This document shows positions 1-64,000 of a stretch of 64,000 nt of DNA, in pieces. The stretch lies in the NCBI RefSeq assembly GCF_001592735.1, contig NZ_LUKE01000001.1, positions 1,771,018-1,835,017 of the forward strand, written 5' to 3'. Position 1 is the first letter of the stretch. Each line of letters starts with the position of its first letter. Position numbers and translations under genes: made by a program. This stretch comes from Bdellovibrio bacteriovorus. Lineage in GTDB: Bacteria; Bdellovibrionota; Bdellovibrionia; Bdellovibrionales; Bdellovibrionaceae. A model generated the notes under the pieces. That model was not told the origin of the DNA. It did no database searches and saw only the letters and a program-made list of their open reading frames with translations.

Positions 1-26
1 TATGCACTCTGCGCGGCAAGGGGCGC

Positions 27-1343
27 TTAAAACTTCAAACTCTTTAAAATAGAATCGGCCTGCGCCATATTTTCCGGCGCCACGTAAATACGATCAATAA
101 TACGCGCCCCTTCATAACGTTGAAAAATTTCGGTCGTTTGATTGATCGGGGCAGGTTTTGCCCAGCGGTCGTATTGATCAACCACGTAAATCTGCAAAGC
201 ACGCTCTTCAGGTGAAGCCGTGTGATATTTCGACAAACGAGCTTTAGAGCTCGTGTGAATCACTTCAATGCCATCAGCTTCGATCGCTTTTTTAATTTTT
301 TCGGGCTGATCCGATTCGTGGGTGTTGTGCTGTTCGATTAAAACTTTAAATGGTTTTCTTTGGGCAATTCTTTGCGCCCAAGAGTTGTCCGCTTGGGTCA
401 AGTGCTCATGCAGGCGATAGTCGTTGTACTTAGAGTACTCTTTGATATCGCCAGGTAAAACGAAAGTACAGTCAGGCGAAGTCAGATAACGATTCAGCAT
501 TTCTTCGTAAATAATGCTTTTGTGATGCGAATAAACCATCAAATGCATGTGGTGGCGTGAAATCAAAAAGTCGTCGAATGAATAAAGCGCACGGCGGTTT
601 AAAGCCAAATACATTTTATTTTCACGGCGATGGAAGGTTAGATTTTGCATCAACCATGCAAGATCGATCTTACCGTAATTGGTTCCACAGAAATAACTGT
701 CGCGTTCTAAGTAATCCATGCGATCCACGTCCAGTTCACTTGAAACCAGCTGTGAAAGGATAGGGCGGAAGTCGACACCCCCGTCAATAAAGAAGTCATC
801 CGGGCAGTGCAGGGCTTTATCAATCAAACATGCAACATGAATAGGTAAAATATCTGGGAACTGACTTAAAATGGTCTCGGCAATATTGGAATCAGTGACA
901 TACTTAATCGTATAGTCTTCGTGATTCGCGCGACGATTGTGATTCATCACCGTGTGCGCTTCTTCACCGAACTTTTCTTGCTCTTTATATAACTTGATAT
1001 CCAGTTCTGACAAATGAGGCATCACTTGTTCAGTGGTGTGACTTAATGGACCGTGACCCACATCGTGAAGCAATGATCCTAAGCGCAAGACTTGGCGAAA
1101 ACGCGTTTTCACTGAAGGTTTGCTAAATGGATAAACTTTGAAAATAGAATCAAACGCCACACCGGCAAGATGGCAAACGCCCACAGAGTGTAAGTATCTA
1201 TTGTGAGTCGCCCCCGGGAAAGAAAACTCCGCATAACCTAATTGTTTGATCGCGCGCAGACGTTGAAACTCAGGCGTATCTAAGATCGCCACTTCAGCAT
1301 CAGAATAATAGACAGAACCATGTACGGGATCGCGAATTTCCAT
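27..1343 (-). CDS. HD-domain phosphohydrolase (SAMHD1/YwfO-like)
   Basis: A cytoplasmic metal-dependent phosphohydrolase of the COG1078 type, related to dNTP triphosphohydrolases. The N-terminus carries the family opening 'IRDPVHG', then 'RYLHSVGV' with His52, the HD pair at His93-Asp94 in 'LLHDVGHG', and later 'SSELDVDRMDYLERDS', which supplies the distal Asp. Length (438 aa) is normal for the family. The ATG is preceded by AGGGG at good spacing. It is transcribed away from the flagellin genes. The substrate (dNTP or another nucleotide) cannot be told from sequence; the family assignment is secure. Confidence 0.9.
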   Translation of the reverse strand: MEIRDPVHGSVYYSDAEVAILDTPEFQRLRAIKQLGYAEFSFPGATHNRYLHSVGVCHLAGVAFDSIFKVYPFSKPSVKTRFRQVLRLGSLLHDVGHGPLSHTTEQVMPHLSELDIKLYKEQEKFGEEAHTVMNHNRRANHEDYTIKYVTDSNIAETILSQFPDILPIHVACLIDKALHCPDDFFIDGGVDFRPILSQLVSSELDVDRMDYLERDSYFCGTNYGKIDLAWLMQNLTFHRRENKMYLALNRRALYSFDDFLISRHHMHLMVYSHHKSIIYEEMLNRYLTSPDCTFVLPGDIKEYSKYNDYRLHEHLTQADNSWAQRIAQRKPFKVLIEQHNTHESDQPEKIKKAIEADGIEVIHTSSKARLSKYHTASPEERALQIYVVDQYDRWAKPAPINQTTEIFQRYEGARIIDRIYVAPENMAQADSILKSLKF

Positions 1344-1497
1344 GAATTTCCCCTAGGATTTCCCCGTTTTCGCCTTTGGCAGCAGGCTTGTCAATCGGGG
1401 AGCGACTATCTGAGTCGTCTTATAAGCGATTTAAGGGGTTTTGAGGCCTGATTTGCCCGCCTTTAGCCCAGAAATGTAAAAAATTGAGACGTATCAC

Positions 1498-1524
1498 TTT
1501 AGGAATCTCACAACGAGCCGATCA
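1498..1524 (+). promoter_or_regulatory. Putative sigma-28 (FliA) promoter of the first flagellin
   Basis: TTTAGGAA at 1498-1505 is followed by 11 bases and GCCGATCA at 1517-1524. The enterobacterial FliA consensus is TAAAGTTT-N11-GCCGATAA, so the -10 matches 7 of 8 bases at exact spacing while the -35 is weak. It leaves an untranslated leader of about 80 bases ending in a strong AAGGAGGAGG site. Placement before a flagellin gene supports it. Confidence 0.6.
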
Positions 1525-1611
1525 GTACATTAAGCAACACCATATCAGGCCATGATGGCTTGACGGAGTTTCAAGGATCGAAACTCTGGAAATCTTCAAG
1601 GAGGAGGAATT

Positions 1612-2457
1612 ATGGGGTTAAGAATTAACACGAACACAGCTTCGTTGAACGCACAGAGAGTTCTGTGGGGAACGAAGATTGGTCTAGACAAGAGTATGGA
1701 AAAACTCGCGTCTGGATTCCGCATCAACCGCGCCGGTGACGATGCCGCAGGTCTAGCGATCTCTGAGAACTTAAAAGCTCAAGTTCGCGGTCTAAAGCAA
1801 GCATCACGAAATGCGCAAGACGGTATCTCTCTAGTCCAAGTGGCAGAGGGTTCAATGAATGAGATCTCTTCGATCTTAATCCGTCTCAGAGAGTTGTCTG
1901 TACAAGCAGCTTCTGACACTGTCGGACCGACAGAGCGTCAGTTCCTGAATGTAGAGTACGATCAACTGGTATCAGAGATCGACCGTATCTCAGAAGGTAC
2001 AGAGTTCAACGGAACTCAACTTCTAGCAGGTGTCGGATCTATCTTGGATTTCCAAGTTGGAACTAGAAATAATCCTGAAATTGACCGTATCTCTTTTGAT
2101 GCTTCTAAAGCAGACGCAAACTCTGCAGCATTGGGAGTGAACTTGACATCAGTTGCGGATAAAGCTTCGGCACAAAATGCCTTAGCAGCGATTGACCAAG
2201 CGATCGTGAGCGTTTCTGCGATGCGCGCCGACTTCGGTGCGATCCAAAATCGTCTTCAATCGACTGTATCAAACATCCAAGTGTCAGTTGAGAACATGTC
2301 AGCCGCGAACTCTCGTATCAGAGATGTAGACGTCGCTGAAGAGACATCTGAAATGACTAGAAATAATATCTTGTTGCAAGCGGGTACTAGTGTACTAGCA
2401 CAAGCGAACCAACAAGCGAACGTAGCCCTAGGACTCTTGAACAAGTCGTTCTCTTAA
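1612..2457 (+). CDS. fliC: Flagellin
   Basis: Filament subunit exported by the flagellar type III apparatus. The 281-aa protein opens with 'MGLRINTNTASLNAQR', includes 'SGFRINRAGDDAAGLAISE' and ends with the conserved D0 helix region 'SEMTRNNILLQAGTSVLAQANQ'. Only a short middle segment separates the D1 halves, so the variable surface domain of long flagellins is essentially absent. An exceptionally strong ribosome site AAGGAGGAGG precedes the ATG. It has a sigma-28-like promoter upstream and a terminator downstream, so it is probably monocistronic. Bdellovibrio is known to carry several flagellin paralogues; which one this is cannot be decided here. Confidence 0.96.
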   Translation: MGLRINTNTASLNAQRVLWGTKIGLDKSMEKLASGFRINRAGDDAAGLAISENLKAQVRGLKQASRNAQDGISLVQVAEGSMNEISSILIRLRELSVQAASDTVGPTERQFLNVEYDQLVSEIDRISEGTEFNGTQLLAGVGSILDFQVGTRNNPEIDRISFDASKADANSAALGVNLTSVADKASAQNALAAIDQAIVSVSAMRADFGAIQNRLQSTVSNIQVSVENMSAANSRIRDVDVAEETSEMTRNNILLQAGTSVLAQANQQANVALGLLNKSFS

Positions 2458-2465
2458 GCCGAATA

Positions 2466-2484
2466 ACTCCAGCACCGCTGGAGT
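2466..2484 (+). other. Perfect hairpin directly after the flagellin stop
   Basis: An 8-bp perfect stem (ACTCCAGC / GCTGGAGT) with a 3-base loop lies 9 bases past the stop codon and lacks a T tract. It could stabilise the abundant mRNA; the real terminator appears to be the later hairpin at 2600-2630. Confidence 0.5.
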
Positions 2485-2599
2485 CGGTTGAATGAAATGA
2501 CTTTGGTTCCCGATCTTGATTAAAAATCTTCAAGATCACCCTCAAGTGAACCCGAGGCTCTACGTGAGCGTTGACCCTATAGAATCTGTTTCCTGCGTT

Positions 2600-2631
2600 G
2601 AATCCCGTCGCTTTGACGGCGGGATTCTTTT
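2600..2631 (+). terminator. Rho-independent terminator of the first flagellin gene
   Basis: Eleven-base arms at 2600-2610 and 2617-2627 with one G-T wobble and a 6-base loop are followed by TTTTT. It ends the flagellin transcript about 145 bases after the stop. Confidence 0.8.
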
Positions 2632-3047
2632 TCAAAAGGAAAAAAGAGACAGGGAATTGACCGCGATTTTGGTTTGATATTTGTGAGGCCCCTAGAGGGT
2701 TGTTAGGTGAAGACATTGATCTTCAAGTTTTGAAATTTTGTGACTGGTGACGACGTATTTTTGTCGACGGATAAGTCTTCTTTTAGAAAAAGAGCTCTCT
2801 CTTTTTCGCTTAAATGTTTCTGTGCGCACATCTTCGCGCAAAGAAAAATTTCTTCTAAAAAATAATTTTAAAAATTAAAAAAAAATGGAAAATCTGGACT
2901 CAAAAATGTGGGCATTTTTTCCGAAAAGAAAATAGGAACTTTGTATCGCAAGTTCCAGTTTATTAATTAACAGGTGCACGGATCGCGCCTTATGCCAATG
3001 GATGGCAGTTTTCACGGAAGAAGAGGGAAATATGCAGGGAGGATAGA
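2632..3047 (+). other. Gene-free A/T-rich leader between the flagellin genes
   Basis: No convincing gene is seen. The stretch holds a very A/T-rich segment around 2845-2885 and a perfect 7-bp inverted repeat (GGAACTT at 2935-2941, AAGTTCC at 2950-2956). The second flagellin must be transcribed from here, because a terminator closes the first gene, but no clear FliA-type box was found. Confidence 0.5.
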
Positions 3048-3881
3048 ATGGGATTAAGAATTGGTACAAACGTGTCGGCGTTGAATGCACAAAAGAATCT
3101 ATACATGACACGCATTAATGCAGACCGTTCGATGGCACGATTGGCTTCTGGACAAAGAATCAATCAAGCAGCTGATGATGCCGCCGGACTTGCGATCAGC
3201 GAAAACCTCAAAGGTCAAATTAGAGGGATGAGACAAGCAAATAGAAATGCCAACGATGGTATCTCTCTTGTTCAAGTCGCTGAGGGAAGTTTGAATGAAG
3301 TTTCCAACATGCTTATTCGTTTAAGAGAGTTGGGTGTTCAAGCCGCTTCCGATACGATTGGTGAAACTGAAAGAAAATTTTTGGATGTTGAGTATCAACA
3401 GTTAAAATCAGAGATTCAACGTGTAACGGAGTCGACGAAATTTAACGGTTACGATTTACTTAACGGTACTGGCGGAATGATCGATATCCAGGTCGGCGTA
3501 AACAACGACCCTTTCCAAGATCGTATCAGCTTTAATGCGGGTGCGGCGAATTCTTCACTAGAGGCTTTGGGATTGACGGCCGAAACAGTGGGATCGAAAG
3601 AGGGAGCACAGTTGTCACTGACAACGATCGATCAGGCTTTGACTTCAGTAAATGCGATTAGAGCAAACTTCGGTGCGCTACAAAATCGTCTAGTATCAAC
3701 ATCAAATAACTTGTTGATCGCCGACGAAAACTTGTCAGCCGCGAACTCTCGAATCAGAGATACTGACGTCGCTGCAGAGACATCTGAAATGACAAGAAAT
3801 AACATCTTGTTGCAAGCAGGTGTGTCGGTCCTAGGCCAAGCCAACCAGTCACAACAATTGGCTTTGAAATTATTAGGTTAA
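3048..3881 (+). CDS. fliC: Flagellin (second paralogue)
   Basis: A 277-aa flagellin paralogue of the preceding gene: 'MGLRIGTNVSALNAQKN' at the start, 'ADDAAGLAISENLKGQIRG' in the D1 region, and 'SEMTRNNILLQAGVSVLGQAN' at the end. The central region is short, as in its neighbour. GGAGG lies just before the ATG. It has its own terminator and upstream region, so the two genes can be expressed separately. Export through the flagellar apparatus and assembly into the filament follow from family membership. Confidence 0.96.
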   Translation: MGLRIGTNVSALNAQKNLYMTRINADRSMARLASGQRINQAADDAAGLAISENLKGQIRGMRQANRNANDGISLVQVAEGSLNEVSNMLIRLRELGVQAASDTIGETERKFLDVEYQQLKSEIQRVTESTKFNGYDLLNGTGGMIDIQVGVNNDPFQDRISFNAGAANSSLEALGLTAETVGSKEGAQLSLTTIDQALTSVNAIRANFGALQNRLVSTSNNLLIADENLSAANSRIRDTDVAAETSEMTRNNILLQAGVSVLGQANQSQQLALKLLG

Positions 3882-3906
3882 TTTTTAAGTAGTACGTTGT
3901 TACTAA

Positions 3907-3935
3907 AAGGTCCCCTTAAAAAAGGGACCTTTTTC
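3907..3935 (+). terminator. Rho-independent terminator of the second flagellin gene
   Basis: AAGGTCCC at 3907-3914 pairs with GGGACCTT at 3924-3931, followed by more T residues. Confidence 0.85.
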
Positions 3936-4024
3936 TATTTTCAACAAGTTTTCACTAAGGGTCTAGCCAGCAGGATTAATAAAAAATCATTGAATTGTGA
4001 AAGCCAAAAAGGCACCTAGAGCGA

Positions 4025-5161
4025 ATGAAAATCATCGCTCTTTTTTTATGCCTTTTTGCTCTGAAAACTCAGGCGGCTTGGGATCTTAACGACGTTTCTT
4101 ATTTGATGCCTTTGCCCCAAACCATGCAAGACACGGGTTTGCTTAAAATTTCAGCAAAAGGACGAGGTGGGGACCTCATCCCCGGTATTTTAATCGATCA
4201 GATTCCTTTTTTAAGCCCGAACATCAATAAAGAAAGTGCTAAACAGGTTCTGCGCGTTTTTGGCGTTCGTATTGACCCCTGCTTTCCGTTGCCAACCCCG
4301 CAATCTTGCCAACGGCAACTTCGCATTGTGTGGCAGCCGATCGAAAAAGATTTTGATGGAAATATCCGAGCTGTCGATGCGGCTTTGCACAGTTTTTACA
4401 TTCTGACAGATAAAGAATTTAATGCGCTATTAACCGACATCGCCGTTTGGAAAAAGAATTACTCCGTGCAAACGGAATATCTTCCTTTGCAAGTTCATCC
4501 GGCATGGCAAGATCTTGGCACGCAAAGTCCTCCGCTGGCAGCGTTTCATCAAATCGTGTTAAAGTACGCCGGCAAAGAAAACCTATCCCGTGTGACAGCC
4601 ATGCTTTTACGTCGCGGCGGTTTGATGTGGACTTTCGCAGGATATGAGGTCGTCGGTGATGACTTACAAGTGTTAGAAATTCCGCGTCTTGAGGGAAAGA
4701 AATCCCAAACATTTATTAATCTGGCGTATCCCCCGGACAAGTTTTCTAACGGCGGCATCAATCCTCTTCCGCAAGGCAGTGACGTGATCAATACGCTGGT
4801 GCTGGGATCTGACCTTTTGGAGGAGCGCCACGAAGAAACTATTCGTAATGAATCCCGTGCGGCTTATCGCATGGAAAATCCCAAGGCATTCAATCCTGAA
4901 AATATGGATTGTGCCAGCTGTCACGTGGCTCAACCCGCTATTCACTGGGTTTTAAACCAAAGACCGAACCTAAAAGTGGACCAGATTTGGAATGCCGATA
5001 TTTACAAAAATCTTAGATATAATCTTGAAAACAAAAGCCCTGGCGTCGCGAACACTCGAATCATCCGTGCCTTTGGTTATTTTGATGCCGATATGGCGAT
5101 CAGCCAACGCGTGATCAACGAATCTGCCGAAGTGGCAGACTCATTGAACCAGTTAAACTAA
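4025..5161 (+). CDS. Secreted protein with a single CxxCH motif
   Basis: A 378-aa protein of unknown function. The N-terminus is a signal peptide (hydrophobic core after MKII, cleavage probably after 'TQA'). Near the C-terminus the sequence 'MDCASCHVAQ' gives Cys296-Ala-Ser-Cys299-His300, the covalent haem c attachment pattern. Two further cysteines lie near residues 90-100. No other cytochrome domain is recognised, so haem binding is only possible. The stop overlaps the stop of the converging lysR gene by three bases. Confidence 0.7.
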   Translation: MKIIALFLCLFALKTQAAWDLNDVSYLMPLPQTMQDTGLLKISAKGRGGDLIPGILIDQIPFLSPNINKESAKQVLRVFGVRIDPCFPLPTPQSCQRQLRIVWQPIEKDFDGNIRAVDAALHSFYILTDKEFNALLTDIAVWKKNYSVQTEYLPLQVHPAWQDLGTQSPPLAAFHQIVLKYAGKENLSRVTAMLLRRGGLMWTFAGYEVVGDDLQVLEIPRLEGKKSQTFINLAYPPDKFSNGGINPLPQGSDVINTLVLGSDLLEERHEETIRNESRAAYRMENPKAFNPENMDCASCHVAQPAIHWVLNQRPNLKVDQIWNADIYKNLRYNLENKSPGVANTRIIRAFGYFDADMAISQRVINESAEVADSLNQLN

Positions 5162-5928
5162 ACGTCTAAAGCTGAAGTGATATTCGTCCATAAAACAGGA
5201 TTTAAAAGCTCTGAACCGATTAATAAGACCGGCTCAGCGTCTTTCGCGCGACCGCGTTTGGCTTCGGTCGGTAGATGTCCGGTGCCCCCATTTTTTTCTA
5301 ACCAGCCACGGCGAATTGACAAAGAGTTAGAAACAAAAAGGTGCGGAAAAGACTCTAGTTCTTTTTTATTCGCTCTGCCGTATTCAAAAGTACTTAAAAC
5401 CGCAAAGTCTTTAGAAGAGTTGATCTCCTCTAGTTTTTGGAATCCCAGCTCTGCCAAGTATTTAAACTTCTGACGGCCCGGGGATTTAGAAGTAAAGATC
5501 AAATCCAAGTTGCCCGACATAAAGTTGGCTTCGAGTTCATTCAGATCAAAAATATCCAAAGTGATTTTCTTTACACCGACTTCTTCAAAACAAAGGCGCG
5601 TGGTGTTTAATGCAAAATCTGAAAGACCTTCCAGTGTTCCAATGTGCAGTTCGCCCACCACTTGATTGTTGCTGATGCCCTGAAGTTCGGTTTCTAAACG
5701 ACGAATAGATTTTTCAAAAATCTCAGACAGTTGAAACGCCACGGGGGTCCAACCTGATTTACGTTTTGCGGAACGATCTAATAATACAATCTTTAAGTCA
5801 TCTTCGATGCGTGCGATAATTCGCGAAAGTTGAGGCTGACTCAGCCCCACGTGCAATGCTGCCGCCGAAAGATTTTTAAAATGGATGGCTTTAGCAAGAA
5901 CGCTCATTTCATAATAAATTTGCTGCAT
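5158..5928 (-). CDS. LysR-family transcriptional regulator
   Basis: The first 65 residues form the LysR winged helix-turn-helix, with 'FKNLSAAALHVGLSQPQLSRIIARIE' as the recognition region, followed by a shortened effector-binding domain. At 256 aa it is about 40 residues shorter than typical members, so the C-terminal lobe may be reduced. The ATG lies 8 bases after the stop of the UbiB-like gene, suggesting it is last in the rnr operon rather than divergent from a target, which is unusual for LysR genes. Target and ligand are unknown. Confidence 0.85.
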   Translation of the reverse strand: MQQIYYEMSVLAKAIHFKNLSAAALHVGLSQPQLSRIIARIEDDLKIVLLDRSAKRKSGWTPVAFQLSEIFEKSIRRLETELQGISNNQVVGELHIGTLEGLSDFALNTTRLCFEEVGVKKITLDIFDLNELEANFMSGNLDLIFTSKSPGRQKFKYLAELGFQKLEEINSSKDFAVLSTFEYGRANKKELESFPHLFVSNSLSIRRGWLEKNGGTGHLPTEAKRGRAKDAEPVLLIGSELLNPVLWTNITSALDV

Positions 5929-5936
5929 AAATCCGC

Positions 5937-7637
5937 CTACGGTTTTCGAATATAGTTAATAAAAGCAATCATACTTACAAGCAGGGCGATGCCATAACCT
6001 ATAAAGCTCATTGTCGGCATACCCATGACGTGATTTTCCGTCGGATGAACAAAAATAAAGGACGAGCTTAAAATCAAAGATCCGATAATCAAACCCAAGA
6101 ATAACAAGTTGGCTGAACTCTCGACAGAACGCTTCAGATCTGTGACCTCGTTTAACTTTAAACGAAACGCGTGATTAGGACTGTTGATCTTGCGTAAAAA
6201 GAAATTCAGCTGACGAGGAAGCGCATTTAAAAACATTTTTGATTCGCGCGCCATTTGCGTCATGTCATTCATCATGCGCTGCGGACCGAAGTGAGTTTTG
6301 GCGATGTCTTCTGCAAACTGCAGGGAGTATTTTAAAACGTCAAAATCCGGATTGATCTTACGACCCATGCCTTCAATGGAAATAATGGATTTAAAGAACA
6401 GCATTAAATCCGGAGGAACCTGCAGATGATGGCGAGCCGCAATCCCGGCGGACTTCATTAAGACTTTGCCTAAGTTCACATTTCTTAAGGTCAACCCAAA
6501 ATAGGGGGCAATCAGCTCCCGTAAATCTTTGGCGAAAACATCAATATTCACACGGTCCGTGAACGGCGCTAAATCGACGTACTCGTAAGCCAGGCGTTCA
6601 TAGTCTTCTTTCGACATTGCCAAAAGCATATTGGCAATGGCGGCCTGGGTGCGTGTGTTTAAACGGCCCACAACGCCGAAATCAATCAGCCCGATCTTAT
6701 TGTGCGGCAATATAAAAAAATTCCCCGCGTGCAGATCGCCGTGGAAAATGCCGTCGTCAAAAACCATTTTCAGATAGGCTTTTAATCCCAAACGAATTAC
6801 TTCGTCGGTGTTAATGCCCTCTTGGCGAAGAGCTCCCTCTTGGCTTAACGGGATGCCTGGCAAGGCTTCCATGACCAGGACTCTTTCCGTCGTGTGTTGC
6901 ATGTACATCTGCGGAATCACGATATGTTCGTCAGCTTTAAAGTTTTCTTGAAAGCGGCGGATGTTATTGGCCTCAACGACAAAGTTTGTTTCGAATTCCA
7001 AGGTACGGAAGTATTCATCCACAATGCCGCGAGGGTTGTAAGGATGACTTTCCGGGATATAGGTTTCAATTAACTCCGCCAAAAGATAAAGCACGTTCAG
7101 ATCGTCGTTGATCTTTTGGATAATCCCTGGGCGTTGAACCTTAATAACGACGTGTTCGCCGGTCTTAAGCTGGGCCTTATGAACTTGCGCGATACTTGCA
7201 GATCCTAAGGGTTCAGCATCAATACTTTCAAATTTTTGATAAAGAGAGTTTCCGTATTCTTCACGTAAAACTTCTTCGATAATATTAAATGGAAGCGGCT
7301 GCACGCGATCGTGCAGCTTTTCGAATTCGTTGATGTATTCTTCAGGAACTAAATCGGGGCGGGTCGCAAGAACTTGACCTAGTTTAACAAACGTCGGTCC
7401 CAATTCCTCAAAACTCATGCGCAATCGGACGGGCATCGAAAGTTTTTCGATCTCGTCGCTGGAATTTAGGCGCTCGATGATGAATCTACCGAGCTTTACC
7501 TTTTCCGCGATTTGATGAAACCCGTGCCTTGCGAACACTCCCACGATTGTTCGCAGTCTTGCCGCGTTTTTTAGCGTTTTGCCTATCTGAGTCCCGGTCT
7601 TTAAGGCTGTCACTGTTTCTCTCCGAATTGTCGTCAT
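5937..7637 (-). CDS. UbiB/AarF-family (ABC1) atypical kinase
   Basis: A membrane-associated ABC1/ADCK-type kinase-like ATPase. Visible in order are the KxGQ motif in 'FVKLGQVLATRPD', the alanine-rich-loop equivalent 'GSASIAQVH', the catalytic 'HGDLHAGNF', the metal-binding 'IGLIDFGVVGR', and two C-terminal transmembrane helices. UbiB proteins support ubiquinone synthesis or lipid handling; the exact job here is not shown. I prefer the ATG at 7637; an in-frame TTG at 7664 would add nine residues. The gene starts about 150 bases inside rnr in another frame, with its conserved N-terminal region encoded within the overlap. Confidence 0.9.
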   Translation of the reverse strand: MTTIRRETVTALKTGTQIGKTLKNAARLRTIVGVFARHGFHQIAEKVKLGRFIIERLNSSDEIEKLSMPVRLRMSFEELGPTFVKLGQVLATRPDLVPEEYINEFEKLHDRVQPLPFNIIEEVLREEYGNSLYQKFESIDAEPLGSASIAQVHKAQLKTGEHVVIKVQRPGIIQKINDDLNVLYLLAELIETYIPESHPYNPRGIVDEYFRTLEFETNFVVEANNIRRFQENFKADEHIVIPQMYMQHTTERVLVMEALPGIPLSQEGALRQEGINTDEVIRLGLKAYLKMVFDDGIFHGDLHAGNFFILPHNKIGLIDFGVVGRLNTRTQAAIANMLLAMSKEDYERLAYEYVDLAPFTDRVNIDVFAKDLRELIAPYFGLTLRNVNLGKVLMKSAGIAARHHLQVPPDLMLFFKSIISIEGMGRKINPDFDVLKYSLQFAEDIAKTHFGPQRMMNDMTQMARESKMFLNALPRQLNFFLRKINSPNHAFRLKLNEVTDLKRSVESSANLLFLGLIIGSLILSSSFIFVHPTENHVMGMPTMSFIGYGIALLVSMIAFINYIRKP

Positions 7638-10041
7638 TATCCCGGAGTTTCGAAGTTTCGGCAAACATCAATTTCTTACTTAATTTTGGCTTGTCCTTCG
7701 AAGAGGTTTCGCCCGTTTCTTGACGATAACGGTCGGGTCCTAGGATCATTTCCAGCAACTTTTTATCAGGGCCTTGACTGTCTTGTCGTGGCTCGGGTCT
7801 TAAACGGTGCTTTTCTGCCTTCTGCTGTTTTTCGAACTGACCTTTTTCTTCTTTGCGAGAGTCATGGAAGAATTTTGATTTCTGTCCCGGAGCCATTTTT
7901 GGTGGTTCCCGTTTTTCAAATCGTTTTGGACCTTTATCTTTGCGATCGTCTTCACGACGTCCACCTTTACGGCGATCACCACCGCGACGACGATCTTCCA
8001 AGATCTCTTCTTCTTCGCGTGATTTCTTACCTTTTGAATGCAGTTTCTTTAAATATCTTTCGGCATTTCTTTGCGCCGATGTGGTCTTATCGTCCTCATC
8101 TTCGTCCATCCCTTTTTCAAGGTCTGCGCCGGCTAAGGCAAAGTTGATTTGTCCTAGCTCAGGATCAGCGGCGACGATTTGGATTTTAACTGTGTCCCCG
8201 ATGGCATAAGTGAATCCTGAACGTTTAGCGACCAGACGCAGATTTTCTTCATCGTATTCAAAGTATTCTTTGCCCAAATCATCCACGCGAACCAAGCCAT
8301 CGATGTCGTATTCGCGCAATAAAACGAAAATACCAAACTTAGCCACAGAACTGATCATGCCTTCAAATTCTTGACCCACAAAACGTTGGGCAAATCGGGC
8401 TTTTTTTATGGATTGAACTTGGCGTTCGGCTTTAACGGATCTTTGCTCTGCTGCGGATAAAATAGTTCCCGCGGAAGAAAGATCGTCTTCAGTCATAAGA
8501 CGGTACTGCGAATTTTTCATCACTTGAGTTTTAATCAGGCGATGCACGATTAAATCCGGGTAACGGCGAATGGGTGAGGTGAAATGAGTGTAGTACTCAA
8601 AACCCAAACCAAAGTGACCGACGTTGTTCATGCTGTATTTGGCCTGACTCATAGATCTTAAAGTTAAGATATTTAAGATTTGCGCTTCGGGCCTTCCTTC
8701 AAACTCTTCCAAAGCTTTGGTTAAACGCTTTTGCAGTTTGCCTTGGTTGAGTTTGGTGGTCCCACCAAAGTTAGCCAAATATTTTTCTAAAATACGGATG
8801 GCCTGTTCGTTTGGCGGTTCATGGATACGATAAAGTGCGGGGATATTTTTGCCATGAAGGAACTTTGCCACGGCAACATTGGCCGCCAACATCATTTCTT
8901 CAATCAAACGGTGAGAGAAAAGTCGTTCTGATCTTTGGATGTCCACGGGAACACCGGCGCCATCGATAACAAGTTCCGTATCGGGGATTTCGAGATCCAA
9001 AGAGCCTTCCTTAAAGCGTTTCGCCATCAGGATCTTAGCTAAATCTGATAAACGAAGGATGGCATCTTTCACATGCGCAAATTTAGGAACGTCATTGCCG
9101 TCGATCACCTCTTGGGCCTCGCCGTAAGTGACGCGTGCTTTACTTTCCATCACGGCTTCATAGAAATCAGAGCGTTTCATTTCGCCGGTATAATCAAAAA
9201 GCATTTCCGCCACCAAACAAAGGCGGGGAACATGAGGATTTAATGAGCACAGGCCATTACTCAAAACCTCCGGCAGCATCGGAACGACATAATTAGGGAA
9301 ATACACCGATGTTCCGCGCTCGTAAGCATCCCGATCAATCGCAGAGCCCACACGAACATAGTGGCTGACGTCAGCAATTGCGACATATAATAAGAAGCCT
9401 TCATCTGTCGTTTCAACATAAACGGCGTCGTCAAAGTCTTTCGCGGTCGCCCCGTCAATGGTGATAAGAGACATGTCGCGCAAGTCTTTACGTCCCTTAA
9501 AGTCTTTTTCGTCAGGCGTTTCAGTAAAGTGCGCAGCCTCATCAAGCGCTGCTTTTGAAAACTCTAAAGGAATATTATTAGATCGGATGACGCGCTTGAT
9601 GTCCGTTAAAGGATCTAAAGCATCGCCGATGATTTCGGTGACCTTGCCTGAAAAAGATTTTCCTTCGTCGGGATAGGATAGGATTTGCGCGGCCACCAAT
9701 TCTTTGTCTTTGGCGTTCATCGAGTCTTCGGTTTTGATCTTAAGATCTTGCCCCCAGCCTTTTCCTTCGTCGCGAATAAGGCCGGTGTGTTCGTTCATCT
9801 TAAAGAAGCGGCCGACAACGGTGCGAGTGCCCCTTTCAAGAACTTTGATAATTTCGCCGCGAAAGCGTTCGCCACCTTTTTCCGGAAAGACTTCAATCAT
9901 GACTTTATCATTGGTCATGATGCCTTCCATCGAGTTGCGAGGAATATAGACGTCAGGATGATCCATTTTTTCTGGGATAAAAAATCCGAAGCCGTCAGGG
10001 TGTCGTTTGATAGTGCCGTTCAGGAGTTTCTTTTTTTGCAT
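7486..10041 (-). CDS. rnr: Ribonuclease R (3'-5' exoribonuclease)
   Basis: An 851-aa RNase II-superfamily enzyme that degrades structured RNA from the 3' end. Cold-shock-like domains occupy the first 170 residues. The RNB domain begins near residue 190 and shows the catalytic aspartates in 'IDGATAKDFDDAV' (Asp196, Asp202, Asp204, Asp205). An S1 domain lies around residues 565-650. The last 180 residues are a highly charged Lys/Arg/Glu/Asp tail typical of RNase R. The ATG at 10041 begins 'MQKKKLLNGTIKRHPDGFGF'. The tail overlaps the UbiB-like gene, which reads a different frame of the same DNA. Confidence 0.95.
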   Translation of the reverse strand: MQKKKLLNGTIKRHPDGFGFFIPEKMDHPDVYIPRNSMEGIMTNDKVMIEVFPEKGGERFRGEIIKVLERGTRTVVGRFFKMNEHTGLIRDEGKGWGQDLKIKTEDSMNAKDKELVAAQILSYPDEGKSFSGKVTEIIGDALDPLTDIKRVIRSNNIPLEFSKAALDEAAHFTETPDEKDFKGRKDLRDMSLITIDGATAKDFDDAVYVETTDEGFLLYVAIADVSHYVRVGSAIDRDAYERGTSVYFPNYVVPMLPEVLSNGLCSLNPHVPRLCLVAEMLFDYTGEMKRSDFYEAVMESKARVTYGEAQEVIDGNDVPKFAHVKDAILRLSDLAKILMAKRFKEGSLDLEIPDTELVIDGAGVPVDIQRSERLFSHRLIEEMMLAANVAVAKFLHGKNIPALYRIHEPPNEQAIRILEKYLANFGGTTKLNQGKLQKRLTKALEEFEGRPEAQILNILTLRSMSQAKYSMNNVGHFGLGFEYYTHFTSPIRRYPDLIVHRLIKTQVMKNSQYRLMTEDDLSSAGTILSAAEQRSVKAERQVQSIKKARFAQRFVGQEFEGMISSVAKFGIFVLLREYDIDGLVRVDDLGKEYFEYDEENLRLVAKRSGFTYAIGDTVKIQIVAADPELGQINFALAGADLEKGMDEDEDDKTTSAQRNAERYLKKLHSKGKKSREEEEILEDRRRGGDRRKGGRREDDRKDKGPKRFEKREPPKMAPGQKSKFFHDSRKEEKGQFEKQQKAEKHRLRPEPRQDSQGPDKKLLEMILGPDRYRQETGETSSKDKPKLSKKLMFAETSKLRDNDDNSERNSDSLKDRDSDRQNAKKRGKTANNRGSVRKARVSSNRGKGKAR

Positions 10042-10694
10042 TTTCTAGATGAAGTCCTTATATATGCGAGCGTAACACAACTCGAAAGAGGAAGAAGAAT
10101 TATCTTGTCTGTGATCCTTGCGGATTTATTTGCGAGGAGTGTTGCGAAGTTGATTGTTAGATTATTGATAAGAGATTTTTTGATTTAATTTTGTCCGCAT
10201 GTAGGGTTGTTTGATCTGTCTTTGTATTTAATCTGATCTCAAAAGGCTGGGCGAAGGTCTAGTTTATGACGAAACGCACAGTTATGATCTAGTGCGCCAA
10301 CTCTATTTTGAAATTTCGCGTCAATTTCACTTTCCACGATCTTTTCACATGTTTTTTTATCTGAACCAAAGATCTTTTTAGCAAAAATACGGCGAAGACA
10401 AAAAGTCACGCTTCAAACAAAACCCGCACTAGCAAAGGGTTTCAAGGACGTCGCAAAAAAGCTGCTAGCCTAAGATGCATGTTTCGTAAGGTTCTAACTT
10501 CAACTGTTGTTTTGGTGCAACAAAAATATTTTTTGGTTATCAACATGAGGGGGGCCTCGCGCTTGATGAAATTTTTGTTGTTGATCTTGTTGAACGTCCT
10601 CATTAGCATTTTTTATGTAAACAAATTAGTAAAGTTACGAAAGTTACGACTTTTACAAAGTAATACGATTGCAACGAAACGAAAGGATGCAACT
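10042..10694. other. 650-base gene-free region between divergent rnr and an outer-membrane gene
   Basis: An open frame from 10479 runs into the outer-membrane gene, but its first 72 codons look non-coding and the signal peptide and ribosome site mark 10695 as the true start. No tRNA or clear RNA family is seen. A poor promoter candidate (TTGAAC at 10590, TATGTA at 10614) exists. The length suggests a long regulated leader or an unrecognised small RNA. Confidence 0.45.
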
Positions 10695-11783
10695 ATGAAT
10701 AAACTTTTAGTATTAGCAGCTTTGACTGTAGCAGCAGCTCCAGCGATGGCTTCTAAAGCTCGTTTGACAGCATTGGGTAACGCGAATCATTTGATCGACA
10801 CTCAAACTGTTTTCACTAACGCAGCGGACATCAACTACCTTGGTGACTACGCGACTATCGAGTTCGGCTCTAACGCGAACAACTCTGGTTCTGGCGTAAC
10901 TACTCCACGCGCAGAAGGCGGTTTCACTCGCACTTCTTCTATGGGTAAATGGGGTGCTTACCTTGGTCGTCAAAGCTCAACTGTTAATGAATTCATCGCT
11001 GGCGTGAACGCAGCTCCAACAAATGCAGGTCTATTGACTGAGCAAAATGCTTTGGACCTTATGTACGGAACAGAAATGGCCGGACAAAAATGGGGTTTCG
11101 GAGCTCACTACTCTGCAGCTAAACTTGAGTCAACTTCTCAAGAAGTTAACACTCTAGGTGTTTCTGCGGGTGTTCGTAACGACGTTTGGGATGCTTACCT
11201 ACGTGTTGGTTTGGGTGGCGAATCTAAAGTAAGTGGCGCTTCAGAATTGAAACAAAAAGGTCTTTATGACGTTGGTTTCGGTTACTGGTTAGACACAGTT
11301 TACTTGTCAGCTAAGTACATCACTACAAAAGGTACTTTGTCAGGTAACCCAGTTCTTGGTGGTACTGATCTAGATATCGAGAAAAACGCTTGGTCTGTAA
11401 GCGCTATCGATAACATGAAAGTTGAAGGCGGAAACTTCTTCTACGGTATCTCTTACACTTCTAACGAAGTTAAAAAAGGTAACAACAAAGAAACTACAAC
11501 TGGTCTTCCTTTGATCGCTGGTATGGAAATCGATGCTGCTTCTTGGATGGTTCTACGTGGATCTATCTCTCAAAACGTATTCGTTGGAGAAGTTAAAAAC
11601 GATCCAGGTTCAACTGACAAAATGGCTAACAACACCGTTGTTGCAGCTGGTGCAGGTATCAAATTCGGTAAAATGACTATGGATGCTACTATCTCTGGTT
11701 CAGGAACTACTTCTGGAACAGCTGACGGTACTGTGAACGGCAACAACTTGTTCACACAAGGTTCTTTGACTTACATGTTCTAA
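10695..11783 (+). CDS. Outer-membrane beta-barrel protein (probable abundant OMP)
   Basis: A 362-aa protein starting 'MNKLLVLAALTVAAAPAMA', a clear signal peptide cleaved after 'AMA'. The mature part alternates polar and aromatic residues in short strands and ends '...GSLTYMF', with the C-terminal Phe used by the BAM machinery to recognise outer-membrane barrels. AAAGGA lies seven bases before the ATG. Repeated use of a few codons (GCT, GGT, AAC, TCT) suggests high expression. No specific porin family is recognised, so transport versus structural role is open. Confidence 0.75.
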   Translation: MNKLLVLAALTVAAAPAMASKARLTALGNANHLIDTQTVFTNAADINYLGDYATIEFGSNANNSGSGVTTPRAEGGFTRTSSMGKWGAYLGRQSSTVNEFIAGVNAAPTNAGLLTEQNALDLMYGTEMAGQKWGFGAHYSAAKLESTSQEVNTLGVSAGVRNDVWDAYLRVGLGGESKVSGASELKQKGLYDVGFGYWLDTVYLSAKYITTKGTLSGNPVLGGTDLDIEKNAWSVSAIDNMKVEGGNFFYGISYTSNEVKKGNNKETTTGLPLIAGMEIDAASWMVLRGSISQNVFVGEVKNDPGSTDKMANNTVVAAGAGIKFGKMTMDATISGSGTTSGTADGTVNGNNLFTQGSLTYMF

Positions 11784-11810
11784 TCGAACAAGTAATAAAG
11801 AAACTCGAAA

Positions 11811-11838
11811 AGCCCGGGGTGACCCGGGCTTTTTTTTT
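11811..11838 (+). terminator. Strong rho-independent terminator
   Basis: AGCCCGGG (11811-11818), loop GTGA, CCCGGGCT (11823-11830), then eight T residues. It closes the outer-membrane gene. Confidence 0.92.
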
Positions 11839-11999
11839 GTCTATGCTCATTGTCAAATATCCCTTTTTGAAAACTCAAAAAAAACTCAAAATGCTATTCA
11901 ACTACTAGGAGATATCAAAAACGCAATGTAACTTATGTTTATTGAGCGTGTTTGGTTTAAAGACCAGCACTTGCAGGGAATCGGAATACAAAGGGCACC

Positions 12000-12638
12000 A
12001 TGCAAAAAAACATTCTTCTTGTCGACGATAATGAAGACTTCGCAGCATACTTCATTTCTAAATTTTCATATTTAGGAAAATTAGTTCATACGAAATCTCA
12101 TTCGGACGCGACCCAACTTATTAAAGAAAATCCGTGGGATTTAGTTTTCTTAGATCATACGTTAGATAATGACAAAACTTGTTTCGATCTTATTCCCTTG
12201 GTTCGCACCTCCCATCCCCGCAGTCATGTTTTAATCGTCACAGGTAACGCGGATAAGGCCATGGCGATTCGTGCCGCTAATTCCGGGGTCAGTGGCTTCC
12301 TAGAAAAACCTATCTTAGAAGACGAGCTTACGCGCCGTTTGCAAGAAATCGGTTGGTTTGACTCAAGATTTCATCTTGATGATAAAAGTCGTGAGCTCTT
12401 TGTGGGGGATAAAGTCTATCATCTCACTCAAGTAGAATACGTTGTTTTAAGACGACTTTTAGATCGCAAAAATCAGCTAGTGACTCGCGCTGACTTAGAA
12501 CAAGATATTTGGAATGGCCGTCATGTGGCGAAGAATGCTTTAGATACCCATCTGTATAATCTGAAGAAGAAGATTCCTGAACTTAAGAATTGTCTGTCTT
12601 CCGTGCACGGCACGGGCTATCTTTTAAAAGTTCAATAA
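12000..12638 (+). CDS. OmpR/PhoB-type response regulator (orphan)
   Basis: A 212-aa two-domain regulator. The receiver holds the acidic pair Asp9-Asp10, phosphorylation site Asp52 in 'LVFLDHTL', Thr81 and Lys103 ('LEKP'). The C-terminal half is a winged helix of the PhoB class, ending 'LDTHLYNLKKKI...VHGTGYLL'. All receiver key residues are present, so phosphorylation is expected. No histidine kinase is adjacent on either side, so its partner is encoded elsewhere. The gene converges tail to tail with a small secreted-protein gene without a visible terminator. Confidence 0.92.
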   Translation: MQKNILLVDDNEDFAAYFISKFSYLGKLVHTKSHSDATQLIKENPWDLVFLDHTLDNDKTCFDLIPLVRTSHPRSHVLIVTGNADKAMAIRAANSGVSGFLEKPILEDELTRRLQEIGWFDSRFHLDDKSRELFVGDKVYHLTQVEYVVLRRLLDRKNQLVTRADLEQDIWNGRHVAKNALDTHLYNLKKKIPELKNCLSSVHGTGYLLKVQ

Positions 12639-12809
12639 TTAGCGAGTAGCAGCTTGCGTGTTTGAAGTTGCAGCCTTCACCGTTTTAACAACGGGGTTGG
12701 TGTTAGCAAACATGCTGTTGCGGTCTTTGTGTGGGCAGTATGTACCAGCCATTGAAGTGCTTGCTACTACTGTGATCAAAGCTGCGATTGTGATTTTTGC
12801 GAATGTCAT
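12639..12809 (-). CDS. Small secreted protein, unknown
   Basis: A 56-aa product: signal peptide 'MTFAKITIAALITVVASTSMA' region cleaved after 'SMA', leaving about 35 mature residues with one Cys ('GTYCPHKDRN'). The ATG at 12809 is chosen because AAGGAG sits six bases upstream; an ATG at 12824 would overlap that site. Its stop lies next to the stop of the response regulator. No family is recognised. Confidence 0.65.
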   Translation of the reverse strand: MTFAKITIAALITVVASTSMAGTYCPHKDRNSMFANTNPVVKTVKAATSNTQAATR

Positions 12810-12914
12810 TTTGAACTCCTTCATAACAAGCGGTATACATAACCCTAATGCGAAGCTTGTGCCAGGCAGGCTGTTTCTTCTTGAGAATCAGTCATCCAGC
12901 CTTCAATAACTTAG

Positions 12915-12990
12915 CAAGGTCTCTTCTCACGCTGAGACAGCGGTGACCAAGAGTGCCGGACAGCGCGCGCACCTGTTAGAGGATTAACAC
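12915..12990 (+). other. Structured leader upstream of rhtA
   Basis: CGCTG at 12930-12934 and CAGCG at 12938-12942 form a 5-bp stem inside a GGTC (12918-12921) / GACC (12945-12948) pair. It lies 45-70 bases before the rhtA start. It does not match a riboswitch class I know; it could be an operator or attenuator. Confidence 0.3.
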
Positions 12991-13836
12991 ATGCTCAGAT
13001 CAGTCTTGCTTTTGCTTCTTGCGATGTTCTCAATTCAATACGGAGCTTCTTTAGCAAAGCAACTTTTCCCAGTCTTAGGGGCGGCGGGAACCACAACATT
13101 GCGGGTTTTGTTTTCCGCGATCGTGTTAACCGTGATGGCTCGCCCTTGGAAAACCAAAATCCCTATAAAAAGCTGGCAAGTCATCGCGCTGTATGGATTA
13201 AGCCTAGGAAGCATGAATTTGCTCTTCTATATGGCGCTTCAAAAAATTCCGTTGGGTATTGCCGTGGCTTTAGAGTTTGTGGGCCCTTTGGGTGTATCCC
13301 TTTATTATTCACGAAAAAAAATCGATCTGTTATGGATTGGTTTGGCCTTGCTGGGAATCATCGTACTGATTCCGTTTGATATGACTTCGGCGCATGCTTT
13401 GAATTTAAAAGGAATTGCTTTGGCTTTGGCGGCAGGATTTTTCTGGGGATTGTATATCATCTTCGGTCGTAAAGCCGCACAGGCCGGGCCCGGGTTGACT
13501 GTGACCGCTTGGGGTATGTGGTTTGCGGTGTTAGCCGTTACGCCTTGGGGAGTATCTTGGGACAGCGAGAAAATATCCAACATCAGTTTATGGCCGGTCG
13601 CTTTGGCTGTGGCCTTGCTTTCAAGTACGATCCCTTATGCTTTAGAAATGCAGGCACTTAAAAAAATCCCTGCGAAAACATTTGGCGTGATGATGAGTAT
13701 GGAGCCTGCGATCGCAACTTTAATTGGATTTATATTTTTACAAGAGATGTTAACAGGTCTGCAGTGGGTGGCGGTAGCGAGTGTCGCTATTGCGAGCGCA
13801 GGGAGCGCTCGCAGCAGTCAGCAAAATTCGAAATAG
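12991..13836 (+). CDS. rhtA: RhtA-like amino-acid exporter (EamA/DMT family)
   Basis: A 281-aa inner-membrane protein with about ten transmembrane helices in two EamA repeats. It resembles the E. coli threonine/homoserine exporter RhtA closely in characteristic stretches: 'IQYGASLAKQLFP', 'IPLGIAVALEFVGPL', 'LSSTIPYALEMQALKKIP' and 'FGVMMSMEPAIA'. GAGG precedes the ATG by eight bases. The likely role is efflux of threonine, homoserine or other amino acids, which would suit an organism digesting protein-rich prey, though the substrate is inferred. Confidence 0.88.
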   Translation: MLRSVLLLLLAMFSIQYGASLAKQLFPVLGAAGTTTLRVLFSAIVLTVMARPWKTKIPIKSWQVIALYGLSLGSMNLLFYMALQKIPLGIAVALEFVGPLGVSLYYSRKKIDLLWIGLALLGIIVLIPFDMTSAHALNLKGIALALAAGFFWGLYIIFGRKAAQAGPGLTVTAWGMWFAVLAVTPWGVSWDSEKISNISLWPVALAVALLSSTIPYALEMQALKKIPAKTFGVMMSMEPAIATLIGFIFLQEMLTGLQWVAVASVAIASAGSARSSQQNSK

Positions 13837-13839
13837 AAA

Positions 13840-14913
13840 CTATTTGGTTTCTTCTTTTTTTTCTGTCGTATCGAAATAGTCAGGAGCCACGAAATCCACA
13901 GTGAATGGATATTTGTAGGACTTGTAAGCTCCCAATTTGGGTTTACCCGCGGAACGGTAAGCTTCGTCCCACAGGTTTGCTAACAACAAAGAACCACGCG
14001 CCATTTGTTCAACGATCATCGGACTCATTTTTTTGAAAGCTTCGCTTGCCGGTTTTCTTTCGGCGGGCGTTTTAATATCCATGCCGCGTTCTTTAACCAA
14101 AGTAGATTTTTTTGTGATCGGATCGAGCTTTAAGATCTTGGGGATTTCTTTATTAGAAATCACGCTAAGAACTTTCATTTTTTCGATCGTGGTTTTTGGC
14201 TTTAAGAACTCGGGATTTTTCATGGAACGTGCTTTTTTCAAGATCAAAGCCTCAAGATCTCCATCAAAGCGTCCAACCACTTGATCTTCATAATAAGCAT
14301 GAATCCCGCCGTGACCCGTCGCCCAGCCGTCATAATCAGCAGAGGTATGGAAGGGTTGCGCGTTGTCCCCCACGAAGTGTCCCAACAAACCCATAGAGAC
14401 AATCATCTGGTACGCAAGTTTGTTATAAGGAAGATCATTGTTTTGTTCTTCTTTAAAATTTGCGGGAGGTGGTGCCAAGGCAAATTCTTTTTCTAAAGCG
14501 GCCACGATGCGCATGAATTGATCCGCTCGCCACCAAGACGAGCCGAATTCTGTCGGAATGGATTTAATCGTGGTGCCATCGTTTTTAAATTTATCTGGCT
14601 TGCCGGTGAAATCCGCCATCAATTTTTTAAAATCCGTGGGGATGTCTTTGACTTCAAGGCCGATGATTTCAATATCAATAAAATGCGTTGGATTGCCGAA
14701 TTTATTGGCGTCTCCACCAAGGCTTTTCCAATAAAAATCGGGCATGTTGCACAGATGGCCCATCATTTGGGGCTTGTGCTCTAGGTATTCTTTTAAGCCC
14801 GGCTCTTTAACTAAGAAACTGGCGGCACTGCAAATGCTGTGGTGGCCGCGACCGCCCCAAGCCCATACTTGGGAAGCGGAAAACACGATTAATAAACTTA
14901 AAAGACATTTCAT
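13840..14913 (-). CDS. Secreted S1/P1-type zinc nuclease
   Basis: A 357-aa periplasmic or secreted phosphodiesterase. The signal peptide ends 'VWA', giving mature N-terminal Trp19, which in this family itself coordinates zinc. The other ligands occur at P1-nuclease spacing: His24, Asp59, His77 ('HFID'), His179-xxx-Asp183-x5-His189 ('GHFVGDNAQPFH') and His205-xxx-Glu209. S1/P1 enzymes cleave single-stranded DNA and RNA and 3'-nucleotides; a related phospholipase C activity is the alternative. The gene begins 18 bases after the nucleoside permease stop with its own GAGGTG site, so it is last in that operon. Confidence 0.88.
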   Translation of the reverse strand: MKCLLSLLIVFSASQVWAWGGRGHHSICSAASFLVKEPGLKEYLEHKPQMMGHLCNMPDFYWKSLGGDANKFGNPTHFIDIEIIGLEVKDIPTDFKKLMADFTGKPDKFKNDGTTIKSIPTEFGSSWWRADQFMRIVAALEKEFALAPPPANFKEEQNNDLPYNKLAYQMIVSMGLLGHFVGDNAQPFHTSADYDGWATGHGGIHAYYEDQVVGRFDGDLEALILKKARSMKNPEFLKPKTTIEKMKVLSVISNKEIPKILKLDPITKKSTLVKERGMDIKTPAERKPASEAFKKMSPMIVEQMARGSLLLANLWDEAYRSAGKPKLGAYKSYKYPFTVDFVAPDYFDTTEKKEETK

Positions 14914-14931
14914 ACGAACACCTCGTTAATG

Positions 14932-15810
14932 CTAATGCAGCTCTTGTCCCAATGCTTTCGGCGCCTGGCTTTTTCCGATAAAGCCCGCTAAGGCCACAAC
15001 CGTAACAACATAAGGTAAAATTTGAATAAATTGGACAGGGACCTCAAACGATCCGATATGCAAGCCCTGCAAGCGCATTTGCAAAGCATCAACAAACGCA
15101 AAAAATAAACACGCCATCAATGCCGGGATCGGCTTCCATTTACCAAATATCAAGGCCGCTAATGCCATATAACCGCGACCGCTGGTCATCATCGGTGAAT
15201 ACGAAGAGGCTAAGAATAAAGATAAACTTGCGCCACCCCAAGCGGCGATAAAACCACTCAGAGTCACGGCCATCCAACGCACTTTCGCCGGTGACACTCC
15301 ACTGGTCGCTAGCGCTTCAGGATGTTCGCCTGCAAATAAAACCCACAAGCCAGAACGAGTTTTATAAAGCCACCACGCGATCAATCCTACCATGGCGATG
15401 GCCATAATCGTTGGTTCAAACGTGAAGCGATCATCCACCAAAAGCGATGGTGTTGAGCCTGTCGAATTAAACAAGATTTTCGTTAAAAACGGAATCAATC
15501 CCATGACTAAAAGATTGAAAGCCATGCCCGTGATGACCTGCTCTGCTTTAAGAGCAATAACAAAGAAAGCGTAAAGCAAACCAATCATCAAGCCCACGGC
15601 GCCCGCGGCAAACCAACCAGCCCAAGCAGATTCAAAATAGTATCCAACAACTGCACCTGTAAAAGCGCCCATCAACATGAAGCCTTCCAAGGCTAAGTTG
15701 ATAACGCCGGAGCGTTCGCTCATCAATCCACCCATGGCGGCAAAAATCAAAGGAGTCGCTAAACGCAAAGTCGCTAAGGCAAAAGCGGAAACTAAAAGAA
15801 TATATTCCAT
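14932..15810 (-). CDS. Nucleoside ABC transporter permease (second)
   Basis: A 292-aa inner-membrane permease of the BPD_transp_2 (RbsC/NupQ-like) type with about nine helices. Family hallmarks include 'LIFAAMGGLMSERSGVINLALEGFMLMGAF' early on and 'LSGFIAAWGGA' later. It overlaps the upstream permease by one base, so translation is coupled. With the binding protein, ATPase and first permease it forms a complete BMP-class importer whose known relatives carry purine and pyrimidine nucleosides. Confidence 0.9.
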   Translation of the reverse strand: MEYILLVSAFALATLRLATPLIFAAMGGLMSERSGVINLALEGFMLMGAFTGAVVGYYFESAWAGWFAAGAVGLMIGLLYAFFVIALKAEQVITGMAFNLLVMGLIPFLTKILFNSTGSTPSLLVDDRFTFEPTIMAIAMVGLIAWWLYKTRSGLWVLFAGEHPEALATSGVSPAKVRWMAVTLSGFIAAWGGASLSLFLASSYSPMMTSGRGYMALAALIFGKWKPIPALMACLFFAFVDALQMRLQGLHIGSFEVPVQFIQILPYVVTVVALAGFIGKSQAPKALGQELH

Positions 15811-16844
15811 TATTGCTTCTTCCTTTTGTGCTTAATCCAAGCCCAGTATCCTTGGGCAGTCACACCTAAGATGATCAAAGCTTGCAGGATGCGCGAAAAA
15901 TCTCGAGTGATGGTCGTTGTCTCTAAATCAAGGTCGGTCGCTCCCTTATGAAGCGCGCCCATCAAAAACGCCGAAATAATAATTCCCAACGGGTTGTTGT
16001 TCGCCATCAGCGCCACCGCAATCCCGATAAAGCCGTAGTCAGGTGAAAATCCGATACGATATTGTCCGGCGCTACCTAAAACTTCTGAAAGTGCGACGCC
16101 GCCGGCTAAGGCCCCGGCCATGGCCATGGCCATGATCTGCCAACGCTTTTCTGAAATCCCTGCACGATGAGCCGCATCTGGATTTGTTCCCGCGGCCCGC
16201 AACTCATAACCCCAAGAGGTTTTCCACAAGAAAACCCACAACAGCACCGCTGTCACCAAAGCAACCCCCAGTGAGGCATTAGCCGGAGTGTCGGGAAAGA
16301 AGCGCGCAATTAAATCATAATCTTTAAACATGTATTGTGGAGCAACCATGGCTGATTCTGGATTCTGCGAATCTGAACTTGGAATGATGTGCAAAGTAAA
16401 CCAGCTTGCTAAACCGGCGGCGATAAAGTTCATCATGATCGTGATGATGACTTCATGACTGCCGCGATAAGCGCGCAACATGCCGACAATCCAACCCCAA
16501 AAGCCCGAAACTAAGATGGCGGCAAAAAATGCGAACAGGGGAGCCAAAGGAAACGGAACATTCGGAAATAAAACCCCGATAGCCGCCGCAGTCACAACCG
16601 CCATGGTCAGCTGTCCTTCAGCCCCGATATTAAATAATCCCGCATGGAAGGCGATCGCCACGGAAAGACCACAAAACAACAAAGGAGTCGTGTAAGAAAG
16701 CGTAATCCCCAGATCATAAGTTGATCCAAAGGCACTACGAAGTAAAACCATAAAGATATTAATCGGATTTTCACCCGCAAATAAAGTCAGTAACAAAGCC
16801 AGGGTTAGTCCTAAAAGGAAACCGAATATACGTTTCATCGGCAT
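15810..16844 (-). CDS. Nucleoside ABC transporter permease (first)
   Basis: A 344-aa BPD_transp_2 permease (NupP-like). 'LFCGLSVAIAFHAGLFNIGAEGQLTM' and 'NPDAAHRAGISEKRWQIMAMAMAGALAGGVAL' are typical of the permeases paired with BMP binding proteins. It overlaps the ATPase gene by ten bases and the next permease by one, indicating one transcript. It forms half of the membrane channel. Confidence 0.9.
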   Translation of the reverse strand: MPMKRIFGFLLGLTLALLLTLFAGENPINIFMVLLRSAFGSTYDLGITLSYTTPLLFCGLSVAIAFHAGLFNIGAEGQLTMAVVTAAAIGVLFPNVPFPLAPLFAFFAAILVSGFWGWIVGMLRAYRGSHEVIITIMMNFIAAGLASWFTLHIIPSSDSQNPESAMVAPQYMFKDYDLIARFFPDTPANASLGVALVTAVLLWVFLWKTSWGYELRAAGTNPDAAHRAGISEKRWQIMAMAMAGALAGGVALSEVLGSAGQYRIGFSPDYGFIGIAVALMANNNPLGIIISAFLMGALHKGATDLDLETTTITRDFSRILQALIILGVTAQGYWAWIKHKRKKQ

Positions 16845-18307
16845 CCTCCCATAGCGGCACCCAAGGCGATTTCATTAAATTCCGCACGCGTAAATTCTTT
16901 GATTAATTCCCCGTGGTATATCACGACGATGCGATCTGCGAGTGTCATGAGTTCGTCAAGTTCAGAGGAGATCAATAAAACTCCTGAACCTTGATCACGT
17001 TGGGCCCGAAGTTTCCCATGAATGAATTCAATCGCCCCGATATCCACACCACGCGTAGGCTGAGCGGCGATCACGATATCGGGATTTGGCCAAAGGGCTC
17101 TAGCGACTACAAGTTTCTGTTGGTTGCCGCCTGAAAATTGGGAAAAAGTTTGGCGCGGCTTTAACGGACGGACGTCAAATTCTTTCATCGCTTTTTCTGT
17201 TTCCGCTAATGCCGCCGAGTCAGAAATAAATCCATTCTTATAAAAAGGAGTTCGACGATGATGACCTAGGATGAAATTTTCCACCGCCGTTTTTGTCGGC
17301 AAAACCCCGAAACGCAAACGGTCTTCGGGGAAGGACTCTAAAGATCCTTTTTGCTGGATATCACCACTCCAGCAGCCTTTTTTTAGCGAATGACGATCTA
17401 AAAGAACGCGCATTAAAACATCTTGGCCATTGCCCTCAACACCCGCGACACCGACGATCTCTTTAGCGCGGATTTGTAAGTTTACGTTTTGCAGTTTGCG
17501 ATTGCCGATGTTGGCTGAAACATTCGTCAACGACAGAAGAACTTTGTCATCAATCGCCGTTTTACGTTCTTCATTTTTTTGCAATAAACGACCGACCATC
17601 AATTCCGCCAGGGAGTCAGATTGGACTTCCGCTGTTTTGCGATTGGCGACCACCGTGCCCGTGCGGAAGACAGTCACGTTATCACTGATGGCGATCACCT
17701 CTTTAAGTTTGTGGGTGATAATTAGGATCGTTTTACCTTCGGCTTTTAACAAACGCAGATTTTTAAACAAATCTTGAACTTCTTGGGGAGTTAAGACGGC
17801 CGTGGGCTCATCTAAGATAATGATCTCTGAATCTTGAGAAAGGATTTTTAGAATCTCTAAACGCTGTTGTTCGCCCACAGATAGATCTTCGACCTTTGAT
17901 TCAAGGTTTAAGATCATGCCGTAACGTTTTGCCAGTTCTTCTAGCTTTTGCTTCTGCTCTTTGCGTGGAAGCCTTTGAAAAGGACTGCCTTTTTGCATCA
18001 GCAAGATATTATCAAGCGCCGTCAAAGACCCTGCGAGCATAAAATGCTGATGGACCATGCCCACACCTTCAGCCATGGCATCCATCGGTGAATTAAATTG
18101 CACTTCTTTACCGCGGATAAAAAACCGGCCTTCATCGGGTTGATAAAGGCCAAAAAGAATTTTCATCGCAGTGGATTTGCCAGCGCCGTTTTCCCCGACG
18201 ATGGCATGGATGCTGCCCCGGGGGACAGCGAAAGAGATATTATGATTTGCTTTAACGGGACCGAAGGACTTGGCGATATTTCGAAATTCAATCGCAGTTT
18301 CAGACAT
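16835..18307 (-). CDS. Nucleoside ABC transporter, double ATP-binding protein
   Basis: A 490-aa protein with two fused ATPase domains as in sugar and nucleoside importers. The first has Walker A 'GENGAGKST', signature 'LSVGEQQR' and Walker B 'IIILDEPTA'. The second has a degenerate Walker A ('GVEGNGQD'), signature 'FSGGNQQK' and 'DIVIAAQPTRG', the asymmetric pattern normal for this family. Start is two bases after the binding-protein stop. It powers the two permeases downstream. Confidence 0.93.
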   Translation of the reverse strand: MSETAIEFRNIAKSFGPVKANHNISFAVPRGSIHAIVGENGAGKSTAMKILFGLYQPDEGRFFIRGKEVQFNSPMDAMAEGVGMVHQHFMLAGSLTALDNILLMQKGSPFQRLPRKEQKQKLEELAKRYGMILNLESKVEDLSVGEQQRLEILKILSQDSEIIILDEPTAVLTPQEVQDLFKNLRLLKAEGKTILIITHKLKEVIAISDNVTVFRTGTVVANRKTAEVQSDSLAELMVGRLLQKNEERKTAIDDKVLLSLTNVSANIGNRKLQNVNLQIRAKEIVGVAGVEGNGQDVLMRVLLDRHSLKKGCWSGDIQQKGSLESFPEDRLRFGVLPTKTAVENFILGHHRRTPFYKNGFISDSAALAETEKAMKEFDVRPLKPRQTFSQFSGGNQQKLVVARALWPNPDIVIAAQPTRGVDIGAIEFIHGKLRAQRDQGSGVLLISSELDELMTLADRIVVIYHGELIKEFTRAEFNEIALGAAMGGCR

Positions 18308-18309
18308 CG

Positions 18310-19299
18310 TTATTTCTTTTTGTAATAGTCAGGGACAGTGATTTTGCCATCAACGATCTGTTTTTTCAGATCATCAACTTTCTTTTTCATCTCTGGAGTG
18401 ATCAACTTTTCGTTGTATTTATCTAAGGTATAATCAACGCCATTGTTTTTAAGGCCAAAGCGTGAAATGCCACCCGAAAATTTGCCCGCTTGAGTTTCTT
18501 TGATAGTGTCGTAAACCGCCACATCCACCGATTTCAACATGCTTGTTAAAATCACGCCTGGTTTGATCCAGTTCTGATTTGAATCCACACCGATCGCGTA
18601 GATTTTCTTTTCTTCAGCCGCATCAAATACCCCGGTGCCCGAAGCGCCCGCTGCGACAAAGATCACATCCGCTTTTTGAGAGAACTGTGAAAGCGCAAGT
18701 TCTTTAGCTTTTGCTGGGTTATTCCAAGCTTCGCCCGTAACGCCAACATAATTTTCAATGACCTTAATATTTGGATTTACGTGTTTTGCGCCAGCGGCAT
18801 AACCCATCGCAAAGCGACGGATCAAAGGAATATCCATTCCGCCGACAAAACCCACAGTATTGTTTTTTGATTTCATCGCAGCAAGAGCACCGACAAGGAA
18901 AGAGCCTTCATGCTCTTCAAATAACAAAGAGCGAACATTGGGTGCTGTCACTTCACCGTCGATAAGTGCAAATTTCATCTTGGGAAATTGAGCGGCCACT
19001 TTGCGAACCGCTTCTTTTTGTGCAAAACCAATTCCGATAATCAGATCAAAGTTTTTACGAGCAAAAGAGCGATGTAGATTTTCGACAGCATTGGTGTCGG
19101 TGGCTTCAACGTATTTAAGATCGATTTTCAGATCTTTTTCGGCGCGGGTTGCTCCCGCATAAGCGGCGGCATTAAAAGACTTATCGTCCTTGCCTCCTTT
19201 ATCTAACACCAGAGCGACTTTAAGTGCTTCGGCGTACGAAAAAATGCTGAATAACATCATTAACGAGACTGTAACGATACTTTTTAACACGGTTTCCAC
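18310..19299 (-). CDS. BMP-family nucleoside-binding protein
   Basis: A 329-aa periplasmic substrate-binding protein of the BMP/PnrA family: 'LKVALVLDKGGKDDKSFN' after the signal peptide, 'VGFVGGMDIPLI' in the middle, and 'GVDSNQNW' later. No lipobox cysteine follows the signal, so it is probably soluble, unlike many relatives that are lipoproteins. No ATG is available at the N-terminus; GTG at 19299 or 19290 is the start. It is the first gene of the import-nuclease operon. Nucleoside specificity is inferred from characterised relatives. Confidence 0.88.
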   Translation of the reverse strand: METVLKSIVTVSLMMLFSIFSYAEALKVALVLDKGGKDDKSFNAAAYAGATRAEKDLKIDLKYVEATDTNAVENLHRSFARKNFDLIIGIGFAQKEAVRKVAAQFPKMKFALIDGEVTAPNVRSLLFEEHEGSFLVGALAAMKSKNNTVGFVGGMDIPLIRRFAMGYAAGAKHVNPNIKVIENYVGVTGEAWNNPAKAKELALSQFSQKADVIFVAAGASGTGVFDAAEEKKIYAIGVDSNQNWIKPGVILTSMLKSVDVAVYDTIKETQAGKFSGGISRFGLKNNGVDYTLDKYNEKLITPEMKKKVDDLKKQIVDGKITVPDYYKKK

Positions 19300-19547
19300 T
19301 CACATTTCCGGGCAAACTCCATGCCTTTTAGCATGGATTAAGCCGCTGATTTTACGAAAAAATTCTAAAATTGAGGTCCTCGGGAACCTAGTTGAAGCGG
19401 GACTGTGAGTCAAGACAAAAGGTCAGGAAACGCCGTTTTCTGACCCGTTACAAACAGATCATAACAGGATTGAAATTTTGAGTTGTCGCCTACCAGGTTT
19501 AGGATGACCTCAACATCTAACCCACAGAAAGTGCGGAGGTAATGAGT

Positions 19548-20264
19548 ATGGAATCTCAAACAATCTTAAACGGCGGAGTCAATTCACTAGGTTTCATGGG
19601 CGGTCAAAATATCACTGTTCCAAGTACCTCAAACGTCCCTTACGAAGTCATCCATGTAAAAGAAGAAGAGATGATCTTTAAAGAGGGCGAGTTGTCTCGC
19701 GGCCTTTATTATGTTCAATCGGGATGTGTTAAAGTTGTAGTAAATCGCTCACATGCACGTGGACGCACCACAACAAACGAATACGTCACTAAATTAGTCT
19801 CTCCTGGAGAATACTTTGGTTACAAATCCCTAGTAAAAGGCTCAATGACTCAAAGTCATGCAAAAGCCGTCAAATCAACGGTGTTGTGGTTGTACCCACG
19901 CGAGTTGATCCAAGTGGCGATGAACCAAGCAAGCCCATTGCTTAAACTTTTGTTGAATCAAGCCGTTGGTGACTTGGAATCGTTTGAAAACATCAGCCAG
20001 TTACATTATTTGGCTTCTGTTCAAGAGCGTATCGCTTATCAGTTAGTACTGTTGGCAGATAAATTCGGCGTACAAACTCCGAATGGCATTTCTTTGAACC
20101 TGAAGCTGACACGCAATGAATTTGCTCAGCTTGCAAGCACGATCAATGAATCATTGTCTCGTCACTTAACAGAGTTCAAAAATGAAGGTCTTATTGATCT
20201 TAACGGTAAAGAGATCATCATCAAAAATAAAGATGGTTTGATGAAACGCTCTGGGAACTTCTAG
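19548..20264 (+). CDS. Crp/Fnr-family transcriptional regulator
   Basis: A 238-aa regulator with an N-terminal cyclic-nucleotide-binding jelly roll ('IFKEGELSRGLYYVQSGCVKVVV', 'VSPGEYFGYKSLV') and a C-terminal winged helix with recognition region 'LTRNEFAQLASTINESLSRHLTEFKNEGLI'. The family cAMP-binding motif is not obvious and there is no N-terminal Fe-S cysteine cluster, so the ligand is unknown. GGAGGT lies seven bases before the ATG at 19548, making that start better than the ATG at 19542. It is monocistronic with a strong terminator. Confidence 0.9.
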   Translation: MESQTILNGGVNSLGFMGGQNITVPSTSNVPYEVIHVKEEEMIFKEGELSRGLYYVQSGCVKVVVNRSHARGRTTTNEYVTKLVSPGEYFGYKSLVKGSMTQSHAKAVKSTVLWLYPRELIQVAMNQASPLLKLLLNQAVGDLESFENISQLHYLASVQERIAYQLVLLADKFGVQTPNGISLNLKLTRNEFAQLASTINESLSRHLTEFKNEGLIDLNGKEIIIKNKDGLMKRSGNF

Positions 20265-20318
20265 TCCCATTTAGTATTTATTGTTACTTCATGCAGGAAG
20301 TTTATTTAAGATGTTGAA

Positions 20319-20347
20319 AACCCGCGAGCAAAACTCGCGGGTTTTTT
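20319..20347 (+). terminator. Rho-independent terminator of the Crp/Fnr gene
   Basis: AACCCGCGAG (20319-20328), loop CAAAA, CTCGCGGGTT (20334-20343), then T residues. It lies immediately before the stop of the convergent minus-strand gene and could serve both. Confidence 0.9.
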
Positions 20348-20349
20348 AA

Positions 20350-21009
20350 TTAGTAACCTCTTCGCTGAAATTGATTGTTTTGCAAATCAAACATCTCCGG
20401 TCGGACTTTCAAGTTAGGCATGCGTGAGTTGGGATCTCCGAAAGCCTTTCTTAAGCTGTATTCTGCGGCCTTGTAAGCTGCTGCACCAGCCACCGCCGTT
20501 GCCACCGCGGGTGTTAAAGCAACGGGATCGACATTTCGGCGCAACGGAGGCATTACACCACCTGCCGCTTTAAAATCTTTAGGCACATTGGGATATCGTG
20601 GAACTTGAGGCAAGTCGAATTGGCCTTCGTCAATAACCCATTTGTCTTTACCACCGTTACCCACATATTTATCCCATACATAGTCGACCACCGCGGCGGC
20701 GGCACCTGCGGCGGCTGCAGCTACATAAGCATTCGCATAAATCTGATGTTTATCCAATTTAGAATACTGCTCCAAAGACCTCAATGTGCTTTCACCTAAG
20801 ATTTGACTCACCTTAGAGTCTTCGTGGCGTTGACGGATTTCTTCTAAAAACTTGCGCACGTCGTCTGGCGATCTTAGCGGAGTCTCTTGTGGCGATGACG
20901 AATTGGACGACATTATCCAAGGGCTTGGATTGCAGCGAGGCAGTTCGCCAGCAAAAGATGTTGGGCCAAGCAAAAGCAGGGCCGGAAGGATCAAAGAAAC
21001 TTTTTTCAT
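20350..21009 (-). CDS. Secreted hypothetical protein with alanine-rich helices
   Basis: A 219-aa product with a signal peptide ('MKKVSLILPALLLLGPTSFA') and two hydrophobic alanine-rich segments ('AYVAAAAAGAAAAVVDYV' and 'AVATAVAGAAAYKAAEY'). No known domain is recognised. The ATG at 21009 has AAAGGAG five to six bases upstream, so a longer frame starting at 21114 is rejected. It lies ten bases after the stop of the serine hydrolase gene and is probably the last gene of that operon. Confidence 0.7.
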   Translation of the reverse strand: MKKVSLILPALLLLGPTSFAGELPRCNPSPWIMSSNSSSPQETPLRSPDDVRKFLEEIRQRHEDSKVSQILGESTLRSLEQYSKLDKHQIYANAYVAAAAAGAAAAVVDYVWDKYVGNGGKDKWVIDEGQFDLPQVPRYPNVPKDFKAAGGVMPPLRRNVDPVALTPAVATAVAGAAAYKAAEYSLRKAFGDPNSRMPNLKVRPEMFDLQNNQFQRRGY

Positions 21010-21019
21010 TTTTACTCCT

Positions 21020-22024
21020 TTAGTAAAAGTGTTGTTCAAATTGTTCGGCCATTTCTGACCACTGTTTGGTGAATTTAAAATTATCGATGGAAAGCGCGAC
21101 ACGGATATTTTCATCAGGCAAAACTGCGATCAAAGTATATGACCCAAAGGTGGCGCCATTGTGCCAGTACGCCTTATAGCTTTGCTTCTTGGTGCGCACC
21201 CAGCCGCGGGCATAGTCTTGATCACTGTTGCGATATGAAAAATCAATCCACTGGATAAGGTCTTGCACCGAAGACTTAAGCCCGCCAGCACCCGCAGCGT
21301 GGTAGACGGAGTTTTCAATATTCCAGGCGAAACCCCATCGTGAAAACGGCATCAAGATATAAATGGGCAAGACGTCACCTCTTTGCACGGTCGATGTTTT
21401 GTGTAAGTGCGCTCGGCGCGCAAGATCCTGGATGATGACGGAAAAACTTTTTTGTTCGATAATCTCTAGCAATCGAGATAAAACCAGATAACCAAAATTC
21501 GAATACTGCATTTTGCTTCCCGGATCTGAATGCAAATAACTATCGTCCAGTTTTTGGATGTCGATATCTTGAATAGTCCAGCTTGTATTTACGGTGCGCT
21601 TTGCAAATTGCAAAAAGCTTAAGTCACGTCCAAATCCGGCTTGGTGGTTTAATAGGTGCTCGATTGTGATGTGGGCCAGTCGTCCTTTGCAAAAGTTTTT
21701 AAGCCACTGGCAAACGGGTGCGTTTAGATCTAAGCCTGATTTTTCTAACTCTGTAAAACGTGCGCCCACAAAGGATTTAGAAACACTGGCAATAGAGTAC
21801 TGCAGATCTAAGGGTCCGTCAGAGAAAACCACGCGGTCCCCTTGGGTGATCAAAAGACTTCCGTGAAGAAGATTTTTTTCTTTCAATCTTTTCCAGGTGT
21901 CCTGAATTTCGGCAGCTAAATTTGCGGCAGGGACCTTTTTGATTTCTGTCGGAAAAGACACAAACTGCAAAACGACCCACATGCTCAATAAGCCCGCAAT
22001 AAGTCGGTCTAAAAATTTACGCAT
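21020..22024 (-). CDS. Beta-lactamase-fold serine hydrolase (class C-like)
   Basis: A 334-aa envelope protein with one N-terminal membrane helix and then a penicillin-binding-protein-like serine hydrolase domain. All three motifs are present: Ser80-x-x-Lys83 ('SVSK'), Tyr174-Ser-Asn176 ('YSN') and His288-Asn-Gly290 ('HNG'). The family includes D-amino-acid peptidases, esterases and class C beta-lactamases; nothing points to antibiotic resistance here. Its ATG overlaps the stop of the HTTM gene by one base, so it is translationally coupled. Confidence 0.85.
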   Translation of the reverse strand: MRKFLDRLIAGLLSMWVVLQFVSFPTEIKKVPAANLAAEIQDTWKRLKEKNLLHGSLLITQGDRVVFSDGPLDLQYSIASVSKSFVGARFTELEKSGLDLNAPVCQWLKNFCKGRLAHITIEHLLNHQAGFGRDLSFLQFAKRTVNTSWTIQDIDIQKLDDSYLHSDPGSKMQYSNFGYLVLSRLLEIIEQKSFSVIIQDLARRAHLHKTSTVQRGDVLPIYILMPFSRWGFAWNIENSVYHAAGAGGLKSSVQDLIQWIDFSYRNSDQDYARGWVRTKKQSYKAYWHNGATFGSYTLIAVLPDENIRVALSIDNFKFTKQWSEMAEQFEQHFY

Positions 22025-22866
22025 TAGACACCTTCCTTATCTTCGGAAAAGAACGAATAGCTTACGCACATCGCAAATCCGAACATGAAAAGGCCCATCA
22101 CAAATGAAATAGATAAGTGCAAACAGGTGCCTGCAAGCACCACATAAGGGCGCCATGGGCGAAGCCAAATAAGATAGGGTAAAGAGATTTGAAAAAGGAC
22201 GGTTCCCAAGGTCATTAATGCTAAAAAAGCTGCATTTTCAGAAAGCAGTTTGAACAGGAAAGGATTGCCGTATTCGTTAACTCCCATGGTGTAATACAAA
22301 GCAACACCCTTGTTCCATAAAGGCCCCATGACCTTTAATAAACCGGCCGTGGCATAGACGAAAGTGACCTGGATCTTGATCATCAAGACTGAAAGATTGG
22401 TCAAGGTTGTGGAAAATGCAGATTGAGACTTGCGAGGGTTTACAAAGATCAGATAGAACCCAATCAAATGCATTAAGTTGTTGCCGCCGTCTAAGATAAC
22501 ACCAGCTTTATTATCCAGATTTATCATGAGGAAATAGACGGCAAGTGCAGAGGCGCGGGGCCATTTTTCTAAAAAAGCTAAGACCGAAAAAATCAAAATC
22601 GCGACAAGAAAAACAGGATAGGCCGACTGCAAGATATCCCAATGTAATAGATTGAAGACCTTTTCAAATAGTCCTAAATCGGTGAAGTTTTTTGTGGGAA
22701 TGTAAGAGTCCTTTGAGTAAAAATAAGAACCATCACTAGAAAGAATCAGATAATTCACAAACATCCATGCGTAAACCAAGCGTCGGGCCCAACGCAGGGA
22801 CTGTAGTGATTTAACTTGCACATGAAGAGTTTCATAAAATCGGATAAGTATTTTGATTAGTTCCAT
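22024..22866 (-). CDS. HTTM-domain membrane protein
   Basis: A 280-aa polytopic protein resembling the HTTM domain, the membrane part related to vitamin K-dependent gamma-carboxylase. Typical are the N-terminal 'LRWARRLVYAWMF', a second helix group and 'GLLKVMGPLWNKGVALYY'. The long lumenal carboxylase domain is missing, as in most bacterial HTTM proteins. It overlaps the DUF5819 gene by ten bases; DUF5819 and HTTM genes are often neighbours in bacteria. Reaction and substrate are unknown. Confidence 0.8.
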   Translation of the reverse strand: MELIKILIRFYETLHVQVKSLQSLRWARRLVYAWMFVNYLILSSDGSYFYSKDSYIPTKNFTDLGLFEKVFNLLHWDILQSAYPVFLVAILIFSVLAFLEKWPRASALAVYFLMINLDNKAGVILDGGNNLMHLIGFYLIFVNPRKSQSAFSTTLTNLSVLMIKIQVTFVYATAGLLKVMGPLWNKGVALYYTMGVNEYGNPFLFKLLSENAAFLALMTLGTVLFQISLPYLIWLRPWRPYVVLAGTCLHLSISFVMGLFMFGFAMCVSYSFFSEDKEGV

Positions 22867-23405
22867 ACCATTCCATCCTGTTGCATTCTAAATTCATAAA
22901 CTTCGTCAGAGCCCTTGGGGGCCGTGAAACGTTGTGAATAATTTGTGGTGAAAGTGCGTTTGATCTGCACTTCAGAAAGGGCGTAACGACCGCATTGGTC
23001 ATGCAAAAACTTTTTTAACAGAGGCAGCTCGGGAATCTGCGCGTCTTCTTTCTGCAAAAGTTTGGCGTTATATATTTCACGCGCAAGGTTTTGCAGCACA
23101 TAGGTTTTTTTTCCTTTTGCGGTTATTGGCCATGACTTGTGTTCAGAAAGAAGACCATCAATCGGTAGCTTCCAGTTCTGTAAATTATTGCAGCGATAAG
23201 CCAGCTGCAGGCTTGAGGTGGCCGGTTCGGGTGCGAACAGGTGCCAGTTTTGTGAAAAGAAAGAGTTCATGTAGGTGTCCACCATTTCCGAGTATTGGTA
23301 GGTGGCGGGATTGGCAGGGGCTAAATATAGGACGTGCATGCTAAGGTGAATCCCCAGAATTCCCAGCAAGGTGACCTTCATCGCATTTAAATAGTAAGTG
23401 TTCAT
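22857..23405 (-). CDS. DUF5819-like membrane-anchored protein
   Basis: A 182-aa protein with an N-terminal membrane helix ('VTLLGILGIHLSMHVLYL') followed by the diagnostic 'YMNSFFSQNWHLFAPEP' region of DUF5819-type proteins and a small extracytoplasmic domain. GAGG precedes the ATG. First gene of a four-gene operon with HTTM, serine hydrolase and an alanine-rich secreted protein. Function unknown, but the pairing with HTTM suggests a shared envelope process. Confidence 0.75.
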   Translation of the reverse strand: MNTYYLNAMKVTLLGILGIHLSMHVLYLAPANPATYQYSEMVDTYMNSFFSQNWHLFAPEPATSSLQLAYRCNNLQNWKLPIDGLLSEHKSWPITAKGKKTYVLQNLAREIYNAKLLQKEDAQIPELPLLKKFLHDQCGRYALSEVQIKRTFTTNYSQRFTAPKGSDEVYEFRMQQDGMVWN

Positions 23406-23472
23406 TTCTAACCTCGATCCGACGGGAGGTCCGAAATGCAGACGCGGGGCCAGGCTATAAACGAATTAAATG

Positions 23473-23497
23473 AAAAAGGAGGCCTTAGCGGCCTCCT
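23473..23497 (-). terminator. Rho-independent terminator of the yceI-like gene
   Basis: AGGAGGCC (23477-23484), loop TTAGC, GGCCTCCT (23490-23497). Read on the minus strand the stem is followed by TTTTT, so it ends the YceI-family transcript. Confidence 0.85.
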
Positions 23498-23539
23498 AAA
23501 TATTAGAAATAAGATTTTCTAATTGGATGGAAAGGGGGA

Positions 23540-24133
23540 TTACTTTTTAGCTAGTGGTCTACCGGCTTGGATTTTGATTTTTAAGGTCACTTCATCGCCA
23601 ACTACGGGGCCGGCTTCGACCACGTTGTTCCAGCTTAAACCGAAATCTTTGCGATTGATTTTACCTTCGGCCGTGAAAGCGATTTTTTGATTCCCGTAAG
23701 CGTCGTTCACGTCACCTAAGTATTTGGCATCCAAGGTTACAGATTTCGTTTTACCTTTGATCGTCAAGTCGCCGGTCAACTTTAAAGCTTCAGGTGTGCC
23801 GGAGATTTTTTTTACCACGAAAGTCAGCTTTGGATTTTTTGCGACGTCAAAGAAGTCCGCACTGCGCAAGTGGTCGTCGCGGTCTTTGTTGTTGGTATCA
23901 ATCGATGATACGTCGACATTCAAGTTAGCTTTGGATTTTTCTAATTTATCTTCGATGGTGACAGAGCCATCGAAGGTTGAAAATCGACCTTCCACACTGG
24001 AAATCACTAAGTGAGGAATCTCAAAACCGATCTTAGAATGGGCTGGGTCTACGGAATAAGTACCAGCAGGGATAGATTTCGCCACTGCGGAAACGCTCGC
24101 CAAAGTGATGAGAGATAAAACAAGCTTCTTCAT
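23540..24133 (-). CDS. YceI-family periplasmic protein
   Basis: A 197-aa periplasmic lipocalin-like protein: signal peptide cleaved after 'AVAKS' region, then 'GTYSVDPAHSKIGFEIPHL', 'LRSADFFDVAKNPKLTFV' and the C-terminal 'NRKDFGLSWN' that define YceI. Members bind polyisoprenoids or other amphiphiles. AAGGAG precedes the ATG. It appears monocistronic with its own terminator. Confidence 0.93.
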   Translation of the reverse strand: MKKLVLSLITLASVSAVAKSIPAGTYSVDPAHSKIGFEIPHLVISSVEGRFSTFDGSVTIEDKLEKSKANLNVDVSSIDTNNKDRDDHLRSADFFDVAKNPKLTFVVKKISGTPEALKLTGDLTIKGKTKSVTLDAKYLGDVNDAYGNQKIAFTAEGKINRKDFGLSWNNVVEAGPVVGDEVTLKIKIQAGRPLAKK

Positions 24134-24219
24134 AAGTTCTCCTTATCAGGGGTTTTATAAACCGACCTAATAAGTATCGACTTGAAATTATCTATGCAAA
24201 AGGTGACACAATCGGGAAA

Positions 24220-24243
24220 CACTGTTCCTTTAATAGAACAGTG
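24220..24243 (-). terminator. Probable terminator of the subtilase gene
   Basis: CACTGTTC (24220-24227) and GAACAGTG (24236-24243) form a perfect 8-bp stem. On the minus strand only TTT follows, so termination may be weak. Confidence 0.5.
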
Positions 24244-24257
24244 CTTACGATATAGGA

Positions 24258-25886
24258 CTAAAAAAGGCTAAAAGATTTGCCGTTAGTGCCGCCCGTAGAG
24301 CGGCAAAGACCCGACTCTATCGGGCGTTGGAAGATTTCTACCGCACCTTGTGGAATCATCGCTTGGCGAGGATAAACTGTGTAACCACCTTGAGGTAAAG
24401 CCACGATCATGTCGTTAAAGTAAGTGCGCATCAGATATCTTTCGATCGTGATTGGATCAAACGGAACCATAATACGAATGCCGAAAGTAGTTCTGACGGG
24501 AACTCCGCCACGAGCCAAGATATCCGTGACGTAAGCGGGTGCCGGATTGAAGGCCACTTCTTCAAAGCAAGGGCTTAGATTTGCCGGCGAGAAACCTAAA
24601 ACTGTCAGGGAAAGACCGGTCTGATTCCAATCACCATTGTTGGCTGAGCCTCCGCGAGCAATACGTTTTAGAACTGCAGTGCGATTCATGGAAGGATCAA
24701 TGCCCTTCACCATCGCGACACCTGCGGCAACTATGGCCGCCGAATTAGAGCTGCCACGGAATTCTTCGTTTGTTCCTGCCAAAATCAAAGACGAAGGAGC
24801 AAAAAGATCTGGTTTTTTAAAACCCGCCGCAGACGAAGAGCGATCGGAATCTGATGCGCCCACGGTAATAACGGAGGCGTTATCCGCAGGATTTAAAAGA
24901 GTGTTGTCATTAGTGTGCGAAGGCATCTTTACGCCGTCACCGTCCACAGTGATGCGCAAGCGATCTTTGCTGCCGAAATTATTAGAACGATTTTTTACGC
25001 GCAGATAGTAAGTGCCCGGCGTTAATTCGGCGGTGATAATTTCGCGGGGGTACTTAGAAAATCCGGGGCGGTCTTCTTTAGCATCAGCACTTTGTTTTAA
25101 AGAGCTGGATTGGATCACGTTTAAAAAATCATCGGTTAACGCGATGTCTAGGTCTTTGTCGGTCCCAAGTTCGACATCGTCTTTAAAATCATTCCAAGAA
25201 AGAACGATTTTTACTGGGCATTTACCGGACTTAGTTGATTCGCAACGAAGTTCCAAGGCGTTGTTGCGATCAGGAAGGCGAACCAAAGAATCATTTACGG
25301 TTTGTACAACAGAGTTGTAAGTCGTTTGACCAAAGTTCCCTGCCGCATTCACCCAAATGATACCGGCTTTAGCGGCGCGGGAAACTTCACGGTTGATAAA
25401 ACCTTTGCCGTCAGAGTTTCCGCCGTATTCCCATACTTCAGAATACAGAACCACATCGTATTTTTTGGCAATGACATCATCAATCGCGGCTTTGAAATTT
25501 GAATATCCGAAAACATTATAAAGGGCGAATTCTGGAACCCAGTCCGCGTGTTGTAGATCGTCCGTCAACATGCCAATCAGGATCTGCGCCATACGTAAGC
25601 CATGATCAACTTTGTTATCAGCAGGTTCAGCGACCGGCCCGGGGATGTAACGAGTGTTTGCTGGCAAGGTCACGCCGATTTGTTCTTTATAGCCGTAAAA
25701 GCCCTTGTCCAGAACCGCGACTTTTAAACGACGGCTTGGAGATTCATTTTGATAGATTTTGTTGAAACCTAAAGATTCTTTGTAGTTTTCAAGATTGGTA
25801 AAAGGCGAAGAAGCAAAAGCGAAATGAAAAGAAAAAGTAGCCGCTAAACTTAAGAAAAAATATTTACCCACAAAACACCTCTTCAC
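24258..25886 (-). CDS. Divergent secreted subtilase (peptidase S8)
   Basis: A 542-aa secreted protease candidate. After a signal peptide the S8 catalytic residues can be traced: Asp60 in 'VAVLDKGF', His95 in 'DHGLRMAQI', the oxyanion Asn184 in 'VNAAGN', and Ser380 in 'RGSSNSAAIVAAG'. The serine motif departs from the usual GTSMAAP and an inserted domain of roughly 120 residues (beta-rich, 'GTYYLRVKNRS') lies before it, like a P-domain or pre-peptidase module. A GTG at 25886 is the start used; GTG at 25871 is also possible. It may act on prey or envelope protein. Confidence 0.8.
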   Translation of the reverse strand: MKRCFVGKYFFLSLAATFSFHFAFASSPFTNLENYKESLGFNKIYQNESPSRRLKVAVLDKGFYGYKEQIGVTLPANTRYIPGPVAEPADNKVDHGLRMAQILIGMLTDDLQHADWVPEFALYNVFGYSNFKAAIDDVIAKKYDVVLYSEVWEYGGNSDGKGFINREVSRAAKAGIIWVNAAGNFGQTTYNSVVQTVNDSLVRLPDRNNALELRCESTKSGKCPVKIVLSWNDFKDDVELGTDKDLDIALTDDFLNVIQSSSLKQSADAKEDRPGFSKYPREIITAELTPGTYYLRVKNRSNNFGSKDRLRITVDGDGVKMPSHTNDNTLLNPADNASVITVGASDSDRSSSAAGFKKPDLFAPSSLILAGTNEEFRGSSNSAAIVAAGVAMVKGIDPSMNRTAVLKRIARGGSANNGDWNQTGLSLTVLGFSPANLSPCFEEVAFNPAPAYVTDILARGGVPVRTTFGIRIMVPFDPITIERYLMRTYFNDMIVALPQGGYTVYPRQAMIPQGAVEIFQRPIESGLCRSTGGTNGKSFSLF

Positions 25887-25937
25887 TTCAAACCTCGACG
25901 GGGTTTACCCCGCCGAAGCTTTTAGCGAAGGAGGGGA

Positions 25938-26342
25938 TTACCACCAGTAGTTTGAGTAGTAGTAATAGCTGTAATAGCTATAGCTATATTGGTAGTACGG
26001 ACGGTACCAGTTACCGTACCAATTCACGCAACCGTAGTAATTATTGTAACCATTGTAAAAATACCAGCTTGATGCTCCACCATCTTGGTCCAACTCGCCT
26101 TTAACGTGTTTGCCATCGATGTTTTGGAAAGAGCCAGTTTCTACAAGGTTTTGGGCTTCTTGACCCGCACGTGCTGGGGCTTGAGAAGTCATAACCGCTG
26201 TTTTGTTAGTGCGTGAGTCTACACGTACTACAACTGTTCCGTTCATTGACTGATTTGTAACGGAAGATTCGTTATCCAACTCTCCCGCAAAAGTACTGCC
26301 AGCAAGGAAAACCATTGCGGCTGCAAGAATTAAGCTTTTCAT
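25938..26342 (-). CDS. Secreted protein with a tyrosine-rich tail
   Basis: A 134-aa product with a signal peptide ('MKSLILAAAMVFLAGSTFA') and a C-terminal tail of about 30 residues made mostly of Tyr, Trp, Asn and Ser, ending 'YYYYSNYWW'. No domain is recognised. The ATG at 26342 has AGGAG at six bases; upstream in-frame starts lack this. The tail resembles adhesive or self-assembling aromatic repeats, but that is speculation. Confidence 0.65.
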   Translation of the reverse strand: MKSLILAAAMVFLAGSTFAGELDNESSVTNQSMNGTVVVRVDSRTNKTAVMTSQAPARAGQEAQNLVETGSFQNIDGKHVKGELDQDGGASSWYFYNGYNNYYGCVNWYGNWYRPYYQYSYSYYSYYYYSNYWW

Positions 26343-26486
26343 AAGCATCTCCTTTAAATTTGTTGGCTCTTTCTCATCCCAACCGCGAGCCAAGTCATCT
26401 TAAAAATGGGCAAGTGTCATTCTGCGTGACGCGGAATTTCAGAATCTTATTGACGCTCGGCAACTGGGGAATGTAACCACAGGCCT

Positions 26487-27197
26487 ATGATGGAACCGAT
26501 CGGTTTTTTAGAGAGCTGTTTTCGAGATAAATTCGGCACCCCCAGGCAGCCGGGCCTGGTGAAAGATGCGTGGGCCCGCTTGCGTTTGCGCGCTGATTTG
26601 CAGCCCGAAGAGTCTTTGCAGGGCCTCGAAGGATTTAGCCATGTGTGGCTGATTTGGGTTTTCCATCAAAATAAATCCGCGCGTTTTCACGCCAAAGTCC
26701 ATCCACCGCGTTTAGGTGGCCAAACTCAAGGGGTGTTTGCGACTCGCAGTCCGCATCGTCCCAATCCCATCGGTCTTTCCTTAGTGGAGTTGGTTCGGGT
26801 GGAAAAGGATGGGATCGTCGTTGCCGGCGTGGATCTGGTTGATGGCACACCTATTTTGGACATCAAACCTTATCTTCCGGCCGTGGAAGCGTTGCCAGAA
26901 GCTAAAACCGGCTGGCCCGCAGAAATCCCTGCCGAACAGATCCGTGTAGAATTTACCGTGGAAGCAGAGAGTCTAATGGGGGAGTGGCAGAAGCGCCGAG
27001 CGGAAAATAATCTGCGCACGATCGTCGAAGACACCTTGCGTTTGGATCCGCGTCCGGTGGTTTATCGGGGTTATGAGGCCGGGGATTCTCCCTATAGAAA
27101 CGAGCATGCGGTCCGTCTTTTTGATGGGGATGTGCACTTCCGTTTTGAAAGCCCCACCCTCGTTCGAGTTTTCAATATTCTTTTTGTGCATAATTAG
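26487..27197 (+). CDS. trmO: TrmO-like tRNA methyltransferase (TsaA/YaeB)
   Basis: A 236-aa cytoplasmic enzyme of the TsaA/TrmO family, which N-methylates t6A37 of tRNA-Thr with S-adenosylmethionine. Diagnostic stretches are 'PIGFLESCFRDKFGTPRQPGL', 'LEGFSHVWLIWVFH' and 'FATRSPHRPNPIGLSLVEL'. The C-terminal third matches the family's small second domain. Two ATGs in a row begin the frame. It is followed by a separate oxygenase gene with its own likely promoter. Confidence 0.93.
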   Translation: MMEPIGFLESCFRDKFGTPRQPGLVKDAWARLRLRADLQPEESLQGLEGFSHVWLIWVFHQNKSARFHAKVHPPRLGGQTQGVFATRSPHRPNPIGLSLVELVRVEKDGIVVAGVDLVDGTPILDIKPYLPAVEALPEAKTGWPAEIPAEQIRVEFTVEAESLMGEWQKRRAENNLRTIVEDTLRLDPRPVVYRGYEAGDSPYRNEHAVRLFDGDVHFRFESPTLVRVFNILFVHN

Positions 27198-27203
27198 TTG
27201 CTG

Positions 27204-27233
27204 TTGCCTTTTAAACACGCGCTTTGCTACAGT
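27204..27233 (+). promoter_or_regulatory. Candidate sigma-70 promoter of the oxygenase gene
   Basis: TTGCCT (27204-27209), 18-base spacer and TACAGT (27228-27233) each match consensus at four of six bases, about 26 bases before the start codon of the oxygenase gene. Confidence 0.4.
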
Positions 27234-27259
27234 CCGGGCAACCAATCAGAGGGGGAAAT

Positions 27260-28246
27260 ATGAGAACAATGGAGACGACTTCTCATTCAGAAACCAGCAC
27301 ACTTCGCAAAGTTCCGACTTTAAGCCTTGCAAGTTACACTCATGGTACCGATAGCGATCGCGCAAAGTTTATTGATCAACTTTTTACGGGTCTAAAAGAA
27401 TACGGTTTTATTATTCTTAAAGATCACAACGTAAAAGCAGCGGATCTGCACAAAGCTTACGAGATTCTTAAATCGTTCTATGCTTTACCAACTGAGGTAA
27501 AAAAATCATACATTTCCCCCAATGCGGGCTTCCAACGTGGTTACACACCATTTGGGCAAGAGCACGCTAAAGACTCTCCAGTGATGGATTTAAAAGAATT
27601 CTGGCACGTAGGGCGCGTTCTTCCGGCTAACAGCCCATTGCAAGGACGTTATCCAGAAAACGTATGGCCAACAAATGAGATTCCTGAATTCCAAGCTCAC
27701 TTCGTGAAACTTTTTAATGCGCTAGAGCAAGCCGGCGAGATCATGCTGGAAGCATTGACGATCCCATTGAAAGTTGAAAAAGATTTCTTCGCAAAAATGA
27801 CTAAAGATGGAAATTCAATCTTACGTCTTTTGCACTATCCACCAATCCCAGAAGGAACAGATCCACGTTGCGTGCGCGCGGCGGCTCATGAAGACATTAA
27901 CTTCATCACCATTCTGCCGGCGGCGACGTCGTCAGGTCTTCAATTGAAAGACCGTGATGGTACTTGGTTAGATATTGAATCAGAACCAGATACTTTGATC
28001 GTGGACGTGGGGGATATGTTGGCTCGTCTAACTAACGATGTTTTGCCTTCAACTACTCACCGTGTGATCAACCCGCAAGACGGCACAAATCAAAGCCGTT
28101 ATTCTATGCCGTTTTTCATGCATCCACATCCAGATGCCATGCTTAGCTGCTTGCCTTCGTGTATTGGGACAGGTGCTAAGTATCCGGATATCACGGGTCA
28201 TGATTTCTTGATGCAACGCTTGCGCGAGATCGGCTTGATCAAGTAA
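27260..28246 (+). CDS. 2-oxoglutarate/Fe(II) oxygenase, isopenicillin-N-synthase family
   Basis: A 328-aa non-haem iron oxygenase. The iron triad is visible as His210-x-Asp212 ('AAHEDINF') and His267 ('TTHRVINP'), and the co-substrate-binding Arg280-x-Ser282 ('RYSMPFF') follows. The N-terminal DIOX_N domain shows 'LKEYGFIILKDHNV' and 'GFQRGYTPFGQE'. The ATG at 27260 is preceded by AGGGGG; a longer frame from 27224 is rejected. Family members oxidise diverse small molecules; the substrate is not identifiable from context. Confidence 0.9.
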   Translation: MRTMETTSHSETSTLRKVPTLSLASYTHGTDSDRAKFIDQLFTGLKEYGFIILKDHNVKAADLHKAYEILKSFYALPTEVKKSYISPNAGFQRGYTPFGQEHAKDSPVMDLKEFWHVGRVLPANSPLQGRYPENVWPTNEIPEFQAHFVKLFNALEQAGEIMLEALTIPLKVEKDFFAKMTKDGNSILRLLHYPPIPEGTDPRCVRAAAHEDINFITILPAATSSGLQLKDRDGTWLDIESEPDTLIVDVGDMLARLTNDVLPSTTHRVINPQDGTNQSRYSMPFFMHPHPDAMLSCLPSCIGTGAKYPDITGHDFLMQRLREIGLIK

Positions 28247-28256
28247 GCTTCCAGAC

Positions 28257-29012
28257 ATGAAAAAACAGACGCAAATACTTGCGATCGCAATTTTGGCAGT
28301 AGTAGGGACTCTTACTTACTGCCATTTTCGTTCAAGCACTCCCGAAGTTCCAGCCGTGAATCCTGAAGAGATCGGATCGCTGCCCCCATCTAATGACGAG
28401 CATTCAAAATCGGCGGTTCCGCCGATGGTTTCCGCAAATAATAATGCCAGCGGATTTTTACCGACCGAAATGGAAGATCCCGACAAGTTCGCTGCCATTC
28501 AAAAATCTATCAAAGACATGAATGAGTGTTTGGGTACGAACATCCCGCCGCTTTCAGTAAATGCGGAATTTAATTTGTCAGTTTTTGGGGGAATGATTGC
28601 GCCGTTCATGGGTGAGCCAGTAATGACCACCAATGAGTGGACGGCGACCGATATCCAAACTAGCAGCGGCGAAACTCGCCGTATTTTTTTAGAGTATAAA
28701 ACCGATATCATGTCGGATGCGGCGACATCGTTAAAATATTATTCGATTTCCGCTGAAGGCGAGCAAAAAGAAATCCCACTGACACCAGAACAAATGAATG
28801 ATCCCTCGGATACTTTAGTGGCAAGTCTCGAGTCTGATGGCACCGTGATTGGCAACTCTCGCTCGCAGCGGGCGTTCTTTCAAGGCGGCGGGAATGTTCT
28901 GACCGTGGAAAGAAACGGAAAGATTTATTCTTTAGATATTCCGTTTGAAGGAAAGCGCTTTCGTTGCGAAGGGATGGATGCCTCCGCAACGTTGAAATGC
29001 CATTGTCTTTAG
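28257..29012 (+). CDS. Membrane-anchored hypothetical protein
   Basis: A 251-aa protein with one N-terminal hydrophobic segment ('TQILAIAILAVVGTLTYC') and a periplasmic remainder containing three widely spaced cysteines. There is no canonical lipobox, so it is either signal-anchored or cleaved. It follows the oxygenase gene by ten bases and likely shares its transcript. No family is recognised. Confidence 0.65.
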   Translation: MKKQTQILAIAILAVVGTLTYCHFRSSTPEVPAVNPEEIGSLPPSNDEHSKSAVPPMVSANNNASGFLPTEMEDPDKFAAIQKSIKDMNECLGTNIPPLSVNAEFNLSVFGGMIAPFMGEPVMTTNEWTATDIQTSSGETRRIFLEYKTDIMSDAATSLKYYSISAEGEQKEIPLTPEQMNDPSDTLVASLESDGTVIGNSRSQRAFFQGGGNVLTVERNGKIYSLDIPFEGKRFRCEGMDASATLKCHCL

Positions 29013-29013
29013 A

Positions 29014-29433
29014 TCAGCGACACAGATTGTTAAAAAAGTGTGGATCTAATTTGTCATCTTTTAAAACTTCGGGTCTTTTGAAAAGGCCCTGGCTGCTTGA
29101 AAGTTGGAAGTCTCCATTCTTCATTGAAACTAGACGAAATAACTCTGTTCCTTCGGCGTTCATGTAGCTATGGGTGGCGCCATCTTCGACAACTGTCAGC
29201 ATGTCCGATGTGTAGCTAGCCATCTCTGTACAAGCACGACTGCGCGAGGTGGCAAGTCCACAGCGATTCACGTCGTGAAAGACGACAACTTTATTCGGTG
29301 AGCAATAGGCAACAATCGTATCTTGGTATTTTTCCGCTAAAGTTGTCGGCATCGACGACGGCATACGGTGGGTTCTTGATGCGCAACCAACTGCAAACAT
29401 CACAGCAACAAGTACTACGCAGCGAATGATCAT
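29014..29433 (-). CDS. Small lipoprotein, unknown
   Basis: A 139-aa predicted lipoprotein: signal peptide ending in lipobox 'AVGC' with Cys17 as the acylation site. The mature part has several cysteines and no known domain. AAGGAG lies five bases before the ATG. Its stop is one base from the stop of the converging upstream gene. Confidence 0.7.
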   Translation of the reverse strand: MIIRCVVLVAVMFAVGCASRTHRMPSSMPTTLAEKYQDTIVAYCSPNKVVVFHDVNRCGLATSRSRACTEMASYTSDMLTVVEDGATHSYMNAEGTELFRLVSMKNGDFQLSSSQGLFKRPEVLKDDKLDPHFFNNLCR

Positions 29434-29500
29434 GAGGACTCCTTATTTCTTATATTAAAATGACGAGGAGACCCTAAAGGCAAGAACGGGTTGTATGGAG

Positions 29501-29518
29501 GGTCCCGACAACGGGACC
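29501..29518 (-). other. Hairpin downstream of the MutS-like gene
   Basis: GGTCCC (29501-29506) and GGGACC (29513-29518) form a short stem after the MutS-like stop on the minus strand. There is no T tract, so it is only a possible terminator. Confidence 0.3.
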
Positions 29519-29531
29519 TTGGCCTGGGAAA

Positions 29532-31340
29532 TTACAGCGCGGACTCTTCGACGTTGATGCCTTCGGCTTTCATAATTCGCAGGGCATTCGTTGTCGGACA
29601 AGGTCCATGTTTAAGTTGATATGAGAAAATCATTTCGCCGCGCTCATTGATGTCTTCACGGAAGTGGAGATTGATCAATGTGGGATGAGATTGCTCTAAA
29701 TTTGTGAGTTCCAAGTCATGAGTCGAAATAAATCCGATGGCCGTAGGTAGTTCGGCCAAAGTTTTAATAACCGCGCGACTGCCGATCTGTCTTTCGCGAT
29801 TATTTGTTCCGCGGAAGATTTCATCGATAAGAAATAGCATGGGAGATCCCGTGGCGGCGACTTTTAGAATGTCACGCAGGCGGCGAACTTCGGCATAAAA
29901 ATAGGAATACCCGTCGCGCAAAGAATCGCTGACTTCAATACATGTTTCTACTTTTAAAGGCACGGTTACAAATTTTTGCGCAAAGACGGGGGCTCCCATG
30001 TTCGCAAGAATTTGATTTACACCGACCGTGCGTAAGAAAGTCGATTTGCCAGACATATTAGATCCGGTTAAAAGTCCCAAGGTCTGCTTGGATGGAAAAT
30101 AAAAATCATTGGCCACGGCTTTAGATCGCTCTAACAAGGGGTGAAAGATCTGTTCGCATTGTAAAGTCGTGCTGTCAGAAAATTCGGGGTACGTTTGGGT
30201 TTGGTATTTATCAAACACCAACATAGATCCCAAGACTTCAAGCTCAGAAAGTTCTTCGATGCATTTTGGGAACCCTAAAGAAATTTTTTGGCGCTGTCTT
30301 TCTAAAAAATAAACGGCCGTTAACGTCCATGGCATCAGCCCGTTAAGTAAGAAGTGCAACAACGGGTTGGTCTGTGTTCCTAAAAATCCTAAAATGAATT
30401 CGAGTCGATTGACTGCGCGTGATGGAGATTCACGTAAGATTTCGGCGCTGACTTCGCGCAAGTATTTGTCTTGCTGGGCACGTTTTTCAATGCTGGCAAA
30501 TAAGGGACCTAAAACTTGCAAGTGATGCGAAAGTCCCGTTCCTTGAGAAAAAGCTTTTACTGAAGTACCCAAGCTGACCCAACTGACTAAAGTAAATGCC
30601 ATCAGCACTGGTGATGGTACTGATAAGATCTCCATTTTTGTTAAGACAAATAAAGCGGCCACGGCAATCCACAAAATTAAATTGGCGGCAAAGATTTTAT
30701 AAAAACCTGCCGTAACGAAAGGTTCTTTAAGGAAATCGCGAATCTGTGAAGTAGAGACGTTGAACTCTTCTTCTTTGATGTTCAATCCTAAGCGCGTGTA
30801 AAACCACGTTTGCGGGCGCAAAGATTTAATACGCTCTTGGCGGCGCTTTAGAAAATCTTTGTTTAACGGAGCTGTGCTCATCCATGCCAGCAGTCGCTTG
30901 CGCCCACCTTCGGTCAGTGTTTCGTCTAAAAGTGTCCAGACGGAATGTTGTCCAGTAAGTCCCAAGTCGCGAATCAGTGGGAAATCGCCCTCGATATCTT
31001 CGAGATGTTTCCATGCACGTCCGGATGGCAACCCTAAGCAACGCTTTTCTTGACGCAACGTAAACTGATGCCAGCGTTGCAAACGACGCACGTGTTCTTT
31101 TAATGAACGCGTCCGGAGCACTAAAAATATAAATACAATAAGAAGTGCGGCGCAAATTGCATATTCCCATTGTGCACCGGGATTCATCGCAGGATGAATC
31201 AAACTTGCAAAAAATAACAAAGCAGTGACTAAACGCGACCGTTGATGTGAGTGGAGTCTTTTTGTCCAGGTGTCAATATGGTGGGCCAATTTGGCTTGGC
31301 GTTTTTGTAATCTTGGAATCATCATTGCTGTTTTCATCAT
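29532..31340 (-). CDS. Membrane-associated MutS-like ATPase
   Basis: A protein of about 602 aa combining two N-terminal hydrophobic segments (residues about 35-80), a second pair near residue 215-260, and a C-terminal MutS domain V ATPase with Walker A 'GSNMSGKSTFLRTVG', 'DSLRDGYSYFYAEVRRL' and Walker B 'PMLFLIDEIFRGTNNRER'. The mismatch-recognition domain I is absent, so it is not the repair protein MutS. Similar membrane MutS-like proteins exist in other bacteria with no established role. Start is uncertain: ATGs at 31340, 31337 and 31325 lack strong ribosome sites. Confidence 0.82.
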   Translation of the reverse strand: MMKTAMMIPRLQKRQAKLAHHIDTWTKRLHSHQRSRLVTALLFFASLIHPAMNPGAQWEYAICAALLIVFIFLVLRTRSLKEHVRRLQRWHQFTLRQEKRCLGLPSGRAWKHLEDIEGDFPLIRDLGLTGQHSVWTLLDETLTEGGRKRLLAWMSTAPLNKDFLKRRQERIKSLRPQTWFYTRLGLNIKEEEFNVSTSQIRDFLKEPFVTAGFYKIFAANLILWIAVAALFVLTKMEILSVPSPVLMAFTLVSWVSLGTSVKAFSQGTGLSHHLQVLGPLFASIEKRAQQDKYLREVSAEILRESPSRAVNRLEFILGFLGTQTNPLLHFLLNGLMPWTLTAVYFLERQRQKISLGFPKCIEELSELEVLGSMLVFDKYQTQTYPEFSDSTTLQCEQIFHPLLERSKAVANDFYFPSKQTLGLLTGSNMSGKSTFLRTVGVNQILANMGAPVFAQKFVTVPLKVETCIEVSDSLRDGYSYFYAEVRRLRDILKVAATGSPMLFLIDEIFRGTNNRERQIGSRAVIKTLAELPTAIGFISTHDLELTNLEQSHPTLINLHFREDINERGEMIFSYQLKHGPCPTTNALRIMKAEGINVEESAL

Positions 31341-31501
31341 TATTATATGATGCCCGTAATCTTGTTGCTTGAGCAATCAAATACAGTTTCTTTTTGCCAC
31401 CGAAATATGTTGGCAGATCTTTTGCTCTTAAGTTTTTCCACGAGGTCACAACGGACTTCGAAAAAATTTAAGTGGAAAACCACATTCCTGGAGGGGAATT
31501 T

Positions 31502-32104
31502 ATGAAATCAATGATGATCAAGGCATTGCTATTTGCAGGCACAGTTATGGGAGCACTTTCTGCGAACGCACAATTACGGTTGGGTGAAGCTTCTTATGGC
31601 GGGACCGGTTGTCCGGCGGGAACTGCCAGTGTGATGTTAAGCCCGGACTCTACCGCGTTAAGTATTTTGTTTGATAGCTACGTCGCTGAAGCGGGAAATA
31701 CAACCGGCAGACGAGTCGACCGAAAATCTTGTAACATCACGGTGCCTGTGGCCGTGCCGAACGGTTATTCCGTGGCGATCTTTCAAGTGGATTATCGTGG
31801 CTTTAATTTAGTTCCACGTGGTGCGCAAAATCGTTTTGATGTGGAGTATTTTTGGGCGGGCGCTCGCGGACCAAGAATTTCTAGAATCTTTAACGGACCG
31901 AACAGTGAGAACTTCACTTTAACAGATCAGCTTATCGCAAGCACCGTGATCTGGTCCCCATGCGGTCAAAGCGTCAACTTACGCGTGAACAGCTCAATGA
32001 TGGCGCAATCAAATGCGCGCATGGAACAGACGATGGGAATCTTAGATAGTGCCGATGTTTCTTCGGGCCTTGTTTACCATCTTCAATTCCGTCGCTGCCA
32101 ATAG
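31502..32104 (+). CDS. DUF4360 secreted protein (copy 1)
   Basis: A 200-aa secreted protein with signal peptide ending 'SANA'. The mature part matches DUF4360: 'GTGCPAGTASVMLSPDSTALSILFDSYVAEAG', 'SCNITVPVAVPNGYSVAIFQVDYRGF' and a C-terminal Cys. The ATG at 31502 follows GGAGGGG. Cysteines at equivalent positions in the next gene suggest conserved disulfides. Function of the family is unknown; fungal and bacterial members are secreted. Confidence 0.85.
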   Translation: MKSMMIKALLFAGTVMGALSANAQLRLGEASYGGTGCPAGTASVMLSPDSTALSILFDSYVAEAGNTTGRRVDRKSCNITVPVAVPNGYSVAIFQVDYRGFNLVPRGAQNRFDVEYFWAGARGPRISRIFNGPNSENFTLTDQLIASTVIWSPCGQSVNLRVNSSMMAQSNARMEQTMGILDSADVSSGLVYHLQFRRCQ

Positions 32105-32114
32105 CGGGTGATGT

Positions 32115-32825
32115 ATGAAAAAGCTGTACCTTGTTTTAGTTTTAACGACCCTGATTCTTTTTACCGCGCTCGCCAAAGCACAGTCACAGACAGAGCCTTT
32201 GGAGCCGGGTGAAGAAGATTTCGCGGATTCATCTGCGGGTGATTTTGGAAATGACGATTCAGATCCTGTCACCGGGGTGCAATTAGGACAAGTGCAGCTT
32301 GCCGGCAGTGGATGCAGTGGGGACACGGCCAGAGCTGTGTTAAGCCCGGACGGAAAAGCAGTTTCAATTTTGTTTGATAACTTTGTGGCGCAAGCGGGAG
32401 GAAATGCGCCACGCCGGACCGAGCTTTCTTGCACCACGCGGATTCCCATTCAAACTCCACCAGGATATCAAGCCATGGTCACGCGATTGGATTATCGCGG
32501 CTTTGCCAGCGTCGCACCTTCGGGTGGGCGAGCCGTGCTAAAAACATTTTTCCAGATTTTAAATTGGAATAACGCAAGACCCTTGTCGCCGGTGATAAAA
32601 CGCCGCAAGGTTTTTAATCAACAAAGACAAGGAGGCTTCGTTACCACGTCACGTCTAAGAGTGCGAAACTTCTATCATGGTTGTGGGGAAAAGTTTTTGT
32701 TAAACGTGGATACACGGTTGATCGGTGTGTCCCGCACAGGGCGCGACGAAACTTTCATCGCGTTAGATACGACCGATGTGTCTTCGAAAGTAACCTATTT
32801 TTTACGTTGGAAACGTTGTCGATAA
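32115..32825 (+). CDS. DUF4360 secreted protein (copy 2)
   Basis: A 236-aa paralogue of the preceding gene, separated by ten bases. It has a signal peptide, then an acidic linker of about 30 residues not present in copy 1, and the same core: 'AGSGCSGDTARAVLSPDGKAVSILFDNFVAQAG', 'PPGYQAMVTRLDYRGF', and a final 'RWKRC'. The tandem arrangement points to local duplication followed by divergence of the N-terminus. Confidence 0.85.
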   Translation: MKKLYLVLVLTTLILFTALAKAQSQTEPLEPGEEDFADSSAGDFGNDDSDPVTGVQLGQVQLAGSGCSGDTARAVLSPDGKAVSILFDNFVAQAGGNAPRRTELSCTTRIPIQTPPGYQAMVTRLDYRGFASVAPSGGRAVLKTFFQILNWNNARPLSPVIKRRKVFNQQRQGGFVTTSRLRVRNFYHGCGEKFLLNVDTRLIGVSRTGRDETFIALDTTDVSSKVTYFLRWKRCR

Positions 32826-32857
32826 AAAAGGAGTGTCATTTACGACACTCCTTTTTT
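32824..32857. terminator. Bidirectional rho-independent terminator
   Basis: AAAAAAGGAGTGTC (32824-32837) and GACACTCCTTTTTT (32844-32857) form a long stem with A and T tracts on both sides. It ends the DUF4360 pair on the plus strand and valS on the minus strand. Confidence 0.92.
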
Positions 32858-32897
32858 GAATTTTATGTTCCAAATTTACACGAAAAGAAGCTGGTAC

Positions 32898-35576
32898 CTA
32901 CTGAAAACGAGTCAAAGCATCGCGCAAAGAATCTAGGTGCACTTTTGATTGTGCAAGTAAGACCTTATCTGCCGCGACAACATCTTCATCGGCATTGGCG
33001 ATGAATTTTTCGTTCGAAAGCTTGTTTGAAAGCATGCCGATATCTTTTTGCAGCTTTTCCATTGTCTTGTTAATGCGTTTTACTTCCTCATCAAAGTCGA
33101 CAAGTCCTTCCAGCGGAATGATGACTTTCACTTGGGCATCTTTAACGACGACAGGAGCAACCGCACATTTCATCATGTTGCCGTCTTCACCGATTTCAAG
33201 ATTTTCGATACGACCCAAGGTCACAATCGCTGAACGATTATTGCCTAAGATTTTTTGCGTTTGTTCGCTTGTAATACCCAGACGGACGTTGATTTTAACG
33301 GCCGGGCTGATACGGTTTTCACCGCGGATATTACGAATCGCGCTGATCACTTCTTTCACCAAATCAATTTCCATCGCCGCGGACGCAGATCCCAACGAAA
33401 GGAATTCGCGGTCGTTGCGAGTGTTTGGATATTGATCGATCACGCAAGCTTCACCTTTAATAGGCAGCTTTTGATAGATCTCTTCCGTGATAAACGGGGT
33501 GAACGGGTGAAGCAAACGCATGATACGATTTAAAACTTGAGCGATGACTAATTGGGTCGCCTTTTTTTCTGCCGCATTTGTACCGTTCATGATGGGTTTT
33601 GTGAATTCGATATACCAGTCACAGAATTGATTCCAAACGAACTGGTAAAGTGCGACGGCGGCGTCAGAGAATTTTTCATGCTCTAACGCTTCTTCCACTT
33701 CTTTGGTCACTTCCGCCAATTTTGAAATAATCCACTGATCAAAGACGCTGATGTCGGCTTTATTTGGTAAGGCTTTTACGCCTTCTTTCGGCGCTTCAAA
33801 ATCCTGAAGATTAGAAAGTGCGAAACGAGCCGCGTTCCAGATCTTGTTCATAAAGTTGCGATAGCCCTCTAGGCGCTGTTCGCTGAATTTGAAATCCTTA
33901 CCGCTGAATAAGTGCGCCGCAAAAGAGAAGCGCAAAGCATCGGCTCCGTACTTGTCGATCATTTCAATCGGGTCAATCGAGTTGCCTAAAGATTTAGACA
34001 TTTTGCGACCTTGAGAATCACGAACCAAGCCATGAATATAGACTGTGCGGAAAGGAACATCCCGTTTAAATTCCAAGCCCAGCATAATCATGCGTGCGAC
34101 CCAGAAGAAAATGATGTCATGACCCGTGACCAAATAATTGGTCGGATAGAATGTTTTTAAGGTTTCAGTCTCGTTGGGCCAACCCATGGTTGAAAATGGC
34201 CAAAGACCCGAACTGAACCAAGTATCTAAAACGTCATTGTCTTGTTGAATATGGGTTTTGCCACACTTTTCACACGCTGTTGGATCGACTTCGGCCACCG
34301 TTTGATGTCCGCAATCATTGCAATACCATACCGGAATACGGTGTCCCCACCACAATTGGCGCGAAATACACCAGTCTTCGATATTGTTCATCCAATGCAA
34401 GTAAACCTTGGTCCAAGATTCTGGTTCAAAACGGATCGTTCCATTTTCCACAACGCGTTTTGCAGGAGTGGCAAGGCCGTCCATCTTGATAAACCATTGT
34501 TCGGACAAGAAAGGTTCGACCACGGCACCTGAACGTTCACAGTGTCCTACAGAGTGAACATAGGGTTCTTCTTTGGCTAAAAGATTTTGTGCTTTTAAAT
34601 CTTCTAATACACGTTTACGGGCCTCTTGAACTTTAAGTCCTTGGTAAGGACCGGCATTTTCATTCAGCTCGGCTTTTTTGTTTAAGATGTTAATAAACTC
34701 TAGGTGATGAGTTTTACCGATCTTATAATCGTTAAAGTCATGTGCCGGCGTGATCTTAACTACGCCTGAACCAAATGCGGGATCCACATAAGCATCCGCA
34801 ATGATCTTAATCTTGCGATTGATCAAAGGAACAATAACATTTTTACCGATCAAGTGTTTATATCGCTCATCTTCAGGATTCACACACAAAGCGGTATCAC
34901 CCAACATTGTTTCGGGACGAGTCGTGGCGACTGTTAAAACGCCTGAGCCATCTTCCAAAGGGTAGTTAATATGGAAAAGCGAACCTTTGATTTGTCTATG
35001 CTCAACTTCTAAGTCAGAAATCGCCGTTTCTAACGGACCAGACCAATTCACCAAGCGTTGACCGCGATAGATCAAACCTTTTTTGTGAAGGGTGACGAAG
35101 ACTTTACGAACAGCCTTTGATACGCCTTCATCTAAAGTGAAAACGGCGCGATCCCAATCACAAGAATCACCCAAGCGGCGCATTTGTGAGTAAATACGAT
35201 TGCCGTATTGGTGTTTCCACTCCCATACCTTTTCGACAAATTTTTCGCGGCCCAGCTCGTGACGAGTCACGCCTGTTTTTTTAAGTTCACGTTCTACCAC
35301 CGATTGTGTGGCGATACCGGCATGGTCCGTCCCAGGCAGCCACATGGTGTTGTAACCATTCATACGCTTCCAACGAATCAGCATGTCTTGAATCGTGTGA
35401 TCAAGCGCATGTCCAATATGCAAAAATCCAGTGACATTTGGCGGTGGAAGAATAATTGAAAATGGAGGTTTGGTGGATTGATCTTGGGCTTTGAAATACC
35501 CAGCGTTTTCCCACCATTGATAGGTTCTGTTTTCTACATCTGCGGGATTGTAGCGATCCGATAATTGCTCTGACAT
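32898..35576 (-). CDS. valS: Valine--tRNA ligase
   Basis: An 892-aa class I aminoacyl-tRNA synthetase that charges tRNA-Val. The HIGH motif is at residues 53-56 within 'PPPNVTGFLHIGHALDHT' and the KMSKS motif in 'GRKMSKSLGNSIDP'. The editing domain shows 'TTRPETMLGDTA', a zinc-binding-like Cys group is at 'CNDCGHQTVAEVDPTACEKCGK', and the C-terminus has the ValS coiled-coil arm. The ATG at 35576 ('MSEQLSDRYNPADVE') is chosen over an upstream GTG at 35624 because conservation begins there. Confidence 0.97.
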   Translation of the reverse strand: MSEQLSDRYNPADVENRTYQWWENAGYFKAQDQSTKPPFSIILPPPNVTGFLHIGHALDHTIQDMLIRWKRMNGYNTMWLPGTDHAGIATQSVVERELKKTGVTRHELGREKFVEKVWEWKHQYGNRIYSQMRRLGDSCDWDRAVFTLDEGVSKAVRKVFVTLHKKGLIYRGQRLVNWSGPLETAISDLEVEHRQIKGSLFHINYPLEDGSGVLTVATTRPETMLGDTALCVNPEDERYKHLIGKNVIVPLINRKIKIIADAYVDPAFGSGVVKITPAHDFNDYKIGKTHHLEFINILNKKAELNENAGPYQGLKVQEARKRVLEDLKAQNLLAKEEPYVHSVGHCERSGAVVEPFLSEQWFIKMDGLATPAKRVVENGTIRFEPESWTKVYLHWMNNIEDWCISRQLWWGHRIPVWYCNDCGHQTVAEVDPTACEKCGKTHIQQDNDVLDTWFSSGLWPFSTMGWPNETETLKTFYPTNYLVTGHDIIFFWVARMIMLGLEFKRDVPFRTVYIHGLVRDSQGRKMSKSLGNSIDPIEMIDKYGADALRFSFAAHLFSGKDFKFSEQRLEGYRNFMNKIWNAARFALSNLQDFEAPKEGVKALPNKADISVFDQWIISKLAEVTKEVEEALEHEKFSDAAVALYQFVWNQFCDWYIEFTKPIMNGTNAAEKKATQLVIAQVLNRIMRLLHPFTPFITEEIYQKLPIKGEACVIDQYPNTRNDREFLSLGSASAAMEIDLVKEVISAIRNIRGENRISPAVKINVRLGITSEQTQKILGNNRSAIVTLGRIENLEIGEDGNMMKCAVAPVVVKDAQVKVIIPLEGLVDFDEEVKRINKTMEKLQKDIGMLSNKLSNEKFIANADEDVVAADKVLLAQSKVHLDSLRDALTRFQ

Positions 35577-35682
35577 ATCCTTGAGGTCCTCTGCAGTTAA
35601 AATGAGAAGAAAGAGAACCCCCACACTAGCAAATTATGCTTGGTTTGGATACCGACCCCAGACCAAGATGCGCCGCACAAAC

Positions 35683-35712
35683 AAAAAGGCTGACCCTTGG
35701 GTCAGCCTTTTT
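35683..35712 (-). terminator. Terminator downstream of the porin-like gene
   Basis: AAAAAGGCTGACCC (35683-35696) pairs with GGGTCAGCCTTTTT (35699-35712). The nearly symmetric structure lies between the porin-like gene and valS on the minus strand and can terminate the former. Confidence 0.85.
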
Positions 35713-35759
35713 CGCCTGTTTGCACTCCGGCATCACCGGAATATTTTGGCCGTCACAAA

Positions 35760-36851
35760 TTATTTTAGGAAATCGCCTAAGAAGCGAGTGCCTACGATAA
35801 CTTCATGACGAGTGATATCGTTAGCCGCTCCATCTGGAGATTCTTTGATGTTGTTATAAGCAACATGGTAACGGAAGTTTTTGTCATTGTATGGTTTGTA
35901 CTCAAGAACCGCGCCGTAACCGATCCATTTAGTATCAACCGCTGTTGAAAGTTCGTCTTTACGCTCTGAAGAGAAGAAGTCCAGACGCGGAACCCATTGC
36001 TCAAGGCCTGTGTAAGCTGCTTTAACAACGATAGAAGACAATTCGTTTTTGCCCCCCGCTCCTGCATCATTTTTTTCATCGTTCAAAAGATAATCTACAG
36101 AGATAGTCACTGGATCTGCCGCCCATTGAACGCCGGCTGCCATCCATTGATATTTCGTGTCTACGATCGGTCCTTCAGATGTGTGATAGCTCGCGATAAA
36201 ATTCAAAGATTTTTCCATGAAAGAACCTTTGTACACGATACCCATCAACAATTGATTTTGGTCCATCGTTCCCGCAGTTGTTGAACCCTCATCATTTTTT
36301 TGGTCCATGCCCATAAGTTGGATAGAGTTTGTGCCTTCAGCAAAAGACATCGTCAGTTTAGCACCAGTCATATATAGCATGTTTGAAGTGCCGTAGTATG
36401 CCGCAGGTGCCGCTCCGCCGAAAGATCCAGATGCTGTCTGGCCGGTGTAAAGGTTGTAGTTCGAAGATAGAAGATACAAATCAGAGCCTGAAGTCGTTCC
36501 TTCAAAACCACCGATATCGGTGTTCATTCTCCCGATAGTCAACGCAAACATATCGCTCATTTTATGAGTCAAGTAAGCAAATTCTAAAGCTTGTTGAGCA
36601 GAGTCAGTGCCATTTTGCGACGCAGATTTTGCAAAAGACCAACGAACGCGGAAAGACACGTCTTCAAATGCTTTTCCTTGGTAATCCAAGCGTCCCGTAC
36701 GTAGGTAAAAACGATTGCTGTCGGGAAGAACCGTCGACTTGTCATAAGTTGTCGCGCTGTAATCAGCACGCAAATCTAAATTGATGGGGCCTGCTTGTGC
36801 CGCAGAGGCAACTGCAGTGATTGCAAGTGCCGACATGAAAAACTTTTTCAT
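35760..36851 (-). CDS. Porin-like outer-membrane protein
   Basis: A 363-aa protein with signal peptide 'MKKFFMSALAITAVASAAQA' and a mature sequence of alternating short amphipathic strands, including 'RFYLRTGRLDYQGKAFEDVSFRVRW' and 'YLTHKMSDMFALTIGRMNTDIG', reminiscent of phosphate-selective or general porins. AAGGA lies seven bases before the ATG at 36851. It appears monocistronic. The final residues 'FLGDFLK' lack the terminal aromatic typical of porins, so barrel assignment rests on strand pattern. Confidence 0.75.
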   Translation of the reverse strand: MKKFFMSALAITAVASAAQAGPINLDLRADYSATTYDKSTVLPDSNRFYLRTGRLDYQGKAFEDVSFRVRWSFAKSASQNGTDSAQQALEFAYLTHKMSDMFALTIGRMNTDIGGFEGTTSGSDLYLLSSNYNLYTGQTASGSFGGAAPAAYYGTSNMLYMTGAKLTMSFAEGTNSIQLMGMDQKNDEGSTTAGTMDQNQLLMGIVYKGSFMEKSLNFIASYHTSEGPIVDTKYQWMAAGVQWAADPVTISVDYLLNDEKNDAGAGGKNELSSIVVKAAYTGLEQWVPRLDFFSSERKDELSTAVDTKWIGYGAVLEYKPYNDKNFRYHVAYNNIKESPDGAANDITRHEVIVGTRFLGDFLK

Positions 36852-36985
36852 CAGTACATCCTTTTGTAAGTTTATATTGGTGAATAAAGTATGTTGGAAT
36901 CTTGTTATTCTGCCAAGCAAGGTTTTCAAAAGAATGTCAGGTGTTGGTTAGGACCTAAGGCAGTGAAGGCTTTGCGGGCAAAAAT

Positions 36986-37330
36986 CTATGAGTTTGTGTT
37001 TTGACGTTCGGCGACTAAAGCGTTCCATCCACCTTGGATATAATAGGCATTGATATAGCCTAGCTTTTCAAGCTCTTGGACGACTGTGGGGCTTTTTGAT
37101 TCATCTAAATCAAGCACGACGACTGCAAAATGATTAGGCAGTTTTTTATCCTGAACTGCGGCCACGGCTTCTGCGGCGGTAGTGACCACAGAGATGTTAT
37201 CAATGTGCATTTTTACGATGGAGTTGTACCAAGATTTTAACGGAACCTCGTCCAACAAAACCAAAATGAGCGGTACGCGAGATTGCATTAAGTTGTCGAA
37301 TTGAAAATATCCAATACTATTGAAGCTCAT
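36986..37330 (-). CDS. Rhodanese-like protein without catalytic cysteine
   Basis: A 114-aa protein whose second half reads as a rhodanese fold: 'HFAVVVLDLDESKSPTVVQELEKLGYINAYYIQGGWNAL' compares with the rhodanese pattern of a strand, active loop, helix and 'GGxxxW'. The active-site Cys is absent; the whole protein contains no cysteine, so sulfur transfer is excluded and a binding or regulatory role is more likely. It starts one base after the MFS gene stop. Confidence 0.6.
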   Translation of the reverse strand: MSFNSIGYFQFDNLMQSRVPLILVLLDEVPLKSWYNSIVKMHIDNISVVTTAAEAVAAVQDKKLPNHFAVVVLDLDESKSPTVVQELEKLGYINAYYIQGGWNALVAERQNTNS

Positions 37331-37331
37331 A

Positions 37332-38549
37332 TTATGCCTGTCGCGCGTGTTCCGGAATAGATTTATAAATCATCATGATAACGATGAAACCTGTAAAAGC
37401 TAAAATACCTGAGGCCCAGAAGGGTGAAGTGATCGAAATATGCTGATACAAAAGACCGCCAATAAGTGGTCCGACGATACGACCTAAGGAAGCCATGCTT
37501 TGCGTGACACCCATGGTGGCACCCTGTTCTTGCGATGATGTCAGTAAGCTGATACTGCCAAGATTCGCGGGATTTGCTAAGCCGTTACCCAAAGCTAGTA
37601 AGGTCATCGTGATTCCCATCGCGGCCATATTTCCTGAAATGGCAATGCCACCCAAGCCCAAGGCCAACAGCAAAACACCCAGGCGCAAAACTTTTCTTTC
37701 GCCCCATTTAGGTAAAAGACGGCGTACTAAAAAGCCTTGAGTGAAGATCATGATCACGCCGATGTAAGCAAAACCAAAACTGACTTGTTTTACATCCCAG
37801 TGAAACTTTTCACCCATGAATAAAATCAAGGTCGCTTCCATCGACGACATCGCTAAAGATGAAAGCATAAATACCGCCATTAAAGGTCCGATAGTTTTGG
37901 CGTTAAGGTAATGCCACATGATGGAAAATCTTTTTTTCTTTGCGGCGGATTCGCTGGTTTCGCTTAAAGATTCAGTTAGAAACTTAATTCCGAATAAAAA
38001 ATTGGCCAAGCACAGGCCGGCCACCCAATAGGCCGCAAAAGACGTGTCGAAATGTGGTTCTGAATTGATGGAGGCTCCCCATACCGCAAGTCCTCCGCCC
38101 AAGGCGGGTCCAACCACAAAACCTAATCCAAATGCGACGCCAATTAAAGCCATGCCTTTAGAGCGCTCATGTTTTGGGGTGATATCCGAAATATAAGCCG
38201 ATGCTGTCGAAATGCTGGCGCCGAAAAATCCCGCCAAAATACGAGCAACAAAAAGCCATTCCAACGAGCGAGCTTGAGCAAAAAGAATATAAGAGAAAAC
38301 TTCACCTAAAAGACACAGCAACAAAATAGGGCGGCGACCATAGCGATCACTTAATTTTCCCCAAAAGGGAGCGAACAAAAACTGCATCAAGGAATAGACT
38401 GAGAGTAAAAGCCCTGTTTGAACGGCCGTCGCGCCGAAATTACGACTTAAGATGGGTAAAATTGGAATGACTACACCAAAGCCCACTAAATACAGAAAAA
38501 CGGTGAAAAAGATGATCGCGAGCCGCGATTTGTTTGATGTCTCAGTCAT
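37332..38549 (-). CDS. MFS transporter, TetA-like drug exporter family
   Basis: A 405-aa inner-membrane exporter with 12 predicted helices. Motif A is present in 'GKLSDRYGRRPILL' between helices 2 and 3, and 'ARILAGFFGASISTASAYISDITPKHERSKGMALIGVAFGLGF' matches the TetA/multidrug branch. The ATG at 38549 is preferred to a TTG at 38585 which would overlap the divergent gene. The substrate is unknown. It is followed directly by the rhodanese-like gene. Confidence 0.88.
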   Translation of the reverse strand: MTETSNKSRLAIIFFTVFLYLVGFGVVIPILPILSRNFGATAVQTGLLLSVYSLMQFLFAPFWGKLSDRYGRRPILLLCLLGEVFSYILFAQARSLEWLFVARILAGFFGASISTASAYISDITPKHERSKGMALIGVAFGLGFVVGPALGGGLAVWGASINSEPHFDTSFAAYWVAGLCLANFLFGIKFLTESLSETSESAAKKKRFSIMWHYLNAKTIGPLMAVFMLSSLAMSSMEATLILFMGEKFHWDVKQVSFGFAYIGVIMIFTQGFLVRRLLPKWGERKVLRLGVLLLALGLGGIAISGNMAAMGITMTLLALGNGLANPANLGSISLLTSSQEQGATMGVTQSMASLGRIVGPLIGGLLYQHISITSPFWASGILAFTGFIVIMMIYKSIPEHARQA

Positions 38550-38572
38550 AGGCTTGTTAATATTAGGATCTG

Positions 38573-39718
38573 ATGAAAATAGCAATGAATCTTCGGCATT
38601 GGGGCCTTATCTTTCTGGCAGTTTTAGTCTGTGGACCGGCGTGGGCTCTGGATAACTTTAAAGAGTTCAAACGGGACCACCTAGATGCCGAGGCCGCAAC
38701 GAATTTCTTCTATTCTGAGGCTAATTACCCCCAAGATGGTGGATCTATCACCAATCTTCCAAATGGAAATCACTATCAACTTTTAGATGTCACCTTAGGC
38801 ACTCGCTATGTGCCTAAAAGAAGCTGGTCGGTTTTTGGTTGGGCCAATATTGGAAATGCGGAAAGCAAAGACAGTTTGGCAACCAGATCTAACAGTTCTT
38901 TAAGCGAAGCGGCCATTGGGGCGGACTTTTTAATGTATTCGGAAGCGTTTCAATTAATTCCGGAATTTACGTTTGTCATGCCGTTTGAAAAAATCAACCC
39001 CAGCAGTGATAACGTGCCGAATTCTGAAGGTGTGATGGAGTTTCGATCGCGCTTGATCGCGCAGATGAATTTGGGAACAAGTCGTCCTTATGGTTGGTTG
39101 GGATTTACTTACCGTGCAGAGGGACGTTCTTTTTTGATGCCTTGGGGTGTGGGCTTACAATTTAAATTATCAAGCTTGGTGTTAGGCGCAGAGCTTTTCG
39201 GTTATCAAAGTGTTTCGGATGACACTGACAGTTCGGCATTAAGAACGGCTTACATCAATAGTGTGAATGCGGGTTCACTTAAATTTTACGGAAAAAATCC
39301 ATCGCTCATGGATTCACAAGTGTACGGCACTTGGAACATCAACCGTAAATGGTCCCTGCAAGCAAATGGTGGGGTGACATTAACCGGATCAAATTCGGCA
39401 GCTGGGTATCATGTGGGTGGATTCTTGCGATACAGTTTTGATTTCACCGAAGGCTATTTGCGTGATGATGGATATACACCGATGGATTCAGATGTGCCTG
39501 GCGGACGCAGTCAGATGTATGATCGTTCAGACTCAATGACGTCTGAAAAAGTTCGGGATTTCCGAGAGGAAACCGAGGATGGTGTCGATCAAAATTTATT
39601 TAAACCAAAACCCACACCCAAAAAACGCATCAACGATAAACAGCTGCAACAACAGCTAGATCAGACGGAATTCCAAGTCGAATTGCGTTCTAACAAAAAA
39701 AAGAAACGCAAAAAATAA
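38573..39718 (+). CDS. Outer-membrane protein with a lysine-rich tail
   Basis: A 381-aa protein with signal peptide ending 'GPAWA'. Residues about 50-310 alternate in beta strands of a probable barrel ('NHYQLLDVTLGTRYVPKRSWSVFGWANIGN' and similar). The C-terminus is a non-barrel extension of about 70 residues, glutamine-rich and ending 'RSNKKKKRKK', expected to sit in periplasm or outside. The start is 23 bases from the divergent MFS start. Family not recognised. Confidence 0.7.
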   Translation: MKIAMNLRHWGLIFLAVLVCGPAWALDNFKEFKRDHLDAEAATNFFYSEANYPQDGGSITNLPNGNHYQLLDVTLGTRYVPKRSWSVFGWANIGNAESKDSLATRSNSSLSEAAIGADFLMYSEAFQLIPEFTFVMPFEKINPSSDNVPNSEGVMEFRSRLIAQMNLGTSRPYGWLGFTYRAEGRSFLMPWGVGLQFKLSSLVLGAELFGYQSVSDDTDSSALRTAYINSVNAGSLKFYGKNPSLMDSQVYGTWNINRKWSLQANGGVTLTGSNSAAGYHVGGFLRYSFDFTEGYLRDDGYTPMDSDVPGGRSQMYDRSDSMTSEKVRDFREETEDGVDQNLFKPKPTPKKRINDKQLQQQLDQTEFQVELRSNKKKKRKK

Positions 39719-39744
39719 TCTGCACAATTATGACGCACACTAGT

Positions 39745-39773
39745 CACGATGGAGTCAAAATGCTTCCATCGTG
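39745..39773 (+). other. Inverted repeat after the outer-membrane gene
   Basis: CACGATGGA (39745-39753) and TCCATCGTG (39765-39773) form a perfect 9-bp stem without a T tract. It may terminate the upstream gene or serve as an operator for the next. Confidence 0.4.
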
Positions 39774-39839
39774 CTTGGCATTCGTCTTGCTTTGATGAAT
39801 GCTTGAGTAACACATCAGAGAACAAGGAGGGGGTTTTCT

Positions 39840-40292
39840 ATGAGAGGTGCAAAATTATCAATCGTGGCGGCGTTAATGACACTGGTGCCATTATTTTCAA
39901 ATGCAGCACAAACGCCTGCTAAATGCGTGGAACGCGAAGATCAAATTCAAGACGTCGCAAAGATTAAAAACTTCGTCGCTAAAATGGGTGGCATGCGTGC
40001 CATCGAAGGCGATTGGAAGTTGGGCGGTTTGGCGGGATCATTTAAGCGTGTGATCGTCAGCTTCGAATCAGCCAATGACGGCTTAAAAGCGAAGATTGAT
40101 GGCATGGACGACGTAACGCCTACTTGGGGCGCAATCAAAATTTGCGACACCGTAAGAGCGGATACTTTATTCGTCCAAGTTATCAAAACAAAAGACGCTA
40201 TTTACATCCGCGAAGGAAGCAAAGGTTCGATGCAACTTGCTGAAATCAAAGACGGCAAAGTGGGCACTTTCTATTCATTCTACAAGCAGTAG
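39840..40292 (+). CDS. Secreted hypothetical protein
   Basis: A 150-aa protein with signal peptide ending 'SNAA' and a small beta-rich mature part ('GDWKLGGLAGSFKRVIVSFES', 'KIDGMDDVTPTWGAIKICDTVR') that could be lipocalin-like. AAGGAGGGGG precedes the ATG. It overlaps the end of the convergent yggU-like gene by 18 bases. No known family is recognised. Confidence 0.7.
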   Translation: MRGAKLSIVAALMTLVPLFSNAAQTPAKCVEREDQIQDVAKIKNFVAKMGGMRAIEGDWKLGGLAGSFKRVIVSFESANDGLKAKIDGMDDVTPTWGAIKICDTVRADTLFVQVIKTKDAIYIREGSKGSMQLAEIKDGKVGTFYSFYKQ

Positions 40293-40568
40293 TTTTTGAG
40301 CTTGTTCGGGGGAAACATTCACAATCTCCACAGTTTTGTGGCGGTTGGTTTCCCCCTTTAAAATCGTGATTTGCCTTTTAGGCACTGAAAAAATCTCGGA
40401 CAAAAAATCAATCAATTCTTCATTGGCTTTGCCGTCAACGGGTGGCGCACTTAATTTTATTTTTATTTCGCCATTGTGCGGTCCCACGATTTCATTGCGA
40501 GAGGCTTTGGGCTGAATAAAAAGGTGGAGTCTGACTCCACCTCTTATTGCTTCAATCATTTCAGGCAC
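40275..40568 (-). CDS. YggU/DUF167-family protein
   Basis: A 97-aa protein of the DUF167 family: 'VRLHLFIQPKASRNEIVG', 'KIKLSAPPVDGKANEELIDFLSE' and 'ILKGETNRHKTV' are all signature segments. Start is GTG at 40568 or ATG at 40559. It follows divIVA by 11 bases. In many bacteria DUF167, YggS, ProC and DivIVA genes cluster, as here; biochemical function is unknown. Confidence 0.92.
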   Translation of the reverse strand: MPEMIEAIRGGVRLHLFIQPKASRNEIVGPHNGEIKIKLSAPPVDGKANEELIDFLSEIFSVPKRQITILKGETNRHKTVEIVNVSPEQAQKLLLVE

Positions 40569-40579
40569 GGATCTAAAAA

Positions 40580-41125
40580 CTACTCTGCAGAAAGCGGAGA
40601 GATGTTAGAAGTGCGTTGTGGTGTCGCGGCACTTTGGCCGTTTACCAAATTGTGACCAGGCAATTGCATTTGCGGCATGTACTTTTCGCCTTGTTCTAAA
40701 AGTGACAAATGAGCTTGGGCTAACGCTTTTAGGTTGGCTTCAAACTGCATGCGAGCACGTTTTAGCTCGGTGACCTCTTGATACATTTTTTTCAAAGAGT
40801 CGCGCGAGTCACGAGTGATGATTTCGGCTTTTTGTTGAGCATCGGCCACGATCAATTTAGCTTCGCGATCTGCATCTTGGCGCAGACGTTCTGCCATTTG
40901 TGTTGCCGTTTGAATAGTTTCTTTCAAAACTTGATCGCGCTCTTTGTATTCCATCAAGGAGAGATCTTTTTCACGAAGCGCTTCTTTAAGGCTATTGCGT
41001 TCCTGAATAAGTGCTTCCATTTGCGAAGCCACTTGTTGAAGGAAATCCATCACTTCATCGGCATCCAAACCCATCATGCGTTTGCCAAAGGATTTATGCG
41101 CGATATCGATAGGAGTTATTCTCAT
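40580..41125 (-). CDS. divIVA: DivIVA-family cell-pole/division protein
   Basis: A 181-aa coiled-coil protein. The N-terminal lipid-binding part 'MRITPIDIAHKSFGKRMMGLDADEVMDFLQQVA' fits DivIVA, followed by a heptad-rich coiled coil to about residue 150 and a short disordered tail. DivIVA senses negative membrane curvature and organises poles; a homologue has been studied in Bdellovibrio bacteriovorus as a morphology factor. AGGAGG lies before the ATG. It is part of the yggS-proC-divIVA-yggU series. Confidence 0.92.
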   Translation of the reverse strand: MRITPIDIAHKSFGKRMMGLDADEVMDFLQQVASQMEALIQERNSLKEALREKDLSLMEYKERDQVLKETIQTATQMAERLRQDADREAKLIVADAQQKAEIITRDSRDSLKKMYQEVTELKRARMQFEANLKALAQAHLSLLEQGEKYMPQMQLPGHNLVNGQSAATPQRTSNISPLSAE

Positions 41126-41183
41126 TATGTTCCTCCTTGAACAATATGATTTAGGATAAAGTCCTTGCGGTCACCCGGGCAAG

Positions 41184-42011
41184 CTATTTGATTTCGCGAG
41201 CCATTTCTTTGTTTCTCATCGCGGCCTTTTCGAAGCTGATGCGAAGAGCGCGTTCGATTTCAAGTTCTCTCATGGACTGAAGTCCAGCTGCGGTCACACC
41301 TTTTTTAGATGTCACCTTGGCTTGAAGATCCTCAACACCTTCTTGGGCTTGGGAGGCGAGCAATGAAGCGCCGACGAATGTTTCAATCGTCATCAATCGA
41401 GCTTCTTCCGGTGAAAAGCCGTGCTCTTCAATCCAATCTTGCCAGTACATCATCATTTCAAAAACAAATCCGGTGCCGCTTGAACATGAAATCATCAAAG
41501 CTTCAAATTGGTCTTCGTCGAAAACTTTGATCACGCGACCCAGTGGGGTGAAGAGATCTTCTACCGTACTATCTAAAGCGTTATCATCGTCATCATTAAG
41601 CAGGTATCCAATCAGACCTCGTCCAATTAAAGACGGTGTGTTGGGCATGACACGCGCAAGTCTGGCACCATGAATATAACGTTCCAATTTTTCCATACGA
41701 ATGCCGGCTGCCACGCTGATCACGATGGTGTTATCATCAAACGCGCGTGAAACCGGCTCTAATGCGGCCAAAAGATCTTGCGGTTTTACCGCCAAAATCA
41801 CGATGTCGCAGATATCAATCAACTCGTTGTTGCTGGAAACCGGATTTACGCCAAAAGACTCTTGAAGCTTTTGCAGTTTACCTGGTGTTCTGTTGGTGAC
41901 GTAAATATTTTTAGACGGAATGCCACCCTCTACAAGTCCTTTGATCATAGCTTGAGCCATGTTCCCGGCGCCTAAAAAACCAATTTTCTGTGATTTTAAA
42001 AAGGGATTCAT
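41184..42011 (-). CDS. proC: Pyrroline-5-carboxylate reductase
   Basis: A 275-aa NAD(P)H-dependent reductase that makes proline from pyrroline-5-carboxylate. The Rossmann motif is 'IGFLGAGNMAQAMIKG', and 'LARVMPNTPSLIGRG' plus 'SSGTGFVFEMM' and 'TSKKGVTAAGLQSM' are family signatures. The ATG at 42011 is preferred over TTG at 42032. The middle contains an acidic 'NDDDDNALD' insertion. Downstream of yggS and upstream of divIVA. Confidence 0.94.
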   Translation of the reverse strand: MNPFLKSQKIGFLGAGNMAQAMIKGLVEGGIPSKNIYVTNRTPGKLQKLQESFGVNPVSSNNELIDICDIVILAVKPQDLLAALEPVSRAFDDNTIVISVAAGIRMEKLERYIHGARLARVMPNTPSLIGRGLIGYLLNDDDDNALDSTVEDLFTPLGRVIKVFDEDQFEALMISCSSGTGFVFEMMMYWQDWIEEHGFSPEEARLMTIETFVGASLLASQAQEGVEDLQAKVTSKKGVTAAGLQSMRELEIERALRISFEKAAMRNKEMAREIK

Positions 42012-42068
42012 TCCATTAACTCCCGACTGCAATAAGTGAAGGGTGTCGGTAACACCACTTTCTAAATA

Positions 42069-42734
42069 CTACCGAGCCGTGGGGCGTTCGCCAAATAAAA
42101 TAGTCCCAAGGCGCACGATTGTCGCTCCCTCTTCGATGGCGACCCGATAATCATGACTCGTCCCCATGGAAAGTTCTTTCATGGGGTGCTGGGGAGGGGC
42201 GGTTTTTTTAAGCTCGTCTCGCAATTGACATAATTGCTTAAAGTAAGGACGTACTTCGGCCCCAGTTTCGGTTAATGGAGGCATTGTCATGAGCCCCTGA
42301 ATGCTTAAATTCGAAAGGGTGAGCAATTCAGGCCAAAGGCGGCGAAGGGCTGTCAGGGTAAACCCTTCTTTAGAATCTTCATTGGCCACGTTGATTTGCA
42401 GCAGAATGTTTTGCGTGACATTTTTCTGAGCGCAGTGCCGATTTAAAACTTGGGCGAGCTCTAAAGAATCGATCGAATGAATCAGCGCGAATTGGCCAGC
42501 AACAAGTTTTGCCTTATTTTTTTGCAAATGCCCGATCAAATGCCATTGAATATCGGATAGGCCCTCGAGGTTTTTTTGTTTGGTCAGGGCTTCTTGAACA
42601 TAGTTTTCCGCAAAAGCACGTTGCCCTTGGGAATACAACAGCCGGATTTTTTCTTCCGGCTGAAGTTTAGAAACGGCTAACATTTGCGCAGGCGCGCATG
42701 ATTTTACAATCGAATTATAGTCCTGCTGGAGCAT
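42069..42734 (-). CDS. yggS: YggS/PLPBP pyridoxal-phosphate homeostasis protein
   Basis: A 221-aa fold-type III PLP-binding protein. The PLP lysine lies in 'MLAVSKLQP', then 'FAENYVQEA', 'WHLIGHLQKNKAK' and 'LSMGTSHDYRVAIEEGATIVRLGT' complete the family pattern. It buffers intracellular PLP rather than catalysing a reaction. ATG at 42734 is chosen from family length; it lies inside the last 20 bases of the protease gene, so the two are coupled. Confidence 0.92.
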   Translation of the reverse strand: MLQQDYNSIVKSCAPAQMLAVSKLQPEEKIRLLYSQGQRAFAENYVQEALTKQKNLEGLSDIQWHLIGHLQKNKAKLVAGQFALIHSIDSLELAQVLNRHCAQKNVTQNILLQINVANEDSKEGFTLTALRRLWPELLTLSNLSIQGLMTMPPLTETGAEVRPYFKQLCQLRDELKKTAPPQHPMKELSMGTSHDYRVAIEEGATIVRLGTILFGERPTAR

Positions 42735-43566
42735 CAACAAATACCGGAGCTTCCGCACCCATTTTTTGGGCTGATTCTAAGATATGATCTTTAAAGCGAG
42801 ATGCATAAGTGTACTCACCCCAATGACGGCAATCGCGAGCCAAGTTGTGGGGACCCCGAGTGATACCCAAAACGATCAGGCCATTTTCAGTCTCAAGATA
42901 CGCCGGTCCGCCAGAATCACCCGCGCAAGCACCTTGAGCATTTGATTGTTCTGTCACGATGATGTTGGAAAATAATTTTGCAATCGTCACATGAACAAAG
43001 TTTAAACCTGTTGCTTTTTGAGCGGGCACAGAAACTTCATTCACTAAACCGTAACCCGCTAGCAAAAGTTTTTGGCCAATTGATAATAACGTGTCGTTTA
43101 AAATTGCCACAGGTTTTGCAAATGACGGCGCTTCACCTTCGATCATCACGAGTCCAATGTCGTTAAATCCGGTGAAAACATTTTCTACGGGATCTAGTTC
43201 AAACTTATAACCTGGGTGAGTGACCGCGGCCTTCACTTTGCGAATGTTCACGTCATCAAATGACTGCGGTAATGTCTCGCCAAAAAAGATGCCAAACTTA
43301 TCGATGTCCATGTCTTGTAAGCAGTGGGTGGCCGTTAAAACTAGGTTTTCAGAAATCAAAGTGCCCGTACAAAAGCTGTGCGCGCGACCCATATAGTTCA
43401 TCACTAAAGAAACAGTCGATGCCGTTACGGCGTCAGTGCTTTTTGCGGCTTCGCCCCCAATAATTCCAGTTGGATTTTGCGTTTGAATTGTTGAAGTGTG
43501 AGTGGGCTTAGAGCAACCCGCAATCACTGTAAATAAAGATGCTAAAATTAAAAGATTTTTTTTCAA
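42715..43566 (-). CDS. Trypsin-like serine protease lipoprotein (S1)
   Basis: A 283-aa predicted lipoprotein protease. A TTG at 43566 is the start: GAGGGGG lies a few bases upstream and no ATG is near. The signal peptide ends in lipobox 'VIAGC'. The chymotrypsin fold starts with 'IIGGEAAKS'; the triad is His in 'LTATHCLQD', Asp in 'NDIGLVMIE' and Ser in 'GACAGDSGGPAY'. Secreted trypsin-like enzymes are numerous in Bdellovibrio; this one is anchored to the envelope. It precedes yggS with a short overlap. Confidence 0.88.
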   Translation of the reverse strand: MKKNLLILASLFTVIAGCSKPTHTSTIQTQNPTGIIGGEAAKSTDAVTASTVSLVMNYMGRAHSFCTGTLISENLVLTATHCLQDMDIDKFGIFFGETLPQSFDDVNIRKVKAAVTHPGYKFELDPVENVFTGFNDIGLVMIEGEAPSFAKPVAILNDTLLSIGQKLLLAGYGLVNEVSVPAQKATGLNFVHVTIAKLFSNIIVTEQSNAQGACAGDSGGPAYLETENGLIVLGITRGPHNLARDCRHWGEYTYASRFKDHILESAQKMGAEAPVFVDAPAGL

Positions 43567-43630
43567 GTTTCCCCCTCTTGAAACGAACGACCTAGCAGGG
43601 GAATTAGTCGAACTTATTTGCAATGTCAGC

Positions 43631-44224
43631 TTAGGAATTCTTTACGCTGTAGGGCGCCAGCATTTTATTTACCAATGTCATCGGCAGACCCACTATATTG
43701 TCGAAGGCGCCATCATAACGCAGCACAAAATTTCCACCGAGACCCTGAATGCCGTAAGCGCCGGCTTTATCCATGGGTTCGCCGGTCTGGATGTAATTCC
43801 AGATTTCTTCATCGGTCAGATTTTTAAAATGAACTTTGGTTGTCTCAGATTGAGAAATTTCTTTTCCTGACAGACTGTCGATAACGCAGACACCGGTGAT
43901 CACATCATGACTAATGCCCGACAAAAGTCGCAGGATGCGATAGGCGTCTTCTGGACTTTGGGGCTTTCCTAAAGGGGAATTTTCGAAAATCACCTCGGTA
44001 TCGGCGGCTAAAATGATAAACGGCTCGTTTTTTTGAGCTTTGACCTGGTCAAAAGCCGCGCGCGCTTTTCGTGCTGAGATATCTAAAATTTGGTCATGAA
44101 CATTTAGGTTTTTGTTAGGAATTTCCGATACTTTAGAAGGAACCACGTCAAAGTTGTAGCCAGCTTTTTTTAGAAGTTCGCGACGGCGTGGAGACTCTGA
44201 TGCCAGAATAAGTTTCGGTGTCAT
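43631..44224 (-). CDS. maf: Maf-like nucleoside triphosphate pyrophosphatase
   Basis: A 197-aa cytoplasmic pyrophosphatase of the Maf family that hydrolyses dTTP/UTP or modified nucleotides. Signatures are 'LILASESPRRRELLKKAGY', 'ILAADTEVIFE' and 'YGIQGLGGNFVLRYDGAFDNIVGLP'. The gene starts 28 bases from the divergent tadC-like gene. Confidence 0.94.
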   Translation of the reverse strand: MTPKLILASESPRRRELLKKAGYNFDVVPSKVSEIPNKNLNVHDQILDISARKARAAFDQVKAQKNEPFIILAADTEVIFENSPLGKPQSPEDAYRILRLLSGISHDVITGVCVIDSLSGKEISQSETTKVHFKNLTDEEIWNYIQTGEPMDKAGAYGIQGLGGNFVLRYDGAFDNIVGLPMTLVNKMLAPYSVKNS

Positions 44225-44252
44225 GAAGTAACTTGATCACAAAGAGGCCAAA

Positions 44253-45161
44253 ATGGGAAGTGCAGAGTTAATGCTCATTCTAGGTCTGCTCCTTGCGGGA
44301 GTAGCGGTCTTTCTATTTGTGAATTCCATCTTCGCCAGCAACAGCGATAAGCAACAGCTCTCTTGGGCGAATAACACCGAACCCGCAAAATCAAAAAACG
44401 CGATCATCAACTTCTCGCGTCCGCTGGTGCATCAGTTCACTCTGCAACATGCTTTAAGAATTCGCAGTGAAAGTTATCGCAAGCGGGTTCGTAAGTACAT
44501 TCTGACGTCCGGATTGTCGGCAGAGCTGAATGAAGATGAATTTATCGGCTTGCAGCTTTTATGGGGAATCATGTTCCCGATCTTCATGTTGGTGATGAAT
44601 TTTTCTCTGCAATTAGGTTTTTCACCTTACATCATGATCGGTGTGGGATTTATTGGCTTTTACTTGCCGCAAATTCATGCGCGTGGAGCAAAGAAGAAAC
44701 GTGAGCTCTCGGTGCGTGCCGATCTGCCATTTTTTATCGATCTTTTGGCCTTGTCAGTAGAAGCGGGTCTGGACTTTTTTTCGGCGATTCAAAAAATCGT
44801 GGATAAATCACGCAATACCGACAGCGTCTTGGCAGATGAACTAGGAACTGTTTTGAAAGATATCAAAGTCGGTGCTTCTAAGTCACAAGCTTTGAAAGAC
44901 ATGGGTGAGCGGTTGGATATGAACGAAATCACCAGCTTCGTGGCCGTCTTAGTTGATGCCGAAGCGACCGGGGCCAGTATTGCCCAGGTCTTAAAAGATC
45001 AGTCCGTGCAGATGCGTTTGGAAAGATTCGTTCGCGCAGAAAAAGCAGGAGCAAGAGCTTCGCAAACGATCCTGATTCCTTTGATGTTATTTATTTTGCC
45101 AGCGGTATTCATTGTGGTCTTTGGACCGGTCGCCGTTGGGTTTATGTATGGTGGTAAGTAA
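44253..45161 (+). CDS. tadC: TadC-like type II secretion F-domain protein
   Basis: A 302-aa inner-membrane protein with N-terminal helix, a pair of helices near residue 105-145 and two C-terminal helices around the T2SSF domain ('ADLPFFIDLLALSVEAGLDFFSAIQ', 'MGERLDMNEITSFVAVLVDAEATGASIAQVLKDQS'). This is the TadC pattern of Flp-pilus and Tad secretion machines. No tadA, tadB or pilin lies in the window; TadC usually sits beside TadB. It is the first gene of a six-gene operon with FHA proteins. Whether the rest of the machine is at another locus cannot be seen. Confidence 0.85.
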   Translation: MGSAELMLILGLLLAGVAVFLFVNSIFASNSDKQQLSWANNTEPAKSKNAIINFSRPLVHQFTLQHALRIRSESYRKRVRKYILTSGLSAELNEDEFIGLQLLWGIMFPIFMLVMNFSLQLGFSPYIMIGVGFIGFYLPQIHARGAKKKRELSVRADLPFFIDLLALSVEAGLDFFSAIQKIVDKSRNTDSVLADELGTVLKDIKVGASKSQALKDMGERLDMNEITSFVAVLVDAEATGASIAQVLKDQSVQMRLERFVRAEKAGARASQTILIPLMLFILPAVFIVVFGPVAVGFMYGGK

Positions 45162-45162
45162 A

Positions 45163-45510
45163 ATGACAGCGTTGATGAACAAAACCACAAATACGACATT
45201 GATTCCTCACTTGGGAGTTGCTGACAACTTCTTTACGCGGGGTAAGGGCCTTTTGGGGCGAAGCACGCTTTCGGCGGAAGAAGCTCTGTGGATTCATCGT
45301 TGTAACAGCATTCATACTTATTTTATGAAATTTCCGATCGACTGTGTTTTCGTGGATCGTGATTTGAAAGTAAAAAAAATCTATCGCAACGTCGGCCCTT
45401 GGAGATTTATTTTTCCGGTATGGGGAGCAAGCTCGGTGATTGAAATGTCAGCCGGGACGGCGGCGGATTTAAAAATCAACGTAGGGGATCAACTGCATGT
45501 GGGCACTTAG
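45163..45510 (+). CDS. DUF192 protein
   Basis: A 115-aa protein whose core 'RGKGLLGRSTLSAEEALWIHRCNSIHTYFMKFPIDCVFVDRDLKV' and 'VIEMSAGTAADLKINVGDQL' define DUF192. It lacks the usual signal peptide, so it is probably cytoplasmic. The ATG at 45163 starts one base after the tadC stop. It ends 14 bases into the first FHA gene. Function unknown; in other Tad-like loci the same family is occasionally present. Confidence 0.88.
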   Translation: MTALMNKTTNTTLIPHLGVADNFFTRGKGLLGRSTLSAEEALWIHRCNSIHTYFMKFPIDCVFVDRDLKVKKIYRNVGPWRFIFPVWGASSVIEMSAGTAADLKINVGDQLHVGT

Positions 45511-47158
45511 GATTTTGACCGGCCCTCAAGCGGGGCAACTGATAGAGCTTAAGTTAGGTAAGAACCTGATTGGTCGGGCTCCGCAGTGTGATATTAAATT
45601 AGTTAGCCCGGGTGTTTCTAAGGAACACACCGAGGTCGCGGTTTTTAAAGATAAGATCGTGGTGACGGATTTAAAATCCAGCAACGGGACCTACTTAAAC
45701 GGTATTCGTATTCAAAACAGTCTGATGCGCTTGGGTGATAAACTGGGTGTGCATGACGTATTACTAGATGTGATTCCGGCGCCCGAAGCACGCGCGACCA
45801 GTCCCCGTACGACGACAACTCACACAGGGACCGGAGTTCCGGCCCCGATGATGTATCAAGATGGTGGAGCGGCTGCGCAGATGCCACCGATGGGGATGAC
45901 TCAACCAGGAATGCCTCACGGAATGCCGCAAGCTATGGGTGGAATGCCTGGCGCAGGTCCGGCCCCCGCGCCCGCATACTCGCAAGGTGGTATTAAAGGC
46001 CTTATGGATAAGTTCCATGAATACATGGATCGTGTTGCGTTGCCAGGTGTTTACAAACTGCCACAGTTTGTAGAATTCAAATTAGTCCTTTTAGGATTTG
46101 TGGTTTTATTTATCTTCACGACCACTTTGCTTTCGATGATTCCGATGGTCGCGATTACCAGAGCCAGCATTATTAACGAAAGTAAGCGTCGCGCGGCATC
46201 GATTGCTCGTACGATTGCGACGATCAATCAAGCGGCACTGTTGCAGAATAACTATTCATCACTAAGTACGAATGCGGCTGAATCTGAAGAAGGTGTTACA
46301 CAAGTTTTAATTGTGCAACAGTCTGATGGATTAATTTTAGCACCGGCGACTCGTGCGGGCACCACGCCGGATTTGCCGTTTGTACACACGGCACGTAGAG
46401 AGATGCGCCCGCAAGCCGTTGAAATTGATAGCTCAACTATTGGGGCGAGCTTCCCGATAGGTTTATTTGACCCCAGTACGGGTGAGCAATCAGTGAAAGC
46501 CCATGCGATCGTTCTTTACGATATCGGAAGCTTGGCTTTTGATGATGGTCGCGCCATCAGTTTATTTATGCAGACCCTCGTGATTGCTTCGATTGTGGGA
46601 TTGTTGATTTATTTCTTTATGTATAAGTTGATTGAATTTCCAATCAATTCCTTAAATGCGCAGTTAGACACCGCGATGAGAGAAAAACAAGATAACACAC
46701 AAGTGAACTTCTTATTTCCTCCTCTGCAAGCTTTGATTGGCAATATCAATAGTTTGCTAACTCGGTATATCCACGGGGATACCGAAGGGGGCTCGTCGGC
46801 GGCGGGATTTGTTAATAAAGACGGTGAAGCTGAAAACCTAGTGCAAATCGTAGGCTTCCCCTGTATCGCGATTTCACGCGAAGGTCGTATTATCGCTTGT
46901 AATGCCGCCTTTAGCCAAGTGGCGCGTGCCGAAGTCTCGCAATTGCAGGGTCAGCCCTTTAAATCTTTACCGGATTTAGCTTTGCAAAAAAATATTGAGG
47001 GCCTTGTCGGGCGGACTCTTGAAAACTTACGTGGGATCCACACGGATCAGTTGGAATTCAGCGGACACTTGTGCGTGCTAAGTTGCCAAGCAATGGCGAC
47101 CGGAGAAAATGTAGATTATTTCTTGATCACGGTTTCACCCACTGAGGGAGGCTCTTGA
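45497..47158 (+). CDS. FHA-sensor membrane protein (FHA - TM - sensor - TM - PAS)
   Basis: A 553-aa protein. Residues about 1-95 form a complete FHA phosphothreonine-binding domain ('LIGRAPQCDIKL', 'VSKEHTEV', 'SSNGTYLNG'). A Met/Pro/Gly-rich linker runs to about residue 175, then membrane helix 1 (about 195-220), an extracytoplasmic segment of about 130 residues, membrane helix 2 (about 357-380), and a C-terminal PAS-like domain ('GFPCIAISREGRIIACNAAF'). The architecture is that of a sensor with an FHA input or output but no kinase. Overlaps both neighbours. Confidence 0.85.
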   Translation: MWALRILTGPQAGQLIELKLGKNLIGRAPQCDIKLVSPGVSKEHTEVAVFKDKIVVTDLKSSNGTYLNGIRIQNSLMRLGDKLGVHDVLLDVIPAPEARATSPRTTTTHTGTGVPAPMMYQDGGAAAQMPPMGMTQPGMPHGMPQAMGGMPGAGPAPAPAYSQGGIKGLMDKFHEYMDRVALPGVYKLPQFVEFKLVLLGFVVLFIFTTTLLSMIPMVAITRASIINESKRRAASIARTIATINQAALLQNNYSSLSTNAAESEEGVTQVLIVQQSDGLILAPATRAGTTPDLPFVHTARREMRPQAVEIDSSTIGASFPIGLFDPSTGEQSVKAHAIVLYDIGSLAFDDGRAISLFMQTLVIASIVGLLIYFFMYKLIEFPINSLNAQLDTAMREKQDNTQVNFLFPPLQALIGNINSLLTRYIHGDTEGGSSAAGFVNKDGEAENLVQIVGFPCIAISREGRIIACNAAFSQVARAEVSQLQGQPFKSLPDLALQKNIEGLVGRTLENLRGIHTDQLEFSGHLCVLSCQAMATGENVDYFLITVSPTEGGS

Positions 47159-48267
47159 TGGGGGCTGCCAATCAGTTAAAAGAAGCTTTGAAGTTTGATA
47201 TTGAGGTCACAAAAGGCCCTCATACGGGCATGCGTTTAAGCTTCTCAAAACAGATTGTCGGTATCGGGCGCGGACCTGAAAACGATATTATTTTATCGTC
47301 AGATCCTCGTAGCAGCCGTAAGCATGCTGAGATTCGTCAGCGTGATAGTGATTTTGTGATCGTCAATTTAAGTGAAAAGAACTTTATCTTGGTCAATGGC
47401 CAAACTGTTCAAACCGAAATCCTGACTCCAGGTTCGGTCATTCAAATTGGTGATTCAGAAATTCGTTTCAACCAAGAGATCTCGCAAATCAAGCCAGATC
47501 TTGCGGCCGTGCCATCGGTTTTTTCAACGCCGACGCCTCCGCCAATGCCATCGACACCTCCGCCAGCACCGATGGCTTCACCCAAAGCGCAAATGCCTGC
47601 GCGCCCCCAAGTGGCTTCCGCCCCGGCGATGCCTCGTCCGCAGACTCAGAATATGGGTTATGGTGGTTATCAACCACCGCCAGCTCGTCCGGCAGGTGCG
47701 GGTGTGGGTGGAGGGCCGTTATCAAATCCGAAAGTTCGTTTTTATGGAATCATCGCGATCATTGGGTTGGTGGGATATTATCTGTTCTTTTCGGACAGCC
47801 CTAAAGCTAAAAAAGATCCGAATGCTTTCCGTACTTCAGCCATTTCAATGCAAGAAGTGGCGGCGGCGCAAAAACGAACTGAAGAGATCATGACCACCAA
47901 AAAAGAAAAATATGATTCCGTTCAATATCGTCGTGCCCAGGAAAACTTTATCAAAGGTTTCCGAGACTATCAGCAAGGTCAGTACGCCCGAGCACGCGAA
48001 GCTTTCCAAGTGGTGTTAAACTTAGATCCGGAAAATGAGTTGGCAAAACGATACTATCATTTAGCCAAAATCAAATTTGATGAGTTAGTTAAATTTAATA
48101 TGATTCAAGGAAACCGTTATCGAGAAAAACGCAACTGGAGAATGTGCCAGTCCAATTACTCAAACGTTATGACTATGCTGCAGCACCGTAAGGATGACCC
48201 AAGTTACAAAGAAGCCAAACAATTCTTTGAAGAATGCACATTGAACTTAGAAGGAGGACGATACTAA
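47158..48267 (+). CDS. FHA-TPR membrane protein
   Basis: A 369-aa protein: FHA domain at about residues 15-105 ('GIGRGPENDIIL', 'SSRKHAEI', but 'NFILVNG' where NGTxxNG is usual, so phosphopeptide binding may be weakened), a Pro-rich linker to about 180, one membrane helix at 193-212, and TPR-like helices from about 258 ('FIKGFRDYQQGQYARAREAFQVVLNLDPENELA'). GGGAGG lies six bases before the ATG at 47158, which overlaps the previous stop by one base. The TPR part is on the far side of the membrane. Confidence 0.85.
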   Translation: MGAANQLKEALKFDIEVTKGPHTGMRLSFSKQIVGIGRGPENDIILSSDPRSSRKHAEIRQRDSDFVIVNLSEKNFILVNGQTVQTEILTPGSVIQIGDSEIRFNQEISQIKPDLAAVPSVFSTPTPPPMPSTPPPAPMASPKAQMPARPQVASAPAMPRPQTQNMGYGGYQPPPARPAGAGVGGGPLSNPKVRFYGIIAIIGLVGYYLFFSDSPKAKKDPNAFRTSAISMQEVAAAQKRTEEIMTTKKEKYDSVQYRRAQENFIKGFRDYQQGQYARAREAFQVVLNLDPENELAKRYYHLAKIKFDELVKFNMIQGNRYREKRNWRMCQSNYSNVMTMLQHRKDDPSYKEAKQFFEECTLNLEGGRY

Positions 48268-50282
48268 TGGCTCGCCTCCGTGTACGACTTCGTGGAAAAC
48301 CCATCTATGATATCACCCTTTCTGAAGACCGCTCCTACGTTGCGGGCCGTAAGGAAGATTGCGATATCGTATTACAACCTGAAAAAGGTATTTCGCGCGA
48401 GCATTTCAAAGTCTCTTACGTTGACGGTGTTTGGCAGGTAGAGGTTGTTTCTCGTTATGGTGAAGTGATTCACAACGGGGAACAGATTCAGCACTTAGAC
48501 CTGACTCATGGAGTGCTATTTTCTTTACCTCCGTATGAGTTTGATTATTTAAACACGACAGATGAAGTGGCCAAAGTGGACTCTTCATCAAATCTTCCGG
48601 CCTTGACGGGCGTGCATGAAGGGGCTGATTTCAGTGGCAGTGAAGAAAAAACTGTTATTGGTGTGGCCCCTACATCGGCCTATATAAAAATGGTGGATGT
48701 CGATAATGAAACCCAAGAAATGATTCGCCTCGATGCGGGGGATTCGTGGGTTGCGGGGCGGGAATCTAGCTGCCATATTCATATTCGTGATCCTCGTGTC
48801 AGCCGACGCCAGTTTGAAATCCGTCGCGCGGGCTCGCAATACGTGATTATTGACTTGGGCAGCGTGAATGGAACTTTGGTGAACGGCAGTCCGATTTCAT
48901 CAACTGAAACCACGCCAATTCGCAGTGGCGACGCGATCAGTGTTTTAACCAATTATCTTTATTTTGAGTTGCATGATTCTCACTTCCAAAACCGTTTGGA
49001 TATGGTGGATTTACCGCCGCCAAACCCTTTGGTCCCGGTGGGAGGGCAAGATTCCGCGCCAGTGGAATATCAACAGCAATCTCCGCATGAACTCATGCCT
49101 TATCACAATCATGCGGGCGTGCCGATGCAATATGATCCGCATGGACAGCCTTATCCGCTAGGGCCGGTGACCCCACCGCAACCGGTGGGGAAGCAAAAGT
49201 TTGATTTCCAAAAAAATCGCCCTAAGCTCATTATTGGGGCGGTGGCGCTGTTATTGGTGGCGTACTTGTTTAGCGACACCGGCGGTGGGCCAACACCCAC
49301 CGGACCGGTAGGGGCCGCCCCAGGTTCCCCGGCAGAAGTTTTTAATAAACTTAAACCTGAGCAGCAGGCTTTGGTTCGTCAGCGATATAAGGATGCGAAA
49401 AACTTGTACATGCAAGGAAAGTATCAATTAGCGCAAGATGAAATCGTAAAAATTCAGGAACTGGTTCCGGATTATGAAGACATCAAAGAAATTGAGCGTC
49501 TTTCGAAAGAAGCGATTTACATTCAAAATGAAGCTATTCGCCAAGCACAAATAGAAAAAGACAAAGCAGAAGCGGAAGAAAAATTTCAAAAACAAGCGAC
49601 GGTCTGTGAAAAACAAATCAATTCACAAACCACGATCGCGCAGCTTGAGGACTGTATCAGCCCGGTCTTGCAGTTCAATCCTGAACATCCTAGATATCTG
49701 GCAATGAGAATGCGGGTTGAAAGCTTCATGGCGCAAAAAGAAGCCCAGGATGCACAACGCTTGGCTCATCAGTCCCAAGTGGCACAGTTACGAGGAATGT
49801 ATAGCCGAGCTCAAGATGTGCATAAAAAGGGAAAACCTTTGGATGCCATCACCGCTTATGAAAAAGTGGCGGATTCAAGATTGCCGGACCCTTCAGGATT
49901 AAAGGCCCAATCAAAACGTGCTATTGCGACGATTCGTCAGCAAATGAACTCCAAGACCGCCAGCTTGCAAAGTGAAGCGCAAAAGTTCTATGAGTCGCAA
50001 AATTTAAAAGGCGCGATCATGGCTTTGCGTAAAGCTCGTATCATGGATCCCAACAATCCAGAGCTGCCAGAAAAAATCGAACTTTACACCACCGAACTGC
50101 GTAAGCAGATGATGAATATCTATCAAGAAGGAATTCTTGAAGAAAGCTTTGGTAACGTCGATGGTGGTGAGTCTAAAGCGGGGGCCAAAGACAAGTGGAA
50201 AAAAATCATGGAACTTGATGTGACAGATGGTGAGTACTATAAAAAGGCCTACATCAAGTTAAAAAAATACGGAGCTCTTTAA
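48267..50282 (+). CDS. Double-FHA, TPR membrane protein
   Basis: A 671-aa protein with two FHA domains (about 8-85, 'VAGRKEDCDIVL...ISREHFKV'; about 140-230, 'VAGRESSCHIHI...SRRQFEI...SVNGTLVNG'), a Gln/Pro-rich linker, one membrane helix at 321-337 and a long C-terminal helical part with TPR-like repeats and a charged coiled coil (about 420-450). The second FHA has Gln where His normally follows the binding Ser-Arg. ATG at 48267 overlaps the previous stop; AAGGAGG lies upstream. It extends the layout of the preceding gene. Confidence 0.85.
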   Translation: MARLRVRLRGKPIYDITLSEDRSYVAGRKEDCDIVLQPEKGISREHFKVSYVDGVWQVEVVSRYGEVIHNGEQIQHLDLTHGVLFSLPPYEFDYLNTTDEVAKVDSSSNLPALTGVHEGADFSGSEEKTVIGVAPTSAYIKMVDVDNETQEMIRLDAGDSWVAGRESSCHIHIRDPRVSRRQFEIRRAGSQYVIIDLGSVNGTLVNGSPISSTETTPIRSGDAISVLTNYLYFELHDSHFQNRLDMVDLPPPNPLVPVGGQDSAPVEYQQQSPHELMPYHNHAGVPMQYDPHGQPYPLGPVTPPQPVGKQKFDFQKNRPKLIIGAVALLLVAYLFSDTGGGPTPTGPVGAAPGSPAEVFNKLKPEQQALVRQRYKDAKNLYMQGKYQLAQDEIVKIQELVPDYEDIKEIERLSKEAIYIQNEAIRQAQIEKDKAEAEEKFQKQATVCEKQINSQTTIAQLEDCISPVLQFNPEHPRYLAMRMRVESFMAQKEAQDAQRLAHQSQVAQLRGMYSRAQDVHKKGKPLDAITAYEKVADSRLPDPSGLKAQSKRAIATIRQQMNSKTASLQSEAQKFYESQNLKGAIMALRKARIMDPNNPELPEKIELYTTELRKQMMNIYQEGILEESFGNVDGGESKAGAKDKWKKIMELDVTDGEYYKKAYIKLKKYGAL

Positions 50283-50968
50283 TGAAAATTCAAGATCGCT
50301 CGTATAGCACCAAGATTTTTAGACCAAAACCTTTGATTCATAAAGAAGATGATGGCTCCTTGATCGTCATTGCAACCTCATGGGGTCAGCCAGAGCATGC
50401 CGAGCGCGCTAAAGAGGAAGTGGTTAAATACGTCACGGCAGCAAAATCCGACGTCGAGGTGACTTCGCCGTTTGAATTCCTCACGTGTTTGTCTGACGAA
50501 GTGAATTACGTGCGCACGGGCGTTTTGATTGCTAATGATATTCTTTATCGAGGCGAAAATCGCAATGAATACTTTTCGGGTGTGGAGCTTTTAGCGGTAT
50601 TTAAGCGCGGTCCACAGGTCGCTTGGGCGCAGGTGGGATGTCCTAGCTTATTTATTCGTCGAGCGCGTCAAGGGATGCAGCCTTTATCTATCGGACAAGA
50701 CCTTTCGGCAGAGATGTCAAACGCGGATGAAACATTGCCACCCTTGCCTTCGCAATTATTGGGATTAGATCCCACTTGCTATGTGCAGTGCGGGCATACT
50801 TATGTGAAAGACGAAGATCAGCTGGTGTTATTGGCAAGCACCGCTGTTTCAACTTCATTATGGGTTCAGAACTATGAAGATCTGCAGTTGTCGTCGGTCA
50901 CTCAAAAAATGATTCAGGAAAATCCAGAGTCGCCATTTTGGTTGGGCTTAATCAACATGACGGAATAA
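50282..50968 (+). CDS. PP2C-like protein lacking metal-binding residues
   Basis: A 228-aa soluble protein I read as a degenerate PPM/PP2C phosphatase. 'LIVIATSWGQPEHAERAKEEVVKYV' matches motif II ('xxxxDGxGGxxxGExAS') with the Asp replaced, and 'FSGVELLAVFKRGPQVAWAQVGCPSLFIRR' matches the 'GTTxxxxx...VGDSRxYLxR' strand pair with Cys-Pro in place of Asp-Ser. Metal-dependent catalysis is therefore unlikely. Its ATG overlaps the stop of the FHA gene. A pseudophosphatase partner of the FHA proteins is the simplest idea, but the fold call itself rests on weak similarity. Confidence 0.6.
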   Translation: MKIQDRSYSTKIFRPKPLIHKEDDGSLIVIATSWGQPEHAERAKEEVVKYVTAAKSDVEVTSPFEFLTCLSDEVNYVRTGVLIANDILYRGENRNEYFSGVELLAVFKRGPQVAWAQVGCPSLFIRRARQGMQPLSIGQDLSAEMSNADETLPPLPSQLLGLDPTCYVQCGHTYVKDEDQLVLLASTAVSTSLWVQNYEDLQLSSVTQKMIQENPESPFWLGLINMTE

Positions 50969-50976
50969 GCCCGTCC

Positions 50977-52791
50977 TTAGTCAAAGTTTTCTTCGGTTGC
51001 AATTGATTTATAAACGGTATTTTTGATCTTGGCGTATTCGGGCAGGGATAACGCGAGTTCGGTCCGCGAAGGAGCATAGATATTATCGCGTGAGGTATCC
51101 CAAATCAGGCCCGTTGCGATGTTGGTGCGTTGAATTTGTTGATCCAACATATAATTTCGGAATGAGCGCTCAAATCTTTTTCTTTGCGCATCTTTGTTTA
51201 AACCACGCACGTCGGCACGCAACCAATCAATCATTTCTAAAAATAAGGGATCAGAGCAGGCTTTGAGCTGAGCTGTTTCGAAGGTTTTGCTTGAAAGTAA
51301 AAGGAAGCAAGGATCGGTCAGGTGAAGATTTTTGGCATTTAAATGGCGATCAGCCACATACTGCCAAAGCTCGACATTATTTTTAGATCCCAGTTGCTTT
51401 AGGGTGTCCCAACTTTTTTGGTTTAAAGCAATTTGCGCGGTCCAATTTAAAAGATCTACGCTGCGAGGTTGTTGGGCCGAAAGTCGTTTTAAATCTTTAA
51501 GTAAAAGGCCTTCTTGATCGGCGCGCATCCATCGCGAGAAGGACAGGCTTAATTTTGCCGTCCATTCGTTTTCGGGAGGTGAAAATGCCGGGAACTGAAG
51601 TTTGCTTAAAAGATTTTGCAGTCGAGTGGTCGTGGGCAGAATACTTTCCTGTAACAAAGGCAACGGATTGATTTCAAAGCGATCAACCAGCGTATTATAA
51701 AGCAACGGCTTTTCGTCATTGATGTAAAGCACGTGATTTGAAATGGCGGCCGTACGTAAAGGCCCCGCTTTTCTCCAAAGACCCCAGCCGGTTTCTAATA
51801 ATATCGGGCGATCATCAGGCCAGGTGGCGTTCGGACTTTTCAGTACGCCGGATAAAGACGTCGCGGGGAATGAAGAGTCTGAATCCACACTGCTTGTGCC
51901 TAAAATTTCATACAAGGTGCGACCGACATCTACCAAGGAAACGTTTTGGTCGATTTTCCAGTGAATGGCTTGATCGCGTTTGCGCGGTTGTGACGGCTTA
52001 ATAAACAAAGCGACTTGTGTATTTTCCCCGTGCAAGTTTAACGGCGAAAGCTCTTTATACCGGTCACTCGTGGTATGACCGTTAAGTCCCATTAAAACCA
52101 CGGTGGTTGAATCCCAGCGCTTGGATTTTTTTAGGTTTTGAATCAGTTCGTAAAGTGTTTCGTCCAGTTCGTCGAGCTGACTTTCTAGGCTGAGGTTTCG
52201 GGCTTCTCCCAATTCGGTGACCGTTTGGGTGTTGGTGAAAATCAAATCCGGAACGTAAATAACCGTAAAAAAAGAATCACCCGCGACCTCTTGTTTAAGC
52301 CAGGTTGTAAAGGCGTCGGAATTTTTTTTGAAAGGGCGAAATAAAGCAGGAAAGTTTGGAATAACATTGTCGTCAAACAATTCAAATCCCTGGTGCAGTC
52401 CGGATCGACGAAATACCGGAGCGCCACCGGAAAAAAAGCTAGTGCGATAATCTTGCCGTAATGCGATTTCGGCGGCGGTTTCAAATTCCGGTGCCAGTCC
52501 AGGCGCACCGTTGTGACGCACTTTGTGCTGATAAGGGTAAAGGCCCGTTAAAACTGACGCCAATGCAGGAACGGAAAGTGTAGAGGGGGTGTAGGCATGA
52601 GTAAAGCGAACGGACTCGTTGCAAAACAATTGAAAACCAGACCTCTCTGCATCTTCTTGACGGCATGTGATATCCGTAAAGGTCAATTCGTCAACCGCGA
52701 TAACGAGCACCGATGTCCTGTCAGAGGTTTTGCAGGAAATCTGGACTAAGCTCAGTGCTGTTAGAAGAAGAATCAAAATGATGTTCTGCAT
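50977..52791 (-). CDS. Sulfatase-like hydrolase fold, lipoprotein
   Basis: A 604-aa envelope protein with signal peptide ending near 'VQISC' (an imperfect lipobox). Residues about 30-370 follow the sulfatase/alkaline phosphatase fold: 'VLVIAVDELTFTD', 'YTPSTLSVPALASVLTGLYPYQHKVR' and 'TTVVLMGLNGHTTSDR'. The position that is a formylglycine-forming Cys or Ser in CxPSR is in 'LSVPAL', without the Arg, so true sulfatase activity is doubtful; phosphodiesterase or phosphoethanolamine-transferase-type activity is possible. ATG at 52791 is chosen for the signal peptide. The C-terminal 250 residues are helical and unassigned. Confidence 0.75.
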   Translation of the reverse strand: MQNIILILLLTALSLVQISCKTSDRTSVLVIAVDELTFTDITCRQEDAERSGFQLFCNESVRFTHAYTPSTLSVPALASVLTGLYPYQHKVRHNGAPGLAPEFETAAEIALRQDYRTSFFSGGAPVFRRSGLHQGFELFDDNVIPNFPALFRPFKKNSDAFTTWLKQEVAGDSFFTVIYVPDLIFTNTQTVTELGEARNLSLESQLDELDETLYELIQNLKKSKRWDSTTVVLMGLNGHTTSDRYKELSPLNLHGENTQVALFIKPSQPRKRDQAIHWKIDQNVSLVDVGRTLYEILGTSSVDSDSSFPATSLSGVLKSPNATWPDDRPILLETGWGLWRKAGPLRTAAISNHVLYINDEKPLLYNTLVDRFEINPLPLLQESILPTTTRLQNLLSKLQFPAFSPPENEWTAKLSLSFSRWMRADQEGLLLKDLKRLSAQQPRSVDLLNWTAQIALNQKSWDTLKQLGSKNNVELWQYVADRHLNAKNLHLTDPCFLLLSSKTFETAQLKACSDPLFLEMIDWLRADVRGLNKDAQRKRFERSFRNYMLDQQIQRTNIATGLIWDTSRDNIYAPSRTELALSLPEYAKIKNTVYKSIATEENFD

Positions 52792-52869
52792 ACCTTGACC
52801 GGGTGTAATGGTTCTATAGATAATGATGCAATAACTTTGCTCAGTCAAAGACCTTGGAGGAAAAGGCCC

Positions 52870-53499
52870 ATGCTCACGGAAAAAATTTTTGCAGTCGCTC
52901 ATCTTGCGGATCAAGTCATTCTTTGGATTCTTTTAGTTCTCAGCGTATTGAGCATCGGGATGATATTAGAGCGCTTTTTCGCGCTTAAAAGAATTTCAAA
53001 TGAATCTAATCGTGTGCGTGGACGTATCAAATTAGCTTTGCAAAGTAACAGTCTTGAAGATGTCGAAGATCTGGCAAAAGATCATTCTTCGATTGAAGGA
53101 CGGGCGGCAAGTTACGCGATGAAACACATGAGAGACGCTGGTAGCAAGGGTCTTGAGCAAGTCTTTAATACATTTGCACTGACGGAGCGCCCAGAACTTG
53201 AAAAGTTTTTGGGTTTCTTAGCGACGGTGGGATCAAATGCCCCTTACATCGGTCTTTTCGGAACCGTACTTGGTATCATGAAAGCGTTTAATGATTTGGC
53301 GACAGCTCCCGAAGCGGGTCAACAAACAGTGATGGCGGGTATTTCGATGGCCTTAGTGGCGACGGCCGCCGGTCTTTTCGTGGCGATCCCGGCGGTTGCG
53401 GCTTACAACTATTACAGCAAGCAAGTTCGTGGCATTTTCTTGAACATCGAATCGGTGAAAGAGTTGTGCGTTGCTTACGCTAAGAAAAAAGGTGTGTAA
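52870..53499 (+). CDS. MotA/TolQ/ExbB-family proton channel protein
   Basis: A 209-aa inner-membrane protein with three helices. The conserved 'GSNAPYIGLFGTVLGIMKAFNDLA' and 'ISMALVATAAGLFVAIPAVAAYNYY' identify the ExbB/TolQ family. The ATG at 52870 follows GGAGG. Its partner ExbD/TolR begins two bases after its stop. Together they energise TonB- or Tol-type envelope work; no TonB or TolA is adjacent, so which system they serve is open. Confidence 0.92.
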   Translation: MLTEKIFAVAHLADQVILWILLVLSVLSIGMILERFFALKRISNESNRVRGRIKLALQSNSLEDVEDLAKDHSSIEGRAASYAMKHMRDAGSKGLEQVFNTFALTERPELEKFLGFLATVGSNAPYIGLFGTVLGIMKAFNDLATAPEAGQQTVMAGISMALVATAAGLFVAIPAVAAYNYYSKQVRGIFLNIESVKELCVAYAKKKGV

Positions 53500-53501
53500 T
53501 C

Positions 53502-53909
53502 ATGGCTTTTAAGTCTTTGCATGACGACAACGACGCCATCGCGGACATTAACGTTGTTCCGCTGGTGGATATCATTCTGGTGGTTTTGATCATCTTCATG
53601 GTCACGGCCCCGATGTTTATGAAGCCGACCATCAATGTTAATTTACCGAAGGCCGCGAGCGGTGATCAGACGGCGCCAAGTAAATTGAATATTGCTTTAA
53701 CGGCGGACGGTCGCATTAATCTAAATGGTACTTTTGTAAGTGAAGAAGATGTGCGCGCCAAAGCGACTGAAGAGGTCGCGAAAAATGCCGATGTCCAAGC
53801 CATCATCTCTGCGGATAAAGACGTTCCGCACGGAAAAGTCGTAGGACTGCTTGATGTGGTTAAAGGTGTTGGCGTTAAGAAATTCGCGATCAGTATTGAT
53901 AAAAAATAG
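53502..53909 (+). CDS. ExbD/TolR-family protein
   Basis: A 135-aa protein with one N-terminal membrane helix and a periplasmic domain. 'DINVVPLVDIILVVLIIFMVTAPM' contains the conserved membrane Asp that carries protons, and 'AIISADKDVPHGKVVGLLDVVKGVGVKKFAI' is the typical periplasmic end. It forms the stator pair with the preceding gene. Confidence 0.93.
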   Translation: MAFKSLHDDNDAIADINVVPLVDIILVVLIIFMVTAPMFMKPTINVNLPKAASGDQTAPSKLNIALTADGRINLNGTFVSEEDVRAKATEEVAKNADVQAIISADKDVPHGKVVGLLDVVKGVGVKKFAISIDKK

Positions 53910-53911
53910 AT

Positions 53912-53942
53912 TTTTAAAAACTCCGGTGTCTTGCCGGAGTTA
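53912..53942. terminator. Bidirectional terminator hairpin
   Basis: AACTCCGG (53919-53926) pairs with CCGGAGTT (53934-53941). On the minus strand it is followed by TTTTT and includes the stop codon of the Ig-like lipoprotein gene. On the plus strand the T tract is poor. Confidence 0.7.
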
Positions 53943-55028
53943 TCTTGAAGAGCCGCGTGGTGGTGGCGTGTAGGTCCATTTACACGTATTCTGTTTTAAT
54001 AAAAGCTTTTTGTTACGACATTCAAAATTGACTTGGCCGGTGTATGTATAGCCGTTGCCGTCGGCATATTGATTATAAAAACCACTATCGGCGCCGCTTG
54101 GATTTGGTTGCGGCGTATGAATGCGCGGGATCGCAGTGCGACAGCTGATGAAAGTTGTTCCGCCATAACCGATGTTCGCGGACACATTAAACGTAGAAAC
54201 ACCGGCATATTTCGCCAATGAATAAAGATTATAAGTGTCATAACTTTGATGCAGCAAAAATTTTCCGCGAGGACCATCAAAGTATTCCGTAAAATATTTC
54301 GGCTCAAGAACATCGTAGGTGGCGTTGGTGAAAGTAAAATAACTGCCCGCCGCGCAACCCACTTGCGGCTCGACGATGTTGACGGCGGCTCTTTCACTGC
54401 GAACGGTGCGACCGGTGGCATCCGTAACTTCTACGGCATAAAAGCCTGCTTTTTTATAGCTATCAGCATTGTCAGAGATGAATTGGTACTGACCCAAGAC
54501 GTGATCCATCGCGACGCCATCTTTGAACCACTGGTATTTTAACGGAGATTTCCCGCCTGCGGTTTGTACACTCAACTCAAAGCCTTGTCCTTCTTGTACG
54601 TTCACACTCGCTGGTGGAGTTGAAATACGCAGAAGGTCACTTCCTGTGCCTCCCGTTCCGCCACTCGTAGATCCTCCGCCCGTGCTACCTCCGGAACTTC
54701 CACCTGTGTTGCCGCCACCGCCGACAGAAATGCCTCCGCCACCGCCTGCGCTGGCATTAGAACCGTTGGTGGAAACACTGCCGCCGCCTCCGCCCGCAAA
54801 CCCAGAGCTAGAGCCACTGCCGCTGCCTGAGCTCCAAAGGCTTGAATTGCCGTTATTAGATGTTGAGGAAGAAGATTTGGACTCTTCGGAAGTACAGTTT
54901 TTCGAGCTATCAGAGCAAGCTTGAGGAGCGGGCGCACAGTTTTGAAAGCTGAGAATGGTTAGTAACGCGATCAGAAGACCGGACATAAGTCGGAAATTTC
55001 GAATCTTTTTGAGAAAACGACGACTCAT
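53940..55028 (-). CDS. Lipoprotein with Gly/Ser linker and Ig-like domain
   Basis: A 362-aa envelope protein. The hydrophobic signal ends 'LSFQNC', a non-standard lipobox that I recall as frequent in Bdellovibrio proteins; Cys31 is the expected lipid site. A low-complexity region of about 95 Gly, Ser, Thr and Asn residues follows, then an Ig-like domain ('SVNVQEGQGFELSVQTAGGKSPLKYQWFKDGVAM') and a cysteine-containing C-terminal domain. GGGGAG lies before the ATG. The linker probably projects the Ig-like domain outward. Ligand unknown. Confidence 0.8.
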   Translation of the reverse strand: MSRRFLKKIRNFRLMSGLLIALLTILSFQNCAPAPQACSDSSKNCTSEESKSSSSTSNNGNSSLWSSGSGSGSSSGFAGGGGGSVSTNGSNASAGGGGGISVGGGGNTGGSSGGSTGGGSTSGGTGGTGSDLLRISTPPASVNVQEGQGFELSVQTAGGKSPLKYQWFKDGVAMDHVLGQYQFISDNADSYKKAGFYAVEVTDATGRTVRSERAAVNIVEPQVGCAAGSYFTFTNATYDVLEPKYFTEYFDGPRGKFLLHQSYDTYNLYSLAKYAGVSTFNVSANIGYGGTTFISCRTAIPRIHTPQPNPSGADSGFYNQYADGNGYTYTGQVNFECRNKKLLLKQNTCKWTYTPPPRGSSR

Positions 55029-55157
55029 CAGTAAAGCTCCCCTTTGCGTTACTAGACTTTTATACGGCAGAAATGTGGAAAAACTTAACTGCGCAAGGCT
55101 ACATTCTCAGAATGATACGGCTAAAGTCCTGTAACTGCTCTCCGATGAAGAAGCATA

Positions 55158-55655
55158 ATGTTTAAGTTTCAAATTACAGAAAACAAAATGATCGCTATGA
55201 CCGCTTTATTGGTGGTAGCAATGGCCTTCCCGACTTACCAAACGTTGGCGCAAAACGACGAGGTAAAAAAGGAAGAGGTTGCCGTGGTCACTTTGGATTC
55301 TGATCGCAAGCCGGCAAGCATTGCAAGCCCCGGTTTAAAGGATCATAAACCGCGTGCGCAATTTCAAACGGTGGATTTGAAGTGCACAAAAAAAATGTTC
55401 AGCCCCTTGAGCATCGCGGGTGGTTACGTTCAATTCCAAGGTAAGAATTGCCTGAATAATTTCAAAGAGGGTGATGTTGAGATCATCAATAAAAGTAACG
55501 GTTTTACCGCTTCGATCTTTTTGCGCGGCAGCGATAAATACCAAACCGATCTGATCCAGCTTCAACAAGGGGACAATGAAATTGCGATTCGCTATCGCGA
55601 AAGTTCTGGAAAGTCCGTTGAAGAGATCATCCGCATTCACGCGTCTTCGATTTAA
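55158..55655 (+). CDS. Secreted hypothetical protein
   Basis: A 165-aa product with a signal peptide (hydrophobic segment from residue 11, cleavage near 'TLAQ'). The mature part has two cysteines ('DLKCTKKMF', 'GKNCLNN') and a small beta-rich domain ending 'EEIIRIHASSI'. It may be a cell-surface or adhesin-like module; no family is recognised. Confidence 0.65.
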   Translation: MFKFQITENKMIAMTALLVVAMAFPTYQTLAQNDEVKKEEVAVVTLDSDRKPASIASPGLKDHKPRAQFQTVDLKCTKKMFSPLSIAGGYVQFQGKNCLNNFKEGDVEIINKSNGFTASIFLRGSDKYQTDLIQLQQGDNEIAIRYRESSGKSVEEIIRIHASSI

Positions 55656-55798
55656 TCTTAAAATATCAACGTCTTAATGCAATTAGCCAGCTTGGTCTGT
55701 ATTTAATTGATCTTAGTCACTTGAGCCTTTAAGTTACGTTCGCTGTGTTCTTTAGGGCACATGTGCGTTAAAAACTGGAACGTTTAAAAGAGCAAGCA

Positions 55799-56464
55799 AT
55801 GTTGACCGAGGAATTTTTAAGACCCGTGGATTTGAAAAAACGCTCAGACATTCACTATGCGCGTAAGATTTGGCACATGTCTGCGGTCTTTACGATGTTT
55901 TTGGGTTACATCTTCATGCCGCCAGCTCTTTCCATGACCGTTCTTGTGGTGGCTTGGGTGCTTTTTGTTCCTTTTGATTTCTTGCGACATAAATACCCCG
56001 CTTTGAATGATTGGGCGATTCACGCGTTTAAGCCGATCATGCGCCAAAGCGAAATCAAAAAGCTTGCGGGCACGACCTACCTTCTGACGGGAGTTCTGAT
56101 TGTTGACGTCATCTTTCCTCGTCCTGTCGTGGCTTTGACTTTGTTGTTCTTAGCCTTCGCGGATCCCATTGCTAGTTATTTTGGAATTTTGTATGGGAAG
56201 GATAAGATCTTTGGTCATAAATCCATGCAAGGATTTATGGCGGCCTTCTTTGTCTGCACCGGGTTGACCTTTTTATTTCTTTTGTATCACAACTATCTGA
56301 TTGATCGCATCGTGATTGTCAGTCTGTTCGCCGGTCTTGTGGGGGCTTTTGCTGAATTGATTCCCATTGGCAAACTTGACGATAACTTAACGTTGCCATT
56401 GATGAGTGCCACGGGATTAACGATCCTATTTTATTTCTTTGGATTTTTCGCCGTAGTCGGATAG
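55799..56464 (+). CDS. CTP-dependent lipid kinase-like membrane protein
   Basis: A 221-aa polytopic protein of the phosphatidate cytidylyltransferase-like DGK1/SEC59/VTE5 group. Conserved features are 'ARKIWHMSAVF' near the N-terminus and 'FADPIASYFGILYGKDKIFGHKSMQGFMAAF', which matches the nucleotide-binding DP...GK...GKS...G pattern with His for Gly in one position. Such enzymes phosphorylate diacylglycerol, dolichol or phytol. It precedes pssA by ten bases, in keeping with a lipid role; the substrate is not determined. Confidence 0.82.
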   Translation: MLTEEFLRPVDLKKRSDIHYARKIWHMSAVFTMFLGYIFMPPALSMTVLVVAWVLFVPFDFLRHKYPALNDWAIHAFKPIMRQSEIKKLAGTTYLLTGVLIVDVIFPRPVVALTLLFLAFADPIASYFGILYGKDKIFGHKSMQGFMAAFFVCTGLTFLFLLYHNYLIDRIVIVSLFAGLVGAFAELIPIGKLDDNLTLPLMSATGLTILFYFFGFFAVVG

Positions 56465-56474
56465 AGTTTGGCCC

Positions 56475-57329
56475 ATGGCTGAACCAATTAATTTGGACAA
56501 ATTAGACTCAGAAGATGTCAGAGCACAACGCCTGGCAATGTACATTTATATCCTTCCTAACTTGATGACGACGGGAAACTTGTTTTCCGGATTCTTTGCG
56601 GTCATTCAAGCTATCAACGGAAAATTCGATTGGGCTGCTTACGCGATTGTCGTGGCTGCTATCTTTGACCAGCTTGACGGTCGTTTGGCGCGTTTGACTC
56701 GTTCGACCAGTAAGTTCGGTGCGGAATACGATTCACTTTGCGACTTGGTCAGTTTCGGGATGGCTCCCGGAATCATGTTGTTCTTGTGGGCCTTGCAACC
56801 ATTTGGTCGTTTGGGTTGGGTGGCGTGCTTTTTATTTGTCGCTTGCGGAGCCCTTCGTTTAGCGCGTTTTAACGTGCAAGCTAATGTCGTCGAAAAAAAT
56901 TATTTCCAAGGTCTGCCGATTCCAATGGCGGCGGGAATCGTGGCGTCTTCCGTATTGGCATTCCAAGATTTAGAGTGGGACCCAACGGGAAATATCGGCT
57001 TGCTGATCATGGCGATTCTTTTAGCTTTCGTGATGGTTTCTAATTTCCGTTTCCGTAGCTTTAAGGATTTAGATCTTAAAGAGCGCTTACCGTTCCGTTA
57101 CCTTATTCTTGGGGTTGCTTTACTGGTTATCGTAGCTTTGCGTCCGGAAGTGATGCTCTTTGTGGTATTTATGAGCTATGCCGTTTTGGGTGCGGTATTC
57201 GGTATCTTTAGACTTGGAAAAAATATTCGCAAGATCAAACCTAGCGTTTATGCTCCTGCGGCGGTTCACGAAAGCGATTTAGTCCTCGAAGAGGAAGAAG
57301 AAACACATCCCAATGAAAAGAAAACTTAA
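56475..57329 (+). CDS. pssA: CDP-diacylglycerol--serine O-phosphatidyltransferase
   Basis: A 284-aa inner-membrane CDP-alcohol phosphatidyltransferase that makes phosphatidylserine, the precursor of phosphatidylethanolamine. The catalytic motif is read in 'DQLDGRLARLTRSTSKFGAEYDSLCDLVSFG' (D-G-R-x-A-R-x8-G-x3-D-x3-D). Eight or so helices follow the class II-type layout and the C-terminus is an acidic tail ('VLEEEEETHPNEKKT'). It overlaps asd by 17 bases. Confidence 0.94.
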   Translation: MAEPINLDKLDSEDVRAQRLAMYIYILPNLMTTGNLFSGFFAVIQAINGKFDWAAYAIVVAAIFDQLDGRLARLTRSTSKFGAEYDSLCDLVSFGMAPGIMLFLWALQPFGRLGWVACFLFVACGALRLARFNVQANVVEKNYFQGLPIPMAAGIVASSVLAFQDLEWDPTGNIGLLIMAILLAFVMVSNFRFRSFKDLDLKERLPFRYLILGVALLVIVALRPEVMLFVVFMSYAVLGAVFGIFRLGKNIRKIKPSVYAPAAVHESDLVLEEEEETHPNEKKT

Positions 57330-58320
57330 AGTCGGAGTCGTTGGTGCGACCGGCATGGTCGGTCAAACCTTCATGAATATCCTGGCAGAGCGCGATTTTC
57401 CAATTGCAGAATTGCGCCCCTTTGCTTCTGAAAATTCACTAGGAAAAAAGATTGAACTGCAGGGCACGGCGTGGCCGGTGCAAGTTCTTAAAGAAGGCTG
57501 CTTTGACGGCCTTGATCTTGTTTTCTTTTCGTCGGGCGACGACATCTCGGCGGAGTGGGCTCCTAAAGCTGTTAAGGCGGGCGCATTTGCCGTGGATAAC
57601 TCTGCTGCTTTCCGTATGGATCCGAACACTGTTTTGATCGTTCCGGAAGTAAATGGGCATTTGATCAATAAAGATTCAAAACCCCAAGTGATTGCCAACC
57701 CGAATTGTTCGACCATTCAGTTGGTCGTTGCTTTGAAACCGCTTTTAGAAAAATTCGGCTTAGAGGAAGTGCGTGTCAGCACGTATCAAGCGGTGAGCGG
57801 TGCTGGTCAAGGTGGCCATGACGAATTGATCGAACAAACTTCGAATCATAAAAAAGATCACACACCTGCGACGTTTCCGCACACCATTCTTTTTAACTGC
57901 ATCCCGCAAATTGGTTCATTCAATGATGACGGCTATTGCAGTGAAGAAGTCAAAATCATGAAAGAAACGCGCAAAATTTTAGAGCAAGAAAGTTTGAAAG
58001 TTTCGGCGTTCACCGTTCGTATTCCTGCATTAAACGCGCACAGTGAATCTGTGTGGGTGACTTTGAAAAAAGAGGCGACCCGCGAACAAGTTCTGGGGGC
58101 GCTTGAGTCTTTTGAGGGCATCGTTTTGCAAGACGAGCCTAAAAGAAGTGTCTATCCTTTAGCTCGCGACGTTTCTGGGAAAGATCCGGTTTATGTGGGG
58201 CGAGTGCATCGGGATATGGAGAATCCTAAGATGTGGCTCATGTGGGTTGTTTCTGACAATATCCGCAAAGGGGCTGCTTTGAACGGAATCCAGATTGCTG
58301 AGAAGATTTTCTTTTCTTAA
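57313..58320 (+). CDS. asd: Aspartate-semialdehyde dehydrogenase
   Basis: A 335-aa NADP-dependent enzyme that reduces aspartyl phosphate to aspartate semialdehyde for lysine, diaminopimelate, threonine and methionine synthesis. The cofactor loop is 'VGVVGATGMVGQ' and the catalytic Cys lies in 'VIANPNCSTIQLV'. 'YQAVSGAGQGGHDEL' and 'VRIPALNAHSESVWV' complete the family pattern. The start lies within the end of pssA. Confidence 0.96.
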   Translation: MKRKLKVGVVGATGMVGQTFMNILAERDFPIAELRPFASENSLGKKIELQGTAWPVQVLKEGCFDGLDLVFFSSGDDISAEWAPKAVKAGAFAVDNSAAFRMDPNTVLIVPEVNGHLINKDSKPQVIANPNCSTIQLVVALKPLLEKFGLEEVRVSTYQAVSGAGQGGHDELIEQTSNHKKDHTPATFPHTILFNCIPQIGSFNDDGYCSEEVKIMKETRKILEQESLKVSAFTVRIPALNAHSESVWVTLKKEATREQVLGALESFEGIVLQDEPKRSVYPLARDVSGKDPVYVGRVHRDMENPKMWLMWVVSDNIRKGAALNGIQIAEKIFFS

Positions 58321-58675
58321 TTCGTTTGGGGTTTGAGGCTTCGAGCGACGGATGTCTTGTTTTAGGGGTTATGGCTTTCCGCCATTCCGGGGACACGGCA
58401 TCCGGCCTCTGTTGCCGCCGCCCGTTCGGGCGGTTCGCGCCGTCGTGGCGCCGGCAAAGGTCCCCTTCATGACGAAAATCCATAACCCCTAAAACAAGAC
58501 ATCTTTGCTGAACTCCTAAATCAATCACTTCGAATAAATTCAAATTTCTTTTATTGGGTCCTTTCTTGGGGCTTTGTGGAGTTGTTTTCCATAAAGGCGT
58601 TTCTTGTTGGGTTAAATCGACGCGGGGGCTCTGGGATTTTTTGACAATGGGTCTGGGGCGTGGTTCGATTTGTTT
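58321..58675. other. Intergenic region holding a nested inverted repeat
   Basis: The stretch between asd and the CFI-box gene has no gene that can be supported. It contains the perfect 24-bp inverted repeat described separately, then a G/T-rich segment (about 58554-58675) with an unusual base composition for this window. Confidence 0.7.
58351..58503. repeat. 153-base nested inverted repeat (MITE- or ncRNA-like)
   Basis: Arms at 58351-58374 and 58480-58503 are perfect reverse complements of 24 bases. Inside them further pairs nest: GGGGAC (58389-58394) with GTCCCC (58460-58465), CCGGC (58402-58406) with GCCGG (58450-58454), and CCGCCCG (58418-58424) with CGGGCGG (58427-58433). The interior is much richer in G+C than its surroundings. 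Position after asd could let it end that transcript, but the last arm is followed by only three T residues. No flanking direct repeat was found. Confidence 0.85.
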
Positions 58676-60037
58676 ATGGGTTTACAGTTGCTTCGGAAAA
58701 TTTTATTTGTTTCGGCCTTGGTGGTGGCGCCTTCGGCGTTTGCGGCTTTGACCTTGGGGACTATTAGTGGGGTTTCTAGTCAGGATTTGACGGATCTTAC
58801 TAAGCCGATCATTTACGGTGGATTTACCGGGGGTTGTACTACCGATGGTAGTAATAACACTACTACTTGCGACAGTTGCGCCGTTGCGCCTACGACCGAT
58901 ATGACGGTTTGTAACCAGACGAATGCTTATGACAATTTGATTGTGACATTCACGCTGACCACGACAACTGCGGGATTTGCTTACACGGACGCGAGAGTCG
59001 TGGTGGGCAGTGGCACTCCAAAAACGGGGTTCACCAATCCTCCGCAGTATGATGCGGCTTCCGGAACCCTGACGCTTTTTATGACTTGGTCGGAAATCTG
59101 TGGTCTGTTTTCCGGAGGGACTGGGGCTACGACTTGTACGAATAATATTTCTGGAGAGATGGTGATCTCTCTTAAAAATAGCACTAGTGAAGAATCCATC
59201 ACGGTCCTTGTTCGTACACGAGTTGAGGCGGCAGGCCCTAAAGATTATGAAGATTGCAATGACACTTCTGTTGCTTTAAGTGCCAACTGGGGTGTTTGCC
59301 ATTTTGAAGCTTTCCGTGGTGACGGAAAAATTTATGCAAAGAACTTGGTTTATACTCCAACATATCCAACGAATGCCATTGTTGCTGGCGTTCCTTATGA
59401 CGGCGTGGTTTTCTTTTATGAAGAAGACGACACGGGTTCTGGAAATCAAACAGCGCTTTTAGCGAAAGTGTCCAGCCGATCTAAGTCGCACTCTATCTTG
59501 GCCAACACCAGCAGCTCGAAGCTTTCTGATAACCGCGTAACCGGGTTAAAAAATGACGTCGAATATTGCATGCTGATGGGAAATCGCGATAAGTCGGGAA
59601 TTATTTCGGGATTTACTCCACGACCTAGCACGGGACAGACAACCATTGATCAACTTTGTCAGATGCCTTCTTTAGTTGTGGGTTTGTTAGATGATAAAAA
59701 ATGTTTTATCGCGACGGCGGCTTTTGGTTCGCCCATGGCTCCCGAAGTGGAAAGCTTCCGTGAATTCCGCAACCATTTTCTTTTGACCAATCCTATCGGT
59801 AAAGCTTTTGTTCGCGCCTACTATAAACACAGTCCTTACTTTGCCAACCTGATTGCGGAAAGTGAGATCGCGAAAGCTGTCGTGCGCGCCGCTCTGTGGC
59901 CGCTCTTGGTATTTGCACGTGTTTCTTTAGTATTTGGATTTTGGATGACTTTATTTTTCACGGCGGTTTCGGGTTTGGGTATTTACGAAGTCTACCGACG
60001 CTTCTTTGTAAATCGTCGTTTCCGAGGTGAGCTGTGA
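58676..60037 (+). CDS. Secreted protein with CFI-box C-terminal domain
   Basis: A 453-aa protein with signal peptide ending 'SAFA', a Cys- and Thr-rich region (about 15-60), beta-rich middle modules, and a C-terminal block starting at Cys343, 'CFIATAAFGSPMAPEVE', followed by a hydrophobic segment and the basic tail 'RRFFVNRRFRGEL'. The CFI-box is a recurrent C-terminal element of bacterial secreted proteins that probably acts as a sorting or anchoring signal. The ATG at 58676 is preferred to TTG at 58670. The next gene begins inside its stop codon. Confidence 0.8.
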   Translation: MGLQLLRKILFVSALVVAPSAFAALTLGTISGVSSQDLTDLTKPIIYGGFTGGCTTDGSNNTTTCDSCAVAPTTDMTVCNQTNAYDNLIVTFTLTTTTAGFAYTDARVVVGSGTPKTGFTNPPQYDAASGTLTLFMTWSEICGLFSGGTGATTCTNNISGEMVISLKNSTSEESITVLVRTRVEAAGPKDYEDCNDTSVALSANWGVCHFEAFRGDGKIYAKNLVYTPTYPTNAIVAGVPYDGVVFFYEEDDTGSGNQTALLAKVSSRSKSHSILANTSSSKLSDNRVTGLKNDVEYCMLMGNRDKSGIISGFTPRPSTGQTTIDQLCQMPSLVVGLLDDKKCFIATAAFGSPMAPEVESFREFRNHFLLTNPIGKAFVRAYYKHSPYFANLIAESEIAKAVVRAALWPLLVFARVSLVFGFWMTLFFTAVSGLGIYEVYRRFFVNRRFRGEL

Positions 60038-61098
60038 AAATTATTTTTCTTCTGCTTATAGCTCAGCTCGGTTTTGCGTCTTGGGTTTATGCTCAAGAAG
60101 GGGCACCGCAAGAAGCACCTTATGTCCAAGATGAAAACGAATTTGACGTTTTTTCTAACGAAGGGGCCATGAGCGAAGAGGCCGATGCCGCAGGAATTGA
60201 AAATGAAATTTCAAAGCCCGGGGAAGCTAAAGACGTCATCAACCTTAATGAAGCTTCCGATAAAAAAATCGAAGATGAATTGATTTTAGAAGAAGACAAC
60301 AAAGTCGCGATTCCCCAAGAGGCCGCGCCTTATCAAGAGCCCGTTGTTGAAGAAGTTAAGCCGGCGCAAAAAATTCGTCGTTCTGGAAAAACGACGAGAT
60401 CGGCGAAAGGTGGAGTGGAATACATCCACCACCCCCAAGCCGAAAAAGGTTTGGTTTTAATCACTAAAGAAGGCGCTTACATTTATAAAACCGAAGAATC
60501 GAATAGCTATAAACACTCGGGCGCTTTCCGTTTTGGAACTATGGATGCTCCTCAGATCACGGCGGCCGATGGCACCACCACGTTTGCACAAATGTATTCT
60601 GGAAGTCAGCTGCCGGTGATCAGTTTTGATTTTGATTGGCAGCCGTTTCAAGGTTTTGGCAAGTTGGGAATGCAAACGGGCTTTAGCTTGATGTTTGCTT
60701 CCGGCAATGGTCGCTTTGCCAATGATGGTCAGCAAGCCGAAGAAAAATACACCTTCATCGCGGTGCCTTTGAATTTGGGTTTGACCTATCGTTTGGAGAT
60801 CTGGGATCGCCAATGGTTGGCGCCTTATATTTCAGGTGGGGGAACTTATATCGGTGTCATGGAAATGCGTGACGACGGAAAATCTCCAAATATCGTGGGG
60901 ACCCCAGGGGCTTATGGCGGTGGCGGTTTGATGTTTAACGTGTCGGCGGTCAGTCGCGAAACTCGATACACGCTGCGCACGGAATATGGAATTCAGAATC
61001 TGTGGGTGTCGGCGGATTTTAAATATCTAAAAACGTTCAGTGAAGATCTGGATTTTTCGTCAGCAATTGTGGGTGGCGGATTGGTCTTGGATTACTAA
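60034..61098 (+). CDS. Outer-membrane protein coupled to the CFI-box gene
   Basis: A 354-aa protein starting with GTG in a GTGA overlap and preceded by GAGGTGA. The signal peptide ends 'VYAQ'. Residues about 25-125 are acidic and disordered; the rest alternates in strands ('YTFIAVPLNLGLTYRLEIWD', 'GAYGGGGLMFNVS', 'GGGLVLDY') suggesting a barrel of the outer membrane. The coupling makes it a likely partner of the CFI-box protein, perhaps for display or anchoring. No known family is recognised. Confidence 0.72.
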   Translation: MKIIFLLLIAQLGFASWVYAQEGAPQEAPYVQDENEFDVFSNEGAMSEEADAAGIENEISKPGEAKDVINLNEASDKKIEDELILEEDNKVAIPQEAAPYQEPVVEEVKPAQKIRRSGKTTRSAKGGVEYIHHPQAEKGLVLITKEGAYIYKTEESNSYKHSGAFRFGTMDAPQITAADGTTTFAQMYSGSQLPVISFDFDWQPFQGFGKLGMQTGFSLMFASGNGRFANDGQQAEEKYTFIAVPLNLGLTYRLEIWDRQWLAPYISGGGTYIGVMEMRDDGKSPNIVGTPGAYGGGGLMFNVSAVSRETRYTLRTEYGIQNLWVSADFKYLKTFSEDLDFSSAIVGGGLVLDY

Positions 61099-61124
61099 AT
61101 ATTCCTTTTAAATTTTAAAATAAA

Positions 61125-61150
61125 AAAAGCCCGAGTTTCCTCGGGCTTTT
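61125..61150. terminator. Bidirectional terminator
   Basis: AAAAGCCCGAG (61125-61135) with loop TTTC pairs with CTCGGGCTTTT (61140-61150). It separates the outer-membrane gene from the convergent small secreted-protein gene. Confidence 0.88.
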
Positions 61151-61176
61151 AATTTTTCGAATCTGAAAATTCAAAA

Positions 61177-61437
61177 CTATTTTTTATCGCAAGCTGCAGA
61201 ATAGATCACGCGACCAAATTGGTAAGCGTCATAGACTTTACAAACTTTGCCTTCGTCAGCGCAGTTGAAACGCTCGTAAGGTTTGCCTTCTTGAGTTTGC
61301 GCCATAACTTTAGTTCCTTCGCACCAGCTCAAGAAATCAATTTGCATGTCATCGCGGAAAGCGGTTGTAAAACCATCAGAAGCCAAAGCAGGGGCAGCAG
61401 TCATAACTAGCGCGATTGCAGCGATCAAAGATTTCAT
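61177..61437 (-). CDS. Small secreted protein with four cysteines
   Basis: An 86-aa product with signal peptide ending 'ALAS'. The 66-residue mature part has four cysteines ('SWCEGTK', 'FNCADEGKVCKVY', 'SAACDKK') that could form two disulfides. AAGGAG lies six bases before the ATG. No family is recognised. Confidence 0.7.
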   Translation of the reverse strand: MKSLIAAIALVMTAAPALASDGFTTAFRDDMQIDFLSWCEGTKVMAQTQEGKPYERFNCADEGKVCKVYDAYQFGRVIYSAACDKK

Positions 61438-61591
61438 ATTTTATCTCCTTAGTTGTCTTTTCATCTTAAACGGATGGGAGTGTTTACGACGCCGCGCATT
61501 CAAGGTCAAGAAACCGTGAAAAACGAACATGGTAAAGCCTTTGACAGGCCCCGAGGCTGTTTTAAACTCTTTACATAGAAAAGGGGAAAAT

Positions 61592-62188
61592 ATGGGGTTC
61601 TTAGGAGCGTTCGTCCTATTAGGCAGCTTAGGATTTTCAACACGGGCTGCTCTTCCGCCCCAGTTTTCTGAATGTCTTTACGGTGACAGCAGTAACGCTT
61701 CGGTGAGCGACCTCCAGGCCATTGCGCAATCTACACCCGTGACTTATTGCCAAACTAAGACGGGAATGGGGGATAAATATTCCGTCATTGATCTTTTAAA
61801 AACTAAGAATGTGCAGCTGGGAATTTCGTTAGCCAAGACCAACTATCAGCGAGAAGACCTCATAGAGCTTGCGGGAGTTGGAAGCTACCTCCTTTATGTC
61901 GATAGCGGCCGTTTGGATAAGGTTTATTTAGCAGATCTTTTATCTAAAGGGGTTCAGCTGGTGGTCAGCAGTGGTGATTCTTCACTAAGTAAATATGACC
62001 TTCTTCATCTGGCGAAGACGAAATCTTTTATTTATCACGTCAACTCTATCGCCACGAAAGAAGAACTTTTAGATTTGGCCAAGGCCGGGGTGCAGTTGGT
62101 GCTGCGCTCGGGGAAAACCTTTTTACCCAAAGAATATATTGTGGAGATTTCCAAGCAGCATCCCGGCTTAGTTATGTTAGTGCCATAG
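61592..62188 (+). CDS. Secreted protein with short leucine-rich-like repeats
   Basis: A 198-aa product with signal peptide ending 'TRAAL'. The mature part contains about six repeats of 22-25 residues with the pattern D-L-L-x-L-A-K-x-G-V-Q-L-V-x-x-S-G (for example 'DLLSKGVQLVVSSGDSSLSKY' and 'LLDLAKAGVQLVLRSG'). ATG at 61592 follows AGGGG. The repeats could form a helical or solenoid surface for binding. No family is recognised. Confidence 0.7.
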   Translation: MGFLGAFVLLGSLGFSTRAALPPQFSECLYGDSSNASVSDLQAIAQSTPVTYCQTKTGMGDKYSVIDLLKTKNVQLGISLAKTNYQREDLIELAGVGSYLLYVDSGRLDKVYLADLLSKGVQLVVSSGDSSLSKYDLLHLAKTKSFIYHVNSIATKEELLDLAKAGVQLVLRSGKTFLPKEYIVEISKQHPGLVMLVP

Positions 62189-62215
62189 CCTGTAATTTCT
62201 GTTACATACGCCCCC

Positions 62216-63007
62216 ATGAAGACAACAAAGGTGCGTTTCACGGTTGCCTATGACGGAACGGGTTACTGCGGATGGCAAAAGCAGAAGCAAGAAGGCCAGA
62301 TTTCAGTAGCCTCTTTAATAGAGAAGGCTTTAGAACGCGTATTTAATGAAAAGATCACATTGTTCGCCTCGGGAAGAACTGATGCGGGAGTTCATGCCTT
62401 TAATCAGGTTTGCCACTTTTCTACGCACCGCAAGCTAGATCCGGCTAAAAAATGGGATATTTGTTGGGCCCTGAACTCTCATCTGCCGTCCTCCATTGTG
62501 GTGAAGAAAGCTTGGATTGCTCCCGAAGAATTCCATGCGACGATTTCCGCGACTCATAAAACATACCGTTACTTTATATTGAATCGTCCTCGCCCCAGTG
62601 CGCACTTGGCGCGGCACATGGATTGGGTGCGTAAGCCCCTGGATATCGATATTCTGCAGGTAAGTACTCAATATCTTGTGGGAAATTACGATTTTAAAAG
62701 TTTTCAATCCGTGGGAACTCCGATCACCGATACGGTGCGAGAGGTCTTTCAGGCGGATTGGAAGTGGCGCAAACCCGATGTATTGCAGTTCACGATCACC
62801 GGTGACGGGTTTTTAAAACAAATGGTGCGTAATATCGTCGGAACAGCCCTGATGATTGAACGCCGCCAAGAAAACCCAGTCCGGATGAAGGAGATTTTGG
62901 ACAGCATGGATCGCCGTCAGGCCGGGCCTCCGGCGCCCGCGGCGGGTCTTTATTTGCTGCGAGTTTATTATCCTCAGGACCTTGACAAGCAGTGTATAGA
63001 ACTTTAA
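62216..63007 (+). CDS. truA: tRNA pseudouridine(38-40) synthase
   Basis: A 263-aa enzyme that converts uridines 38-40 of tRNA anticodon arms. 'VAYDGTGYCGWQKQ' opens the domain; the catalytic Asp is in 'FASGRTDAGVHAFNQ'. 'THKTYRYFILNR' and 'FLKQMVRNIVGTAL' complete the family pattern. Start ATG at 62216, following the repeat protein gene. The ribosomal promoter appears to lie within its end. Confidence 0.96.
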   Translation: MKTTKVRFTVAYDGTGYCGWQKQKQEGQISVASLIEKALERVFNEKITLFASGRTDAGVHAFNQVCHFSTHRKLDPAKKWDICWALNSHLPSSIVVKKAWIAPEEFHATISATHKTYRYFILNRPRPSAHLARHMDWVRKPLDIDILQVSTQYLVGNYDFKSFQSVGTPITDTVREVFQADWKWRKPDVLQFTITGDGFLKQMVRNIVGTALMIERRQENPVRMKEILDSMDRRQAGPPAPAAGLYLLRVYYPQDLDKQCIEL

Positions 63008-63010
63008 AAC
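62982..63010 (+). promoter_or_regulatory. Candidate sigma-70 promoter of rplM-rpsI
   Basis: TTGACA (62982-62987), a 17-base spacer and TAAAAC (63005-63010). The -35 matches consensus fully and the -10 at four of six bases. It overlaps the stop codon of truA and leaves a leader of about 100 bases before rplM. Confidence 0.5.
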
Positions 63011-63118
63011 ATCCCTTCCCGCAAAACAGTGTAAGAGCCCGTTGTTAAACTCAAACATATTTTGCCGAATGTCCGGACGGTAAAACCGCGACGTTCACTA
63101 AGAAACTGGAGACCTTAA

Positions 63119-63559
63119 ATGAAAACTTTCAATGCAAAAGCAGAAGAAGTTGAAAGAAAATGGTGGATCGTTGATGCCGCTGACCAAAAAGTCGGTCGTG
63201 TTGCGACTCACGTAGCGAATATCCTTCGCGGAAAAAACAAAGCCATCTACACTCCGAACGTAGACACAGGCGATTTCGTCGTTGTGATCAACACGGACAA
63301 GATGGAACTTTCTGGGACTAAATGGGATGACAAAAAGTACTATCGTCACTCTCGTTTCTTCGGTTCTATGAAAGAAATGACAGCAGCTCAAGCTAAAGAG
63401 AAAGATTCTACTTTCATCATGCACGAAGCTGTTCGCGGAATGCTTCCTACAAACAAGCTTTCTCGTCATGTAATCATGAAAATGAAAACCTACACTGGTG
63501 CTGAGCATCCTCATTCTGCTCAAAAGCCAGCTCTTTTCACACTTCCAAACAAGAAGTAA
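63119..63559 (+). CDS. rplM: 50S ribosomal protein L13
   Basis: A 146-aa large-subunit protein. 'MKTFNAKAEEVERKWWIVDAADQKVGRVATHVANILRGKNKAIYTPNVDTGDFVVVIN' opens the family and 'AVRGMLPTNKLSRHVIMKMKTYTGAEHPHSAQKP' ends it. It binds 23S rRNA early in assembly. A leader of about 110 bases separates it from truA. rpsI follows after 13 bases, the usual L13-S9 order. Confidence 0.98.
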   Translation: MKTFNAKAEEVERKWWIVDAADQKVGRVATHVANILRGKNKAIYTPNVDTGDFVVVINTDKMELSGTKWDDKKYYRHSRFFGSMKEMTAAQAKEKDSTFIMHEAVRGMLPTNKLSRHVIMKMKTYTGAEHPHSAQKPALFTLPNKK

Positions 63560-63572
63560 TCGGAGTTAGAAG

Positions 63573-63971
63573 ATGGCAGCAGCAGAAAGATTCTATTATG
63601 CAACTGGAAGAAGAAAAACAAGCTCAGCGCGTGTTTTCCTTAAACCTGGTAAAGGCACAATCACAATCAACGGCAAAAAAGCTGAAGATTACCTAACTCG
63701 TATGCAATCACGCATGGTTATCGTTCAAGCTTTGGACCTTTTAGGCCAAGTTGGCAAGTTCGATGCTAAAGTGACTGTTGCAGGTGGTGGTGAGTCTGGA
63801 CAAGCTGGAGCAATCCGTTTGGGCATCACTCGTGCATTGATCGCTTTCAATCCTGAATTCAAAGGCACTTTGAAAAAAGCAGGATTTGTTACTCGTGATC
63901 CTCGTATGGTTGAGCGTAAAAAATACGGTAAAGCCGGCGCTCGTCGTAGATTCCAATACTCTAAACGTTAG
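63573..63971 (+). CDS. rpsI: 30S ribosomal protein S9
   Basis: A 132-aa small-subunit protein. It begins '[23 protein letters not shown]', has '[19 protein letters not shown]' in the middle, and ends '...RRRFQYSKR', whose C-terminal Arg contacts P-site tRNA. It forms an operon with rplM. Confidence 0.98.
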
Positions 63972-64000
63972 AATCGGCTCTGCCGAGAATGCGCGCAAAG

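Follow-up and report, generated by a model that had tools for sequence, protein, structure and literature searches.

A conserved operon encoding three FHA membrane proteins supplies the TadC of a split, prey-invasion Tad pilus in Bdellovibrio

Layout of the operon and its published orthologue

Within the window, the whole 64,000-nucleotide stretch of Bdellovibrio DNA analyzed here, six genes on the plus strand between positions 44253 and 50968 form the longest tight same-strand run. They encode TadC, a DUF192 protein, three membrane proteins with FHA domains, and a PP2C-fold protein, and are flanked by two genes that lie outside the module:

43631..44224, minus strand: maf, divergent flank, outside the module (Pfam Maf, 4e-58)
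44253..45161, plus strand: TadC, Tad inner-membrane platform protein, 302 aa (Pfam T2SSF, 1e-15)
45163..45510, plus strand: DUF192 protein, 115 aa, no transmembrane segment (Pfam DUF192, 1.4e-19)
45497..47158, plus strand: FHA1 (Pfam FHA and PAS; hydrophobicity)
47158..48267, plus strand: FHA2, orthologue of Bd0473, with a TPR-like C-terminal region (Pfam FHA; hydrophobicity)
48267..50282, plus strand: FHA3, 671 aa, orthologue of Bd0474 (two Pfam FHA domains; hydrophobicity)
50282..50968, plus strand: gene 6, PP2C-fold protein, 228 aa, predicted pseudophosphatase, orthologue of Bd0475 (AlphaFold, Foldseek, VIA-align)
50977..52914, minus strand: sulfatase-family gene, convergent flank, outside the module (Pfam Sulfatase, 1.1e-13)

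An initial annotation of this DNA had described six co-directional genes joined by overlaps or one-base gaps, and the open reading frames and their junctions, which we read directly from the sequence, agree with that description. TadC and DUF192 are separated by one base (TAA-A-ATG, with the DUF192 start at 45163), DUF192 and FHA1 overlap by 14 bases, and FHA1 and FHA2 meet at a TGATG, where the FHA2 start codon (ATG, 47158) shares bases with the FHA1 stop, while TAATG forms both the FHA2/FHA3 and the FHA3/gene 6 junctions. Pfam likewise supported the identities given to TadC, DUF192 and the three FHA proteins, with FHA E-values of 6e-14, 3e-14 and 7e-29 (the last for two domains) and additional TPR and PAS matches. 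Based on hydrophobicity, FHA1 has two transmembrane segments, FHA2 and FHA3 have one each, and gene 6 and DUF192 have none. A search upstream of tadC for a FliA promoter found no convincing site (best match 9 of 12 positions).

The operon is already known, and is needed for predation: it is orthologous to the published B. bacteriovorus Bd0470-Bd0475, which has these six genes in identical order, although the window comes from a different Bdellovibrio genome. We assigned this orthology because the products of one orthologous locus (L060; 386, 674 and 228 aa) equal in length those published for Bd0473, Bd0474 and Bd0475; identity of the window's proteins to the L060 orthologues is 64-86% per gene, and 86% for TadC. 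The BD0470::tn and BD0474::tn mutants fail to kill prey, a defect that complementation repairs, and BD0474::tn attaches to prey without killing or rounding it (PMC6561027). Predation is also lost in flp pilin mutants (PMC5430801). In those portions of the published work that we consulted (PMC6561027, PMC12034629), Bd0475 is labelled hypothetical, and we found in them no mention of its PP2C fold, its degeneration or the phylum-wide linkage to Tad genes; the word phosphatase is absent from the main text of PMC12034629.

Gene order across the phylum and the split Tad machine

The TadC-DUF192-FHA-FHA-FHA core order is kept phylum-wide, usually with PP2C as the sixth gene. Phylum-wide conservation of the order shows that the arrangement did not arise by chance; the genes are not scattered in relatives, which bears out the earlier proposal that they form one module. 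All six were present in 56 of the 57 named contigs long enough to hold them, and the 57th differs only by an ambiguous base. An apparent FHA3-PP2C fusion (L146 in genome G093) was rejected, since an ambiguous base (TAN) hides the FHA3 stop codon, and the apparent lack of PP2C in L133 was a sorting artefact arising from a long ORF start. The other contigs without PP2C in the contig survey mostly end too soon. Members of several families (f14, f28 and f29) carry the five-gene core without a detectable adjoining PP2C. Within the window's order, DUF192 is missing from only 1 of 40 loci (L074), and an FHA3 match was found in 139 of 141 genomes. A single scan of the genome collection returned Bdellovibrionota-type loci only. 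The operon is an old unit that the phylum as a whole has kept.

We used a genome-wide T2SSF search to place the window's TadC. Matches comprised four domains in two ORFs on a second contig (C2), TadB at C1:1494590, and the window's TadC, which is the only one-domain T2SSF protein besides TadB and the only TadC of the genome; its membership is also backed by a phylum-wide TadC profile. The main Tad locus (L016), 320 kb from the operon, holds pilin-like genes, CpaB, a secretin, TadZ-TadA and TadB, and contains no TadC. Its three pilin-like ORFs have no Pfam match and were judged to be pilins by sequence and position. The N-terminus of its TadA is a CbiA/ParA (ParA/MinD, TadZ-like) domain; no FHA domain was seen among the TadA matches shown, and none of the genome's FHA matches falls at this locus. 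The prepilin peptidase TadV has been reported missing from Bdellovibrio (PMC5430801).

In several other lineages the two parts occur as one locus. At L191, L193, L194, L200 and L208, pilin-like ORFs, CpaB, a secretin and TadZ-TadA come after the operon on its own strand, although CpaB was not called in L200; TadB is present as a separate gene or fused where the DNA examined extends that far. At L210, pilin-like ORFs and CpaB come after the operon. L208 also contains an ORF that by eye appears peptidase-like. The initial annotation had proposed that the operon is attached to a Tad-type machine, and this is borne out by the sole TadC in the window, the TadA, TadB and pilin-like genes 320 kb away, and the single loci of other lineages. 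The operon supplies one missing motor part, TadC, of a prey-invasion Tad pilus that is split over two loci.

This arrangement resembles the Kil system of Myxococcus xanthus, in which a Tad core in two gene clusters, together with several FHA proteins, is needed for contact-dependent killing, and whose authors count Bdellovibrionales among the Kil carriers (PMC8460266, PMC12075869). Bdellovibrio likewise has a split Tad core and several associated FHA proteins. However, KilF is an FHA domain fused to the TadA ATPase, whereas the Bdellovibrio TadA begins with the ParA/MinD domain and the FHA domains reside in separate membrane proteins. In Myxococcus, KilD gathers at the junction with prey on contact.

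FHA domains, the sixth protein and the kinase search

FHA1 consists of an N-terminal FHA domain, a Pro/Met-rich linker, transmembrane segments at ~197-215 and ~353-371, and a cytoplasmic PAS domain at ~454-534; the extracytoplasmic domain between the two segments (~216-352) is weakly Cache/PAS-like (best Foldseek E of 0.023). FHA2 has an FHA domain, a Pro-rich linker, one transmembrane segment and the TPR-like region, while FHA3 has two FHA domains (FHA3a and FHA3b), a linker, one transmembrane segment and a weakly TPR-like C-terminal region. In each of the four FHA domains, nearly every copy retains the Arg and Ser of the phosphothreonine pocket (41 of 41 for FHA1, where they are Arg27 and Ser41). 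The SxNG loop is retained in FHA1, where nearly all copies have it, and in FHA3b, but the canonical NG-T loop is lost from FHA2 and FHA3a in most members of the order. Because of this loss, half of the FHA domains (FHA2 and FHA3a) may not read phosphothreonine. The initial view that these domains read phosphothreonine is supported by the pocket and weakened by the loop. The cytoplasmic side assigned to them is inferred, and counts of flanking Lys and Arg residues lend it support in FHA3 and none in FHA2.

No family library, Pfam included, put a name to gene 6 itself, and an orthologue matched Pfam PP2C_2 at 7.8e-15. The AlphaFold model of gene 6 (pLDDT 94.5) retrieved tPphA (2xzv) in Foldseek with an E of 9.1e-13, and VIA-align gave it a Z of 20.3; values for PppA (6jkv) and a TAB1-type chain (2irm) were 18.0 and 15.8, respectively. 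TAB1 is an inactive kinase partner, and the likeness of gene 6 to TAB1-type PP2C pseudophosphatases is at the level of the fold only. None of the metal-binding aspartates (motifs 1, 2, 8 and 11) is present in the window's gene 6. Across its class, 42 of 43 sequences have none of the four and one has a single aspartate. In other classes the motif 1 and 2 aspartates were found in all 15 sequences, with all four in 10, the L186 orthologue among them, and two in the remaining 5. The earlier label PP2C-like thus holds for the predicted fold, while in the window's class gene 6 is predicted to be catalytically dead, a pseudophosphatase; the sixth protein of other classes is, judging by these residues, probably a working PP2C. 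The loss of catalytic residues in the operon's phosphatase-like member appears to be new.

One weak Pkinase match in the window (about 6645-6941, minus strand) was judged from its sequence to be a UbiB/ABC1-type protein, and the earlier statement that the window has no Ser/Thr kinase stands. No locus with typed neighbours had a Hanks kinase linked to the operon. Kinases lie elsewhere in the window's genome, a membrane Hanks kinase being found at L025, and 366 of 369 genomes have a Pkinase match; near-complete genome G302 (94%), which has TadC and FHA genes, has none.

An FHA reader and a PP2C beside a contact-triggered machine recall the threonine phosphorylation pathway of the type VI secretion system (PpkA, PppA and Fha). 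In contrast to that pathway, the operon has no linked Hanks kinase in the window or among typed neighbours, its PP2C is predicted to be dead in the window's class, its machine is a Tad pilus, and its FHA proteins are anchored in the membrane and carry TPR-like parts.

A candidate relay for pilus assembly on prey contact

We propose, with a probability of roughly 0.55, that the operon provides TadC to a Tad (type IVb) pilus that is split and Kil-like, and that it also encodes a membrane-anchored FHA relay, which licenses pilus assembly on prey contact; the kinase, the phosphorylation, the contact signal and the role of the pseudophosphatase are parts of this model that we infer. The relay would control the timing of assembly. 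FHA1 is the likely input, given its extracytoplasmic domain between two transmembrane helices, its cytoplasmic PAS domain and its canonical FHA domain. On contact with prey, a Hanks kinase whose gene lies elsewhere would mark its target; binding by FHA domains would then allow TadC to dock with the TadA/TadB motor and the pilus to grow, a step that would be required, once the predator has attached, for killing and entry. FHA2 and FHA3 (FHA-TM-TPR) would cross the inner membrane and link phosphothreonine marks in the cytoplasm to periplasmic partners. In other classes the sixth protein, probably a working PP2C, would erase the phospho-mark, while in the window's class it probably binds or scaffolds the FHA proteins without catalysis. 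The initial idea of a membrane-anchored phospho-signalling hub on a Tad machine keeps its module, its Tad link and its pocket residues, but no linked kinase was found and its phosphatase is predicted to be dead.

The most serious competitor, which we consider unlikely although well short of negligible, is that the FHA folds play a structural part, forming a scaffold that encircles the Tad platform as a ring or collar, like SctD/YscD in type III secretion, and that phosphorylation signals are not involved. Yop-YscD_cpl matches all three FHA proteins in Pfam and an SctD model weakly matches FHA1, consistent with such a scaffold, as are the lost NG-T loops and a phosphatase partner that is degenerate in the window's class or, elsewhere, not detected next to the core. 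However, the FHA score exceeds the YscD score in each of the three proteins, a purely structural role would not need the conserved pocket Arg and Ser or the SxNG loops of FHA1 and FHA3b, and a four-aspartate PP2C adjoins the FHA genes in other classes.

It is less probable still that the module governs the everyday output of the Tad pilus, such as surface adhesion or life-cycle phase, rather than a response to prey contact. Many lineages whose lifestyle we do not know retain the core, and the layout of FHA1 is that of a general sensor with a PAS domain, yet B. bacteriovorus tadC and FHA3 mutants do not kill, the latter failing after attachment (PMC6561027), and flp pilin mutants are non-predatory (PMC5430801). 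We give very little credence to a conserved neighbourhood lacking any functional link, in which an old gene order has kept maf and the sulfatase gene as well. Throughout the order maf, a conserved neighbour in the class, lies directly beside TadC, as it also does in f11 loci, and the sulfatase gene is a frequent neighbour; however, maf is not adjacent in the other classes examined, and outside the window's class the flanks change while the core stays. In several of these classes the core is joined to other Tad genes, and the joined FHA-Tad loci already largely refute this explanation.

Returning to the proposed relay, a more tentative extension, which we hold to be possible but on balance doubtful, is that the PP2C encoded with the FHA-Tad genes ceased to be an enzyme at the root of Bdellovibrionia and turned into a pseudophosphatase, which would bind either the FHA proteins or the kinase that serves them and gate assembly of the predation pilus. 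If true, a reversible phospho-switch of the sister classes would have become a non-catalytic one in this predator class.

The authors of the Kil studies suggested that the sensory system lies among the FHA-rich genes of unknown function (PMC8460266). For the question of how predators sense prey and fire the Tad/Kil machine, the conserved five- to six-gene unit narrows the candidates to a sensor-like FHA protein, two membrane-spanning FHA-TPR proteins, the platform protein, and a PP2C, apparently intact in sister classes and apparently dead in the window's class. The steps of this module are open to point mutants in a genetically tractable predator.

Layout and conservation of the six-gene operon

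The window corresponds to positions G000:C1:1771018-1835017 of a 3.93 Mb genome. Its operon is composed of the following:

44253-50968, + strand: six ORFs, every junction being an overlap or a one-base gap
tadC: product with a T2SSF domain (Pfam)
Gene 2, refined start 45163: DUF192 (Pfam)
FHA1: FHA and PAS domains (Pfam), two TM segments
FHA2, refined start 47158: FHA domain (Pfam), TM segment, TPR-like
FHA3, refined start 48267: two FHA domains, FHA3a and FHA3b (Pfam), TM segment, weak TPR-like matches
Gene 6: no family of its own in the Pfam search

The initial annotation proposed following this gene order across Bdellovibrionota, and we found the core to be kept phylum-wide. Among 40 loci of the order, the six-gene order was retained in all except L074 (DUF192 missing), L083 (PP2C at another place on the same contig) and L088 (locus begins downstream of TadC). 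Full order was scored in the 57 of 80 named contigs with ≥5.9 kb after TadC; it was present in 56, and the 57th deviates only at one stop codon, where a base is ambiguous. The same order recurs in f11, the sister family, and in further classes of the phylum. In three families where the PP2C profile gave no match (f14, f28 and f29), the five-gene core TadC-DUF192-FHA1-FHA2-FHA3 was present in all six genomes read, while family f20 (L208) has a divergent PP2C. The TadC and gene 6 profiles matched in 363 and 306 of 369 phylum genomes, respectively. Inertia of gene order alone does not account for the core, as maf was observed next to it in the window's class only.

Same-genus FHA3 matches at eight loci (L031, L032, L033, L035, L039, L041, L042 and L046) were flagged with one internal stop codon, probably reflecting alignments that cross the start region or an overlapping junction rather than broken genes. 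In family f12 (L183, L184, L186, L188 and L189), TadC is extended at its N-terminus by ~170-220 aa, for an ORF of 469-521 aa; weak TPR matches were obtained for L186. An EscN/FliI-type ATPase gene lies immediately upstream of tadC at L185:2-913. The Kil-T3SS* link of Myxococcus makes it noteworthy, although it may be flagellar FliI.

Linkage to the Tad machine

The initial annotation saw no TadA, TadB or pilin in the window, and the Tad partners lie elsewhere in the genome. The T2SSF proteins of the window's own genome include one TadB and one TadC; TadB lies 320 kb from the operon at a locus that has no TadC but also encodes a 736-aa fusion of ParA/MinD with TadA, a secretin, CpaB, an RHS protein and three small ORFs resembling pilins. 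In other lineages the two are joined: L191, L193, L194, L200 and L208 carry the operon followed on the same strand by pilin-like ORFs, then CpaB (uncalled in L200), then a secretin and TadZ-TadA; the L208 sequence stops inside TadZ-TadA. TadB follows as a separate gene in L191, L194 and L200, and appears fused to TadZ-TadA in a 917-aa ORF at L193:13095-15848. L210 has pilin-like ORFs and CpaB, and L204 has pilin-like ORFs downstream of the operon.

An RHS protein follows the last tad gene in the own genome (L016:7775-9478, - strand; DUF6531) and TadB or the TadZ-TadA-TadB fusion in L191 (DUF6531), L193, L194 and L200, and is a conserved Tad-linked protein. An additional T2SSE-family ATPase outside the main Tad locus (G000:C1:2092297-2093124, L020; 371-aa frame) is possibly a second CpaF.

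Gene 6, the FHA domains and the kinase question

The label 'PP2C-like' for gene 6 is right at the level of fold. Its L191 orthologue matched PP2C_2 above the curated cut-off (7.8e-15), and an AlphaFold model of the window's own gene 6 product, run with 50 sequences (pLDDT 94.5), matched PP2C phosphatases, including tPphA (2xzv, E 9.1e-13) and 5iti (Z 20.3, rmsd 3.9 over 213 residues). Orthologues from other classes retain the aspartates of motifs 1 and 2 in 15/15 cases and all four in 10/15. In the window's class (window plus 42 others), all four are missing from 42 sequences and just one aspartate remains in the other, with motif 2 changed from DGxGG to (S/P)WG in most. Because these PP2C-type aspartates are lost, gene 6 is predicted to be a pseudophosphatase. 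One ordinary PP2C with the usual motifs is encoded elsewhere in the genome (L203, C1:1758805).

Nearly every copy of each of the four FHA domains has the phosphothreonine-pocket Arg and Ser. FHA1 and FHA3b retain the SxNG loop, FHA3a has lost it, and FHA2 has mostly lost it in the order but keeps it in other classes. The FHA1 extracytoplasmic domain is modeled as a long helix with a PAS/Cache-like sheet (pLDDT 82), with weak PDB matches (Mlp24, E 0.023). K/R flanks agree with the assumed, putative membrane topology for FHA3 but disagree for FHA2.

As initially annotated, the window has no Hanks kinase, and the search for linked Ser/Thr kinases likewise found none beside the operon in typed loci. 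Two Hanks kinases above cut-off are encoded elsewhere in the genome, at C1:604190 (695 aa, hydrophobic segment) and C1:1480317, and Pkinase matched in 366/369 phylum genomes; a phospho-signal through the operon is therefore possible, albeit unproven. G302 (L201; 94% complete) has TadC and FHA genes and no Pkinase match.

The published counterpart and a proposed mechanism

Genes 4-6 of the orthologous locus L060 encode 386, 674 and 228 aa, identical to the lengths given for Bd0473, Bd0474 and Bd0475 in PMC12034629, indicating that the operon corresponds to the known Bd0470-Bd0475. That report states a common operon, confirms Bd0474-Bd0075 contact by bacterial two-hybrid and predicts binding of Bd0475 to Bd0473 (ipTM 0.604). 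Duncan et al. report that tadC (Bd0470) and Bd0474 transposon mutants lose prey killing, that complementation rescues it, and that BD0474::tn retains attachment (PMC6561027). Host-independent strains downregulate both tadC and the main tad operon (PMC3818213). Earlier work has thus described the operon and its part in predation, as well as Tad systems rich in FHA proteins (Kil); within the literature searched, what is new is the core shared across the phylum, the loci that join it to the other Tad genes and the predicted change from PP2C to pseudophosphatase.

A mechanism can draw on the gene content, order, Tad linkage, PP2C fold and residue loss observed here, and on the need for killing, operon membership and Bd0474-Bd0075 binding reported by others (PMC6561027, PMC12034629). 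It would involve sensing by operon proteins, a phosphorylation step, a part for the predicted gene 6 pseudophosphatase and licensing of the Tad machine.
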